From Crossiella sp. SN42 (GTDB taxonomy: Bacteria > Actinomycetota > Actinomycetes > Mycobacteriales > Pseudonocardiaceae), in assembly GCF_023897065.1 (NCBI RefSeq), contig NZ_JAMHIV010000055.1, forward strand, positions 1-45,271: a DNA stretch of 45,271 nucleotides. The letters are read 5' to 3'. The position numbers and the translations under genes were made by a program. Position 1 is the first letter of the stretch. Every line of letters begins with the position of its first letter. This document shows positions 1-45,271 of the stretch, in pieces. The notes below the pieces were generated by a model, which made no database searches, had not been told where the DNA came from, and was given only the letters and a program-made list of their open reading frames with translations.

Positions 1-82
1 GGCGGTCGCGTGCGAGGCTCGGCGGACACGCCCTAGGGTCTGGTGTGGGGTGCTACGCGCGAGTGGCGGCAGGGAGGCCGGG
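1..82 (+). promoter_or_regulatory. Upstream region of the first gene
   Basis: TAGGGT at 34-39 is a likely -10 and AGGGAGG at 71-77 the ribosome site. The sequence starts inside an unknown neighbour or spacer; no coding signal is visible in 1-40. Confidence 0.35.
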
Positions 83-376
83 GTGATCTTCAAGGACGTC
101 CGGGACGGGCGGCCGTACCCGGACCACGGGCTGAGTACCAGGGAGTGGGCGAAGATCCCGCCCCGGCCGGTCCGGCTGGACGAGCTGGTGACCACGAAGA
201 AGGTGCTGGAGCTGGACCGCCTGCTCAGCTCCGACTCCACCTTCTTCGGCGACCTGTTCGCCCACGCGGTCCAGTGGCGCGGGGAGATGTTCCTGGAGGA
301 CGGGCTGCACCGGGCGGTGCGGGCGGCGCTCCAGCAGCGCAACTTCATCCACGTCCGGGTGCTGGCGCTGGGTTAG
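83..376 (+). CDS. Small conserved ParB/sulfiredoxin-like protein
   Basis: 97 aa. The GTG start at 83 is chosen because an AGGGAGG ribosome site lies at 71-77; the reading frame is also open upstream. The C-terminal half carries LEDGLHRAVRAAL, which resembles the GxHR-type nucleotide-binding loop of ParB N-terminal and sulfiredoxin-like domains. From memory, close homologues are widespread single-copy actinobacterial proteins, sometimes labelled as VapB-type antitoxins; I see no ribbon-helix-helix or AbrB fold supporting that label. The stop codon overlaps by 4 bp the stop of the convergent toxin gene. A TAGGGT box at 34-39 could be its -10. Function unknown; the family resemblance is moderate, the gene itself near certain. 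Confidence 0.8.
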   Translation: MIFKDVRDGRPYPDHGLSTREWAKIPPRPVRLDELVTTKKVLELDRLLSSDSTFFGDLFAHAVQWRGEMFLEDGLHRAVRAALQQRNFIHVRVLALG

Positions 377-732
377 TCAGTAGCCTTGGGGTGCCCGGTG
401 CCGGCCGCCTGCACCCAGACGGTGTGCCGGTCCTCGTCGAGCAGGTACCAGATCCGGCCGCCGCCGGTGACCTCGATCTGCCACTGCGGCAGGGTGCGGC
501 CGCCGTGGCTGCCGGTGGCCAGCGAGCGGCGGAGCTGGTGGTGCCTGCTGGTCGGCTTGCCCGGTCCCGGACCGGGTTCCGCGCGCATCGTCTCCCAGGC
601 CTTGCGCAGGTTGCCGGGGGCGGTGTTCTCCAGGTCCTGCCAGCCCTTGACCGCCTCGGTGGTGCTGAACCGGATCTGCCACTCCGCGCCGATCGCCGGG
701 GGTGCGACCGGATCGCCTTTCTTCGGACTCAC
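373..732 (-). CDS. RelE/HigB-like toxin, type II TA system
   Basis: 119 aa from a GTG at 732 that overlaps the antitoxin stop (GTGA), so translation is probably coupled. The C-terminal region runs WQIEVTGGGRIWYLLDE then HTVWVQAAGTGHPKATD, the pattern of the short actinobacterial RelE/ParE-fold proteins predicted to be mRNA interferases: basic middle, beta strands and a C-terminal GHPK. An Arg/His-rich stretch (HHQLRRSL) could contact RNA. A longer open frame reaches to 954, but upstream of 732 it is only a shadow of the antitoxin. The antitoxin lies first in the operon, as is usual for relBE-type loci. Toxic activity is inferred from family resemblance. Confidence 0.75.
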   Translation of the reverse strand: MSPKKGDPVAPPAIGAEWQIRFSTTEAVKGWQDLENTAPGNLRKAWETMRAEPGPGPGKPTSRHHQLRRSLATGSHGGRTLPQWQIEVTGGGRIWYLLDEDRHTVWVQAAGTGHPKATD

Positions 733-1217
733 GCCCGCGTCGCCTCCGGTGCCGGGACTTCGCCCAGGTCCTCTCCGTCCTTGCGCAGGGTGGCCAGCAG
801 TTCGGGGTCGGCGTGCACCTCGGCGGTGTGCCGCCATTCGGTGATCAGCTGGACCACCGGGGCGGGATTGCCGAGGGAGTTCGCCGCTTCCAGGATGTCG
901 ACCAGCTCGACCACGAAGGCCCGCACGTCCTCCCTCGGCAGGAAGCGCACCCACGGGAAGGCGGTCGGCATCACCTCGGTGACCAGGTCCCTGACCTCGG
1001 CGCTGTGCTGCATGAGCGCGACGAACAGGGCAGTGGTGGTGGAGACGACCTCCCGCACCTCGGCGGCCCGGCTGGCGGTGACCAGCACCAGGTCTTCCTC
1101 ATCGCCCCTGCGGTGGACGCGCACCGACCGGCTCGGCGACTCCTGCAGCTTGCGCACGGTGTCGACCGGCTTGTTGGAGAGGTCCGAGAAGTTGACCTCC
1201 GGCGCGCTTGTGGTCAT
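729..1217 (-). CDS. Phd/YefM-like antitoxin of the RelE-like pair
   Basis: 162 aa, first gene of a two-gene operon. The N-terminal about 55 residues (FSDLSNKPVDTVRKLQES, then RVHRRGDEEDLVLVTASRA) match the DNA-binding half of Phd/YefM-type antitoxins: a 'prevent-host-death' core with small beta hairpin. The rest is helical and acidic, long for the family (usually 80-100 aa), and would bind the toxin. A TAGTTT box ends 6 nt before the ATG, so the mRNA is probably leaderless. Two AAACT direct repeats 11 bp apart (1224 and 1235) on the helix face of the -10 box could be the autorepression operator. Function inferred. Confidence 0.75.
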   Translation of the reverse strand: MTTSAPEVNFSDLSNKPVDTVRKLQESPSRSVRVHRRGDEEDLVLVTASRAAEVREVVSTTTALFVALMQHSAEVRDLVTEVMPTAFPWVRFLPREDVRAFVVELVDILEAANSLGNPAPVVQLITEWRHTAEVHADPELLATLRKDGEDLGEVPAPEATRA

Positions 1218-1239
1218 AGCTGCAAACTACTTTAAAACT
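1218..1239 (-). promoter_or_regulatory. Leaderless promoter and possible operator of the TA operon
   Basis: On the minus strand TAGTTT (1229-1224) is followed by 6 nt and the ATG at 1217. AAACT is repeated directly at 1224 and 1235, one helical turn apart, as expected for a dimeric antitoxin site. No clear -35 box was seen. Confidence 0.5.
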
Positions 1240-1254
1240 TGGGGCGACGCCAGC

Positions 1255-2472
1255 TCACGGCACCAGTCGCCGGACCACCGCGTCGGCCAGCAGGCGGCCC
1301 TGGTCGGTGAGCACGCAGCGCCCATCGGCCAGGCTGGCCGGGTCGAGCAGGCCGTCCGCGGCGGCCACCCGCGCCTCGCGGCGGCCCGCCTCGTCCAGCA
1401 CCGTCACCGGCAGGCCCTCGACCAGCCGCAGCTCCAGCAGGATGCGCTCCACGTCCCGGTCCTGCGCGGTCAGCGTCTCCCGGCCCGCCGCCGGTGAACG
1501 GCCCTCGGCGAGCAGGGCGGCGTAGCGGCTGGGGTGCTTGACGTTCCACCAGCGCACCCCGCCGACGTGGCTGTGCGCGCCCGGTCCCGCGCCCCACCAG
1601 TCGCCGCCGAGCCAGTAGCCCAGGTTGTGGCGGCAGCGGGCGGCCTCGTCGGTGGCCCAGTTGGAGACCTCGTACCAGGTCAGACCGGCCCGCTGGAGGG
1701 TCTGGTCGACCTGTTCGTAGCGTTCGGCCAGCACGTCGTCGTCCGGGCTGGGCAGCTCGCCCCGGTTGATCCGGCGGGCCAGCGCGGTGCCCTCCTCGAC
1801 GATCAGCGCGTACGCCGAGACGTGGTCGACGCCGCCGGCCAGGACCACGTCCAGGGACTCGGCCAGGTCCTGCGGGCGTTCGCCGGGGGTGCCGTAGATC
1901 AGGTCCAGGTTCACGTGCTCGAACCCGGCGGCCCTGGCTTCCTTCGCCGCGGCGCGGGCGCGGCCGGGTGTGTGCGTGCGGTCCAGGATCTGGAGCACGT
2001 GCGGGGCGGCGGACTGCATGCCGAGGGAGACCCTGGTGTAGCCGGCGGCCAGGATGCCGGCGAAGAACTCCGGGGAGGTGGACTCCGGGTTGGACTCGGT
2101 GGTCACCTCGGCGCCGGGGGCCAGGCCGAAGGTGTCCCGGACCGCGCCGAGCACCGCGGCCAGGCCGTCCGCGCCGAGCAGGGACGGGGTGCCGCCGCCG
2201 ACGAAGACGGTGTCCGCGGCCGGTGGGCTGCCCAGCACCCGGGCGGCCAGCTCCAGCTCCTGGCGCAGCCCGGTCAGCCAGGACTGCGGGGAGGCGGAGC
2301 TGCCCAGCTCACCGGGGGTGTAGGTGTTGAAGTCGCAGTAGCCGCAGCGGGTCGCGCAGAACGGCACGTGCACGTACAGCCCGAACGGTCGGGTGCCGAG
2401 GCCGGTCAGGGCGGTGGCGGGCAGCGCGCCGTCCTGGGGCGCCGGGTCGCCGTCGGGAAGTACGGAAGGCAT
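1255..2472 (-). CDS. hemW: Radical SAM heme chaperone HemW (HemN-like)
   Basis: 405 aa. HemW family of radical SAM enzymes: binds heme and delivers it to target proteins; old annotations call it oxygen-independent coproporphyrinogen III oxidase. The cluster motif is C39xxxC43xxC46 (FCATRCGYCDF); the residue two after the last Cys is Phe, whereas genuine HemN has a fourth Cys there, so HemW is the better name. Also present are FVGGGTPS (SAM-binding glycine motif), TTESNPES and the NLDLIYGTPG strand. The C-terminal part carries the HemN_C-like winged-helix region. It is divergent from the sulfur operon and, from memory, its position downstream of lepA is common in actinobacteria. Confidence 0.9.
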   Translation of the reverse strand: MPSVLPDGDPAPQDGALPATALTGLGTRPFGLYVHVPFCATRCGYCDFNTYTPGELGSSASPQSWLTGLRQELELAARVLGSPPAADTVFVGGGTPSLLGADGLAAVLGAVRDTFGLAPGAEVTTESNPESTSPEFFAGILAAGYTRVSLGMQSAAPHVLQILDRTHTPGRARAAAKEARAAGFEHVNLDLIYGTPGERPQDLAESLDVVLAGGVDHVSAYALIVEEGTALARRINRGELPSPDDDVLAERYEQVDQTLQRAGLTWYEVSNWATDEAARCRHNLGYWLGGDWWGAGPGAHSHVGGVRWWNVKHPSRYAALLAEGRSPAAGRETLTAQDRDVERILLELRLVEGLPVTVLDEAGRREARVAAADGLLDPASLADGRCVLTDQGRLLADAVVRRLVP

Positions 2473-2556
2473 AGCAGCAGTCTCTCAATCCGTCTCACCA
2501 TCCCACTATGCGGATGGCGGTAGACCCATCCCGGGACGCGTGGCACGCTGGTCGTC

Positions 2557-2649
2557 GTGACCTCGCCTGGACGACGCCTGTTCCTCGTGGCCCGCCGCCA
2601 CGTGGACTACCTGCGTGTCTCCAGCGCGCTCTGCCGACGGTACGTCTAG
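2557..2649 (+). CDS. Leader peptide of the sulfate-assimilation operon
   Basis: 30 aa, GTG start, translated here by hand: it ends ARRHVDYLRVSSALCRR followed by two residues and a TAG. The core RRHVDxxRVSSAxCR is the signature of a short leader-peptide family that I recall upstream of sulfur-assimilation and other sulfur genes in actinobacteria. It lies 124 nt upstream of sir and contains one Cys codon near its end. A weak leaderless promoter can be drawn (TAGACC at 2521, 17 nt, CACGCT at 2544, 7 nt, GTG), with a non-ideal -10. Likely role: ribosome-sensed control of the operon by cysteine supply; inference. Confidence 0.7.
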   Translation: MTSPGRRLFLVARRHVDYLRVSSALCRRYV

Positions 2650-2673
2650 TCGGCCGCTGCATTTCTCTTTGCC

Positions 2674-2696
2674 AGCCGGCGACGGGCGTCCCGGCT
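2674..2696 (+). promoter_or_regulatory. Possible attenuator hairpin between leader peptide and sir
   Basis: AGCCGG (2674-2679) pairs with CCGGCT (2691-2696); after a bulged C, GAC (2681-2683) pairs with GTC (2688-2690). It starts 25 nt after the leader stop codon, where ribosome position on the leader could affect folding. No U-tract follows, so it would act by Rho or translational coupling if at all. Confidence 0.35.
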
Positions 2697-2773
2697 GAAG
2701 ATCCCCATCCCACCATGTGAACCCTGGGGCTTCGACGGTGCGCACGGCCGCCTCGAATCCCGGAGGTCGGACC

Positions 2774-4459
2774 ATGGTCCCCCCAACCTCTCCCCCGGCG
2801 CGGGCCGTGAAACAGCGCCGCGGCGAAGGGCAGTGGGCGCTGGGCTACCGCGAGCCGCTGAACCCGAACGAGCGCTCGAAGAAGGACGACAACCCGCTCA
2901 ACGTGCGGGCCCGGATCGAGAACATCTACGCCCGCGGTGGCTTCGACTCCATTGACCCGGCCGACCTTCGCGGACGTTTCCGCTGGTACGGCCTCTACAC
3001 CCAGCGCAAGCCCGGTATCGACGGCGGCCGCACGGCCGTGCTGGAACCGGAGGAGCTCGACGACGAGTACTTCATGCTGCGGGTGCGCGTCGACGGTGGC
3101 GCGCTGAGCACCGAGCAGCTGCGGGTGCTGGGCGAGATCTCCCAGACCTACGCCCGCGACACCGCCGACATCACCGACCGGCAGAACATCCAGTACCACT
3201 GGATCCAGATCGAGGACGTGCCCACGATCTGGGAGAAGATCGAGGCGGTCGGCCTGAGCACCACCGAGGCCTGCGGGGACAGCCCGCGGGTGGTGCTCGG
3301 CTCGCCGGTCGCCGGGATCTCCGCCGATGAGGTCATCGACGGCACCCCGGCCATCCAGGAGATCGTCAAGCGCTACATCGGCGACCCGGCCTACTCGAAC
3401 CTGCCACGCAAGTTCAAGAGCGCCATCTCCGGGTTGCAGGACGTGGCGCACGAGGTCAACGACATCTCCTTCGTCGGCGTCGACCACCCCGAGCACGGGC
3501 CCGGCTTCGACCTGTTCGTCGGCGGCGGCCTGTCCACCAACCCGATGCTGGCCAAGCGGCTCGGCGTGTGGGTGCCCCTGAACGAGGTGCCCGATGTCTG
3601 GGAAGGCGTGATCAGCGTCTTCCGCGACTACGGCTACCGGCGGCTGCGGCACCGGGCGCGGATCAAGTTCCTGGTCGCCGACTGGGGCGTGGAGAAGTTC
3701 CGCGAGGTGCTGGAGACCGAGTACCTCAAGCGGAAGCTGCTCGACGGGGTCGCGCCCGAAGCCACCGCGCCGATCGACCACGTGGGCGTGCACCGGCAGA
3801 AGGACGGCAAGTTCTACATCGGGGTCGCGCCGGTCGCCGGGCGGGTGTCCGGCTCGATCCTGCTGGACGTGGCCAAGGCGGTGGAGCGGGCCGGGTCCCG
3901 CCGGATCCGGCTGACCGCGCAGCAGAAGCTGGTCGTGCTGGACGTGGCAGAGTCCGAAGTGGACAGTCTGGTGGACGAGCTGGCCGCGCTGGGCCTGCAC
4001 GCCAAGCCCTCGCCGTGGCGGCGCACCACCATGGCCTGCACCGGCATCGAGTTCTGCAAGCTGGCCATCGTGGAGACCAAGGCCCGCGCCGCGCGCCTGG
4101 TCGAGGAGCTGGAGCGGCAGCTCGCCGACGTCCAGGACACCCTGGCCGAGGCGGCGATCAGCGTGCACATCAACGGCTGCCCCAACTCCTGCGCCCGGAT
4201 CCAGACCGCGGACATCGGGCTCAAGGGCCAGATCGTGACCAACGGCGAGGGCCAGCAGGTCGAGGGCTACCAGGTGCACCTGGGCGGCGGGCTCGGCCTG
4301 GACGCAGGCTTCGGCCGGAAACTGCGCGGGCACAAGGTGACCGCGGCCGAGCTGGGTGAGTACGTGGCGCGGGTCGCGCGCAACTTCGTGGCCCAGCGCA
4401 CCGAGGGAGAGCGGTTCGCCCAGTGGGCGGCCCGCGCCGAGGAGGCCGATCTGCGATGA
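2774..4459 (+). CDS. sir: Ferredoxin-dependent sulfite reductase (SirA/NirA type)
   Basis: 561 aa. Reduces sulfite to sulfide with six ferredoxin electrons, using siroheme and a [4Fe-4S] cluster. The ATG at 2774 is chosen for a GGAGG at 2762-2766; the frame is open upstream. Two nitrite/sulfite reductase ferredoxin-like half-domains flank the siroheme-binding regions. Cluster cysteines are C422, C428, C469 and C473 (ACTGIEFC, NGCPNSC). WYGLYTQR places a Tyr at 75 and ACGDSPR a Cys at 167, at the spacing of the Tyr-Cys crosslink described for M. tuberculosis SirA. Basic substrate residues RRxxxR and KxK-type loops are present. First large gene of the operon; its stop overlaps the next start. 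Confidence 0.93.
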   Translation: MVPPTSPPARAVKQRRGEGQWALGYREPLNPNERSKKDDNPLNVRARIENIYARGGFDSIDPADLRGRFRWYGLYTQRKPGIDGGRTAVLEPEELDDEYFMLRVRVDGGALSTEQLRVLGEISQTYARDTADITDRQNIQYHWIQIEDVPTIWEKIEAVGLSTTEACGDSPRVVLGSPVAGISADEVIDGTPAIQEIVKRYIGDPAYSNLPRKFKSAISGLQDVAHEVNDISFVGVDHPEHGPGFDLFVGGGLSTNPMLAKRLGVWVPLNEVPDVWEGVISVFRDYGYRRLRHRARIKFLVADWGVEKFREVLETEYLKRKLLDGVAPEATAPIDHVGVHRQKDGKFYIGVAPVAGRVSGSILLDVAKAVERAGSRRIRLTAQQKLVVLDVAESEVDSLVDELAALGLHAKPSPWRRTTMACTGIEFCKLAIVETKARAARLVEELERQLADVQDTLAEAAISVHINGCPNSCARIQTADIGLKGQIVTNGEGQQVEGYQVHLGGGLGLDAGFGRKLRGHKVTAAELGEYVARVARNFVAQRTEGERFAQWAARAEEADLR

Positions 4460-4614
4460 GCGAACGAGCGACGCCGTTCTACTGCCCCTACTGCGGGGAC
4501 GAGGACCTGCGACCGGAGGAGGAGCCGCACGGCGCGTGGGGCTGCACCGCCTGCCAGCGGGTGTTCTCGCTGAAGTTCGCCGGCCTGCGACGCCCGGTGG
4601 AGGTGACCCGGTGA
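4456..4614 (+). CDS. Small zinc-ribbon protein inside the sulfur operon
   Basis: 52 aa. Four cysteines in two CxxC pairs (C10/C13 in YCPYCG and C30/C33 in GCTAC) predict a zinc ribbon. Its ATG overlaps the sir stop (ATGA), and its own stop overlaps the GTG of cysH (GTGA), so it is translationally locked between sulfite reductase and APS reductase. I recall small proteins of this type next to sulfite reductase in Streptomyces, sometimes mis-called insertion element proteins. Function unknown; a role in assembling or delivering to the Fe-S/siroheme enzymes is only a guess from position. Confidence 0.8.
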   Translation: MSERATPFYCPYCGDEDLRPEEEPHGAWGCTACQRVFSLKFAGLRRPVEVTR

Positions 4615-5306
4615 GCACCACGACCGATCTCCAGGCCCTCGCCGAGCGGGCCGGTCAGGAACTGGCCGAGGCCACCGCGACCGAGGCGCTGACCTGGGTC
4701 GCGGAGACCTTCCCGCTGGAGCGCTGGATCCTGGCCTCGAACATGCAGGACGCGGTGCTGATCGACCTGGCGGCCAAGGTCACCAGCGGTTTCGACGTGC
4801 TGTTCCTGGAGACCGGGTACCACTTCCCGGAGACCATCGGCACCCGAGACGCGGTTGCCACGGTGTACCCCGTGAACATCGTCAACGCGCTGCCGGACCT
4901 GACCGTGGCCGAGCAGGACGCCGAGCACGGGCCGAACCTGTTCGAGCGCGCGGCCGACCGCTGCTGCGCGATGCGCAAGGTGATCCCGCTGCGGCGCACG
5001 CTGTCCCGCTACGACGCCTGGGTCACCGGCGTGCGCAGGGTGGACGCGCCGACGCGGGCGAACACGCCGATCGTGGGCTGGGACGAGCGCAACGGGCTGG
5101 TCAAGATCAACCCGATCGCGGCCTGGACCGACGAGGAGTTCAACGCCTACATCGCCGAGCACGGCATCCTGGAGAACCCGTTGGTGGGCGCGGGATATCC
5201 GTCCATCGGCTGCGCACCCTGCACGGCCAAGCCGTTGCCGGGCGCGGACCCGCGCAGCGGTCGCTGGGCGGGCAAGGCCAAGACCGAGTGCGGACTGCAC
5301 GGGTGA
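4611..5306 (+). CDS. cysH: Adenylyl-sulfate (APS) reductase, [4Fe-4S] type
   Basis: 231 aa. Reduces APS to sulfite and AMP with thioredoxin. The presence of C118-C119 (DRCCAMRK) and C201xxC204 (GCAPC) gives the four cluster ligands that distinguish APS reductases from the cluster-free PAPS reductases, and the catalytic Cys is C227 in TECGLH near the C terminus. The PP-loop region is represented by ILASNMQDAVL. GTG start at 4611 overlaps the preceding stop. Using APS directly means that no APS kinase (CysC) is needed, and none is seen in this window. Confidence 0.93.
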   Translation: MSTTTDLQALAERAGQELAEATATEALTWVAETFPLERWILASNMQDAVLIDLAAKVTSGFDVLFLETGYHFPETIGTRDAVATVYPVNIVNALPDLTVAEQDAEHGPNLFERAADRCCAMRKVIPLRRTLSRYDAWVTGVRRVDAPTRANTPIVGWDERNGLVKINPIAAWTDEEFNAYIAEHGILENPLVGAGYPSIGCAPCTAKPLPGADPRSGRWAGKAKTECGLHG

Positions 5307-5317
5307 GGGCGGGGGGA

Positions 5318-6229
5318 ATGACGAGCACGCTGCGACCGGCCCAGGACAACTTGACTGCCCTGGAGTCCGAAGCGATCCACATCTTCCGGGAGGTGGCCGG
5401 GGAGTTCGACCGGCCGGTGATCCTGTTCTCCGGCGGCAAGGACTCCACGGTGCTGGTGCACCTGGCGCTCAAGGCCTTCTGGCCGGCGCCGGTGCCGTTC
5501 ACCCTGCTGCACGTGGACACCGGCCACAACTTCGAGGAGGTCATCACCTTCCGGGACGAGCTCGTCGCCCGGCACGGGCTGCGGCTGGAGGTCGCGCACG
5601 TGCAGGACTGGATCGACGACGGCCGCCTGCAGGAACGCCCGGACGGCACCCGCAACCCGCTGCAGACCGTGCCGCTGCTGGACTCCATCACCGCGCACAA
5701 GTTCGACGCGGTCTTCGGCGGCGGCCGCCGGGACGAGGAACGCGCCCGCGCCAAGGAGCGCATCTTCAGCCTGCGCAACGCCTTCGGTCAGTGGGAGCCC
5801 AAGCGGCAGCGGCCCGAGCTGTGGAACCTCTACAACGGACGGCACCGGCCGGGCGAGCACGTCCGGGTGTTCCCGCTGTCCAACTGGACCGAGCTGGACA
5901 TCTGGCGCTACATCGAGCGGGAGCACATCGAGCTGCCCTCGATCTACTTCGCGCACCAGCGCGATGTCTACCTGCGCGACGGCATGTGGCTCACCGAAGG
6001 CCCGTGGGGCGGCCCACAGCCGGGCGAGACCGTGCTGCACAAGACCATCCGGTACCGCACGGTCGGCGACGGCTCGTGCACCGGGGCGGTGGAGTCGCAG
6101 GCGAGCGACCTCGCCGCGGTGATCGCCGAGGTCTCCGCCTCCCGGCTCACCGAACGCGGCGCCACCCGCGCCGACGACCGGCTCAGCGAAGCGGCCATGG
6201 AAGACCGGAAGCGAGAGGGTTACTTCTGA
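5318..6229 (+). CDS. cysD: Sulfate adenylyltransferase small subunit
   Basis: 303 aa. Catalytic subunit of the CysDN ATP sulfurylase that makes APS from sulfate and ATP. The PP-loop SGGKDS is at residues 38-43; the family blocks HVDTGHNF, FGGGRRDEERARAKER and FPLSNWTELDIW are all present. I take the ATG at 5318, preceded by GGGGGGA; a GTG at 5303 that overlaps the cysH stop is an alternative adding five residues. The stop codon overlaps the cysN start (TGATG), as expected for a heterodimer made from one mRNA. Confidence 0.94.
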   Translation: MTSTLRPAQDNLTALESEAIHIFREVAGEFDRPVILFSGGKDSTVLVHLALKAFWPAPVPFTLLHVDTGHNFEEVITFRDELVARHGLRLEVAHVQDWIDDGRLQERPDGTRNPLQTVPLLDSITAHKFDAVFGGGRRDEERARAKERIFSLRNAFGQWEPKRQRPELWNLYNGRHRPGEHVRVFPLSNWTELDIWRYIEREHIELPSIYFAHQRDVYLRDGMWLTEGPWGGPQPGETVLHKTIRYRTVGDGSCTGAVESQASDLAAVIAEVSASRLTERGATRADDRLSEAAMEDRKREGYF

Positions 6230-7566
6230 TGACCGACCTGCTGAGGCTGGCCACCGCCGGATCCGTCGACGACGGCAAGTCCACGCTGGTCGGCCGCCTG
6301 TTGTACGACACCAAGTCCGTGCTCGCCGACCAGCTGGAAGCAGTGCAGCGGGCCAGCGTCGACCGCGGGCTGTCCACACCGGACCTGTCCCTGCTGGTGG
6401 ACGGCCTGCGCTCGGAACGCGAGCAGGGCATCACCATCGACGTGGCCTACCGCTACTTCGCCACCCCCCGGCGCAGCTACGTGCTCGCCGACACCCCCGG
6501 ACACGTGCAGTACACCCGCAACACGGTCACCGGCGCGTCCACCGCGCAGCTGGCCATCCTGCTGGTGGACGCGCGCAAGGGCGTGATCGAGCAGACCAGG
6601 CGGCACGCGGCCGTGCTGGCCATGCTCGGCGTGCCGCAGCTGGTGCTGGCGGTCAACAAGATCGACCTCATCGACTACGACGAGGCCAAGTTCGGGCTGA
6701 TCGCCAAGGAGTTCCTGGCGCACGCCAACGCGTTGGGCTATCCCGAGGAGTCGGTGCTGTCCGTGCCGGTCTCCGCGCTGGTCGGCGACAACGTGGTGGA
6801 CCGCTCCGAGCGCACCCCCTGGTACACCGGACCGACCCTGCTGGAGCACCTGGAAACCGTGCCGGTGCAACCGGATCCGCACGACGCGCCGTTCCGCTTC
6901 CCGGTGCAGTACGTGATCCGGCCGCGCACGCCCGAGTACCCCGACTACCGGGGCTACGCGGGCCAGGTGGCGGCCGGGGTGGTGCGGCCGGGCGATGAGG
7001 TCGTGGTGCTGCCCGCCGGGCTGCGCAGCACCGTGGTGCGCATCGACACCGCGGACGGCGAACTCACCGAAGCGGGGGCCGGGCAGTCGGTGACCCTGTT
7101 GCTGGACAACGATTTGGACATCTCCCGTGGCGACCTGATCGCCAGTGCGGAACACTCTCCCTCAGTCAGCGACGAGCTCAACGCCACCGTCTGCTGGCTG
7201 GCGGAGAAACCGTTGCGCGCCAACGCCAGGGTCCTGATCAAACACGGCACCCGCACCGTCCCCGCCATCGTCACCGAGCTGTCCGACCGCTTCGACGAAC
7301 AGCGCCTGTCCACTGTGGACACGCCGGACTCGCTGGAGCTCAACCAGATCGGCCGGGTGCTCATCCGCACCGCGGAGCCGCTCCCGGTCGACGAGTACAC
7401 CAGCAGCAGGCGCACCGGGTCCTTCCTGGTGATCGACCCGAACGACGGCGGCACCCTGGCCGCCGGCCTCATCGGCGCCCCCCTGCCCATCCCGGATGTC
7501 CACGAGGACGCCGGACTCGGCGACGCGACCGCCGACGACCGAGCCCTCGTCTCCCCCGGCCCCTAG
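6229..7566 (+). CDS. cysN: Sulfate adenylyltransferase large subunit, GTPase
   Basis: 445 aa. EF-Tu-like GTPase that couples GTP hydrolysis to APS synthesis by CysD. G1 is GSVDDGKST (11-19), followed by GITIDVAYRYF (G2), DTPGH (G3) and NKID (G4), then two beta-barrel domains. There is no APS kinase domain fused at the C terminus, unlike CysNC of mycobacteria, consistent with the APS-reductase route. The gap to the next gene is 32 nt and contains its ribosome site, so the transporter genes are probably on the same mRNA. Confidence 0.94.
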   Translation: MTDLLRLATAGSVDDGKSTLVGRLLYDTKSVLADQLEAVQRASVDRGLSTPDLSLLVDGLRSEREQGITIDVAYRYFATPRRSYVLADTPGHVQYTRNTVTGASTAQLAILLVDARKGVIEQTRRHAAVLAMLGVPQLVLAVNKIDLIDYDEAKFGLIAKEFLAHANALGYPEESVLSVPVSALVGDNVVDRSERTPWYTGPTLLEHLETVPVQPDPHDAPFRFPVQYVIRPRTPEYPDYRGYAGQVAAGVVRPGDEVVVLPAGLRSTVVRIDTADGELTEAGAGQSVTLLLDNDLDISRGDLIASAEHSPSVSDELNATVCWLAEKPLRANARVLIKHGTRTVPAIVTELSDRFDEQRLSTVDTPDSLELNQIGRVLIRTAEPLPVDEYTSSRRTGSFLVIDPNDGGTLAAGLIGAPLPIPDVHEDAGLGDATADDRALVSPGP

Positions 7567-7598
7567 CCATCTCTGCCTTGTCTCCCAGGAGGAATCCC

Positions 7599-8690
7599 GT
7601 GCGCACCCCGCGACGCCGCCATCGCGTCCTGCCCGCAGTGCTCGCCGCCACCGCGCTGGTCGCCGCGGTGAGCGGCTGCACCAGGGCCGCCGAGTCGACC
7701 GCCCAGGCGAGCGACTCCGGACCGGCGGCGGAACTGCGACTCGGCTTCTTCCCCAACGTCACGCACGCCCCGGCCCTGGTCGGCATCGACGAGGACCGCA
7801 AGTTCATCGCCAAGGAGCTGGGCGGCACCAAGCTCAGCACCCAGGCGTTCAACGCCGGACCCTCGGCGGTGGAGGCGCTGCTGGCCGGGTCGCTGGACGC
7901 GACCTTCATCGGGCCCAACCCGACCATCAACGCCTTCACCAAGTCCAACGGCAAGGCGATCCGGTTGATCGCGGGCGCGGCCACCGGCGGCGCGCAGCTG
8001 GTGGTGCGCAAGGAGATCACCGGCCCGCAACAGCTCAAGGACAAGACCATCGCCACCCCGCAGCTGGGCGGCACCCAGGACGTGGCGCTGCGGGCCTACC
8101 TGGCCCAGCAGGGGCTGAAGGTGGAGACCACCGGCGGCAAGGACGTCAAGATCGCCAACACGGAGAACCCGCAGACCTTCGACGCCTTCCGCACCGGCCA
8201 GCTCGACGGCGGCTGGCTGCCCGAGCCCTGGGCCTCCCGCCTGGTGCTGGAGGCAGGCGGCAAGGTGCTGGTGGACGAGCGGGACCTGTGGCCGGGCGGC
8301 AAGTTCCCCACCACGGTGCTGATCGTGCGCACCGAGTTCGCGCAGAAGCACCCGGCGACGGTGCGGGCACTGTTACGTGGACATGTTGCCGCGACCAAGT
8401 TCCTCAACGACAGCCCGGCCGAGGCCAAGAAGACGGTCAACGCCGCGCTGGGCAGGTACGCGGGCAAGCCGCTGCCGGAACCGGTGCTGGAGCGCTCGTT
8501 CAGCCAGATCGCCTTCAGCACCGACCCGGCCGCGAGCACCTTCCCCAAGCTGTCCAAGGACGCCGTGGCCGCCGGGGTGGCCAAGCAGGAGTTCGACCTC
8601 AAGGGACTCGTCGACCTGACCGCGCTGAACGAGGCGCTACGGGCCGCCGGGCTGCCCACCGCTGACGCATCCGGACTTGACGGAAAGTGA
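7599..8690 (+). CDS. SsuA-like substrate-binding lipoprotein
   Basis: 363 aa. Periplasmic-binding-type lipoprotein of an ABC importer. GTG start at 7599 follows a perfect AGGAGG at 7587-7592. Signal peptide with lipobox AVSGC, lipidated Cys at residue 27. The mature part reads LRLGFFPNVTHAPAL and later LDATFIGPNPTINAF, the NMT1/SsuA/TauA fold that binds sulfonates, taurine or related anions. Because it sits in an APS operon and no desulfonase is nearby, sulfate or thiosulfate could be the substrate; sequence alone does not decide. One rare TTA codon lies at 8373. Confidence 0.88.
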   Translation: MRTPRRRHRVLPAVLAATALVAAVSGCTRAAESTAQASDSGPAAELRLGFFPNVTHAPALVGIDEDRKFIAKELGGTKLSTQAFNAGPSAVEALLAGSLDATFIGPNPTINAFTKSNGKAIRLIAGAATGGAQLVVRKEITGPQQLKDKTIATPQLGGTQDVALRAYLAQQGLKVETTGGKDVKIANTENPQTFDAFRTGQLDGGWLPEPWASRLVLEAGGKVLVDERDLWPGGKFPTTVLIVRTEFAQKHPATVRALLRGHVAATKFLNDSPAEAKKTVNAALGRYAGKPLPEPVLERSFSQIAFSTDPAASTFPKLSKDAVAAGVAKQEFDLKGLVDLTALNEALRAAGLPTADASGLDGK

Positions 8691-8700
8691 GGGCACGGTC

Positions 8701-9489
8701 ATGACCGCGACTCTGGAACACCTTCGCCCGTCCGGCCACCTCGCCGAGGCGGTGGTGCACCTGGACAACGTGACCAAGTCCTTCGGCCGCGGCGCGAACA
8801 CCGTGGTGGCCCTGGACGGGGTCGAGCTGACCGTGCGGCCGGGCGAGTTCGTCTGCCTGCTCGGCGCCTCCGGCTGCGGCAAGTCCACCCTGCTCAACCT
8901 GGTGGCCGGCCTGGACAAGCCGACCGCGGGCACCGTGTCCGTCCACAGTGGACGGCCCGCGGTGGTCTTCCAGGAGCCCGCGCTGATGCCCTGGCTCACC
9001 GCGGCCCGCAACGTCGAGCTGCCGCTGCGGCTGCGCGGCCTGGGCCGGGCCGAGCGCGCGGCCACCGCGACCAAGCTGCTGGACCTGGTGCGGCTGGCCG
9101 AGGTCGGCCGCAAGCGCCCGCACGAGCTCTCCGGCGGCATGCGCCAGCGGGTCGCGCTGGCCCGCGCGCTGGCCACCACCCTGGACGAGGCCGAGGGCGG
9201 CAACCCGTTGCTGCTCATGGACGAGCCCTTCGCCGCGCTGGACGCGATCACCAGGGACGCGCTGCAGGGCGAGCTGCGCCGGATCTGGGAGCGCACCGGC
9301 ACCGCGGTGCTCTTCGTCACCCACGACGTGCGCGAGGCGGTCCGGCTCGGCCAGCGGGTGGTGCTGCTGTCCTCCCGGCCGGGCCGGGTGGTGCGCGAGT
9401 GGGCGATCAACGAACAGGACACCGGCAAGCTGACCGAGGAGATCACCGGCCACCTCCGGGAGGTGATCTCCAGCCATGGCCGTTCCTGA
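8701..9489 (+). CDS. ABC transporter ATPase, SsuB-like
   Basis: 262 aa. ATP-binding subunit of the importer. Walker A GASGCGKST, signature LSGGMRQR, Walker B LLLMDEPFAALD and the switch His in FVTHDVREAV are all intact. The sequence is closest in type to the nitrate/sulfonate/taurine ATPases. ATG at 8701, 10 nt after the lipoprotein gene. Its end overlaps the permease gene by 14 bp. Confidence 0.92.
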   Translation: MTATLEHLRPSGHLAEAVVHLDNVTKSFGRGANTVVALDGVELTVRPGEFVCLLGASGCGKSTLLNLVAGLDKPTAGTVSVHSGRPAVVFQEPALMPWLTAARNVELPLRLRGLGRAERAATATKLLDLVRLAEVGRKRPHELSGGMRQRVALARALATTLDEAEGGNPLLLMDEPFAALDAITRDALQGELRRIWERTGTAVLFVTHDVREAVRLGQRVVLLSSRPGRVVREWAINEQDTGKLTEEITGHLREVISSHGRS

Positions 9490-10360
9490 GGCCAAATCCG
9501 GCGAGGACCTGGCCGCGCTGGAAGCCGGGCTGGACGCCCTCGACGCGCCGACGACTGCCCGCTCCCGCGGCGGCTGGCTCCGGTTCGCCCGCACGGTGCT
9601 GCCGCCGCTGGTGGCGCTGGCGCTGATCCTGGTGGTGTGGCAGGTGTTGTGGGCCTCGGCGATCGAGCCGGAGTACAAGCTGCCCGCCCCGCTCACCGTG
9701 GCCGGGGTGCTGTGGGAGCGGATGCTGGACGGCCAGGCCTGGGAGACGCTGTGGGTCTCCACCCACCGCGCGGTGCTGGGCTTCCTGGCCGCGGTGGCCA
9801 TCGGCACCCCGCTGGGCCTGGTGGTGGCCCGGATCTCGTTGGTGCGCGCGGCGATCGGGCCGTTGCTGAGCGGGTTGCAGAGCCTGCCCTCGGTGGCCTG
9901 GGTGCCGGCCGCGCTGCTGTGGCTGGGCCTCAACGACTCGATGATCTACGCCGTGGTGCTGCTGGGCGCGGTGCCCTCCATCGCCAACGGCCTGGTCGCC
10001 GGGATCGACCAGGTGCCGCCGCTGCTGCTGCGGGTGGGCACGGTGCTGGGCGCGGGCCGGTTGCAGTCCGCCCGGCACGTGCTGCTGCCCGCCGCGCTGC
10101 CCGGCTACCTGGCCGGGCTCAAGCAGGGCTGGGCGTTCTCCTGGCGTTCGCTGATGGCCGCGGAGATCATCGCCCGCTCGCCGGACCTGGGCATCGGCCT
10201 CGGGCAGATGCTGGAGGAGGGCCGCCAGCTCACCGACATGTCGCTGGTGATCGCGGCGATCCTGTTGATCCTGCTGGTCGGCATCGGCGTGGAGCTGCTG
10301 TTCTTCCGTCCCTTGGAGCGCGTGGTGCTGCGCGCCCGCGGCCTGGCCACGGCGGTGTGA
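9476..10360 (+). CDS. ABC transporter permease, SsuC-like
   Basis: 294 aa, membrane-embedded subunit of the sulfur-compound importer. About six hydrophobic segments; the cytoplasmic coupling loop reads ARHVLLPAALPGYLAGLKQG, the EAA-type motif of binding-protein-dependent permeases. The cytoplasmic N terminus (about 35 residues) is hydrophilic. Overlaps the ATPase gene by 14 bp and the chelatase gene by the A of TGATG, so the three are translated from one mRNA. Confidence 0.9.
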   Translation: MAVPEAKSGEDLAALEAGLDALDAPTTARSRGGWLRFARTVLPPLVALALILVVWQVLWASAIEPEYKLPAPLTVAGVLWERMLDGQAWETLWVSTHRAVLGFLAAVAIGTPLGLVVARISLVRAAIGPLLSGLQSLPSVAWVPAALLWLGLNDSMIYAVVLLGAVPSIANGLVAGIDQVPPLLLRVGTVLGAGRLQSARHVLLPAALPGYLAGLKQGWAFSWRSLMAAEIIARSPDLGIGLGQMLEEGRQLTDMSLVIAAILLILLVGIGVELLFFRPLERVVLRARGLATAV

Positions 10361-11127
10361 TGGACCACGGGATCCCGCTGGTCGCGGTGGCGCACGGCAG
10401 CCGCGACCCGCGTTCGGCGGCCACCGTGCACGAGCTGCTCACCGTGGTCCGCGCGCTGGCCCCCGGCCTGGACGTGCGCTCGGCCTTCCTGGAGTTGTCC
10501 GCGCCGCGCCTGGGCGAGGTGCTGACCGGCCTGTACGAGCAGGGCCATCGCGAGGTGGTGGTGGCCCCGCTGCTGCTGGGCCGGGCCTACCACGCCAAGG
10601 TGGACCTGCCCGGCGCGGTGTCCGAGGTGGTCACCCGGCTGCCCAGGCTGTCGGTGCGGATCGCCGACGTGCTCGGCCCGGACCCCCGGCTGGAGTCGGC
10701 CGCGCTGCGCAGGCTGGCCGAGGCCGGCGCGGCGCCCGGCGACCGGGAGCTCGGCGTGGTGCTGGCCGGGGCGGGCTCCTCGCACGAACCGGCCAACGCC
10801 ACCGTGCGCGCGCTGGCCCGCCGCTGGTCGATGAACGCGGGCTGGGCCGGGGTGGAGGCCGCCTTCGCGGCCAGCGCGCAACCGGAGGTCGCCACCGTGG
10901 TCGAGCGACTGAAAGCCCTTGGCGCGCAACGGATCGCGCTGGCCTCCTGGTTCCTGGCCCCCGGCCTGCTGCCGGACCGGGTGATCGCCGCGGCGCGGGC
11001 TTCGGGGCTGGACACCGTAGTGGCGCGGCCGCTCGGGGACGACCCCGAGGTGGCCGAGCTGGTGCTGCACCGCTATGCCGAGGCGTGTGCGGCCGAACGG
11101 CGCAACCTCACGACTTTAGTGGGTTAA
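10360..11127 (+). CDS. Sirohydrochlorin chelatase (CbiX/SirB family)
   Basis: 255 aa. Inserts Fe2+ (or Co2+ in cobalamin routes) into sirohydrochlorin. The N-terminal half starts VAVAHGSRDPRSA with the catalytic His, and VVVAPLLLGRAYHAKVDLP carries the second metal-binding His. A second, degenerate copy of the fold follows (VVLAGAGSSHEPAN). Last gene of the sulfur operon, where it supplies the siroheme iron for sulfite reductase; in M. tuberculosis the equivalent gene (che1) also follows cysH. The uroporphyrinogen methyltransferase step is not in the window. Confidence 0.88.
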   Translation: MDHGIPLVAVAHGSRDPRSAATVHELLTVVRALAPGLDVRSAFLELSAPRLGEVLTGLYEQGHREVVVAPLLLGRAYHAKVDLPGAVSEVVTRLPRLSVRIADVLGPDPRLESAALRRLAEAGAAPGDRELGVVLAGAGSSHEPANATVRALARRWSMNAGWAGVEAAFAASAQPEVATVVERLKALGAQRIALASWFLAPGLLPDRVIAAARASGLDTVVARPLGDDPEVAELVLHRYAEACAAERRNLTTLVG

Positions 11128-11203
11128 CAACAGAATGATCGTCGTGTGAGAATCACCTCTGCCGCCGCCGTGTCGGGAGGAATTTTCTACAGCGAGGTGG
11201 GAT

Positions 11204-11839
11204 ATGGCCCCTGCACGACGCTCCACCGCTCGACTGTTGCTAGCCGCGACCGCGGTCGTCGCCCCCCTGCTCACCCTTGCCGGTCCCGCCGTGGCCACCC
11301 CTGCGGCCGCGGTGAACTTCGCCTGTCAGGCCAGCAGTCCACTCGGTCCGGTTGACGCCACCTTCAGCCAGGACCTGACCGCCACCGCACCGGCCACCGT
11401 CGCCCCCGGCGGCGAGGTCACCGCGGTGTTCGACCCCGCGCCGAACAAGGTGCCGGACAAGGTCGGCAACTACACCCTGCGCGAGATCAAGAACTTCCTG
11501 CTGACCGTCCCGGTGCCGGCGAACTCCACCTACGTCTCGGCCACCCTCTCCGGCGGCTCCGGCGTGGGCACGCCGACGATCACCAAGGTCGGCAACAACC
11601 TGGAGGTCAAGCTGAGCGCGGCGCTCGCCGGCGGCGCGGCCTTCGAGATCCCCACCATCACCGTCAAGCTCACCGCAGGCGCCAGCGGCACCATCGAGAC
11701 CAAGCTCGGCGGCTCCAGCTTCGCCAACCCCGGCCTGACCTTCACCGCCACCGCGGTCGCGCTCGGGATCCCGGTCGACGCCCCCACCAAGTGCTACCCC
11801 AGCCCCAACCCGGCGTTGACCACCACGACGATCGGCTGA
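11204..11839 (+). CDS. Secreted beta-rich protein of unknown function
   Basis: 211 aa. Sec signal peptide, probably cut after AGPAVATPAA near residue 35. The mature part is Gly/Thr/Val rich with regular alternating strands and only two cysteines (NFACQAS near its start and TKCYPS near its end) that could form one disulfide. The pattern looks like an Ig-like or adhesin-type beta sandwich. Start at 11204 follows GAGGTGGGAT. A strong terminator sits just downstream. Single-gene unit; no family assigned. Confidence 0.75.
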   Translation: MAPARRSTARLLLAATAVVAPLLTLAGPAVATPAAAVNFACQASSPLGPVDATFSQDLTATAPATVAPGGEVTAVFDPAPNKVPDKVGNYTLREIKNFLLTVPVPANSTYVSATLSGGSGVGTPTITKVGNNLEVKLSAALAGGAAFEIPTITVKLTAGASGTIETKLGGSSFANPGLTFTATAVALGIPVDAPTKCYPSPNPALTTTTIG

Positions 11840-11863
11840 ACTGCCTCCTTTCAGCCGGTTCCC

Positions 11864-11903
11864 GACCGCATCGGGGAGAACCGCCCGTCTCCCCGATGCG
11901 GTC
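11864..11903 (+). terminator. Intrinsic terminator after the secreted-protein gene
   Basis: Perfect 16-bp inverted repeat (11864-11879 with 11888-11903), 8-nt loop, then ACTTTTATGTTT. The T-rich tail also supplies the -10 of the next gene. Confidence 0.88.
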
Positions 11904-11914
11904 ACTTTTATGTT

Positions 11915-11926
11915 TAGGGTGCGTGC
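11915..11926 (+). promoter_or_regulatory. Leaderless promoter of the crotonase gene
   Basis: TAGGGT at 11915-11920 followed by 6 nt and the ATG at 11927; no ribosome site. It is embedded in the tail of the upstream terminator. Confidence 0.5.
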
Positions 11927-12703
11927 ATGGCTGACGAACTCGTCCACTACGCGGTCGACCGCGGCATCGCCGAGATCACCCTCGACTCCCCGCACAACCG
12001 CAACGCCCTCTCCGCCCAGCTCCGCCGCGAGCTGCGCGCGCACCTGAGCACCGCCATCGCCGACGAGGCGGTGCGGGTGGTCGTGCTGGGCCACACCGGC
12101 ACCGTGTTCTGCTCCGGCATGGACCTCAAGGAGTCCCGCGGCGCCGGTGCGGGCGACCAGGGCGTGAACGAGTTCCCGGCGATCCTGGAACAGATCTGGA
12201 CCAGCCCGAAACCGGTGGTGGCCAAGGTCGCGGGCCCGGCCCGCGCCGGTGGCGTCGGCATCGTGGCCGCCTGTGACATCGCGGTGGCCACCCACGCGGC
12301 CAGCTTCGCCTTCACCGAGGTCCGCATCGGCGTGGTCCCGGCGGTCATCTCGGTCACCGTGCTGCCCCGGCTGCTGCCGCGCGCCGCGCACGAGCTGTTC
12401 CTCACCGGCGAGAAGTTCGACGCCCAGCGCGCCGCGGCCATCGGCCTGATCAACTCCGCGGTCGCCGCCGAAGACCTGGACACCGAGGTCCGCCGCTACA
12501 CCGACATGCTCGCCCTGGGCGGCCCGAACGCGCTGGCCGCCACCAAGGCCATGCTCCGCCGCCCCCCGGCCGCGGGCCTGGGCGAGGACTTCGCGGACAT
12601 GCTGGAGCTCTCCGCGGCGCACTTCGCCAGCGCCGAGGGCCAGGAGGGCATCCGCGCCTTCGCCGAGAAGCGCCCGGCCTCCTGGGTGCCCGCGGCCGAG
12701 TGA
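11927..12703 (+). CDS. Enoyl-CoA hydratase/isomerase-family protein
   Basis: 258 aa, crotonase fold. The oxyanion-hole segments are GTVFCSGMDLKE and the GPARAGGVGIVAACD loop. The Glu that usually follows GGG in hydratases (E144 of rat crotonase) aligns with Gly here, while the second Glu (E164 equivalent) is kept in FAFTEVRIG. A one-Glu enzyme may be an isomerase, a hydrolase or a hydratase of relaxed mechanism, so the specific reaction is open. Stand-alone gene between terminators, probably read from a leaderless mRNA. Confidence 0.85.
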   Translation: MADELVHYAVDRGIAEITLDSPHNRNALSAQLRRELRAHLSTAIADEAVRVVVLGHTGTVFCSGMDLKESRGAGAGDQGVNEFPAILEQIWTSPKPVVAKVAGPARAGGVGIVAACDIAVATHAASFAFTEVRIGVVPAVISVTVLPRLLPRAAHELFLTGEKFDAQRAAAIGLINSAVAAEDLDTEVRRYTDMLALGGPNALAATKAMLRRPPAAGLGEDFADMLELSAAHFASAEGQEGIRAFAEKRPASWVPAAE

Positions 12704-12720
12704 GTCCCGGCCGCGGGCGC
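12686..12720. terminator. Hairpin over the crotonase stop codon
   Basis: 12686-12698 pairs with 12708-12720 (13 bp with one G-T pair), loop of 9 nt that contains the stop codon. It lies between two convergent genes and may terminate both; no U-tract. Confidence 0.5.
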
Positions 12721-12725
12721 ACCGG

Positions 12726-13334
12726 CTAGGACTTGAACGGGGCGGTCAGGCAGGCCAGGCGCTCACCGGCGGTGCCCGCCTTGCCGTGGTCGTGGTGGTT
12801 GGTGGGGTCGATGTGCAGCACCACCGAGTTGGCCTCGTTCGGCCGCCACTTCCACTCCACCGTGGCCGAGACCTTGGCCGCGCCCGCGGCGTCGGTCTCG
12901 AAGTCCAGCCAGACCTCGTTCTTCGGGTTGGCGAAGGCCGGGTCCACCGAGGGCTGCACCGGGTCCAGCTTGTCCTGGTAGTGCGGTCCGGAGTCCGCGG
13001 GCTTCGGGCCGCACACCTTGGTGTGCACGTGCGAGCCGTACTTGCGGTTGGGGCGCAGACCGGTGACGTCAAGGGTCACCGTGGTGCGGCCGTCGGCGGA
13101 GGCGCCGGTGACCGTGCCCGCCGCGCCCGCGGGCACCAGCTCGGTGTTGTAGACCACGGCGGGTGGCTGGGCGCCGGTGGCCGCCGGTGGGGCGAAGGTC
13201 GCCGACACCAGCGGGGCCGGGGCCGCGCTGCTGGTCGCGCTGGAGGTCTGTGGGGAGCCGGTCCCGCCGGACGAGCACGCCGTGAGACCGAGGATCGCCA
13301 CCGCGGTCAGCACGGCCGGGGTCATTCGTCGCAT
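12726..13334 (-). CDS. Cu-type superoxide dismutase-like lipoprotein (SodC family)
   Basis: 202 aa. Lipoprotein with lipobox LTAC (C20), then a Ser/Thr/Ala linker. The SodC fold is recognised by SHVHTKVCGP (H102, H104, C108), GPHYQ (H118), VVLH (H174) and AGERLACL (R192, C195). These give the four copper ligands, the conserved disulfide C108-C195 and the active-site Arg. The loop that normally holds the zinc ligands is replaced by an acidic/aromatic stretch without His, so a zinc-free copper enzyme is likely, as in M. tuberculosis SodC. An extra His cluster (NHHDH, 179-183) follows the last ligand. Protects the envelope from superoxide; inferred. Confidence 0.82.
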   Translation of the reverse strand: MRRMTPAVLTAVAILGLTACSSGGTGSPQTSSATSSAAPAPLVSATFAPPAATGAQPPAVVYNTELVPAGAAGTVTGASADGRTTVTLDVTGLRPNRKYGSHVHTKVCGPKPADSGPHYQDKLDPVQPSVDPAFANPKNEVWLDFETDAAGAAKVSATVEWKWRPNEANSVVLHIDPTNHHDHGKAGTAGERLACLTAPFKS

Positions 13335-13394
13335 GCCAGCCGATTCTGGCCCTGCGCCAGGGATCTCGCCAAACCGGGTGCCTCTTTGGTGTCG

Positions 13395-14153
13395 CTACCG
13401 CAGTGCGTGCTCGGTGAACTGCCCGCAGACCTGGAAGCCCAGCCGCCGGTACACCGGCTCGCCCTCGGCCGAGGCCTGGAGCACCGCGGTCCGGTAGCCG
13501 GCGTCGCGGGCCAGGTGCAGGGCCGCGTCGGTGATCGCGCCGCCGAAGCCGCGGCGGCGGTGGCTGCTCGCGGTGCAGACGTTGTAGAGCCCGGCGACCC
13601 CGGCGTGCAGGGTCACCTCGGCGGTGCACACCGGCTGCCCGTCGGCGTAGCCCACCAGGAACTTCGCCGCGCGGTCCAGTGCGACGGGCTGGGCGTAGTA
13701 GGCGCGGACCGTGGCCGAGGGCGGGTCCCACAGCGTGGCCAGCACCCCGGCGTAGTCGGCCAGCTGTTCCGGCGTGCGCGCCACCACCACGTCCAGGCCC
13801 TCGGCCCCGCGCGGCGCGGCCAGCTCGTCCAGGCTGGCCCACATCGCGGTCTCGGACTCGGTGGCGGACAGCCCGGCCGCGCTCAGCCGCGCGGACAGGT
13901 CACCCGGCGTCGAGGCCGGGCCGACCCACCAGGAGAACGGGCGGCCGGTGCGGCGCAGCGCCTCGATGGTCTCGGCGATCCGGCGGTCCGCGGTCGCCTC
14001 GGTGAACCGGGCCCCGGCGATGATGTTGAAGGTGTCATCGGCCAGGCCGCTGTCGGCGTAGAACAGGTCCGCGGCCCGCACCACCCGCGCCGGGTCGTGC
14101 AACAGGCTCGCGTGCCGGGCGAGATTGGCCTCCATCTGGTCCAGCGACTCCAT
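13395..14153 (-). CDS. GNAT-family N-acetyltransferase
   Basis: 252 aa. The C-terminal half has the acetyl-CoA-binding signature ([18 protein letters not shown], the Q/RxxGxG/A loop) followed by the [22 protein letters not shown] helix-strand pair typical of GNATs. The N-terminal half ([13 protein letters not shown]) may be a substrate or second degenerate GNAT domain. The ATG at 14153 is preferred over one 4 codons upstream, because TATGGT (14166-14161) lies exactly 7 nt before it and includes the other ATG. Substrate unknown. Confidence 0.85.
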
Positions 14154-14166
14154 GTTCCACACCATA
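14154..14166 (-). promoter_or_regulatory. Leaderless promoter of the GNAT gene
   Basis: Minus strand TATGGT (14166-14161), 7 nt, ATG at 14153. Confidence 0.45.
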
Positions 14167-14178
14167 GGCTCGATCTCC

Positions 14179-15105
14179 GTGCCGAAGATCTTCGCCAGGC
14201 GGTTGTGCTCGCTGCCCGAGGCGCGCGAGGGCCTGACCTACGGCAGCCCCGAGCTGGAGGCGGTCCGCGCCGCGACCCGCGCCGGGGACCGGACCGCGGT
14301 GGCCGCGCTGATCGCCTGCGCGCACGACTCCGACGACCGCTCCGACGCCGTGCTGGTCGCCGCGGCCACGGTGCGCGCCGGGCACGGGACCTCGGTGCCG
14401 CAGTGGCTGCTGGAGTGGGTGACCAGCGAACCGGGCGACCCGATCGGGTGGATCGTGCGCGGTGCGGTGGAGGTGCTGCGGGCCGAGACCTTGCCGAGCG
14501 CGCTGCCTTCGGCCGAGGTGATGTGCGCCCGCGCCGCCGAACTGGACCCGGCCGACCCGACGCCGTGGGTGTGGCTGGTGCAGCTGGCCCGCGGCCAGCG
14601 GCTCGGTCCGGCGGAGACCGCGCGGCGCTGGCACCGGCTGCGCGCGCTGGCCCCGCAGCACCTGCGCGGCCACGAGCAGCTGCTCGCCTCGCTCTCGCCC
14701 AGGTGGGGCCACCCGCCGGAGGCCAGGATCGCCTTCGTCACCGAGGCCGCGGCCACCGCGCCGGTCGGCTCCGCGCTGAACCTGCTGGTCTTACGCGGCC
14801 ACATCGAGCAGTGGGCGGAGTTACCCGGCCGCGCGCGCCGCCGGTACCTCGACCGCGCCGACGTGCGCGAGCAGGCGCGGGCGGCGGTGGCGCGCTGGCA
14901 GCACCCGCACGGCGTGGACCCCAGGGCCAAGATCAGCGGGCACAACCTGGTCGCGTTCTGGCTCTCGCTGTGCGGTGAGCACCAGCTGGCCCGCCCGCAC
15001 TTCGAGGCCACCAGGGGGCACGCCGACCGGTACCCGTGGTCCTACCTGCGCACCGACTTCTTACGCGCCTACCTGCGCGGCAGGCGACGCTCTGGCCTGG
15101 TCTAG
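14179..15105 (+). CDS. Helical-repeat (TPR-like) protein with three TTA codons
   Basis: 308 aa from a GTG at 14179 that is 25 nt from the divergent GNAT start. Alpha-helical throughout, Ala/Arg/Leu rich, with TPR-like units such as [21 protein letters not shown]. No catalytic motif recognised. The gene uses the rare Leu codon TTA three times (14791, 14821, 15061), whereas most neighbours have none. In Streptomyces such genes depend on the bldA tRNA; a similar developmental control is possible here. The stop overlaps the convergent barstar stop by 3-4 bp. Function unknown. Confidence 0.72.
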
Positions 15106-15392
15106 GCGCTGACCTGGACGGTGAGCCGGGGGTTGGCCGCGACCGCGTCCGCGAGCACCTCGCTGATCCCGGCGAAGGCGGCCGGATCGCTGCGCCGCAA
15201 CACTTCCGCGTGCGTCCAGTGCAGCCGGTGCTCGCCGGGCGGCAGCCAGGACAGGTCGGTGAGGCAGTCGTAGAGGGCGTCCAGGTTGACGCCGAAGTAG
15301 TCCGGGAAGGACAGCGCCCGCGCGAAGGCCTGCAGGACGGCCCGCTTGGTGCGCAGCTCGCTGCCGTCGACCACGTGCTCCACCGCTGTCAT
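15102..15392 (-). CDS. Barstar-family RNase inhibitor (immunity protein)
   Basis: 96 aa. Barstar fold: AFARALSFPDYFGVNLDALYDCLTDL has the FPxYFGxNLDAL core of the helix-loop that plugs the RNase active site, with the acidic Asp residues that mimic RNA phosphates. Its ATG overlaps the stop of the upstream RNase gene (ATGA), which couples synthesis of inhibitor to that of the enzyme. Protects the cytoplasm from RNase that has not been exported. Confidence 0.9.
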   Translation of the reverse strand: MTAVEHVVDGSELRTKRAVLQAFARALSFPDYFGVNLDALYDCLTDLSWLPPGEHRLHWTHAEVLRRSDPAAFAGISEVLADAVAANPRLTVQVSA

Positions 15393-15841
15393 CGGTTCGG
15401 GTCCACCTTCACGAAGGTCTCGTAGTGGTCGCCGGTGTAGTACAGCTCCTTGCCGGACCCGGTCACCAGCCGCCGCGCGCCGCGGGTGCGCTCGCCCGGC
15501 GTGGGCACGGTGTACTCGCGGTAGTAGCCCTTGCCCTGCGCGGGCAGCCGCTTCTCCCGGTTCTGGAACTCCACCCCGTCCCGGTCCGGGTACGGGAACG
15601 GCCCGTTGCTCTGGATCAGCTTCCAGGTCTTGGCCGCCTCCGCGGGCAGCTTGGACAGCGCCTCGGTGACGTCCCCGCCGGCGCGGGTGGCCTTTCCGGC
15701 GCTGGTGGAGACCGCCGAGCCCGTGCTAGTGGACGGCGGCGCGGCCGAGTTCCCGCCGAGCAGGTCGCGGCCGAGCCAGCCGAGGAGCACCAGGGCGATC
15801 AGTCCGGCCAGGGCCAGGGTGATGCGCTTACGAGAGGTCAC
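15389..15841 (-). CDS. Secreted guanyl-specific RNase (RNase Sa/barnase family)
   Basis: 150 aa, GTG start. A short signal/anchor segment (residues 8-25) is followed by a Ser/Thr/Gly linker (30-55) and an RNase Sa-type domain (57-150). By alignment to RNase Sa the catalytic residues are E109 (E54), R120 (R65), R124 (R69) and H139 (H85), within GYYREYTVPTPGERTRG and YYTGDHYETF. All are present, so the enzyme should be active on RNA at G residues outside the cell or against neighbours. The uncleaved-looking N terminus could anchor it. Co-transcribed with barstar (overlap 4 bp) and a small membrane protein (overlap 14 bp). Confidence 0.9.
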   Translation of the reverse strand: MTSRKRITLALAGLIALVLLGWLGRDLLGGNSAAPPSTSTGSAVSTSAGKATRAGGDVTEALSKLPAEAAKTWKLIQSNGPFPYPDRDGVEFQNREKRLPAQGKGYYREYTVPTPGERTRGARRLVTGSGKELYYTGDHYETFVKVDPNR

Positions 15842-16022
15842 TGTTGCGGCCCCGGATCTTGGAGAGTCCAGCGGAGACCTGGTCGACGCCCCGGTCGATT
15901 CCCCAGGCCAGCGCCCAGCACACGGGCAGCAGCACGGCCATCACGAGCAAGAACTGGAACGGGAACCACTGCTGGGCGAGCCACAGCCCGACCGCGTCCC
16001 AGGAGTCCGCCAACCACTGCAC
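15828..16022 (-). CDS. Small single-pass membrane protein upstream of the RNase
   Basis: 64 aa from a GTG at 16022, chosen because TAGGCT (16035-16030) lies 7 nt upstream; a longer frame to 16064 is open. One strong transmembrane helix (about residues 20-42, FQFLLVMAVLLPVCWALAW), a Trp-rich N-terminal amphipathic stretch (WLADSW, WLAQQWF) and a charged C-terminal tail. It is the first gene of the RNase-barstar operon and overlaps the RNase start by 14 bp. Could help export or anchor the RNase; no known family recognised. Confidence 0.65.
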   Translation of the reverse strand: MQWLADSWDAVGLWLAQQWFPFQFLLVMAVLLPVCWALAWGIDRGVDQVSAGLSKIRGRNSDLS

Positions 16023-16035
16023 GGCCCCGAGCCTA
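16023..16035 (-). promoter_or_regulatory. Leaderless promoter of the RNase/barstar operon
   Basis: Minus strand TAGGCT (16035-16030), 7 nt, GTG at 16022. The MDR gene promoter is divergent, 50 bp away. Confidence 0.45.
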
Positions 16036-16087
16036 CGCCGGAGGGCCGCCGTGACCGGCATCACGGGCGGGTGAGAGGGACAGGCGA

Positions 16088-16099
16088 TAGGTTTCGGTC
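16088..16099 (+). promoter_or_regulatory. Leaderless promoter of the MDR gene
   Basis: TAGGTT (16088-16093), 6 nt, ATG at 16100. Confidence 0.5.
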
Positions 16100-17065
16100 A
16101 TGTTCGCCGTATACGCCGACAAGCCGAATCCCGAGGATCCCCTGGCCGGCCTGGTGGTCGGCGAACGCCCCGAGCCCGAGGTGCCCGCGGGCTGGGTCGC
16201 GGTCAACGTCAAGGCCGCCAGCCTGAACATGCACGACCTGTGGACGCTGCGCGGGGTCGGCATCAAGGCCGAGCAGTTCCCGATGATCCTGGGCTGCGAC
16301 GGCGCGGGCACCCTGGCCGACGGGTCCGAGGTGGTCATCCACGGGGTGATCAACGACGAGGACTGGCGCGGGGACGAGACCATGGACCCCAAGCGCACCC
16401 TGCTGACCGAGAAGCTGCAGGGCTCCTTCGCCGAGACCATCGTGCTGCCCAAGCGCAACGTGCTGCCCAAGCCTGCCGGGCTGTCCTTCACCGACGCGGC
16501 CTGCCTGGGCACCGCCTGGCTGACCGCCTACCGGATGCTGTTCACCAAGGCCGCCGCCCGCCCCGGTCAGACCGTCCTGGTGCAGGGCGCCTCCGGCGGG
16601 GTGGCCACCGCGCTGGTGCAGCTGGGCCGGGCCGCGGGTCTGCGGGTGTGGGCCACCGGCCGCTCGGCGGAGAAGCGCGCGCTGGCCGAACGCCTTGGCG
16701 CGCACGAGGTTTTCGAGCCCGGCGCCCGGTTGCCCGGCAAGGTGGACGCGGTGTTCGAGACCGTGGGCGAGGCCAGCTGGTCGCACTCCATGCGCAGCCT
16801 CAAGCCCGGCGGCGTGGTGGTCTGCTCCGGCGCCACCACCGGCGGCAACCCGCCTGCGGAGCTGCAGCGCCTGTTCTTCTTCCAGCTGCACGTGGTCGGC
16901 TCGATGATGGGCACCCGCGACGAGCTGGCCGACCTGGTGTCCTTCCTGGACCTCACCGGCCTGCGCCCGCAGATCGGCCTGGAGCTGCCGCTGGAGCGGG
17001 CCGAGGAGGGCTTCCGCGCCATGCTCGGCGGCGAGACCGCAGGAAAGATCGTCTTCACCCGCTGA
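16100..17065 (+). CDS. Zinc-free MDR quinone oxidoreductase-like protein
   Basis: 321 aa. Medium-chain dehydrogenase/reductase with a GroES-like N-terminal domain and a Rossmann NADPH domain (VLVQGASGGVATALVQLG; the AxxGxxG-type loop). The structural and catalytic zinc cysteines of alcohol dehydrogenases are absent, which puts it with NADPH:quinone oxidoreductases and enoyl reductases. LNMHDLWTLRG and PMILGCDGAG are family hallmarks. Substrate unknown. Convergent with the MOSC gene across a shared terminator. Confidence 0.88.
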   Translation: MFAVYADKPNPEDPLAGLVVGERPEPEVPAGWVAVNVKAASLNMHDLWTLRGVGIKAEQFPMILGCDGAGTLADGSEVVIHGVINDEDWRGDETMDPKRTLLTEKLQGSFAETIVLPKRNVLPKPAGLSFTDAACLGTAWLTAYRMLFTKAAARPGQTVLVQGASGGVATALVQLGRAAGLRVWATGRSAEKRALAERLGAHEVFEPGARLPGKVDAVFETVGEASWSHSMRSLKPGGVVVCSGATTGGNPPAELQRLFFFQLHVVGSMMGTRDELADLVSFLDLTGLRPQIGLELPLERAEEGFRAMLGGETAGKIVFTR

Positions 17066-17071
17066 CAACCG

Positions 17072-17104
17072 GTGCGCGGGGACCGCGGGGCGGTTCCCGC
17101 GCAC
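17072..17104. terminator. Bidirectional terminator hairpin
   Basis: GTGCGCGGG (17072-17080) pairs with CCCGCGCAC (17096-17104); GACCG and CGGTT inside add five more pairs, loop CGGGG. It is followed by TGTTGT and sits between convergent genes. Confidence 0.7.
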
Positions 17105-17109
17105 TGTTG

Positions 17110-17742
17110 TCAGGCGTACTCGCGCACCCAGCCCTGCACCTTCGGCGGCAGGTCGGCCAGGGCGGGCAGCAGCGTGGGCACCCGCTCGCGGCTGTTGCGG
17201 CCGACGAAGTCGAACACGTCCGCGATGGTCACCCCGTGCTCCGGCGTGGACAGCGTCTCGATCGCATCGCCCGCCCGCACCTCGCCCTCCTCCTCCACCG
17301 CGAAGTAGGCGCCGGTGCGGCCGACGACGGTGAACTTCTTCACCAGCCCGCGCACGTCCCAGAACCCGGCGAAGACCTGGCAGGGCACCCGGGGCGCGGT
17401 CGCCCGCAGCACCGCGCCGCCGACCCGCAGCCGCTGGCCGATCACCAGCGCCTGGGTGTCCACTCCGGACACCGACAGGTTCTCCCCCGCGTTGCCCGGC
17501 TCCAGCGTCCGGCCCAGCTCGGCGGACCAGAACGCCAGGTCCTCCACCGCGTAGGCGTAGACGGCCTGGTACTCGCCACCGTGGTGCTCCAGGTCGCTGA
17601 TCTCGTCCCCGGCCAGGCCGAGCTTGCCGATCTTCGCCTCGGCCACCGGCCGTTTGTCGATCGCGGTCTTGCCCTTGCGCCCGGCCCACTCGGCGGGCTG
17701 GATGGCTCCGACATTGACCGACACGACACTCCCTGCACCCAT
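17110..17742 (-). CDS. MOSC-domain protein (YiiM-like)
   Basis: 210 aa. MOSC domain (molybdenum cofactor sulfurase C-terminal type): GLAGDEISDLEHHGGEYQAVYAY carries the conserved D..HHG..QAVY motif, PGNAGENLSVSG the second block, and C121 (PRVPCQVF) is the invariant cysteine. Such stand-alone MOSC proteins bind molybdenum cofactor and act in N-hydroxylated base detoxification (YiiM/YcbX) in Escherichia coli. A C-terminal helical region (about 165-210) follows the domain. Confidence 0.87.
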   Translation of the reverse strand: MGAGSVVSVNVGAIQPAEWAGRKGKTAIDKRPVAEAKIGKLGLAGDEISDLEHHGGEYQAVYAYAVEDLAFWSAELGRTLEPGNAGENLSVSGVDTQALVIGQRLRVGGAVLRATAPRVPCQVFAGFWDVRGLVKKFTVVGRTGAYFAVEEEGEVRAGDAIETLSTPEHGVTIADVFDFVGRNSRERVPTLLPALADLPPKVQGWVREYA

Positions 17743-17754
17743 GCCACCAACCTA
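17743..17754 (-). promoter_or_regulatory. Leaderless promoter of the MOSC gene
   Basis: Minus strand TAGGTT (17754-17749), 6 nt, ATG at 17742. Confidence 0.5.
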
Positions 17755-17882
17755 GTCGGCGCGGATCTCCCGGGGCTGGCGATTTTCTGGTCTTGGACGG
17801 TGTACTGACGCTGCCGAGTGCCCCGCCGGTCGTCTACGGTGACCGCGGCACAGCGGCGTGCCGTGGGTGGAGGGAGCAGGAG

Positions 17883-19337
17883 ATGACAAGGGCGCAGAGT
17901 CCGTCCGGCGGCCGGAGCGTGTTCCGGCGCAAACCGATCGAGCAGGTGACCGGCGAGTCCGAGAGCGGCGGACTGGCCAAGTCGCTGGGGCTGTGGCAGC
18001 TGACCGCGATCGGCGTCGGCGGCATCATCGGCGCCGGCATCTTCTCCCTCGCCGGCGCGGTGGCCAACAAGACCGCGGGCCCGGCGGTGCTGATCTCCTT
18101 CCTGATCGCGGGCATCGCCAGCGCGGCCGCGGCCTTCTCCTACGCCGAGTTCGCCGGGCTGATCCCCAAGGCCGGGTCCGCCTACACCTACGGCTACGTG
18201 GTGCTCGGCGAGCTGGCCGGCTGGCTGATCGGCTGGGACCTGCTGCTGGAGTACACCGCGATCGTGGCGGTGGTGGCCATCGGCATCTCCGGCTACTTCA
18301 ACAACCTGCTCGGCATGCTCGGCATCGAACTGCCTGCCTGGATGCTCGGCGCGCCGGGCACCGAGGGCGAGGGCGTGGCGCCGGGCAGCTACAGCGTGAA
18401 CCTCTTCGCCGCGCTGCTCTGCCTGCTGATCGCCTACGTGCTCAACCTGGGCATGAAGAACGCGGCCCGGTTCGAGAGCGCGCTGGTCTGGCTCAAGGTC
18501 GGCGTGGTGCTGCTGGTGATCGTGGTCGGCGTCTTCCACATCAACACCGGCAACTACAGCAACTTCTTCCCCTTCGGCTTCGGCGGCGCGGTCACCGGCG
18601 CGGCCACGGTGTTCTTCGCGGTGTTCGGCTACGACGCGATGAGCACCGCGGCCGAGGAGTCCAAGGACTCGCAGAAGCACATGCCCAAGGCGATCATCTA
18701 CTCGCTGGCCATCTCGATGGTGCTCTACGTGCTGGCCTGCCTGGTGCTGACCGGCATGGTGCACTACACCAAGATCGACGGTGAGGCGGCCTTCGCCAGC
18801 GCGTTCGCCGACGTCGGCCTGCCCGCCCTCGGCATGATCATCTCCGTCGGCGCGATCCTGGGCATCCTCACCGTGATGTTCACCTTCATGCTCGGCGTGA
18901 CCAGGGTCGGCTTCGCGATGAGCCGGGACGGCCTGCTGCCCCAGTTCCTGGCCAAGACCAGCAAGAAGCACCAGGTGCCCAGCCGGATCACCTGGATCGT
19001 CGGCGTCTGCTCGGCCTTCATCGCCGGGTTCCTGGACATCAGCGCGGCGGCCGAGCTGACCAACATCGGCATCCTGCTGGCCTTCGTGGTGGTCTGCGTC
19101 GCGGTGATCGTGCTGCGCTACCGGCGGCCGGACCTGCCGCGGACCTTCCGCACGCCCGGCATGCCGGTGGTGCCGATCATCGGCGTGGTGTTCTCCATCT
19201 GGCTGATCACCTTCCTGCAGCCGGAGACCTGGCTGCGGTTCGCGATCTGGTTCGGCATCGGCCTGGCCGTCTACTTCGCCTACTCCTACCGCAAGTCCAA
19301 GCTCAACCAGCCCGCCGCCGCGTCCACTCAGGACTGA
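17883..19337 (+). CDS. APC-family amino acid permease (CAT-like)
   Basis: 484 aa, 12 predicted membrane segments. Inner-membrane amino acid transporter of the APC superfamily, cationic amino acid (CAT/YfnA) type. The first helix carries GVGGIIGAGIFSLAG, the substrate- and sodium/proton-binding unwound region; GYDAMSTAAEESKD is the conserved helix 6 region. ATG at 17883 follows GGAGGGAGCAGGAG. Its last 10 bp overlap the convergent nitronate monooxygenase gene. Substrate specificity cannot be read from the sequence. Confidence 0.9.
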   Translation: MTRAQSPSGGRSVFRRKPIEQVTGESESGGLAKSLGLWQLTAIGVGGIIGAGIFSLAGAVANKTAGPAVLISFLIAGIASAAAAFSYAEFAGLIPKAGSAYTYGYVVLGELAGWLIGWDLLLEYTAIVAVVAIGISGYFNNLLGMLGIELPAWMLGAPGTEGEGVAPGSYSVNLFAALLCLLIAYVLNLGMKNAARFESALVWLKVGVVLLVIVVGVFHINTGNYSNFFPFGFGGAVTGAATVFFAVFGYDAMSTAAEESKDSQKHMPKAIIYSLAISMVLYVLACLVLTGMVHYTKIDGEAAFASAFADVGLPALGMIISVGAILGILTVMFTFMLGVTRVGFAMSRDGLLPQFLAKTSKKHQVPSRITWIVGVCSAFIAGFLDISAAAELTNIGILLAFVVVCVAVIVLRYRRPDLPRTFRTPGMPVVPIIGVVFSIWLITFLQPETWLRFAIWFGIGLAVYFAYSYRKSKLNQPAAASTQD

Positions 19338-20389
19338 TCGAGCCACCTGCCGCAGGCCCGGGACCACGCGTCCCGGGCCTGTGCCATGAGCAGCTCCACC
19401 AGCTCGGCCGCGGGCAGCTCAGGGGCCAGCGGGTAGGTCTGCCCGGCCCACAGCGACATCGCCTCCGGATCGCCCGCCTTGGCCGCGGCCGCGCGCAGCG
19501 GCCTGGTCAGGTGGTGCAGCTGCGGGTAGGCGGCCGGGGCCTGCGCGCTGTGCTCGGTGAGCACCCGGTTGACCAGCCCGCGCGCGGGACGGCCGGTGAA
19601 GGCGCGGGTCAGCGCGGTCTCCCGGTCCGCGGCGGCCAGCGCGGCCCGCTGGGCGGGCTGGGTGCCGGCCTCGGGGCAGCGCAGGAACGCGGTGCCCAGC
19701 TGCGCGGCGGCCGCGCCCGCGGTGAGCACCGCGGCGATGTCCGCGCCGTGCACCAGCCCGCCGGTGGCCACCAGCGGCAGCTCGGTGGCCGCGCCGATCA
19801 GCCGCAGCGCGGCCAGCAGCCCGTACAGCGGCGCGGCCCCGGGCCTCGCCGGGTCGTTGGCGAAGGTCCCCCGGTGCCCACCGGCCTCCATGCCCTGCAC
19901 CACCAGCACGTCCGCGCCCACGCCCGCGGCGATCCGCGCTTCTTCCGGCGTGGTGACCGTGACCCACACCTCGGTGCCCACGTCCTTGAACCTGGTGACC
20001 AGCTCCGGCGCGGGGTGACCAAAGGTGAACGACACCACCGGCACCCGCCGGGCCAGCACCAGCTCAGCCTTGGCCGGGTACTCGTCGTCCTCCCAGCGCG
20101 GCTGCCCCAGTTCGGCCCCGTACCGCCGCGCCTCCGCCGCCAGCCGCTCGGCGTACCCGGCCACCGGCGCGCCGGAGTCAGCGGTGGGCACGAACAGGTT
20201 GACCCCGAAGGAGGCCACCCCCAGCGCCCTGGTCCGCTCGATCTGCCCGTCCAGCGCCTCGGTGCTGAGGTAACCGGCCCCCAGGAATCCGGAGGCCCCC
20301 GCCGTCGCGGCGGCGGCGAGCAGTTCCGGGGTGGACGGCCCACCGGCCATCGGCGCGACGATCAGCGGCACCCGCGAGGCAAGCATCAT
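19328..20389 (-). CDS. Nitronate monooxygenase-family FMN enzyme
   Basis: 353 aa. TIM-barrel FMN enzyme of the nitronate monooxygenase (2-nitropropane dioxygenase) family; detoxifies propionate-3-nitronate-type compounds, or acts as a quinone/enoyl reductase in some members. Blocks seen: PLIVAPMAGGPSTPELLAA, GVNLFVP, VQGMEAGGHRGTF (flavin-phosphate loop with catalytic His), LVATGGLVHGADIAAVL and LGTAFLRCPEA. The ATG at 20389 is preferred because TAGATT is exactly 7 nt before it; an ATG at 20406 is possible. It overlaps the start of the divergent HD gene. Confidence 0.86.
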   Translation of the reverse strand: MMLASRVPLIVAPMAGGPSTPELLAAAATAGASGFLGAGYLSTEALDGQIERTRALGVASFGVNLFVPTADSGAPVAGYAERLAAEARRYGAELGQPRWEDDEYPAKAELVLARRVPVVSFTFGHPAPELVTRFKDVGTEVWVTVTTPEEARIAAGVGADVLVVQGMEAGGHRGTFANDPARPGAAPLYGLLAALRLIGAATELPLVATGGLVHGADIAAVLTAGAAAAQLGTAFLRCPEAGTQPAQRAALAAADRETALTRAFTGRPARGLVNRVLTEHSAQAPAAYPQLHHLTRPLRAAAAKAGDPEAMSLWAGQTYPLAPELPAAELVELLMAQARDAWSRACGRWLDQS

Positions 20390-20864
20390 GTGCTCGAATC
20401 TAGCCATGCCAAGCGAATCCGAGGGCTTCACACTCGCCCGTGCGGTGGAGATCGCGACGCGGGCGCACGAGGGCCAGGTGGACAAGGCGGGCCTGCCCTA
20501 CATCCGGCACCCGCTGCGGGTGATGGACCAGGTCGAGGGCGAGTGGACCAAGATGGCCGCGGTGCTGCACGACGTGGTCGAGGACACCGGCGTGACCGCC
20601 GACGACCTGCGCGCGGCCGGCTGCCCGGAGCGGGTGGTGACCGCGGTGCTGGCGCTGAGCAAGGGCCCGGACGAGCCGATGGAGAGCTACCTGCGCCGGG
20701 CCGCCGAGGACGACATCGCGATCGTGGTCAAGCACGCCGACATCGCCGACAACAGCGGCCCGGAGCGGCTTGGCCGCCTCGAACCGGCCACCCAGGACCG
20801 CCTACGCGCCAAGTACGCCCGCGCCCTGTCCCTGCTGGCCAGGTACCGCGCCGAACAAACTTGA
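20388..20864 (+). CDS. HD-domain hydrolase, Mesh1/SpoT-like
   Basis: 158 aa. Single HD domain of the (p)ppGpp hydrolase group: ATRAHEGQVDKAGLPYIRHPL, then AVLHDVVEDTG (HD plus the catalytic ED pair) and VVKHADIADNS (distal Asp/Asn). There is no synthetase domain, so it resembles small alarmone hydrolases (SAH/Mesh1), which may also act on NADPH or related nucleotides. ATG at 20388 has a GAGG at 20376-20379; ATG at 20405 is an alternative. Head-to-head with the nitronate monooxygenase, with start codons overlapping. Confidence 0.82.
   Translation: MCSNLAMPSESEGFTLARAVEIATRAHEGQVDKAGLPYIRHPLRVMDQVEGEWTKMAAVLHDVVEDTGVTADDLRAAGCPERVVTAVLALSKGPDEPMESYLRRAAEDDIAIVVKHADIADNSGPERLGRLEPATQDRLRAKYARALSLLARYRAEQT
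20390..20402 (-). promoter_or_regulatory. Leaderless promoter of the nitronate monooxygenase gene
   Basis: Minus strand TAGATT (20402-20397), 7 nt, ATG at 20389. It lies inside the first codons of the opposite gene. Confidence 0.5.
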
Positions 20865-20906
20865 GCCTAATCCACTCAGGCTAGTTGCGCCGACCACACT
20901 CAAGCT
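20864..20906 (+). promoter_or_regulatory. Repeat elements upstream of the MFS gene
   Basis: AGCCT (20864-20868) and AGGCT (20878-20882) form an inverted repeat; CTCAGGCT (20875) and CTCAAGCT (20899) form a direct repeat 24 bp apart. Possible operator; no regulator gene is adjacent. Confidence 0.3.
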
Positions 20907-20920
20907 GCCACAGTGCCCTG

Positions 20921-22156
20921 GTGACCAAGGACACCGCCCGGCGGCCCGGCGGGCTGCTCCGGCAACGCGACTTCCGGCACCTGTGGGCCGCTGACGTGCT
21001 CAGCCAGCTCGGCACCCGGGTCAGCCACCTGGCGCTACCCCTGCTCGCGGCCGAGACCCTGCGCGCCAGCGCCTTCGAGGTCGCCGCGATCCAGACCACG
21101 CAGACCGCGGCCTTCCTGGTGCTCGGCCTGCTGGTCGGCGCCTGGTGCGACCGGCTGCGCGCGCTGCCGGTGCTGGTGGTGGCCGACCTGGTGCGCGCGG
21201 CGGCGTTCTGCTCCATCCCGCTGGCCGCGGCCTTCGGTCTGCTCACCCTGACCCAGGTCTACCTGGCGGTGCTGGTGGCCGGGATCTTCTCGGTCTTCTT
21301 CGAGGTCGCCCACCAGACCTACCTGCCCCGCCTGGTCGCCGCCCCGGACCTGGTGGAGGCCAACGCCAAGCTGCGCGGCAACCACGCGGTCGCCGCCACC
21401 GCCGCCCCCACCGTCGCCGGCCTGTGCTTCCAGTTCTTCGGCGCCCCCGCCACCGTCCTGGTCAACGCCGCGGGCTACCTCTGGTCCGCCCTCTGGCTAC
21501 GCGGCATCCGGCACCGCGAACCCCAGCCACCCCGCCCGGAAAACCGTCACCTGGGCCGCGAGATCGCCGAGGGCCTGCGCCTGGTCTTCGGCCACCCCCT
21601 GCTGCGCGCCTTCGGCCTGCACGGCGCCACCTTCGTCCTGTTCCAGTCCATGCAGACCGCCCTCGGCGTGCTCTTCCTGCTCCGCGAGATCCACCTCTCC
21701 CCCACCGCCATCGGCCTGCTCAGCAGCCTCGGCCTCACCGGAGCCCTGGCCGCCGCCCTGGTGGCCCGCCGCATCGCCACCCACCTCGGCCAGGACCGCA
21801 CCGTCCTGCTCGCCGGCCTCACCCTGGGCGTCCTGTTCCTCGGCTTCCCCCTGACCACCCCCGGCTACGGCCTGCTCTGGTGGGCGGCGGGCGCCTTCGG
21901 CAGCGCGTTCAGCCTGATCGTGCTCACGGTGTCGATGACCAGCCGACAGCAGGCGGTCTGCCCGCCGGAGCTGCTGGGACGGATGAACGCCACGATGCTG
22001 TTCCTGGTGTGGGGCGCGATTCCGCTGGGGAGCCTGCTGGGCGGGGTGCTGGGGGAGACGATCGGGCTGCGCGGGACGCTGTGGGTGTCGGCGACGGGAG
22101 CGCTGCTGTCCACGCTGTGGCTGATCTGCTCGCCGCTGCGGAAGGCGGCGAGGTAG
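20921..22156 (+). CDS. MFS exporter (EntS-like)
   Basis: 411 aa, GTG start at 20921; 12 predicted helices. Major facilitator of the enterobactin-exporter/macrolide-efflux type (DUF894-like): RQRDFRHLWAADVLSQLGTR and GAWCDRLRALPVLVVADLVRA (motif A variant) open the protein. Exports siderophores or drugs in characterised members; substrate unknown here. The 56-nt gap before it holds AGCCT-N9-AGGCT (20864-20882) and a repeat CTCA(A/G)GCT at 20875 and 20899, possible regulator sites. Its stop is 4 nt from the convergent vapC stop. Confidence 0.87.
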   Translation: MTKDTARRPGGLLRQRDFRHLWAADVLSQLGTRVSHLALPLLAAETLRASAFEVAAIQTTQTAAFLVLGLLVGAWCDRLRALPVLVVADLVRAAAFCSIPLAAAFGLLTLTQVYLAVLVAGIFSVFFEVAHQTYLPRLVAAPDLVEANAKLRGNHAVAATAAPTVAGLCFQFFGAPATVLVNAAGYLWSALWLRGIRHREPQPPRPENRHLGREIAEGLRLVFGHPLLRAFGLHGATFVLFQSMQTALGVLFLLREIHLSPTAIGLLSSLGLTGALAAALVARRIATHLGQDRTVLLAGLTLGVLFLGFPLTTPGYGLLWWAAGAFGSAFSLIVLTVSMTSRQQAVCPPELLGRMNATMLFLVWGAIPLGSLLGGVLGETIGLRGTLWVSATGALLSTLWLICSPLRKAAR

Positions 22157-22160
22157 CGGC

Positions 22161-22565
22161 TCAGGCAGGCCGCTTGGCCGCGCCGGGTGCGCGCACGGTC
22201 AGGCCCGCCTTGGCCGCCGCCTCGTTCAGCCGCCGGTCGTAGCTGACGAACCGGGTGGTCGGCACGCGCAGCGCGGTGGCCAGGTGCAGGGCGTCCAGGC
22301 TGCGCAGGTAGCGGTCGGGCAGGGCCGCGGCGGCGCGGACCACCGGGGCCAGCGGCAGCTGGGTGATGTTGTCCAGGATCTCCTCCGCCAAGGCGCGGGC
22401 CTCGTCGCCGGCTTCGACGCGGGTGAGCGCGCGGTGCACCTCGACCACGGCCAGCTCGGAGCTGACCAGGGGTTCGGGGCGGCTGTCCAGGTAGGTGAAC
22501 AGGTCCTCGGACAGGGGTTCCGGCAGGATCAGCTTGATCAGGGCGCAGCTGTCGAGGTAGATCAC
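22161..22565 (-). CDS. vapC: VapC-family PIN-domain toxin
   Basis: 134 aa. PIN-domain ribonuclease with the acidic metal site D5 (YLDSCALIKL), E42 (ELAVVEVHRAL), D91 (SLDALHLATAL) and D110 (VSYDRRL). Cleaves tRNA or rRNA in studied VapC proteins. ATG overlaps the antitoxin stop by 4 bp. All four acidic residues are present, so it should be active. Convergent with the MFS gene. Confidence 0.9.
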   Translation of the reverse strand: MIYLDSCALIKLILPEPLSEDLFTYLDSRPEPLVSSELAVVEVHRALTRVEAGDEARALAEEILDNITQLPLAPVVRAAAALPDRYLRSLDALHLATALRVPTTRFVSYDRRLNEAAAKAGLTVRAPGAAKRPA

Positions 22566-22915
22566 CGATCGGTGTCCTCGCGGTCGGCGAGCACCGCCGC
22601 CGAGCCGCGGTCGTCCCCGGCCCGCGCGGTGCGGGCGGGCAGGGTGCGGAGCAGACCGCGCAAGGTGTTCTGGCGGTCGCGCCAGTCGGCGGCGACCTGG
22701 CCCGAGGCGGCCAGCTCGTCCAGGGCGACCTCGTCCGGGTCGGGGGCGGTGAGCACCGCGACGACCTTGCCGTTGCGGGTGACCTGGACCCGTTCGCCCT
22801 CGGTGATCCGGCCGAGCACGCTGGGCCAGTCGTGCAGAAGGGTGCCCACGGGGACCTGGATGGTCACCGCGGCAGGCGCGCTGACCAGCAGCGGGTATTC
22901 CTTCCGCTTTCCCAT
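22562..22915 (-). CDS. Antitoxin partner of VapC (Phd/YefM-like)
   Basis: 117 aa from the ATG at 22915. N-terminal part PVGTLLHDWPSVLGRITEGE plus RVQVTRNGKVVAVLTAP is a Phd/YefM-type DNA-binding fold (RI-x-GE-x-V-x-VTRNGKxVAVL), often paired with PIN toxins. The C-terminal tail is the toxin-binding region. Probable leaderless mRNA from TACCCT 6 nt upstream. A longer frame to 22981 is open, but the promoter and MGKRKEY start support 22915. Confidence 0.85.
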   Translation of the reverse strand: MGKRKEYPLLVSAPAAVTIQVPVGTLLHDWPSVLGRITEGERVQVTRNGKVVAVLTAPDPDEVALDELAASGQVAADWRDRQNTLRGLLRTLPARTARAGDDRGSAAVLADREDTDR

Positions 22916-22927
22916 GTCACCAGGGTA
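22916..22927 (-). promoter_or_regulatory. Leaderless promoter of the VapBC operon
   Basis: Minus strand TACCCT (22927-22922), 6 nt, ATG at 22915. A GGTGA in the spacer could instead be a ribosome site. Confidence 0.35.
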
Positions 22928-22989
22928 ACGCAAAAATGACTGCACGCACGGCTTGGTGACCGAACCACCCGGTCCGGTCACCGCCGCGA

Positions 22990-24831
22990 CTACTTCTTCT
23001 TCTTGTCCCCGGCCTCGTCGGTGGACAGCGCGGCCACGAACGCCTCCTGGGGCACCTCGACGCGGCCGACCATCTTCATCCGCTTCTTGCCTTCCTTCTG
23101 CTTCTCCAGCAGCTTGCGCTTACGGGTGATGTCACCGCCGTAGCACTTGGCCAGCACGTCCTTGCGGATCGCGCGGATGGTCTCGCGGGCGATCACCCTG
23201 GACCCGACCGCGGCCTGGATCGGCACCTCGAACTGCTGCCGCGGGATCAGCTCGCGCAGCTTGCTGGCCATCCGGGTGCCGTAGGCGTAGGCGGCGTCCT
23301 TGTGCACGATCGCGCTGAAGGCGTCCACCGGCTCGCCCTGCAACAGGATGTCCACCTTGACCAGGTCGGAGGCCTGCTGGCCCGCCTCCTCGTAGTCGAG
23401 GGAGGCGTAGCCGCGGGTGCGGGACTTCAGCGAGTCGAAGAAGTCGTAGATGATCTCGGCCAGCGGCATGGTGTAGCGCAGCTCGACCCTGGTCTCGGAG
23501 ATGTAGTCCATGCCGCCGAGCTGGCCGCGCCTGGCCTGGCACAGCTCCATGATCGTGCCGACGAACTCCGAGGGCGCGATCACCGTGCACTTGGTGATCG
23601 GCTCGTAGATCTCGCTGATCTTGCCGCCCGGCCAGTCGGAGGGGTTGGTCACGATGTGCTCGGTGCCGTCCTCCATCACCACCCGGTTGACCACGTTGGG
23701 CGCGGTGGAGATGAGTTCGAGGCCGAACTCGCGCTCCAGCCGGTCGCGGGTGATCTCCAGGTGCAGCAGGCCGAGGAAGCCACAGCGGAAGCCGAAGCCG
23801 AGCGCGGCGGAGGTCTCCGGCTCGTAGGTCAGCGCGGCGTCGTTGAGCCGCAGCTTGTCCAGCGCCTCGCGCAGGTCCGGGTAGTCCGAGCCGTCCAGCG
23901 GGTAGAGCCCGGCGTAGACCATCGGCTGCGGCTCGCGGTAGCCCGAGAGCGCCTGGGTGGCGCCCTTACGCTCGGAGGTGATGGTGTCGCCGACCTTGGA
24001 CTGGCGGACGTCCTTCACCCCGGTGATCAGGTAGCCCACCTCGCCGACGCCGAGGCCGACCGAGACCTTGGGCTCCGGCGAGATGATGCCGACTTCCAGC
24101 AGCTCGTGGGTGGCGTTGGTGGACATCATCCGGATCCGCTCGCGCGGGGTGATCTTGCCGTCCACCACGCGGATGTAGGTGACCACGCCGCGGTAGATGT
24201 CGTAGACCGAGTCGAAGATCATCGCGCGGGCGGGCGCGTCCGGGTCGCCGACCGGGGCCGGGATGGTCCGCACGACCTTGTCCAGCAACTCCTTGATGCC
24301 CACGCCGGTCTTGGCCGAGACCCGCAGCACGTCGTCGGGCTCGCAGCCGATGATGTGCGCGATCTCCGCGGCGTAGCGGTCCGGGTCGGCCGCGGGCAGG
24401 TCGATCTTGTTCAGCACCGGGATGATGGTGAGGTCGTTCTCCAGCGCCAGGTACAGGTTGGCCAGCGTCTGCGCCTCGATCCCCTGCGCCGCGTCGACCA
24501 GCAGGATCGCGCCCTCACACGCCTCCAGCGCACGGGAGACCTCGTAGGTGAAGTCGACGTGCCCCGGGGTGTCGATCAGGTGCAGCACGTACTCAGTGCC
24601 CTCGTGCACCCACGGCAGGCGCACGTTCTGCGCCTTGATGGTGATGCCGCGCTCGCGCTCGATGTCCATCCGGTCCAGGTACTGGGCGCGCATGGAACGG
24701 TCGTCGACGACGCCGGTGAGCTGCAACACCCGGTCGGCCAGCGTGGACTTGCCGTGGTCGATGTGGGCGATGATGCAGAAGTTCCGGATGCGCTCCGGCG
24801 GCGTGAAGGTCGTGTCGGCGAACGTGGCCAC
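22990..24831 (-). CDS. lepA: Elongation factor 4 (LepA)
   Basis: 613 aa. Ribosome-associated GTPase that back-translocates or remodels stalled ribosomes. GTPase motifs: AHIDHGKST (22-30), [19 protein letters not shown]; then domains II, III, V and the LepA-specific C-terminal domain ending in KKKK. The GTG at 24831 is chosen for the GAGGGA ribosome site just upstream; the frame extends further without homology. Full length for the family (E. coli 599). Confidence 0.96.
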
Positions 24832-25039
24832 TGATTCCCTCGCTGAAACGGACGGGTGACGACCTATCGTCCCATGCCGGAGGGAGTGCCCCGCACAAGT
24901 CCCGGTGATCTGCGTCTCGACCCCGCACGAGGGCCTGGTCGCCGGCGCCCGCCGCGGTGTCCCAGCAGAACGGCCGGGGTGAAGGAATTTCAGGGATGAC
25001 CCCGATGCGAACAGCGAGGATGCGAGCTGTTCTGGAGTC
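24832..25039. other. Intergenic region between lepA and the methyltransferase
   Basis: About 210 bp divergent spacer. It must hold the promoters of lepA and the methyltransferase. On the minus strand GATAGGTC (around 24868) is a possible -10 for lepA. I see no repeat, RNA gene or conserved peptide. Confidence 0.4.
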
Positions 25040-25648
25040 ATGGCTACTTCCTTCCCGCGGATCGTGGACTCCGCGTTCGGGCATCCCCGCGGCCTCGCCG
25101 GCCGGATCGGTGGCGCGATCATGGCGCGCGCCGGCGCCGCCACCGAGCGGGAACTGGTGGCCGAGGCGGGTTTACGGCCCACCGACACGGTGCTCGTGCT
25201 CGGCCCGGGACCGGGTGTCGGGCTGGCCGAGGCGGCCAGGGTGGCCGCGGCCGGGCGGGTGATCGGGGTCGACCCGGCCGAGGAGATGCTGCGCCAGTGC
25301 CGTCAGCGCTGCGCCGAACAGGCCAGGACCGGGCACGTGCGGCTGCACCGGGGCGACGCCGAGGACACCGGGCAGCCGGCGGCCAGCGTGGACGTGCTGC
25401 TGACGGTGAACACGGTGCACCTGTGGCGGGACCGGACCAGGGCGCTGGCCGAGCTGTACCGGGTGCTGCGGCCGGGCGGCCGGTTGATCATGTCCACGCA
25501 CCGGATGCTGCTCGACGACAGCCCGGCCACGCTGCGGCTGGACGTGGAGTGCGCCGGGTTCGCCAGGGTGCTGCTGCGACTCAACGACCGCCGTGGCCTG
25601 CTCGGTCCCAGTTACGAGCTGACCGCCTGCCGCCCCGAGAACCGGTAG
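25040..25648 (+). CDS. SAM-dependent class I methyltransferase
   Basis: 202 aa. Motif I is [16 protein letters not shown], motif [13 protein letters not shown], then [15 protein letters not shown] (motif IV) and [14 protein letters not shown] (post motif). This is the Methyltransf_11-like small-molecule group. Acceptor unknown. One TTA codon at 25172. The start ATG has GGAG close upstream. Stands alone between lepA and padR. Confidence 0.85.
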
Positions 25649-25675
25649 CCGCCCTCCCCTGACGTCATCTCGGGG

Positions 25676-25718
25676 TTGTCATAGTCATGATCTAACTAGT
25701 AGGTTTATGGCTATGACA
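25676..25718 (+). promoter_or_regulatory. padR promoter with inverted-repeat operator
   Basis: TTGTCA (25676-25681), 18 nt, TAGGTT (25700-25705), 7 nt, ATG at 25713: a consensus leaderless promoter. TGTCATAG (25677-25684) and CTATGACA (25711-25718) are perfect 8-bp inverted repeats, one over the -35 and one over the start site, so a bound PadR dimer would block the promoter. ACTAGT lies near the dyad centre. Confidence 0.7.
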
Positions 25719-26345
25719 GCCCCGATTCGCCGTTCTCCGCTCGCGCTGACCGTGTTGTGCTTGGTCATCGAGGCTCCGCTGCACGCGTACCGGATGCAGC
25801 AGCTGATCAAGGAGCGCGGCAAGGACCGGGTTGTCAACGTCCGGCAGCGGGCCAGCGTCTACCAGACGATCGAGCGCCTGCTGAAGGCCGGACTGATCAA
25901 GGTCAAGGAGACCGAACGCGCCGACAACCGGCCGGAACGCACCGTCTACGAGATCGGCCCGCACGGGCTGGAGACGGCCCGCACCTGGCTGCGCGAGATG
26001 TTCACCGCCACCGGCAACGAGTTCCCGGAGTTCCCGGCCGCGGTGGCCTTCATGCCGCTGCTGGAGCCGGAGGAGATCCGCGCGCTGCTGGAGGTGCGCG
26101 CGGCCAAGCTCGCCGAGGCGGTCCAGGAGATCGACACGGTGGTGGCGGAGGCATCGGCCGGTGGCCTGCCCCGGCTGTTCCTGCTGGAGGAGGAGTACCA
26201 GCGGGCCACCCTGGGCGCCCAGCTCGACTGGTGCCGGGCCACGGTCGCCGAGCTGGCCGACGGCCGGATCACCTGGAGCGAGGACTGGCTGCGCGAGATC
26301 GGCGCGAACTTCATCTCAGCACCCGACGAGGGGGAATCGTCATGA
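25713..26345 (+). CDS. PadR-family transcriptional regulator
   Basis: 210 aa from the ATG at 25713 (an ATG 2 codons earlier would lie upstream of the predicted transcript). N-terminal winged helix: ALTVLCLVIEAPLHAYRMQQL, then VYQTIERLLKAGLIKVKE and the beta wing TVYEIGPHGLETARTWL. The C-terminal half (100-200) is a long helical dimerisation region typical of the Vir-like PadR subgroup. It overlaps the flavin monooxygenase start (ATGA), so it probably represses its own operon and is released by a phenolic or drug-like ligand; inference. Confidence 0.88.
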   Translation: MTAPIRRSPLALTVLCLVIEAPLHAYRMQQLIKERGKDRVVNVRQRASVYQTIERLLKAGLIKVKETERADNRPERTVYEIGPHGLETARTWLREMFTATGNEFPEFPAAVAFMPLLEPEEIRALLEVRAAKLAEAVQEIDTVVAEASAGGLPRLFLLEEEYQRATLGAQLDWCRATVAELADGRITWSEDWLREIGANFISAPDEGESS

Positions 26346-27913
26346 GCAGCAACGAGGAACGGACGCCGGTGCTCATCACCGGTGGTGGCCTGGCCGGCCT
26401 GACCGCCTCGCTTTTCCTGTCCTCCCACGGGATCGACTCGATCCTGGTGGACAAGCACCCCGGCCCGTCGCCGCAGGGCAGGGCGCGCGGGATCAACGTA
26501 CGGACCATGGAGATCTACCGCGCCTTCGGCATCGCGGAGGCGGTGTACCAGGCGGGCAAGCCGTTCGAGCGGGACGAGGGCGGGGTGCACTGCCAGTCCA
26601 TCGCGGGCGAGTGGCACTGGCTGTTCCGCGGCGGCACCGCGGTGAGCTACGACGAGCTGAGCGCGGGCAGGATGTGCCTGGCCGACCAGAGCTCGGTGGA
26701 GCCGGTGCTGACCGAGGCCGCCCGCGCCCGCGGCGCGGACCAGCGGTTCAGCACCGAGCTGTTGTCCTTCACCGAGACCGCCGACGGCGTGCACGCGGTG
26801 ACCAAGGACCGGACCACCGGCGTGGAACGGCGGATCCACGCGGACTACCTGATCGGCGCGGACGGCAACCGCAGCACGGTCCGCGGCCGGCTGGGCATCC
26901 ACCGCGACGGCCCGGGGGCGGCGGGTGACTACCTCAGCGTGCTCTTCGACGCCGACCTGTCCGAGCTGATCCCCGAACGCGCCATCCTGTGGTTCGTGGT
27001 CAACCCGGAGGCCCCGCCGGCCTTCCTGACCACCACCGCGAGCCCGAACCGCTGGGCGGCCGCCTTCAGCTACGACGCGGCCACCCAGGACCCTGCCGGG
27101 TTCACCCCGGAGCGGCTGACCGCCATGGTGCACACCTTGCTGGGCCGCACGGACATCCCGTTCGACATCGTCGACGTGGCCCCGTGGCAGCAGTTCATCG
27201 GTGTGGCGGAGCGTTTCCGCCAGGGCCGGGTGTTCCTGGCCGGGGACAGCGCGCACGTGTGGCCCCCGGCAGGCGCCTACGGCGCGAACACCGGCGTCCA
27301 GGACTCGCACAACCTGACCTGGAAGCTCGCCGCGGTGCTCAAGGGCTGGGCCAGCCCCGCCCTGCTGGACAGCTACGAACCGGAACGCCGCCCCCTGGCC
27401 CAGGCGTTCATGGACATCACGGTCGCCCGCCAGGCCCACCGCACCAGCTCCAACCCGGAGCAGGAGGTCAAGGACGACCTGCGCTGGATGTTCGGCCAGC
27501 GCTACACCTCCCCCGCCATCCTGGGCCGGCCCTTCGACACCCCCTTCGCCGACGACCACCTGCCACCGGCCACCCCCGGCCACCGCGCCCCGCACCTGTG
27601 GCTGGACCGCGACGGCACCCGCGTCGCCCTGCACGACCTGCCCAGCACCGGCTTCACCCTCCTCACCGGCCCCGACGGCGAGGCCTGGTCGCAAGCCGCC
27701 AAGGAAGTCGCCGCGGACCTCGACGTCCCGATCACCGCACACCGCATCGGCACCGACCTGCTCGACCCGGAAAACCAGTGGCCACCCCGCTACGCCCTCC
27801 CCGAAGGCGCGGTCCTGCTCCGCCCAGACGGCTACATCGCCTGGCGCACCGACACCGGCACGGACCCCCACCACCAGCTCCACGACGCCCTGCGCCGCCT
27901 GCTGCACCGCTGA
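26342..27913 (+). CDS. FAD-dependent aromatic monooxygenase (PgaE/MhpA-like)
   Basis: 523 aa. Group A flavoprotein hydroxylase. FAD motifs: VLITGGGLAGLTASLFL (GxGxxG), LIGADGNRSTVRG (DG motif) and GRVFLAGDSAHVWPPAGAYG (GD motif) with the aromatic-binding region between. The C-terminal thioredoxin-like domain (about 400-523) is typical of polyketide and rifampicin-type hydroxylases (PgaE, RdmE, Rox) and phenol hydroxylases. Substrates would be phenols, polyketides or a xenobiotic; the PadR partner suggests induction by the substrate. Confidence 0.88.
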   Translation: MSSNEERTPVLITGGGLAGLTASLFLSSHGIDSILVDKHPGPSPQGRARGINVRTMEIYRAFGIAEAVYQAGKPFERDEGGVHCQSIAGEWHWLFRGGTAVSYDELSAGRMCLADQSSVEPVLTEAARARGADQRFSTELLSFTETADGVHAVTKDRTTGVERRIHADYLIGADGNRSTVRGRLGIHRDGPGAAGDYLSVLFDADLSELIPERAILWFVVNPEAPPAFLTTTASPNRWAAAFSYDAATQDPAGFTPERLTAMVHTLLGRTDIPFDIVDVAPWQQFIGVAERFRQGRVFLAGDSAHVWPPAGAYGANTGVQDSHNLTWKLAAVLKGWASPALLDSYEPERRPLAQAFMDITVARQAHRTSSNPEQEVKDDLRWMFGQRYTSPAILGRPFDTPFADDHLPPATPGHRAPHLWLDRDGTRVALHDLPSTGFTLLTGPDGEAWSQAAKEVAADLDVPITAHRIGTDLLDPENQWPPRYALPEGAVLLRPDGYIAWRTDTGTDPHHQLHDALRRLLHR

Positions 27914-27942
27914 CCGGCGCACTGTCACCGCTCCAACACGAC

Positions 27943-27980
27943 CGCACCGCGCGCGACGGCTCCTCCTCGCGCGCGGTGCG
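27943..27980 (+). terminator. Terminator hairpin after the monooxygenase gene
   Basis: Perfect 14-bp inverted repeat (27943-27956 with 27967-27980), 10-nt loop. No U-tract, as is common in high-GC actinomycetes. Confidence 0.7.
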
Positions 27981-27987
27981 CCCGCGC

Positions 27988-28227
27988 GGGCGGGTTCGGG
28001 TGGCGGAGGCCGTCGCCGCCGGGCGGGTTCGGGTGGCGCAGGCTGGGACCGGGGCGTTCTGGTGGCGCAGGCTGGGACCGGGGCGTTCTGGTGGCGCAGG
28101 CTGGGATCGGCGCGTTCGGGTGGCGCAGGCCGCCGCCGGGCGGATTCGGGTAGAGCGGGCTGCAGCCGGGCGGATTCGGGTAGCACGGGCTGCCGTCGGG
28201 CGAGCTCCGCTGGCGCGGCCTGCCGCC
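27988..28227. repeat. Eight-copy 29-33 bp tandem repeat, intergenic
   Basis: Unit: GGGCGGGTTCGGGTGGCGCA followed by GGCTG and a GCC-like end. Eight copies at 27988 (33 bp), 28021 (30), 28051 (29), 28080 (29), 28109 (29), 28138 (30), 28168 (30), 28198 (30). Copies three and four are identical except for one base, which suggests recent duplication. Unit lengths of 29 break any reading frame, so the block is not coding; open frames through it are artefacts. G-rich on the plus strand. Confidence 0.85.
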
Positions 28228-28588
28228 GCCCGGCACGCGAGGCCACATCAGCCGCGGAGTGACCAAGACCACGCAGACCAGATCGTTACCTCGCCCGAGC
28301 CGCGTCCAACCGCCCGCAACCCCCTGACCAGGCATCCAGCCCCGCCGCGCCCCGGCCCCGCGCCGTCCACGTCGCTGGGCACCGGACCGGCGCGCCCCTG
28401 GGCTGCGGCAAAAGTGGGGACCCGCACGGACGCTGCGAACCCCTCATCAGCACTGAACGTGACCGGTGCCGCGCTGGCTGCACCCGAAAGTTGCCGGGAA
28501 TGCTCTGTTCGGCGTAACGCCAACGAGTCCTAAGGCACTATTTTCGCCGACCTAACGCTCACCAACCCCCTCCGGCGCGTCAATTAGG
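28228..28588. other. Non-coding stretch before the kinase gene
   Basis: About 360 bp without a convincing gene. It gets less G+C rich toward the kinase. GGCGtaaCGCC (28516-28526) is a small hairpin and TAGGGT at 28585-28590 a possible -10. No RNA gene recognised. Confidence 0.5.
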
Positions 28589-30163
28589 GTGGACGCGTCT
28601 GGCAGACGGCGAGGGGCCGTCACCACTCATCAGGACGAGGAGCGATCGGCCATCGACAGGGGCCAGGTGATCGCCGGGAACTACCGGCTGGTCGAGCACA
28701 TCGGCAGCGGCGGCATGGGCGCGGTGTGGCAGGCGTACGACGAGCGCCTTCAGCGCCCCGTCGCCATCAAGCAGCTGCTCCTACAGCCGGGCCAGTCCGA
28801 GGAACAGACCTTGGACGCGCGGCGCAGGGCGATGCGGGAGGCGCGGATCGCCGCCCGGCTGTCCCACCCCAACGCGATCACCATCTTCGACGTGGTGCAG
28901 CACCACGGGGACCCCTGCCTGGTCATGGAGTTCCTGCGCTCGCGCAGCCTGGCCGACCTGCTGGACGAGCGCGGCACGCTGCCGATCCGCGAGGTCGCCG
29001 CGATCGGCGGCCAGGTGGCGGGCGCGCTGGCCGCCGCGCACCAGGCCGGGATCGTGCACCGGGACATCAAGCCAGCCAACATCCTGGTCAGCGACTCCGG
29101 CATCGCCAAGATCACCGACTTCGGCATCTCCAGGGCCGCGGGCGACGTCACCGTCACCCAGACCGGCATGATGGCGGGCACCCCCGCGTACCTGTCCCCA
29201 GAGATCGCCAAGGGCCACGACCCGGCGCCACCCTCGGACGTCTTCTCCCTCGGCGCGACGCTCTACACCGCGATCGAGGGCAGGCCGCCCTTCGGCAACA
29301 ACCCGAACCCGCTGGCGCTGCTGCACCTGGTCGCCGCGGGCAAGGTCGACCCGCCCCGGCAGGCGGGCCCGATGACCGCGGTGCTCATGAGCCTGCTCCG
29401 CGAAGAGCCCTCCGACCGGCCCAGCATGTCCCAGGCCGCCGCCACTCTCACCTCCCTCGCCAATGATCCGAACCTGGCCAACGCGCAGCCCACGCCGCTG
29501 CGGCCCGCGCCGGCCACCCAGGTGCTCGGCGGCAACACACCGCCGCCGCCGTACCGCCCGCCGACCCAGCCACACCTGAACCGGCCGGCCGCGACACCAA
29601 CCCCGACCATGGCCAACTCCCGGCCCGCGGCCTACGTCCGCGACCCGAACCGGCCGCCGCGCAAGAAGTCCAAGCGCGGCCTGGTGATCGGCATGCTGGC
29701 CGCCGTGGCGCTGGTCGCCGGCGGCGTCAGCTTCTACCTCGCGAGCCGCGAGGCGCCCAAGGGCAACGCGGGCAGCCAGACGACCAGCTCCACCGCGGCC
29801 CCGCCGACCTCCTCAGTGGTGGACAAGCCGACGCCGCCGGATGACTCGGCCCCGATCGGCTTCCGCGAGGCCGGGCAGTACGTCGTCGACTACTACAGCG
29901 CGGCAGGCCGGGCAGGCGAGCGCGCCCAGGCCTTCGCCATGCTGACCGACAACGCCAAGGCGCTGATGGGCGGCGAGTCCGGGTTCAACGACTACTGGTC
30001 GCAGTACAAGCAGGTGTACAGCCAGAAGGCGACCGCCAAGAAGACCCAGGACGTGGCGGTGGACGTCACCCTCACCGTCATCTACGGCACGAAGACCGAG
30101 CAGCGCACGGTGCGGGTGACCCGGTCCGGCGGCGGGCTGAAGATCGACAGCGATGCCCGCTGA
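28589..30163 (+). CDS. Membrane Ser/Thr protein kinase (PknB-like)
   Basis: 524 aa if started at the GTG at 28589; an in-frame GTG at 28667 (MIAGNYRL) is a real alternative, because TAGGGT at 28585 would place transcription start after the first GTG. Hanks-type kinase domain about 30-290: glycine loop [11 protein letters not shown]61, catalytic HRDIKPAN (D159), DFG (D177), activation loop with T188/T190/T192 and [11 protein letters not shown] Pro-rich juxtamembrane linker (300-355), one transmembrane helix (363-385) and an extracytoplasmic domain of about 135 aa without PASTA repeats, resembling NTF2/SnoaL-like sensor modules. Signal and substrates unknown. Confidence 0.9.
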
Positions 30164-30176
30164 CCGAGGACACGAC

Positions 30177-30629
30177 CTAATCGGTCTCCTCGTCCAGTAA
30201 CTTCGCCAGCGCGACGGCCACACCGGAGCTCCAGCCGCTGGCCATGAACTTGCGGGACAGCTGCTGGAACTCGTTGTCCGGGTCGAAGCCGTCGTGCACC
30301 AGGAACAGCCGGGTGCCGCGGCCCTCGGGTGCCAGGGTCCAGGTGATGGTGGTGCGCATGCCGTTGTCCGGACCGCTGTCGTTGAAACTGATGCGCAGCA
30401 GGCGTTCCGGCTGGATCTCCAGCACCTCGCAGTGCGCGATGCCGTCGGTGCGGACCGCGGGCAGCGGTTCGCCCCGGTTGAAGGTGAAGCGGTGGCCGAC
30501 CACGGGCTGGAAGTCGTTGGGCATCAGCCAGCGGGCCAGCCTGGCCGGGTCGGTGAGCGCCCGCCAGACCTTGGCCGGCGGGTGGGCCAGGAACTGGTCT
30601 GCCTTGACGGTGGTGAACTCGGTGGTCAT
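30177..30629 (-). CDS. SRPBCC/AHSA1-family protein
   Basis: 150 aa. START-like SRPBCC fold with the AHSA1 pattern (FLAHPPAKVWRALTDPARLARWLMP at the start, TWTLAPEGRGTRLFLVHDGF near the end). Such proteins pair with ArsR regulators in actinobacteria as here: its ATG overlaps the arsR stop (ATGA). Binds a hydrophobic ligand or a protein client; activity unknown. One TTA codon at 30198-30200 (minus strand). Ends 13 bp from the convergent kinase stop. Confidence 0.88.
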   Translation of the reverse strand: MTTEFTTVKADQFLAHPPAKVWRALTDPARLARWLMPNDFQPVVGHRFTFNRGEPLPAVRTDGIAHCEVLEIQPERLLRISFNDSGPDNGMRTTITWTLAPEGRGTRLFLVHDGFDPDNEFQQLSRKFMASGWSSGVAVALAKLLDEETD

Positions 30630-30934
30630 TCGTCTTCCTCCTCGTCGAGCAGGTCGGACAGCGCGGACAACCGCTCCCGCCAGAACCGCTCGTACGGTGT
30701 GAGCCAGTCCCGAAGCTCCTGCAGGGGCTCGGGTTCGAGCTGGTAGTGCCGTTCCCGGCCGCGCCTGGCCTCCGCGACCAGCCCCGCGTCCTTGAGCACG
30801 CGCAGGTGCTCGGAGACGCTCGGGCGGCTCATGTCGAAATGCTCCGCGAGGGACTGCACCGGCCGCGGCCCGGTCAGGAGCAACCCCAAGAGCTCCCGGC
30901 GGGTCGGGTTGGCCAACGCAGCGAACACATCCAT
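30626..30934 (-). CDS. ArsR-family helix-turn-helix regulator
   Basis: 102 aa. Winged helix of the ArsR/SmtB type: FAALANPTRRELLGLLLTG, then SVSEHLRVLKDAGLV (recognition helix) and the wing ERHYQLEPEPL. No metal-site Cys pair is seen, so it is one of the SRPBCC-linked ArsR proteins that sense non-metal ligands or none. The C terminus is strongly acidic (LLDEEEDE). First gene of the pair, behind a consensus promoter whose spacer holds a palindrome. Confidence 0.9.
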   Translation of the reverse strand: MDVFAALANPTRRELLGLLLTGPRPVQSLAEHFDMSRPSVSEHLRVLKDAGLVAEARRGRERHYQLEPEPLQELRDWLTPYERFWRERLSALSDLLDEEEDE

Positions 30935-30971
30935 GAGGAGGAGAATAGGTAGGAAATCTCCTACGGGTCAA
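30935..30971 (-). promoter_or_regulatory. arsR promoter with palindromic operator
   Basis: Minus strand: TTGACC (30971-30966), 18 nt, TATTCT (30947-30942), 7 nt, ATG at 30934. In the spacer GTAGGA (30949-30954) and TCCTAC (30959-30964) are inverted repeats 4 nt apart, a likely self-repression site. The GAGGAGG seen on the plus strand is on the wrong strand to be a ribosome site. Confidence 0.7.
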
Positions 30972-32545
30972 GTTCGGACGGCGGCGAGCAGCTCGGGTCC
31001 GCGCTCGCTCAGCCGCCGGGCCGCCAGCGCGCCCCACCACCAGCCGAACAGCACGCCCGAACCGATGCCCACCGGCAGCGCCAGCCAGGTCAGCACCGCG
31101 TTCCCGGTCAGGTAGCCGCCGAGCAGCAGCAACCCCGGCGGCAGCGCGGCGAGCACCAGCAGCAGCCCGATCACCAGTTGCAGCAGGGCCTTGGCACAGC
31201 CGGGACTACCGCTGCCGGAGAACGGGTTCCCGCGCTGGGCGGGCACCGGGAACGGCGCGAACACCGACAGGACCACCAGCAGCCCGGCCCCGCCGCCGAG
31301 CAGCGCGGGCAGCAGCGCGAGCACGAACGGATAGGTCTCCGGCCGGCCGGTCACCCCCGGCAACACCAGCACCGCGAGCAGGGACACCGGCGCCACGTAG
31401 ACCAGCCAGCCGAGTTGCCTGCCCCGGATGTCGGCGCGGGCGGCCGAGGGCTGCACCAGGGTGTGCCACAGCGCGGTGCCGTCGAAGCCGTACAGGTTGC
31501 CCGCGTTGAGCGCGCCGAAGGCCACCACCAGCAGCCCGCCCGCCGGGGCGAGCGCCGCGGCCACCGGGTTGAAGCCGGAGATCACCAGCGGCAGCACCAG
31601 CCCGATCACCAAGGCGGGCAACAACACCGCCCGCCGCCGAGGATCGCGCCACCAGGTGCGCACCTCCTTGGCGGCCACCGCGCCCACCGGCCCGGCGGGC
31701 AGGAACCGTTCCAGCGCACCGCCGCCGGCCCGCACGTCCGCGCCGCGCAGTCCCGCGCTGGGCCTGGTCATCCTGCGGCGCAACAGGATCGCCCACCACT
31801 GCGCCAGCAACACGATCAGCAGCACCAGCCCGGTCAGCGCCGCGGCCACCGTGGCCCACTCCCCCCTGGCCGCGGCGGCGACCGCGACCGGCGCCCAGCC
31901 CGTGGGCAGCCAGCGCAGGAACTCGCCCAGCTCCGGCGGAAAACCCAGCACCAGCCCGGCGGAGACCGAGTTCATCAGGTACTGGAACGGCAGCACCAGC
32001 AGACCGACACACGCCGCGAGCAGCACCCCCAGGTCCTGCCCGCGACGCGAGCGCAGCACATCGCCGAGCGCGCCGATCACCACGCGGGACAACGTGATCA
32101 CCACCGCCAGCTGCAACAGCGCGCCGACGATCGCGACCAGCACCGGCCCTGCCCCGTCCGCGGTGGCGCGCAGCACCAGCCCGCCGAAGGCAAGGAGGCT
32201 GACCACCGCGGGCACGCCGACCGCGGCGGCGACCAGCAGCCCGGCAGCCAGCTTGCGCGAGCTCACCGGCAGCAGCCGGAAGTGTTCGGGTTGCAGGGTT
32301 TCGTCGCTGCCGGCCACGAACACCGGTCCGATCACCCAGCCCAGCGTCCACACCGCGAACAGCCCCGCGGTCAGGTCGTAGCCGGGCACCGGCGCGCCGA
32401 GCCGGTCGAGGTTCATCAGGAACACCGACAACCCGGCCGCGAGCAGTCCGACCACCGCGCCGCCGATGAGCGTGGCGGCCCGCGCCGCGCCGTGCAGCCC
32501 GTGGCTGAGCAGGCGCAGCTTCATCCGGATCAGGACGCCAACCAC
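30968..32545 (-). CDS. ABC exporter membrane subunit
   Basis: 525 aa, about 12 to 14 hydrophobic segments, ABC-2-like integral membrane protein. Start GTG at 32545 has GAGGGG 5 nt upstream; ATG at 32524 has none. The region VAAKEVRTWWRDPRRRAVLLP is the typical cytoplasmic entry to the second half in this family. Overlaps the ATPase by 16 bp, so one transport complex is expected. Substrate unknown. Ends in the promoter region of arsR. Confidence 0.85.
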   Translation of the reverse strand: MVGVLIRMKLRLLSHGLHGAARAATLIGGAVVGLLAAGLSVFLMNLDRLGAPVPGYDLTAGLFAVWTLGWVIGPVFVAGSDETLQPEHFRLLPVSSRKLAAGLLVAAAVGVPAVVSLLAFGGLVLRATADGAGPVLVAIVGALLQLAVVITLSRVVIGALGDVLRSRRGQDLGVLLAACVGLLVLPFQYLMNSVSAGLVLGFPPELGEFLRWLPTGWAPVAVAAAARGEWATVAAALTGLVLLIVLLAQWWAILLRRRMTRPSAGLRGADVRAGGGALERFLPAGPVGAVAAKEVRTWWRDPRRRAVLLPALVIGLVLPLVISGFNPVAAALAPAGGLLVVAFGALNAGNLYGFDGTALWHTLVQPSAARADIRGRQLGWLVYVAPVSLLAVLVLPGVTGRPETYPFVLALLPALLGGGAGLLVVLSVFAPFPVPAQRGNPFSGSGSPGCAKALLQLVIGLLLVLAALPPGLLLLGGYLTGNAVLTWLALPVGIGSGVLFGWWWGALAARRLSERGPELLAAVRT

Positions 32546-33294
32546 GACAGCCCCTCCCCGCCGCCGGTGCGCCCGCCGACCAGGTGCACGAACCGCTCCT
32601 CCAGGCTGCCCTCGCCGCGCACCTGCGCCAGCGGACCGGCCGCGACCACCCGGCCCCCGGCGATCACCGCGACGTGGTCGCAGAGCCGTTCCACCAGGTC
32701 CATCACGTGGCTGGAGAGCACCACCGCGCCTCCGGCGGCCACGAAGCGCTGCAGGATGACCCGGATGGTGCTGGCCGAGACCGGGTCCACCGCCTCGAAC
32801 GGCTCGTCCAGCACCAGCAGCCGCGGCCCGTGCAGCAGCGCGGTGGCCAGCGCGATCTTCTTGCGCATGCCTGCCGAGTAGTCCACCACCAGGGTGCGCT
32901 CGGCTCCGGTGAGCTCCAGCACGCCGAGCAGCTCGGCCACCCTGGCCGCGACGGTGGCCTCGTCGAGGCCGCGCAGCAGTCCCATGTAGGTCAACAGTTC
33001 CCGGCCGGTGAGCCGCTCGGGCAGGGACAGCCCGTCCGGCAGCACGCCGACCAAAGCCTTGGCGCGCACCGGGTCCTCCCACACCTCCACGCCGAAGACG
33101 CGCGCGGTGCCCGCGTCCGGCCGCAACAGGCCCACCGCCATGGACAGCGAGGTGGTCTTGCCGGCCCCGTTCGGCCCGACCAGCCCGAAGAAGGAGCCGC
33201 GCGGCACCGCGAGGTCCACGTGGTCCACCGCGACCGTCTCGCCGAACCGTTTGCACAACCCGGACAGCCGCAGCGCCGGTCCCTCGGTCTCCAC
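32530..33294 (-). CDS. ABC exporter ATPase (CcmA/NatA-like)
   Basis: 254 aa from a GTG at 33294 with AAGGGGG upstream; an ATG at 33333 would add 13 residues and abut the palindrome. Walker A GPNGAGKTTS, signature YSAGMRKKIALA (a variant of LSGGQ found in this subgroup), Walker B LLVLDEPFEAVDP and switch His in LSSHVMDLVE. Forms a two-gene exporter with the following membrane protein. It is divergent from the SPFH gene. Confidence 0.88.
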   Translation of the reverse strand: METEGPALRLSGLCKRFGETVAVDHVDLAVPRGSFFGLVGPNGAGKTTSLSMAVGLLRPDAGTARVFGVEVWEDPVRAKALVGVLPDGLSLPERLTGRELLTYMGLLRGLDEATVAARVAELLGVLELTGAERTLVVDYSAGMRKKIALATALLHGPRLLVLDEPFEAVDPVSASTIRVILQRFVAAGGAVVLSSHVMDLVERLCDHVAVIAGGRVVAAGPLAQVRGEGSLEERFVHLVGGRTGGGEGLSWLAS

Positions 33295-33335
33295 CGGTTC
33301 CCCCTTCCGGCCGGCGCGTTGCCGGTTCCGCATTT

Positions 33336-33349
33336 AAGTGATATCACTT
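33336..33349. promoter_or_regulatory. 14-bp palindrome between ABC exporter and SPFH gene
   Basis: AAGTGATATCACTT, perfect dyad. It lies in the 63-102 bp divergent region, 48 bp before the SPFH start, and only 3 bp from the longer possible ATPase start. Probably the operator of a local regulator; the RHH protein at 34315 is the obvious candidate. Confidence 0.6.
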
Positions 33350-33396
33350 TGCTAGGCACCGCGGAAGAGCGGCGCCCAGGGGAGAGTGGACCAGAG

Positions 33397-34302
33397 ATGA
33401 CGACGTCGACGCTTGTCAAACCGCCCGTTGCGGGCGTTCGGGAACGGGTGCCCTTCACCCTGCCGGGGGTCCCGTCCGCCCTCATCGGCCTGCTGCTGAG
33501 CCTCGGCTCGCTCGGCGGGATCGCGCTGGGCGTGCTGACCTACCAGTTCTGGCTGATCGTGGTCAGCGCGGTGCTGCTGGTGCTCGTGCTCACCCTGTCC
33601 CGCGGGCTGATCATGGTCTCGCCGGGCGAGGCGCGGGTGCTGCAGTTCCTCGGCCGGTACAGCGGCACGCTCCGCCAGGACGGCCTGAGCTGGGTGAACC
33701 CGTTCACCGAGCGCACCGCCGTGTCGACCAGGATCCGCAACCACGAGTCCGCGGTGCTCAAGGTCAACGACGCCGAGGGCAACCCGATCGAGATCGCCGC
33801 CGTGGTGGTGTGGCAGGTCGAGGACACCGCGAAGGCCGTCTTCGACGTGGACAACTTCGTCGGCTTCGTCGGTATCCAGACCGAGACCGCGGTGCGGCAC
33901 ATCGCCACCAGCTACCCCTATGACAACCACGGCGAGACCGGCTTGTCCCTGCGCGAGAACGCCGATGAGATCACCGAGAAGCTCAGCGCGGAGATCTCCG
34001 CCCGGATCACCTCCGCGGGCGTGCACGTGATCGAGTCCCGGATCACGCACCTGGCCTACGCTCCGGAGATCGCGCACGCGATGTTGCAGCGGCAGCAGGC
34101 CAGCGCGATGGTCGCGGCCCGGCAGCGGATCGTGGAGGGCGCGGTCGGCATGGTCGAGCTGGCCCTGGACCGGCTGGCCGAGCACAACGTGGTGGAACTG
34201 GACGAGGAGCGGAAGGCGGCGATGGTGAGCAACCTCCTGGTGGTGCTGTGCGGGGATCGTGCGACCCAGCCGGTCGTCAACGCGGGTTCGCTGTACCACT
34301 AG
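33397..34302 (+). CDS. SPFH/band 7 (stomatin-like) membrane protein
   Basis: 301 aa. Two adjacent N-terminal hydrophobic segments (about 28-70) and an SPFH domain (about 72-260): [60 protein letters not shown], and the helical [24 protein letters not shown]-like region split over 225-255. Scaffolds membrane microdomains; exact role unknown. AGGGGAGAG ribosome site. Followed 12 nt later by the RHH gene, an arrangement I recall as common in actinomycetes. Confidence 0.9.
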
Positions 34303-34314
34303 CGGAACGCCGTC

Positions 34315-34560
34315 GTGGCTGAACGCAAGAGCTTCCTGCTCCGCCTGGACCCGGCCGTGCACGACGCGCTGACCAGGTGGGCCGGGGACGAGCTGCGCAG
34401 TGTCAACGCGCAGATCGAGTTCCTGTTGCGCCGGGCGCTGAGCGAGCAGGGGCGGATGCCCAGCGAGGCCGGGAAACCGGCCAAGCGGGGCCGCCCGCGC
34501 AAGCCGGCCCCCGCGGAGGACCAAACGGAAGATCAGCAGGGCGACCGTTCGGCGGAGTGA
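34315..34560 (+). CDS. Ribbon-helix-helix (Arc-type) DNA-binding protein
   Basis: 81 aa, GTG start. N-terminal RHH fold: KSFLLRLDPAVHDALTRWA gives strand and helix 1, and SVNAQIEFLLRRALSEQ helix 2 with the conserved SxNxQIE(F/L)LLRxAL. The tail (50-81) is basic then acidic and disordered. Often named HicB-like antitoxin, but no toxin gene is adjacent; the partner is the SPFH gene. Likely binds the AAGTGATATCACTT palindrome upstream; inference. Confidence 0.85.
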   Translation: MAERKSFLLRLDPAVHDALTRWAGDELRSVNAQIEFLLRRALSEQGRMPSEAGKPAKRGRPRKPAPAEDQTEDQQGDRSAE

Positions 34561-34626
34561 CCGCCGTTGTGACGCAGCTTACATTGGGTTCTCCCAGGTT
34601 ACCGCCAGGTAATAGCGGAGGAACCC

Positions 34627-35406
34627 ATGCGCCGGACACTCGCCCTGCTGGTCATCGCGCTGTTCGCGCTGCTCGGACTTCCACTGGCGGCTGCCGCCGC
34701 CCCGGCGCAATCGTTGGCGGACGTCGCGGGCTGCCAGTCCACCAAGCGGCCGGTGGTGCTGCTGCACGGCACGTTCAAGAAGTCCGGCTGGAGCTGGGGC
34801 AACCTGGCGCCGGAACTGGCCCGCACCGGCTACTGCAGCTACACGCTGGACTACGGCAACGGCGGGCTGAACCCGGTCGCGGACTCCGCCGCCGAACTGG
34901 CCCGTTATGTGGACCAGGTCAGGGCGAGCAGCGGATGGTCCACTGTGGACATCGTCGGATACAGCCAGGGCGGGATGATGCCCCGGTACTACCTGAAGTT
35001 CCTCGGCGGCGCGGCGAAGGTCAACGCGCTCATCGGGATCGCGCCGTCCAACCACGGCACCACCCAGCCGCTGGCCAAGCTGCTCGGCGCCACCTTCTGC
35101 CCGGCCTGCGGCGACCAGGCGGCGAACTCGGCCTTCATCCGGCGGCTCAACGAGGGCGGCGACCTGGTGGGCGCGGTGAAGTACACGACGATCACCACCC
35201 GCTACGACGAGGTGGTCACCCCCTTCGCCAGCCAGCACCTGGCCGGTCCGGCGAACCGGGTGACCAACGTGGTGCTGCAGGACGCCTGCCCGGCCAACCT
35301 GAGCGAGCACCTCTACATCCCGCACTCCTCGGCCACCATCAAGTGGGTGCTCAACGCCCTGGGCCGCGGTGGCTTGGCCGACCCGCGCTACCGGCCCTGC
35401 GGCTGA
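34627..35406 (+). CDS. Secreted lipase/esterase (class 2, EstA/EstB type)
   Basis: 259 aa. Sec signal peptide (cut near AAAAAPA, residue 24-27), then an alpha/beta hydrolase: VVLLHGTF (oxyanion strand), nucleophile S113 in GYSQGG, acid probably D194 (TRYDEVVTP) and His H228 or H233 (SEHLYIPHSS). Five cysteines, including a CPAC pair, could stabilise the exported enzyme. Hydrolyses acyl glycerols or esters outside the cell. GGAGGAA ribosome site. TTACC-GCCA-GGTAA lies 15 nt upstream of the start. Confidence 0.88.
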   Translation: MRRTLALLVIALFALLGLPLAAAAAPAQSLADVAGCQSTKRPVVLLHGTFKKSGWSWGNLAPELARTGYCSYTLDYGNGGLNPVADSAAELARYVDQVRASSGWSTVDIVGYSQGGMMPRYYLKFLGGAAKVNALIGIAPSNHGTTQPLAKLLGATFCPACGDQAANSAFIRRLNEGGDLVGAVKYTTITTRYDEVVTPFASQHLAGPANRVTNVVLQDACPANLSEHLYIPHSSATIKWVLNALGRGGLADPRYRPCG

Positions 35407-35424
35407 GTTCGCCCGCTTAATTCA

Positions 35425-35441
35425 AGCCAAAAATAATGGCT
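35425..35441 (+). terminator. Small A-loop hairpin after the lipase gene
   Basis: AGCCA (35425-35429), 7-nt AT-rich loop, TGGCT (35437-35441). Weak 5-bp stem; may be a terminator remnant. The AATAAT inside could instead be the -10 of the GH3 gene (with TTCGCC 18 nt upstream). Confidence 0.3.
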
Positions 35442-35455
35442 GTACTTCATCTGCA

Positions 35456-35469
35456 TGAAAGCGCTCCCA
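35456..35469 (+). promoter_or_regulatory. CebR-like operator upstream of the GH3 gene
   Basis: TGAAAGCGCTCCCA matches 12 of 14 positions of the CebR/CelR palindrome TGGGAGCGCTCCCA known from Streptomyces and Thermobifida. It lies 86 bp before a beta-glucosidase start, which is the expected target class. Confidence 0.65.
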
Positions 35470-35554
35470 CATTCGGCCGTTCAGCCGATGGACGTGGCCG
35501 CAACCGGGCATCAGGGCCGTTTCCTGACACCGGTCCCACGCCAATGGAGGCTTT

Positions 35555-37840
35555 GTGCTGCGGACACGTCCCACCCTCGCGTTAACGGCCGTCGCGGCCT
35601 TGATGCTCGGCTCAGCCCACGCCAGCACGGCGCAGGAACCGGGTGAGGACCGCGGCCCCGCGGTCTACCTGGACGCCGCCGCGCCGGTGGAGCGGCGGGT
35701 CAGCGACCTGCTCCGGCGGATGACGCTGGAGGAGAAGGTCGGGCAGATGGCCCAGATCCGCCTCGGCAAGCTGCGCGGCAACTGCGACTACGGGCCAGGA
35801 CCGCTGGTCGAGTCCTGCATGAAGGCCGTGCTCGGCGATGCCAAGGTCGGCTCGATCCTCTCCGGCGGCGGCGACAACCCGGCGCCCGACCCCAGCCCCA
35901 AGGCGTGGGCGGAGATGACCAACGCGATCCAGAAGTACGCGCTGGAGCACCAGCGGCTGCGGATCCCGATCATCTACGGCGCGGACGGCGTGCACGGGCA
36001 CAGCAACCTGCCCGCCGCGGTGATGTTCCCGCACCAGATCGGCCTGGGCGCGACCTGGAACCCGGAGCTGATCCAGCAGGCGGGCAAGGCCACCGGCGAG
36101 GCGATGCGCGCCACCGGCGTGTTCTGGAACTTCGCCCCGGTCTCCGACATCGCGCGGGACACCCGGTGGGGCCGCTACTACGAGGCCTACAGCGAGGACC
36201 CGTTCCTGGCAGGTTCGCTGGCCGCCGCGGCGGTCAAGGGCATGCAGACCCCGGCCTCGGACACCGCGCAGCTGACCGCGACGGCCAAGCACTTCGCCGG
36301 GTACTCCCAGCCGTTCAACGGGCACGACCGGGCCAACGCGTTCATCCCGGTGCGCCAACTGCAGGACACCGTGCTGCCGCCGTTCCAGGCGCAGTTCGAC
36401 GCGGGCGTGAAGACGGTGATGATCAACTCGGGAGCGATCAACGGCATCCCGGTGCACGCCTCCCGGCACATGTTGGTGGAGCAGCTGCGGGAGCGGATGG
36501 GCTTCCAGGGTGTCGCGGTCAGCGACTGGGAGGACATGAAGAAGCTGGTCACCGACCACAAGGTCGCGGCGGACTACCCGAGTGCGATCGCCATGTCGGT
36601 GAAGGCGGGTGTGGACATGGCGATGGAGCCCTCCGACGCGCAGGCCTTCACCCAGGGCCTGCTCACCGTGGTCCGGGACGGGCGGGTCAGCCAGCGTCGG
36701 ATCGACGAGGCGGTGCGGCGGATCCTCAAGCTGAAGTTCGAGCTGGGGCTGTTCGAGAAGCCGTTCGTGGACCCGGCCAAGGCGGAGCAGGCGGTGCGCG
36801 GCAACGGCGCGGACCTCTCCCGCAAGGCCGCGACCGAGTCGATGGTGCTGCTGCGCAACGAGAAGTCCACGCTGCCGCTGTCGAGTTCGGCCAAGAAGCT
36901 GGTGGTCACCGGCGACACCGCGAACGACGTGAGCCGTCAGCTCGGCGGCTGGACCGTGGAGTGGCAGGGCGTGCCGGCGGCGGGCCCGTTCCCGGACACC
37001 ACCACGGTGCTGGAGGGCCTGAAGGCCGCGGCCCCGCAGACCGAGATCAGCCACGCCCAGGACCAGGCCACCGCGGTCGCGGAGGCGAAGACGGCGGACG
37101 CGGTCGTGGTCGTGCTGGGTGAGAAGGAGGGCGCGGAGGGCACCGCCGACACCGAGGACCCCTCGCTGAGCCCGGCGCAGCAGCAGCTGGTGGACGCGGT
37201 GCAGGCGACCGGCAAGCCGGTCGTGGTGGTGCTGCTGACCGGCCGTGGCCGGGTGCTGGGGTCGGTGGCCGACGCGGACGCGCTGCTCTCCGGCTGGCTG
37301 CCGGGCACCGAGGGCGGGCACGCGGTGGCCGACGTGCTCTTCGGCAAGGTCAACCCCAGCGGCAAGCTGCCGGTGTCCTGGCCCAAGACCGTCGGCGACC
37401 AGCCGATGTCCTACGACCAGCTGCCCGGCGCCAACGCGGGCGTCAGCTCGAAGTACGACCCGGCCTACCCGTTCGGCTTCGGCCTGTCGTACACCAGCTT
37501 CGAGGTCGGCGCGCCGGTCGCGCCGGGCATCGTCAAGGCCAGGGACAACGTGAAGGTCTCGGTCACCGTGCGCAACACCGGGTCCCGGGCGGGCACCGAG
37601 ATCGTGCCGGTCTACGTCCAGCAGCCGGTGAGCCTGGTGCAGGTGCCGGAGCGGCGCCTGGTCGGGTTCACCAAGGTCACGCTGAACCCCGGCGAGCAGA
37701 AGTCGGTGGAGGTGACCTTCGACACCGACCAGCTGGCGCTGACCGTGGGCGATGTGGACGGCGCCGGCCGTCGCGAGGTGCCCAAGGGCGGTTACCTGGT
37801 GGAGGTGGGCGGCAAGACCACCCCGCTGACCCTGCGCTGA
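35555..37840 (+). CDS. Secreted GH3 beta-glucosidase (BglX-like)
   Basis: 761 aa, GTG start after GGAGG (35545). Signal peptide about 1-26. GH3 N-terminal barrel (about 45-385) with KHFAGY (K245-H246), YGADGVHGHSN and nucleophile D324 in AVSDWEDM; C-terminal alpha/beta sandwich (about 430-630) that would supply the acid/base Glu; fibronectin III-like domain at the end (about 660-760, PERRLVGFTKVTLNPGE). Releases glucose from cello-oligosaccharides or other beta-glucosides outside the cell. A TTA codon at residue 10 (35582) lies in the signal peptide. A CebR-like box upstream suggests cellobiose induction. Confidence 0.9.
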   Translation: MLRTRPTLALTAVAALMLGSAHASTAQEPGEDRGPAVYLDAAAPVERRVSDLLRRMTLEEKVGQMAQIRLGKLRGNCDYGPGPLVESCMKAVLGDAKVGSILSGGGDNPAPDPSPKAWAEMTNAIQKYALEHQRLRIPIIYGADGVHGHSNLPAAVMFPHQIGLGATWNPELIQQAGKATGEAMRATGVFWNFAPVSDIARDTRWGRYYEAYSEDPFLAGSLAAAAVKGMQTPASDTAQLTATAKHFAGYSQPFNGHDRANAFIPVRQLQDTVLPPFQAQFDAGVKTVMINSGAINGIPVHASRHMLVEQLRERMGFQGVAVSDWEDMKKLVTDHKVAADYPSAIAMSVKAGVDMAMEPSDAQAFTQGLLTVVRDGRVSQRRIDEAVRRILKLKFELGLFEKPFVDPAKAEQAVRGNGADLSRKAATESMVLLRNEKSTLPLSSSAKKLVVTGDTANDVSRQLGGWTVEWQGVPAAGPFPDTTTVLEGLKAAAPQTEISHAQDQATAVAEAKTADAVVVVLGEKEGAEGTADTEDPSLSPAQQQLVDAVQATGKPVVVVLLTGRGRVLGSVADADALLSGWLPGTEGGHAVADVLFGKVNPSGKLPVSWPKTVGDQPMSYDQLPGANAGVSSKYDPAYPFGFGLSYTSFEVGAPVAPGIVKARDNVKVSVTVRNTGSRAGTEIVPVYVQQPVSLVQVPERRLVGFTKVTLNPGEQKSVEVTFDTDQLALTVGDVDGAGRREVPKGGYLVEVGGKTTPLTLR

Positions 37841-37870
37841 ACCCCGGCTTGACCTGCCTCGATTGGGAGT

Positions 37871-37912
37871 CCGCACGGCACGGCTGCTAGCATCTCCAGC
37901 CGTGCCGTGCGG
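37871..37912 (+). promoter_or_regulatory. 16-bp palindrome around the rpsT extended -10 box
   Basis: 37871-37886 pairs perfectly with 37897-37912, loop of 10 nt. TGCTAGCAT (37885-37893), an extended -10 (TGnTANNNT), spans the end of the left arm and the loop; TTGGGA at 37863-37868 is a possible -35 with 19-nt spacing. The same structure could terminate the GH3 transcript. Confidence 0.55.
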
Positions 37913-38000
37913 CATTTCCGCCCTGGAGGAAGGCTGCGCACGTCTGGCAGCGCCATCAAGCGCGGCACGACTTCCGATCAGATGAGACCGAGGTAGGACC

Positions 38001-38261
38001 ATGGCCAACATCAAGTCGCAGATGAAGCGCATCCTGACCAACGAGAAGGCGCGCCTGCGCAACAAGTCCGTCAAGTCGGAGGTCAAGACCGCCGTCCGCA
38101 AGTTCCGCGAGGCCGCCGAGGCCGGGGACAAGGACAAGGCGCTTGAGCTGCTCCGCGTGGCCAACCGCAAGCTGGACAAGGCCGCGAGCAAGGGCGTGAT
38201 CCACGCCAACCAGGCCGCGAACAAGAAGTCGGCCCTCGCGCTGCGCGCCAACAAGATCTGA
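38001..38261 (+). CDS. rpsT: 30S ribosomal protein S20
   Basis: 86 aa, typical length. Starts [20 protein letters not shown] and ends LALRANKI; Lys/Arg/Ala-rich helical bundle that binds 16S rRNA. GAGGTAGG ribosome site. Single gene with a 5' untranslated region of about 100 nt, followed by two strong hairpins. Placed next to holA and comEC as in most actinobacteria. Confidence 0.97.
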
Positions 38262-38303
38262 CCTCGCCGCTCCCCCGCGGAGCGAGCAGGGCCGCAACGC
38301 TGA

Positions 38304-38351
38304 ACGACGAAGGCGCCGCCCCACCGGAAGGTGAGGCGGCGCCTTCGTCGT
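38304..38351. terminator. rpsT terminator hairpin
   Basis: Perfect 17-bp stem (38304-38320 with 38335-38351); inside it CACC-GGAA-GGTG adds four pairs and a tetraloop. No U-tract. Confidence 0.85.
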
Positions 38352-38358
38352 ATCGGGT

Positions 38359-38391
38359 CCCCGGTGCGGTGCCCTGCACACCGCACCGGGG
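38359..38391. terminator. Second hairpin, serves the sigma-factor gene
   Basis: 13-bp perfect stem (38359-38371 with 38379-38391), 7-nt loop. Lies 8 bp after the stop of the minus-strand sigma gene, so with the preceding hairpin it separates convergent transcripts. Confidence 0.75.
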
Positions 38392-38398
38392 TCCCTAT

Positions 38399-39010
38399 TT
38401 AGTAGCCGGCTCGCTCCCCTGCTGAGCGGAGCCGACGAGCCATCCACCGGCGAACCCGGCATCGCGCCCTGCTCGCGATGCACTCGGTCGCCCTGCGGGT
38501 GGTACCGAGCAGACGAGAGATCTCCTCATGTGGAAGCCCCTGGTCCAGCCACAGCAGGACGAGCCATTCGCGCTGACTCAATTTCCCACACCTGGCCAGC
38601 AACCAGCGAGCCTCATGGCGATCCGTCACCACATCGGCGGGATCGATCACCTGCATGGGCAAAAGTCTGGGGTGGGTGCACACTTGCTGTGCTGATGCCC
38701 GCCGCCGCAACTCGTCCACGCACAGGCGTTTGACCACCGCGACCAGGAAGGGCATCAGCCTTCCGGGGTCGAGCTGCGTGTACTGAGCGGCACGAAGGAA
38801 CGCGTCGTGCACCACGTCCTCCGCCTCGGCCGGGCTCACCCCTTGCCGCCGGGCCACCCGGATCAGCGATGGCCGCAGCCGCAGGCACTCCCGCCAGAAG
38901 TTCTGCCGCGTCGCCACGGCAGACGTCTCACCATCCAAACCACCTTTGTCCTTCACCAACTGCCCCTTCGCCCCGTCAGAAATCAACCCGGTAGATCCTG
39001 GGGTAATCAC
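38399..39010 (-). CDS. ECF-like sigma-70 family factor
   Basis: 203 aa from a GTG at 39010 with AAAGGAAA upstream; a GTG at 39082 is open too. Region 2: AEDVVHDAFLRAAQYT (core binding and -10 recognition), region 4: LSQREWLVLLWLDQGLPHEEISRLLGTT with a helix-turn-helix and RARCRVRRW. The linker contains MQVIDPADVV. No anti-sigma gene is adjacent; the neighbouring genes are a divergent protease inhibitor and convergent rpsT. Such lone sigma-like factors may be controlled by extra N-terminal residues or by transcription; unknown. Confidence 0.82.
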   Translation of the reverse strand: MITPGSTGLISDGAKGQLVKDKGGLDGETSAVATRQNFWRECLRLRPSLIRVARRQGVSPAEAEDVVHDAFLRAAQYTQLDPGRLMPFLVAVVKRLCVDELRRRASAQQVCTHPRLLPMQVIDPADVVTDRHEARWLLARCGKLSQREWLVLLWLDQGLPHEEISRLLGTTRRATECIASRARCRVRRWMARRLRSAGERAGY

Positions 39011-39195
39011 CGGTGTTTCCTTTCGAGGCGCGGCCCGGCCATGGGGGCGGTCATCCGGAAGTGCGTTACTCCCTGATGACACCGCAGAACCGGCGCGTTG
39101 GCAAGCTTCGTTGCTTTCAGGGACAAGCTTCGTATGTTTCGGGCCTGCTGCGTACCGCCATTCGTGGGACAGGAATGGGTGTTACCCGGCAGTCA

Positions 39196-39211
39196 TGTGA
39201 CCACAGTCACC
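39196..39211 (+). promoter_or_regulatory. Crp/GlxR-like site upstream of the SSI-like gene
   Basis: TGTGA-N6-TCACC at 39196-39211 matches the Crp half sites in 9 of 10 bases. It is 85 bp before the inhibitor start and about 190 bp before the sigma gene start. Confidence 0.45.
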
Positions 39212-39295
39212 GTGCGCCGCAATGGCTGTATTCGTATTCATCATGGCGGCCGGAACAGGTCGCCACAAACGGACTCATTCCTTGAAAGGCGAACA

Positions 39296-39715
39296 ATGTC
39301 TCGCAAGCGACTTCTGCCGTTGGCACTCGGGCTGGCAGCGACCCTGCTGCCCCTTGCCGTGGCCGCCGCGCCGACCGCGGCCGCCACCGCGGCGACTCCG
39401 CGAGCTGCAGGCTGGCTGGTGCTGACCGTCAACCCAGGCGAGGCTCCCACCAGGGACGCCCGCTCCAGCACGCTGACCTGCGACCCCATCGGCGGCAGCC
39501 ACCCGAAGCCCACCTGGTCCTGCCGCGAGCTGAAGAAAGCGGGCGGCGACCCCCGCCGCGTGGACACCGGCCGCGAGGAGCCGTGTTACCTGATCTACGC
39601 ACCGATCACGGTCACCGCCCGCGGCGTCTGGAACGGACGCGCCATCAGCTATCAGGAAACGTTCCCCAACGATTGCGTGCTGTATCTGGAAAAGGGCGAG
39701 CTCTTCCGTTTCTGA
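39296..39715 (+). CDS. Secreted subtilisin-inhibitor-like (SSI) protein
   Basis: 139 aa. Signal peptide about 1-32, then the SSI domain. Disulfide pairs C62-C76 and C97-C127 are conserved. Aligned with Streptomyces SSI (P1 Met in CPMVY), the reactive loop here is PCYLIYAP, giving P1 Leu99 and P1' Ile100, suited to subtilisin- or chymotrypsin-like targets. GVWNGRAISYQETFPNDC is the typical C-terminal block. Blocks extracellular serine proteases or transglutaminase-activating proteases. AAAGG ribosome site. Confidence 0.9.
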   Translation: MSRKRLLPLALGLAATLLPLAVAAAPTAAATAATPRAAGWLVLTVNPGEAPTRDARSSTLTCDPIGGSHPKPTWSCRELKKAGGDPRRVDTGREEPCYLIYAPITVTARGVWNGRAISYQETFPNDCVLYLEKGELFRF

Positions 39716-39722
39716 TTCCGCC

Positions 39723-39739
39723 ACCGGGTATCACCCGGT
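39723..39739 (+). terminator. Hairpin after the SSI-like gene
   Basis: ACCGGGT-ATC-ACCCGGT, 7-bp stem, 8 bp after the stop codon. The loop is short. Confidence 0.5.
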
Positions 39740-40107
39740 CGTCGTATTGACAGAAATAGGAGAACCGAGCGCCACCCGCCGCACAGATCCTTTCCAGGCG
39801 GGCAACCGATTGCCAGGCACACCATCAGCAATCCCCGGTCTGCAATACTCACCACCGTTCTACGCGCCCACTCACCCAAGCGGCAGACCAATGACAAACA
39901 ACACTCGTACCCACGGTGACAAACACTTCCGGCAACCCCAATAGGCCGGGGCGCCAAACCCATCCCAGCCGCCGCCACCCACCCAGGTCCTGGCGGCCAA
40001 CTCCAGTAAAACCACCCATAAGTTACCTAGAGATCTGACGGGTGACGGCCCGCTGATCCCAGCCCAGGCCTGACCCACCACCAACCGCCTGCCACCCGGC
40101 AGGCCCC
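39740..40107. other. Non-coding, lower-GC stretch downstream of the SSI-like gene
   Basis: About 370 bp with visibly lower G+C than the surroundings. It starts with a consensus -35 (TTGACA, 39747-39752) but has no matching -10. Short open frames have no ribosome site or actinomycete-like codon pattern. Nothing recognised; it may be a decayed gene. Confidence 0.5.
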
Positions 40108-40148
40108 GGCGAGGTTCCTCGGCGCGCCGCTAGCCGAGGAACCTCGCC
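40108..40148 (-). terminator. Terminator hairpin downstream of holA
   Basis: Perfect 16-bp stem (40108-40123 with 40133-40148), 9-nt loop, about 190 nt after the holA stop on the minus strand. Confidence 0.7.
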
Positions 40149-40214
40149 AGCCACGTCTCCAGACATTCCGGCCGGCACACGCCTCGCGCCTCGGTCCAGG
40201 ACACCGCCGCCTGC

Positions 40215-40330
40215 GGCCTCCTGGCCACTACCGGCCCCGGCCACTGCCGTCTGCCGCCCCCGGCGACTGCCGTCCGCAGCATCCCGGCGACAGCCGTTCG
40301 CGGCACCCGAGCCGCAGCCAGCTCCGGCCC
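40215..40330. repeat. Degenerate 23-24 bp tandem repeat downstream of holA
   Basis: CGGC(C/G)AC(T/A)GCCGT-type units begin at 40238, 40261 and 40285, with poorer copies on both sides. Intergenic, C-rich on the plus strand. Confidence 0.45.
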
Positions 40331-40335
40331 TGGGT

Positions 40336-41316
40336 TCAGCGCCCTCGTCGCGCCAAGATCAATCGCAGCACGGCTCGCTCCAGCGCGTATCCGGCGTCCG
40401 CGGCGACGCCCTTCACGTCCGCGTTCAACCCGGCCACCAGGTTCATCGCCTCGGCCAAGCCCTCGGGCTCCCAGCCGCGGGACTGACCCAGCGCCTTCTT
40501 CACCTTCCACGGCGGCATGCCCAACTGACTGGCCAGCGCGAACGGATCGGCCCGCCCGCCGGCCGAGACCCGCGCGATGGTCCGGACCGCGTCGGCCAGC
40601 GCGTCCGCGACCAGCACCGGCGGCACCCCGGTCTGCAGCGCCCAGCGCAACGCCTCCAGCGCCCCGGCCCGGTCGCCGGTCACCGCTTTCTCCGCGACCA
40701 CGAACCCGGTCACCTCGGCGCGGCCCCGGTGGTAGCGGCGCACCGCCTGCTCGTCGACCGAGCCGCCGGTGTCGGCCACCAACTGGGAGGCGGCCGCGGC
40801 CAGCTCCCGCAGGTCCGATCCCACGGTCTCGATCAGCGCGGCCAGCCCGGCCGGGTCGACCCGCCCGCCCGCCCGGCGGAACTCTTCCTTGACGAAGGCC
40901 TCGCGGTCGGCGGGCTTGGTCAGCTTCGCGCAGGTGGTGATCTTGGCGCCCGCCTTGCGCAGGGCGTCCGGCAGTTCCTTGGCGAGCTTGCCCCGCCCGC
41001 CGCCGCTGTGCACGACCACCAGCACCACGCCCTCGCTGGGCGCCTTGCAGTAGGAGCCGATCGCCTCCGCGATCTCCTTGCCCGCCTCCTGCGCGGCCTC
41101 CAGCACGATGACCCGGCCCTCGGCGAACAGGGAGGGACTCACCAGCTCGATCAGCTCCGGCGGCGTGAGGTCGGTCACCCGGACCTTGGTCAGCTCGGCC
41201 TGCGGATCGGCCAGCCGCGCCGCGTCGAATGACGCCTTCACAGCTCGCTCGACCAGCAGTTCCTCTTCCCCGATCACCAGGTGCAGCGGCTCGGGGGTGA
41301 CGGCTGGGGCGCTCAC
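40336..41316 (-). CDS. holA: DNA polymerase III delta subunit
   Basis: 326 aa, GTG start at 41316 behind AAAGGA. Clamp-loader delta subunit: LHLVIGEEELLVERAV (N-terminal AAA-like fold), the domain II region with AEVTGFVVAEKAVTGDRAGAL, and the C-terminal collar with PWKVKKALGQSRGW. No Walker A motif, as is normal for delta. Opens the sliding clamp in the replisome. Usually next to comEC; here a SAM-riboswitch gene sits between them. Confidence 0.93.
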   Translation of the reverse strand: MSAPAVTPEPLHLVIGEEELLVERAVKASFDAARLADPQAELTKVRVTDLTPPELIELVSPSLFAEGRVIVLEAAQEAGKEIAEAIGSYCKAPSEGVVLVVVHSGGGRGKLAKELPDALRKAGAKITTCAKLTKPADREAFVKEEFRRAGGRVDPAGLAALIETVGSDLRELAAAASQLVADTGGSVDEQAVRRYHRGRAEVTGFVVAEKAVTGDRAGALEALRWALQTGVPPVLVADALADAVRTIARVSAGGRADPFALASQLGMPPWKVKKALGQSRGWEPEGLAEAMNLVAGLNADVKGVAADAGYALERAVLRLILARRGR

Positions 41317-41430
41317 ACCGGCAATCCTTTCACGGGGGTCTGACAGCCCTGCGGCCTCCCGCATACTGGGCTGGCGGTAGCTCTCAGTGGCGACCGTGCC
41401 GTACGGTGAGCCACAGACAACTGAATACAG
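41317..41430 (+). promoter_or_regulatory. Promoter region of the riboswitch transcript
   Basis: CCGTACGG is an 8-bp palindrome at 41399-41406, and TACGGT (41402-41407) a possible -10 that would start the transcript near 41414, before the riboswitch P1 stem. No clear -35. The holA promoter must lie in the same stretch. Confidence 0.35.
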
Positions 41431-41557
41431 CTCATCCAGAGGGGTAGAGGGATCGGCCCTACGACACCCCGGCAACCGGCACAGGCTCGACGCGAATTCC
41501 GCGAGGGAGCAGGTGAACACGGTGCCAAATCCGCCCCGCGACAGCGGGAAAGATGAG
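41431..41557 (+). ncRNA. SAM-I riboswitch (S-box leader)
   Basis: Conserved S-box blocks in order: CTCATCCAGAGGGG (P1 and P2 start), GGGATCGGCCCTACGACACC, CCGGCAACC, GGTGCCAAATCC, and GCGGGAAAGATGAG at the 3' end. P1 is CTCATC (41431-41436) with GATGAG (41552-41557). The GAGGAG ribosome site of the next gene (41555-41560) begins inside the 3' strand of P1, so SAM binding should hide it; no terminator stem follows, which favours translational control. Confidence 0.95.
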
Positions 41558-41570
41558 GAGATACCTCGCG

Positions 41571-42836
41571 ATGACGACCATCGAGGCGCCCAGCAGCGCC
41601 CAGCAGACCCTTGACCTCGGCCCGGCGCGCAGCCTGGTCTGCCGGGAGTGCGGCCACCAGGTCCCACTCGCCGCCGAGTTCGCCTGTGCCGAGTGTTTTG
41701 GTCCCCTTGAGGTCGGCTACGACTTCGGGACCGTCCGCCGGGAGGACATCGAGGCGGGCCCGCAGTCGATCTGGCGCTACCGCAACCTGCTCCCCGTGCC
41801 GTCCACTGTGGACGCCCACCCGAACACCGACCCCGGCTGTACCAGGCTGGTCCGCGCGGACCGCCTGGCCAAGGCGCTGGGCGTCCGCCGGATCTGGGTG
41901 AAGGACGACACCGGCAACCCCACCCACTCGTTCAAGGACCGCGTGGTCGCGGTGGCCCTGGCCGCCGCCCGCGAACTGGGCTTCAAGGTCCTGGCCTGCC
42001 CCTCCACCGGCAACCTGGCCAACGCCGTGGCCGCGGCCGCCGCCCGCGCCGGCTGGGAGTCGGTGGTGCTGATCCCGTCCTCGCTGGAACGGGCCAAGAT
42101 CCTCACCACCGCCGTGTACGACGGCGCCCTGATCGCCGTCGACGGCAACTACGACGACGTGAACCGCCTGGCCACCGAGCTGGCCGCGGACCACGAGGAC
42201 TGGGCGTTCGTCAACGTCAACGTCCGGCCCTACTACGCCGAGGGCTCCAAGACCCTGGGCTACGAGGTCGCCGAGCAGCTCGGCTGGCGGCTGCCGGACC
42301 AGATCGTGGTGCCCATCGCCTCCGGCTCCCAGCTGACCAAGGTCGACAAGGGCTTCCGCGAACTGGGCGAACTCGGCCTGGTCGAGCAGAGCCCGTACCG
42401 CGTCTTCGGCGCCCAGGCCACCGGCTGCTCCCCCGTCGCCGCCGCCTTCAAGGCAGGTCACGACGTGGTGACCCCGGTCAAGCCGGACACCATCGCCCGC
42501 TCCCTGGCCATCGGCGCCCCCGCCGACGGCCCGTACGTGCTCGACACCGTCCGCCGCACCAACGGCGCCATTGAGAACGTCTCCGATGAAGAGGTGGTCG
42601 AGGGCATCCGGCTGCTGGCCCGCACCGAGGGCATCTTCGCCGAGACCGCGGGCGGCGTGACCGTCGCGACGGCCAAGAAGCTCATCGAGACCGGCCAGCT
42701 CGACCCGGACGCCGAGACCGTGCTGCTGATCACCGGCGACGGCCTGAAGACCCTGGACGCGGTGCAGGACCGGATCGGCCCCCGCGCCACCGTCCCGCCG
42801 TCGGCCGCGGCGGTCCGCGAGGCCCTCGGCCTCTGA
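41571..42836 (+). CDS. thrC: Threonine synthase-family PLP enzyme; candidate MetM homocysteine synthase
   Basis: 421 aa, fold type II PLP enzyme. An N-terminal zinc ribbon (C24xxC27, C39xxC42) precedes a threonine-synthase domain: Schiff-base lysine K122 in PTHSFKDR, phosphate loop STGNLANAVAAA, and SGSQLTKVDKG. The ATG at 41571 is preferred: an ATG at 41553 lies inside riboswitch P1. SAM-I control means that it responds to methionine status. Homologues called MetM in Streptomyces turn O-phosphohomoserine into homocysteine with a thiocarboxylated carrier protein MetO; no metO-like gene follows here. Either threonine synthase or MetM; the riboswitch favours the latter. Confidence 0.92.
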   Translation: MTTIEAPSSAQQTLDLGPARSLVCRECGHQVPLAAEFACAECFGPLEVGYDFGTVRREDIEAGPQSIWRYRNLLPVPSTVDAHPNTDPGCTRLVRADRLAKALGVRRIWVKDDTGNPTHSFKDRVVAVALAAARELGFKVLACPSTGNLANAVAAAAARAGWESVVLIPSSLERAKILTTAVYDGALIAVDGNYDDVNRLATELAADHEDWAFVNVNVRPYYAEGSKTLGYEVAEQLGWRLPDQIVVPIASGSQLTKVDKGFRELGELGLVEQSPYRVFGAQATGCSPVAAAFKAGHDVVTPVKPDTIARSLAIGAPADGPYVLDTVRRTNGAIENVSDEEVVEGIRLLARTEGIFAETAGGVTVATAKKLIETGQLDPDAETVLLITGDGLKTLDAVQDRIGPRATVPPSAAAVREALGL

Positions 42837-42849
42837 TCCCACGCTTCAC

Positions 42850-42897
42850 CGCACGGCGTGCCGGCCGGTTCTTGTGACCGGGGTGGCACGCCGTGCG
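42850..42897 (+). terminator. Terminator hairpin after the thrC-like gene
   Basis: 13-bp stem (42850-42862 with 42885-42897); an inner CCGGT/ACCGG stem forms in the loop. It is followed by TGTTTGTGG. Confidence 0.75.
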
Positions 42898-42917
42898 TGT
42901 TTGTGGCGGACGGCGCG

Positions 42918-43064
42918 CGGACGGCTCGGACGGCTCGGACGGCGAGCGTTCGTGGCGGATTGGCGTGCGGGTACCGCAGGCTGCCATGCGGGCATCGCGG
43001 GTTGGCGCGCGGGTGCGGCAGGTCGGCGTGCGGGCGTCGCGAGTTGGCGTGCGGGTGCCGCGGG
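42918..43064. repeat. Short tandem repeats between thrC-like gene and comEC
   Basis: Three copies of CGGACGGCT (42918-42943, last one with a changed end), then five copies of a 21-bp unit like TTGGCGTGCGGGTGCCGCGG at 42960, 42981, 43002, 43023 and 43044. The unit is 7 codons long and stays open on both strands, so small peptides are conceivable, but no start or ribosome site supports it. Confidence 0.85.
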
Positions 43065-43073
43065 TTGGCTGGG

Positions 43074-45271
43074 TCATCTGGGTGTCCGGGATTTTTCTTT
43101 GCCGTGGCGGGAGATCACCGGGCCTTGTGGGCTGGGGGCGATGGCCAGGTCGCCGTCTTGGTCGGTGCGCAGCACCTGGGTGCCCTGGGTGTCCAGGGTG
43201 TCCAGGATCAGTGGGCTGGGGTGGCCGTAGTCGTTGTCCGCGCCGACGCTGATCAGCGCGACCCGGGGCCGGACGGTGGCCAGGAACCTGGGCAGGCTGT
43301 AGCGGGAGCCGTGGTGCGGGACCTTGAGTATGTCGGCGGACAGCTCGGATCCCTTGTCCGCCAACAGGTCTGCTTGACCGGCTAGTTCGATGTCGCCGGT
43401 GAGCAGGACCCGGCCCGCGGTGGTGTGCGCGCGGATGACCAGTGAGGCGTCGTTGAGGGCGGTGCCGCTGGCGCGTTCGCCGGTGGCACCCAGCGCGGTG
43501 GGGCTGCGGGGGCCGAGGATGTCGACGGTCAGTGCGGGCCAGGTGGTGCTGGTGCCCGGGTGGAGCTCGACCAGGGGCACGTCCGCGGCCTCGGTGGCGC
43601 GGCGGATTTCCTTGACGGCCCAAGGTGGTTGCTGGACGGAGCTGATGCCGACCGCGCCCACCGCGTGCTCGGCGAGGACCTCGGCCAAGCCGCCGATGTG
43701 GTCGGCGTGCAGGTGGGTGAGAACCAGCAGCGGAATCCGGTCGATGTCCAGGTCGCGGAGGCAGGCGATGATGGCGATCGGGTCGGGGCCGGTGTCGATC
43801 AGCACCGCGCGGCCCGGATCGGCGGTGGCGAGGACGATGGCATCGCCTTGGCCGACGTCGCAGGCCACCACGGCCCAGCCGGGTAGCGGCCAGCCGGGGC
43901 GCAGCACGCGGATGGGCACCAGGACCAGGATCGCGAGCAGGACCGCCGCCAGGAACAGGACGCGGAACCGGCGTCGCCGTAGCAGCAGGGCGAGCACTAG
44001 CAGCACGCCGATGAGGAGGAAGGCGCCGCCGACACCACTCGGCCAGGGCAAGGTGGACATGGGCACGGCGGCCGCGTGGTGGGCGACGGTGACCAGCCAC
44101 CACATCGCCGGGCCGGTGACGTGGACCAGGAGCTCGGCGGCGCCGGGATGGATCACCGACAGGACGGCGGCCAGCACACCGAGGACCGTGGCCAGGGCGA
44201 CCACCGGGGCGGCGAGCAGATTGGCCAGGATGGCGATGAGGCTGAGTTCGCCGGTCATGCCGACCACCACCGGGGCGGTGAACAGGTGGGCCGCGGCGGG
44301 GATGGCCAGCGCTTCGGCCAGACCGCCGGGGACGCGGCGTTGACGCAGGTTGTCCGACCAGCGTGGGGCCAGCAGCACCAGGGCCGTGGTGGCCAGTACG
44401 GACAGCAGGAAGCCCAGGTCGCCGGCGAGTTCGGGATCGGCGAGCAGCAGGATCGTGATGGTGCCAGCCAGGGCGGGGATCGCGGCTCGTTCCCGTCCGG
44501 AGGTCAGGGCGTAGAGGCCGATGGCGGCCATGACCGCGGCGCGGAGGACGCTCGGCTGGGGCCGGGCCAGGATCACGAATCCCAGTAGTGCCAAGGCCGC
44601 TGCCGCTGTCGCCGTGCGGGGACCCGCGCGGAGGGCTTGGCACAGCAGGAGAACCGCGCCGCAGACGATCGCCAGGTTGGTGCCGCTGACGGCCAGCAGG
44701 TGCGACAGGCCAGCGGCACGGAAGTCGGCGACGACCCTGGGGGCGAGGGTCGTGGTGTCGCCGACCACCAGGGAGGGCAACAGGCCCGCCTGGTCGGCGG
44801 GGAGGACGGAGCTGGCCTGGCGGAGGCCGGTGCGGATGTCGGTGGCGGCGCGTTGCCAGAACGGTGGTGTGCCAAGGAGTTCTGGCGATTTGTGCACCCG
44901 GAGCACGGCGGCTGTCAGGTCGCCGGGGCGGGCTGGGGCCAGTTTTCCGGTGGTGCGCAGGCGTTGGCCGGGTGAGACCGCGGACCAGGAGTCGTGCAGG
45001 GCGAGCAGGAGGACGGTGCCGCCGGTGGACATCTGGTCGCCGGTGGTGTGCGCGGATTCGAGTTCGAGGGTGAGGACAGTGCCGTTGCTGTTGGTGGGAC
45101 GGCCGCCGTAGGCCGGGGTGCGCATGGGGCGGGGGTCGCCGGTGACGGTGCCGGTGAGGGTCGCGGTGGCGCCTCGTTCGGCGAGGGCGTGCAGGGGGTG
45201 GGTGGCGGTGGCGTGGGTTCTGAGGGCGATGCCGATGGCGGCGGCTCCGGCCAGGGCGCAGGTGGTGAGGG
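43074..45271 (-). CDS. comEC: ComEC/Rec2-family DNA-uptake protein, 5' end cut by the window
   Basis: Partial, at least 732 aa; the reading frame continues through the window edge, where a hydrophobic stretch (LTTCALAGAAAIGIAL) shows the missing N terminus. An N-terminal OB-like region is followed by the competence membrane domain (HLLAVSGTNLAIV motif) and a C-terminal metallo-beta-lactamase domain with THLHADHIGG and PHHGSRYS. Forms the channel for single-stranded DNA uptake in competent bacteria; widespread in actinobacteria without proven competence. The internal ATG at 45125 is not the start. Confidence 0.93.
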   Translation of the reverse strand, partial: LTTCALAGAAAIGIALRTHATATHPLHALAERGATATLTGTVTGDPRPMRTPAYGGRPTNSNGTVLTLELESAHTTGDQMSTGGTVLLLALHDSWSAVSPGQRLRTTGKLAPARPGDLTAAVLRVHKSPELLGTPPFWQRAATDIRTGLRQASSVLPADQAGLLPSLVVGDTTTLAPRVVADFRAAGLSHLLAVSGTNLAIVCGAVLLLCQALRAGPRTATAAAALALLGFVILARPQPSVLRAAVMAAIGLYALTSGRERAAIPALAGTITILLLADPELAGDLGFLLSVLATTALVLLAPRWSDNLRQRRVPGGLAEALAIPAAAHLFTAPVVVGMTGELSLIAILANLLAAPVVALATVLGVLAAVLSVIHPGAAELLVHVTGPAMWWLVTVAHHAAAVPMSTLPWPSGVGGAFLLIGVLLVLALLLRRRRFRVLFLAAVLLAILVLVPIRVLRPGWPLPGWAVVACDVGQGDAIVLATADPGRAVLIDTGPDPIAIIACLRDLDIDRIPLLVLTHLHADHIGGLAEVLAEHAVGAVGISSVQQPPWAVKEIRRATEAADVPLVELHPGTSTTWPALTVDILGPRSPTALGATGERASGTALNDASLVIRAHTTAGRVLLTGDIELAGQADLLADKGSELSADILKVPHHGSRYSLPRFLATVRPRVALISVGADNDYGHPSPLILDTLDTQGTQVLRTDQDGDLAIAPSPQGPVISRHGKEKSRTPR

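Follow-up and report, generated by a model that had tools for sequence, protein, structure and literature searches.

A SAM-I riboswitch precedes a candidate MetM-type homocysteine synthase gene without a neighboring metO in Crossiella sp. SN42

MetM, a member of the threonine synthase (ThrC) family, reportedly receives its sulfur as a thiocarboxylate from a carrier protein, MetO. We take SCO4294 to be metO, and SCO2911 and SCO2912 to be cysO and mec, respectively. MetM was identified as a homocysteine synthase in Streptomyces by Hasebe et al. in 2024, and in S. albulus a SAM riboswitch lies upstream of metM and a metO exists (PMC12172450), so the pairing of MetM with a SAM riboswitch upstream was known before. 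According to the same source, a Microcystis homolog without the riboswitch shows threonine synthase and deaminase activity in vitro, and a cyanobacterial homolog with a metO-like neighbor gene, showing both activities in vitro, has no clear methionine role. SCO4293 (putative threonine synthase), SCO4294, SCO2910 (cysM), SCO2911, SCO2912, and cys genes have been grouped as 'Sulfate assimilation genes' (PMC2267785), and an ArgR site lies upstream of SCO4293 (PMC3293853). We liken MetM to the Mycobacterium CysO-CysM-Mec system, in which a PALP-family PLP enzyme is fed by the thiocarboxylate of a ubiquitin-fold carrier and MoeZR thiocarboxylates CysO, MoaD1, and MoaD2 (PMC3227635). Amycolatopsis BexX has no carrier of its own and uses those of primary metabolism (PMC11323500); it belongs to secondary metabolism and to another enzyme family.

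The window analyzed here is the whole 45,271-nucleotide stretch of Crossiella sp. SN42 contig NZ_JAMHIV010000055.1. Like S. albulus MetM (Hasebe et al. 2024, AEM e01247-24, as described in PMC12172450), its ThrC-family gene has an upstream SAM riboswitch; unlike it, the window gene and those of 30 other loci have no adjoining metO. A sequence-only reading had placed an S-box core directly before a ThrC-family gene with an N-terminal zinc ribbon, and all three elements were recovered (Table 1). The aptamer is full-length, covering positions 1 to 108 of RF00162 (SAM-I) at 75.2 bits (gathering score 44.4, E 5.6e-16), and is the sole Rfam match over gathering score in the window.

Table 1. Coordinates of features in the window
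Feature	Position	Strand	Basis or remark
Assimilatory sulfate-reduction and ABC-transporter genes	2717..10357	+	NCBIfam matches
SAM-I (S-box) riboswitch aptamer	41429..41559	+	RF00162, orthologous leaders
Helix P1, 5' strand (CUCAUC)	41431..41436	+	cmscan alignment and predicted fold
Helix P1, 3' strand (GAUGAG), sharing bases with Shine-Dalgarno	41552..41557	+	cmscan alignment, predicted fold
Likely Shine-Dalgarno GAGGAG	41555..41560	+	read in sequence
metM-type gene	41571..42836	+	421 aa from likely ATG; TIGR00260 279 bits, own clade
N-terminal zinc-ribbon cysteines C30-C33-C45-C48 (numbered from 41553)	41640..41696	+	alignment, 59 orthologs
Presumed PLP-lysine codon K128, motif NPTHSFKDR	41934..41936	+	K in 59/59 orthologs
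STGNLA loop (ThrC: STGNTS)	42003..42020	+	alignment
Stretch occupied by metO in other lineages	42837..43076	+	empty here, up to ComEC-like ORF (- strand)

We read 59 loci, namely the window, 18 relatives, and 40 of 135 other genomes of the class with MetM, picked across families. A SAM riboswitch stands ahead of the ortholog in 58 of them (57 of 58 besides the window), and at the sole aptamer-less locus, L030, the contig ends 5 bases upstream. The longest frame of the window gene, 41553-42836, encodes 427 aa and its 5' end overlaps the 3' end of the aptamer. The ATG at 41571 is the likelier start, since 41553 lies within aptamer helix P1 and GAGGAG stands 10 nt ahead of 41571. The gap between aptamer and this ATG is 11 nt, which leaves no space for a terminator. 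A terminator between aptamer and gene was likewise rejected for 57 of 58 aptamer-gene pairs, in which the gene starts 6 to 18 nt past the aptamer; the remaining pair, L073, has a short aptamer match (62 nt) lying 205 nt ahead of the start used.

We infer that the window switch represses translation in response to SAM: plentiful SAM would close helix P1, hide the Shine-Dalgarno sequence, and stop translation. In 44 of 58 leaders, the final ten bases of the aptamer contain a complete Shine-Dalgarno-like 4-mer. Simple hiding is weakened for 37 of 58 leaders, where such a 4-mer lies fully behind the aptamer; the window leader is not among these and is unaffected. Between the Shine-Dalgarno sequence and the start (window 41561-41570), CCTCGC or a similar stretch is frequent in relatives; in the predicted fold it pairs with the GAG of the Shine-Dalgarno sequence and may be part of the switch. 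Two SAM riboswitches were found in the genome, the second (L009, G000:C3:201676-201766, 52.9 bits, G000 being the Crossiella genome) before a MetN-type ABC ATPase that scores 286 bits against the MetN model, below its cut-off of 500.

The curated thrC model TIGR00260 still names the window protein a threonine synthase (cut-off 167), which counts against MetM function, as does the cyanobacterial homolog with its threonine synthase and deaminase activities in vitro. NF006050 scores slightly higher, at 283 bits, and is not passed (cut-off 303); Pfam reports PALP only. The closest solved chains are threonine synthases (PDB 6cgq, 1uim, 2d1f, and 2zsj), homologous over about 330 to 350 residues at E 1.4e-51 to 6e-49. 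Unlike ThrC, the window gene has an extra N-terminal zinc ribbon and a SAM riboswitch. The zinc-ribbon columns 30, 33, 45, and 48 are C in 55 to 56 of 59 orthologs; in three of the 59 proteins (L073, L074, and L075, family f26) all four cysteines are replaced. Orthologs of family f27 are 60 to 68% identical to the window protein.

Residue comparison and phylogeny both set the window protein apart from ThrC. Thirty-four columns are conserved in 95% or more of the 59 orthologs and differ there from a residue common to all four ThrC, a set that includes two nearly identical proteins. They include L155 and A156 after STGN, found in 59/59 orthologs where 4/4 ThrC have T and S; A256-S257-G258 for G-N-A (ASGS for GNAG); and V131-V132 for G-M. 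The lysine motif is mostly NPTHSFKDRVV for the NPTGSFKDRGM of ThrC, with H125, a G in the ThrC motif, in 56 of 59 orthologs and N in three. From the enzyme family, we take K128 to be the PLP lysine and the loops with discriminating residues to hold PLP and substrate. In a tree of 74 proteins, the 59 orthologs form one group apart from the 4 actinobacterial ThrC and 11 other ThrC-like proteins (support 100/99), so that the window protein, a threonine synthase by curated model, does not group with ThrC. The tree holds no characterized MetM sequence, and the clade is tied to S. albulus MetM by the gene arrangement they have in common, metO and riboswitch included. How the three ThrC-like families branch relative to one another is unsure, with long branches and a very long one for L003. 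The third family, L003 (G000:C10:98335-99336) with L194-L203, has an N-terminal zinc ribbon and an STNGNAG or similar loop; the tree places it with neither ThrC nor MetM, and L003 is very divergent.

The MetM function proposed in the sequence-only reading gains from this separate clade, from a second thrC in the genome, and from the absence there of detectable metX, metA, and MetY (see below); we hold it to be very probable that the window gene encodes a homocysteine synthase. MetM would turn O-phosphohomoserine (OPHS) into homocysteine, diverting OPHS from threonine to methionine.

As anticipated, no metO-like gene follows the window gene: the HMM scan found no sulfur-carrier ORF in 1,497 downstream bases. 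At 28 of 59 loci, the start of a carrier protein lies no more than 200 bases downstream of metM, whereas no metO was found by HMM beside metM at 31, the window and 30 of the 58 others (1.2 to 3 kb scanned in 30, and 219 bases in L028). A search for ORFs ending exactly in GG, which returned 24 loci, was discarded since it misses carriers with 1 or 2 extra C-terminal residues. The 31 include all 21 loci from the order of Crossiella sp. SN42. The metO trait requires 6 to 7 changes on the tree, at least 4 of them forced by well-supported branches. Among the relatives in a contig collection, where at least 591 stretches matched and at least 549 encoded a relative, the best 80 of these at least 549 were kept; in none of these 80 best named relatives did the flank retrieved, of 2.5 kb at most and shorter for a few, contain a carrier ORF; a simple pattern detected the S-box core in 79, the exception being L262. 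Saccharothrix, Allokutzneria, Actinokineospora, and the like were closest among the matches listed (81 to 90% identity over most). Loss of metO through redundancy of MetM is not a general explanation, since 16 of the 31 metO-less genomes also lack metX. With 31 loci of one clade lacking it, metO is no fair defining feature of MetM, and screening for metM-metO pairs would overlook these 31 of 59 loci. We found no metO-less metM described in the open-licence PMC literature, and this form, with its 6 to 7 changes and 16 genomes lacking metX, may be new. It poses the question of whether one ubiquitin-like carrier serves both cysteine and methionine synthesis.

Without a neighboring MetO, MetM would take its sulfur from the thiocarboxylate of a borrowed carrier, a step that we somewhat favor. 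The genome encodes four PF02597 proteins: CysO, ThiS (adjoining thiG), a third next to moaA (361 bits), and a fourth next to a BNR/sortilin-type protein. The sequence-only reading had left the donor as a carrier encoded elsewhere or free sulfide. The search that it proposed for a MoaD/ThiS-type metO ended with no neighboring metO and four candidates elsewhere, and the choice has narrowed toward CysO, with sulfide retained. As in Mycobacterium, CysO is encoded in a mec-cysO-cysM operon. The window gene lies outside it, and MetM would differ from CysM in using OPHS rather than O-phosphoserine. CysO is available, and carrier sharing has a precedent in BexX. We prefer borrowing of CysO, the carrier found in the largest number of genomes, with Mec peptidase releasing homocysteine; CysO as the particular donor is a tentative assignment, somewhat short of an even chance.

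All metO-less genomes except G041, 30 out of 31, were searched for PF02597 (matches other than CysO were partly classified). CysO with both mec and cysM was present in 28 of the 30 and CysO was not found in G018 and G093, the latter only 84% complete. CysO is also present in 13/13 metO-bearing genomes searched; its presence does not discriminate the donor, which lowers the shared-CysO reading. MetO and CysO form separate groups (SH-aLRT 98, from few columns), and the idea of a MetO-like CysO in metO-less genomes was rejected, as CysO scores show no shift toward MetO (medians of -25.3 and -33.3 bits, compared with -26.3). Across many actinobacteria, Crossiella sp. SN42 among them, a riboswitch-controlled homocysteine synthase might repeatedly have lost its private carrier and now share CysO with cysteine synthesis, a scenario that we put forward with some reserve. 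If so, one carrier and one peptidase would feed both sulfur amino acids, with the SAM riboswitch dividing the flow.

Alternatively, MetM could need no carrier and accept free sulfide produced by the assimilatory operon. The sulfide-producing operon announced at the other end of the window was confirmed: CysH, CysD, and CysN each exceed one or more curated cut-offs, the protein ahead of them matches NirA/sulfite-reductase models below their cut-offs, and ABC-transporter parts follow. It is a possible source of sulfide, otherwise without link to metM. Such a direct route would account for the 31 loci lacking metO, for G018 and G093 lacking CysO as well, and for the unshifted CysO scores. Against it, MetM as described reportedly uses the carrier MetO, and no MetM columns separate metO-bearing from metO-less enzymes at the thresholds used, which argues against an altered sulfur chemistry. 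Moreover, G018 has another GG-type carrier. We consider free sulfide unlikely, yet the most credible substitute for a borrowed carrier. The G018 carrier (L168, G018:C13:85715-85972) is MetO/CysO-like, ends in PAVAGG plus a short tail, and shares a contig with metM at a distance of about 75 kb; its host has metM and lacks metX and CysO.

A borrowed carrier other than CysO, whether the BNR-linked ThiS-family protein, ThiS, or MoaD, is improbable. The BNR-linked protein (L012, G000:C60 about 11953-13667) has a VAGG end and stands directly behind the BNR/sortilin-type protein; it scores against the MetO/CysO profile, of which it was itself a seed member, and such pairs recur in 10 of 18 further loci fetched. 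Borrowing of primary-metabolism carriers by BexX (PMC11323500) would suit these proteins too. The view of the BNR-linked carrier as a moved MetO is weakened by two genomes with metM and no metX: G020 (96% complete), whose single PF02597 protein is CysO, and G006 (a single contig), whose three are CysO, a ThiS encoded next to thiG, and a protein of MoaD length. Both also speak against the other non-CysO carriers.

The window gene could instead be a second threonine synthase, or a synthase/deaminase, with SAM control only balancing OPHS use; the TIGR00260 score and the threonine formed in vitro by a cyanobacterial homolog (PMC12172450) would fit. The genome (9.7 Mb in 82 contigs, with a listed completeness of 100%) has a dedicated thrC homolog, so that the window gene is not its only one; this second protein is 35% identical to the window protein (TIGR00260, 294 bits), and its gene comes after one for homoserine dehydrogenase (547 bits against a cut-off of 205). 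The hom-thrB cluster expected around it was found in part. About 6.7 kb beyond hom-thrC and on its strand, behind other genes, comes the N-terminus of a homoserine kinase (thrB; 131 aa within the piece retrieved), giving a layout hom-thrC...thrB and no tight cluster; this N-terminus scores 91 bits with TIGR00191, under the full-length cut-off of 168 because 119 of 304 positions are covered. The first ORFs downstream of hom-thrC are DUF3558 proteins, and the gap (G000:C20 about 129890-137600) holds two DUF3558 lipoprotein-type genes and others, all on the same strand.

The distribution of MetM and MetX across 197 genomes of the class also opposes a second threonine synthase. MetM, counted at a best match below 1e-110, is present in 136 genomes, the other 61 having a best match of 4.5e-67 or weaker, or none. 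MetX, counted at E 1e-60 because no genome, C. glutamicum included, reaches the model cut-off of 500 bits, is present in 112. Both occur in 59 genomes, MetM only in 77, MetX only in 53, and neither in 8 (G026, G029, G033, G095, G100, G103, G159, and G169); at 90% completeness or more (176 genomes), the counts are 57, 65, 50, and 4. MetM and MetX thus cover for each other (Fisher p 4e-9, with kinship ignored). MetM is found at E 1e-60 in 19 of the 21 nearest genomes, Crossiella sp. SN42 counted among them; the remaining two, G014 and G019, both show a MetX-family match, which is weak (2.8e-53) in G014. In the 77 genomes with MetM and no MetX, the gene curated as threonine synthase is probably the methionine enzyme. 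With the dedicated thrC, this mutual cover, the separate clade with its changed loops, and the riboswitch at 58 of 59 loci, a second threonine synthase is very improbable.

No metX match was found in the genome at E 1e-40 and no metA was found; among five strong PF01053 proteins none exceeds the MetY cut-off, one passes the cystathionine gamma-synthase and one the cystathionine gamma-lyase cut-off, and three pass no cut-off among those shown. The genome thus lacks a detectable acyltransferase-sulfhydrylase pair, and no homoserine acyltransferase was found there to supply the gamma-synthase-type protein L080, so neither a complete metX-metY nor a complete metB route was found alongside the window gene. 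Cystathionine gamma-synthases of plants use OPHS. That L080 (NF005871, 675 bits, cut-off 513) makes homocysteine from OPHS in this way, leaving the window gene another role, is the least probable reading of all, as its gene adjoins a cystathionine beta-synthase gene (TIGR01137, 679 bits) in a reverse-transsulfuration layout, neither genomic SAM riboswitch stands before it, and OPHS use by this enzyme class is not known outside plants.

Same-genus relatives differ in this respect. MetX is present in 3/3 same-genus genomes searched (E about 1e-124), and MetY exceeds its cut-off in all three (G001, G002, and G003). When the 7,254-base metX-metY region of G002 was aligned to the Crossiella sp. SN42 genome, positions 1-1274, 1440-1829, and 4637-7221 were collinear with contig C19, 4439-4599 were inverted, and 1830-4438, which hold metX (1838-2878) and metY (3001-4254), were unmatched. 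An assembly gap is ruled out: contig C19 is intact across the place, with no N in the 3,389 bases read. We infer that metX-metY was lost here rather than gained in the relatives. With metX, metA, and MetY not found and the relatives' metX-metY missing, the window gene is the strongest candidate in the genome for making homocysteine. At the metX-metY place, C19 about 131664-131744 (L188 about 2026-2106) carries a short R-rich ORF with a single C near its end, preceding an OsmC-like ORF (both by eye); this short ORF may be a leader peptide.
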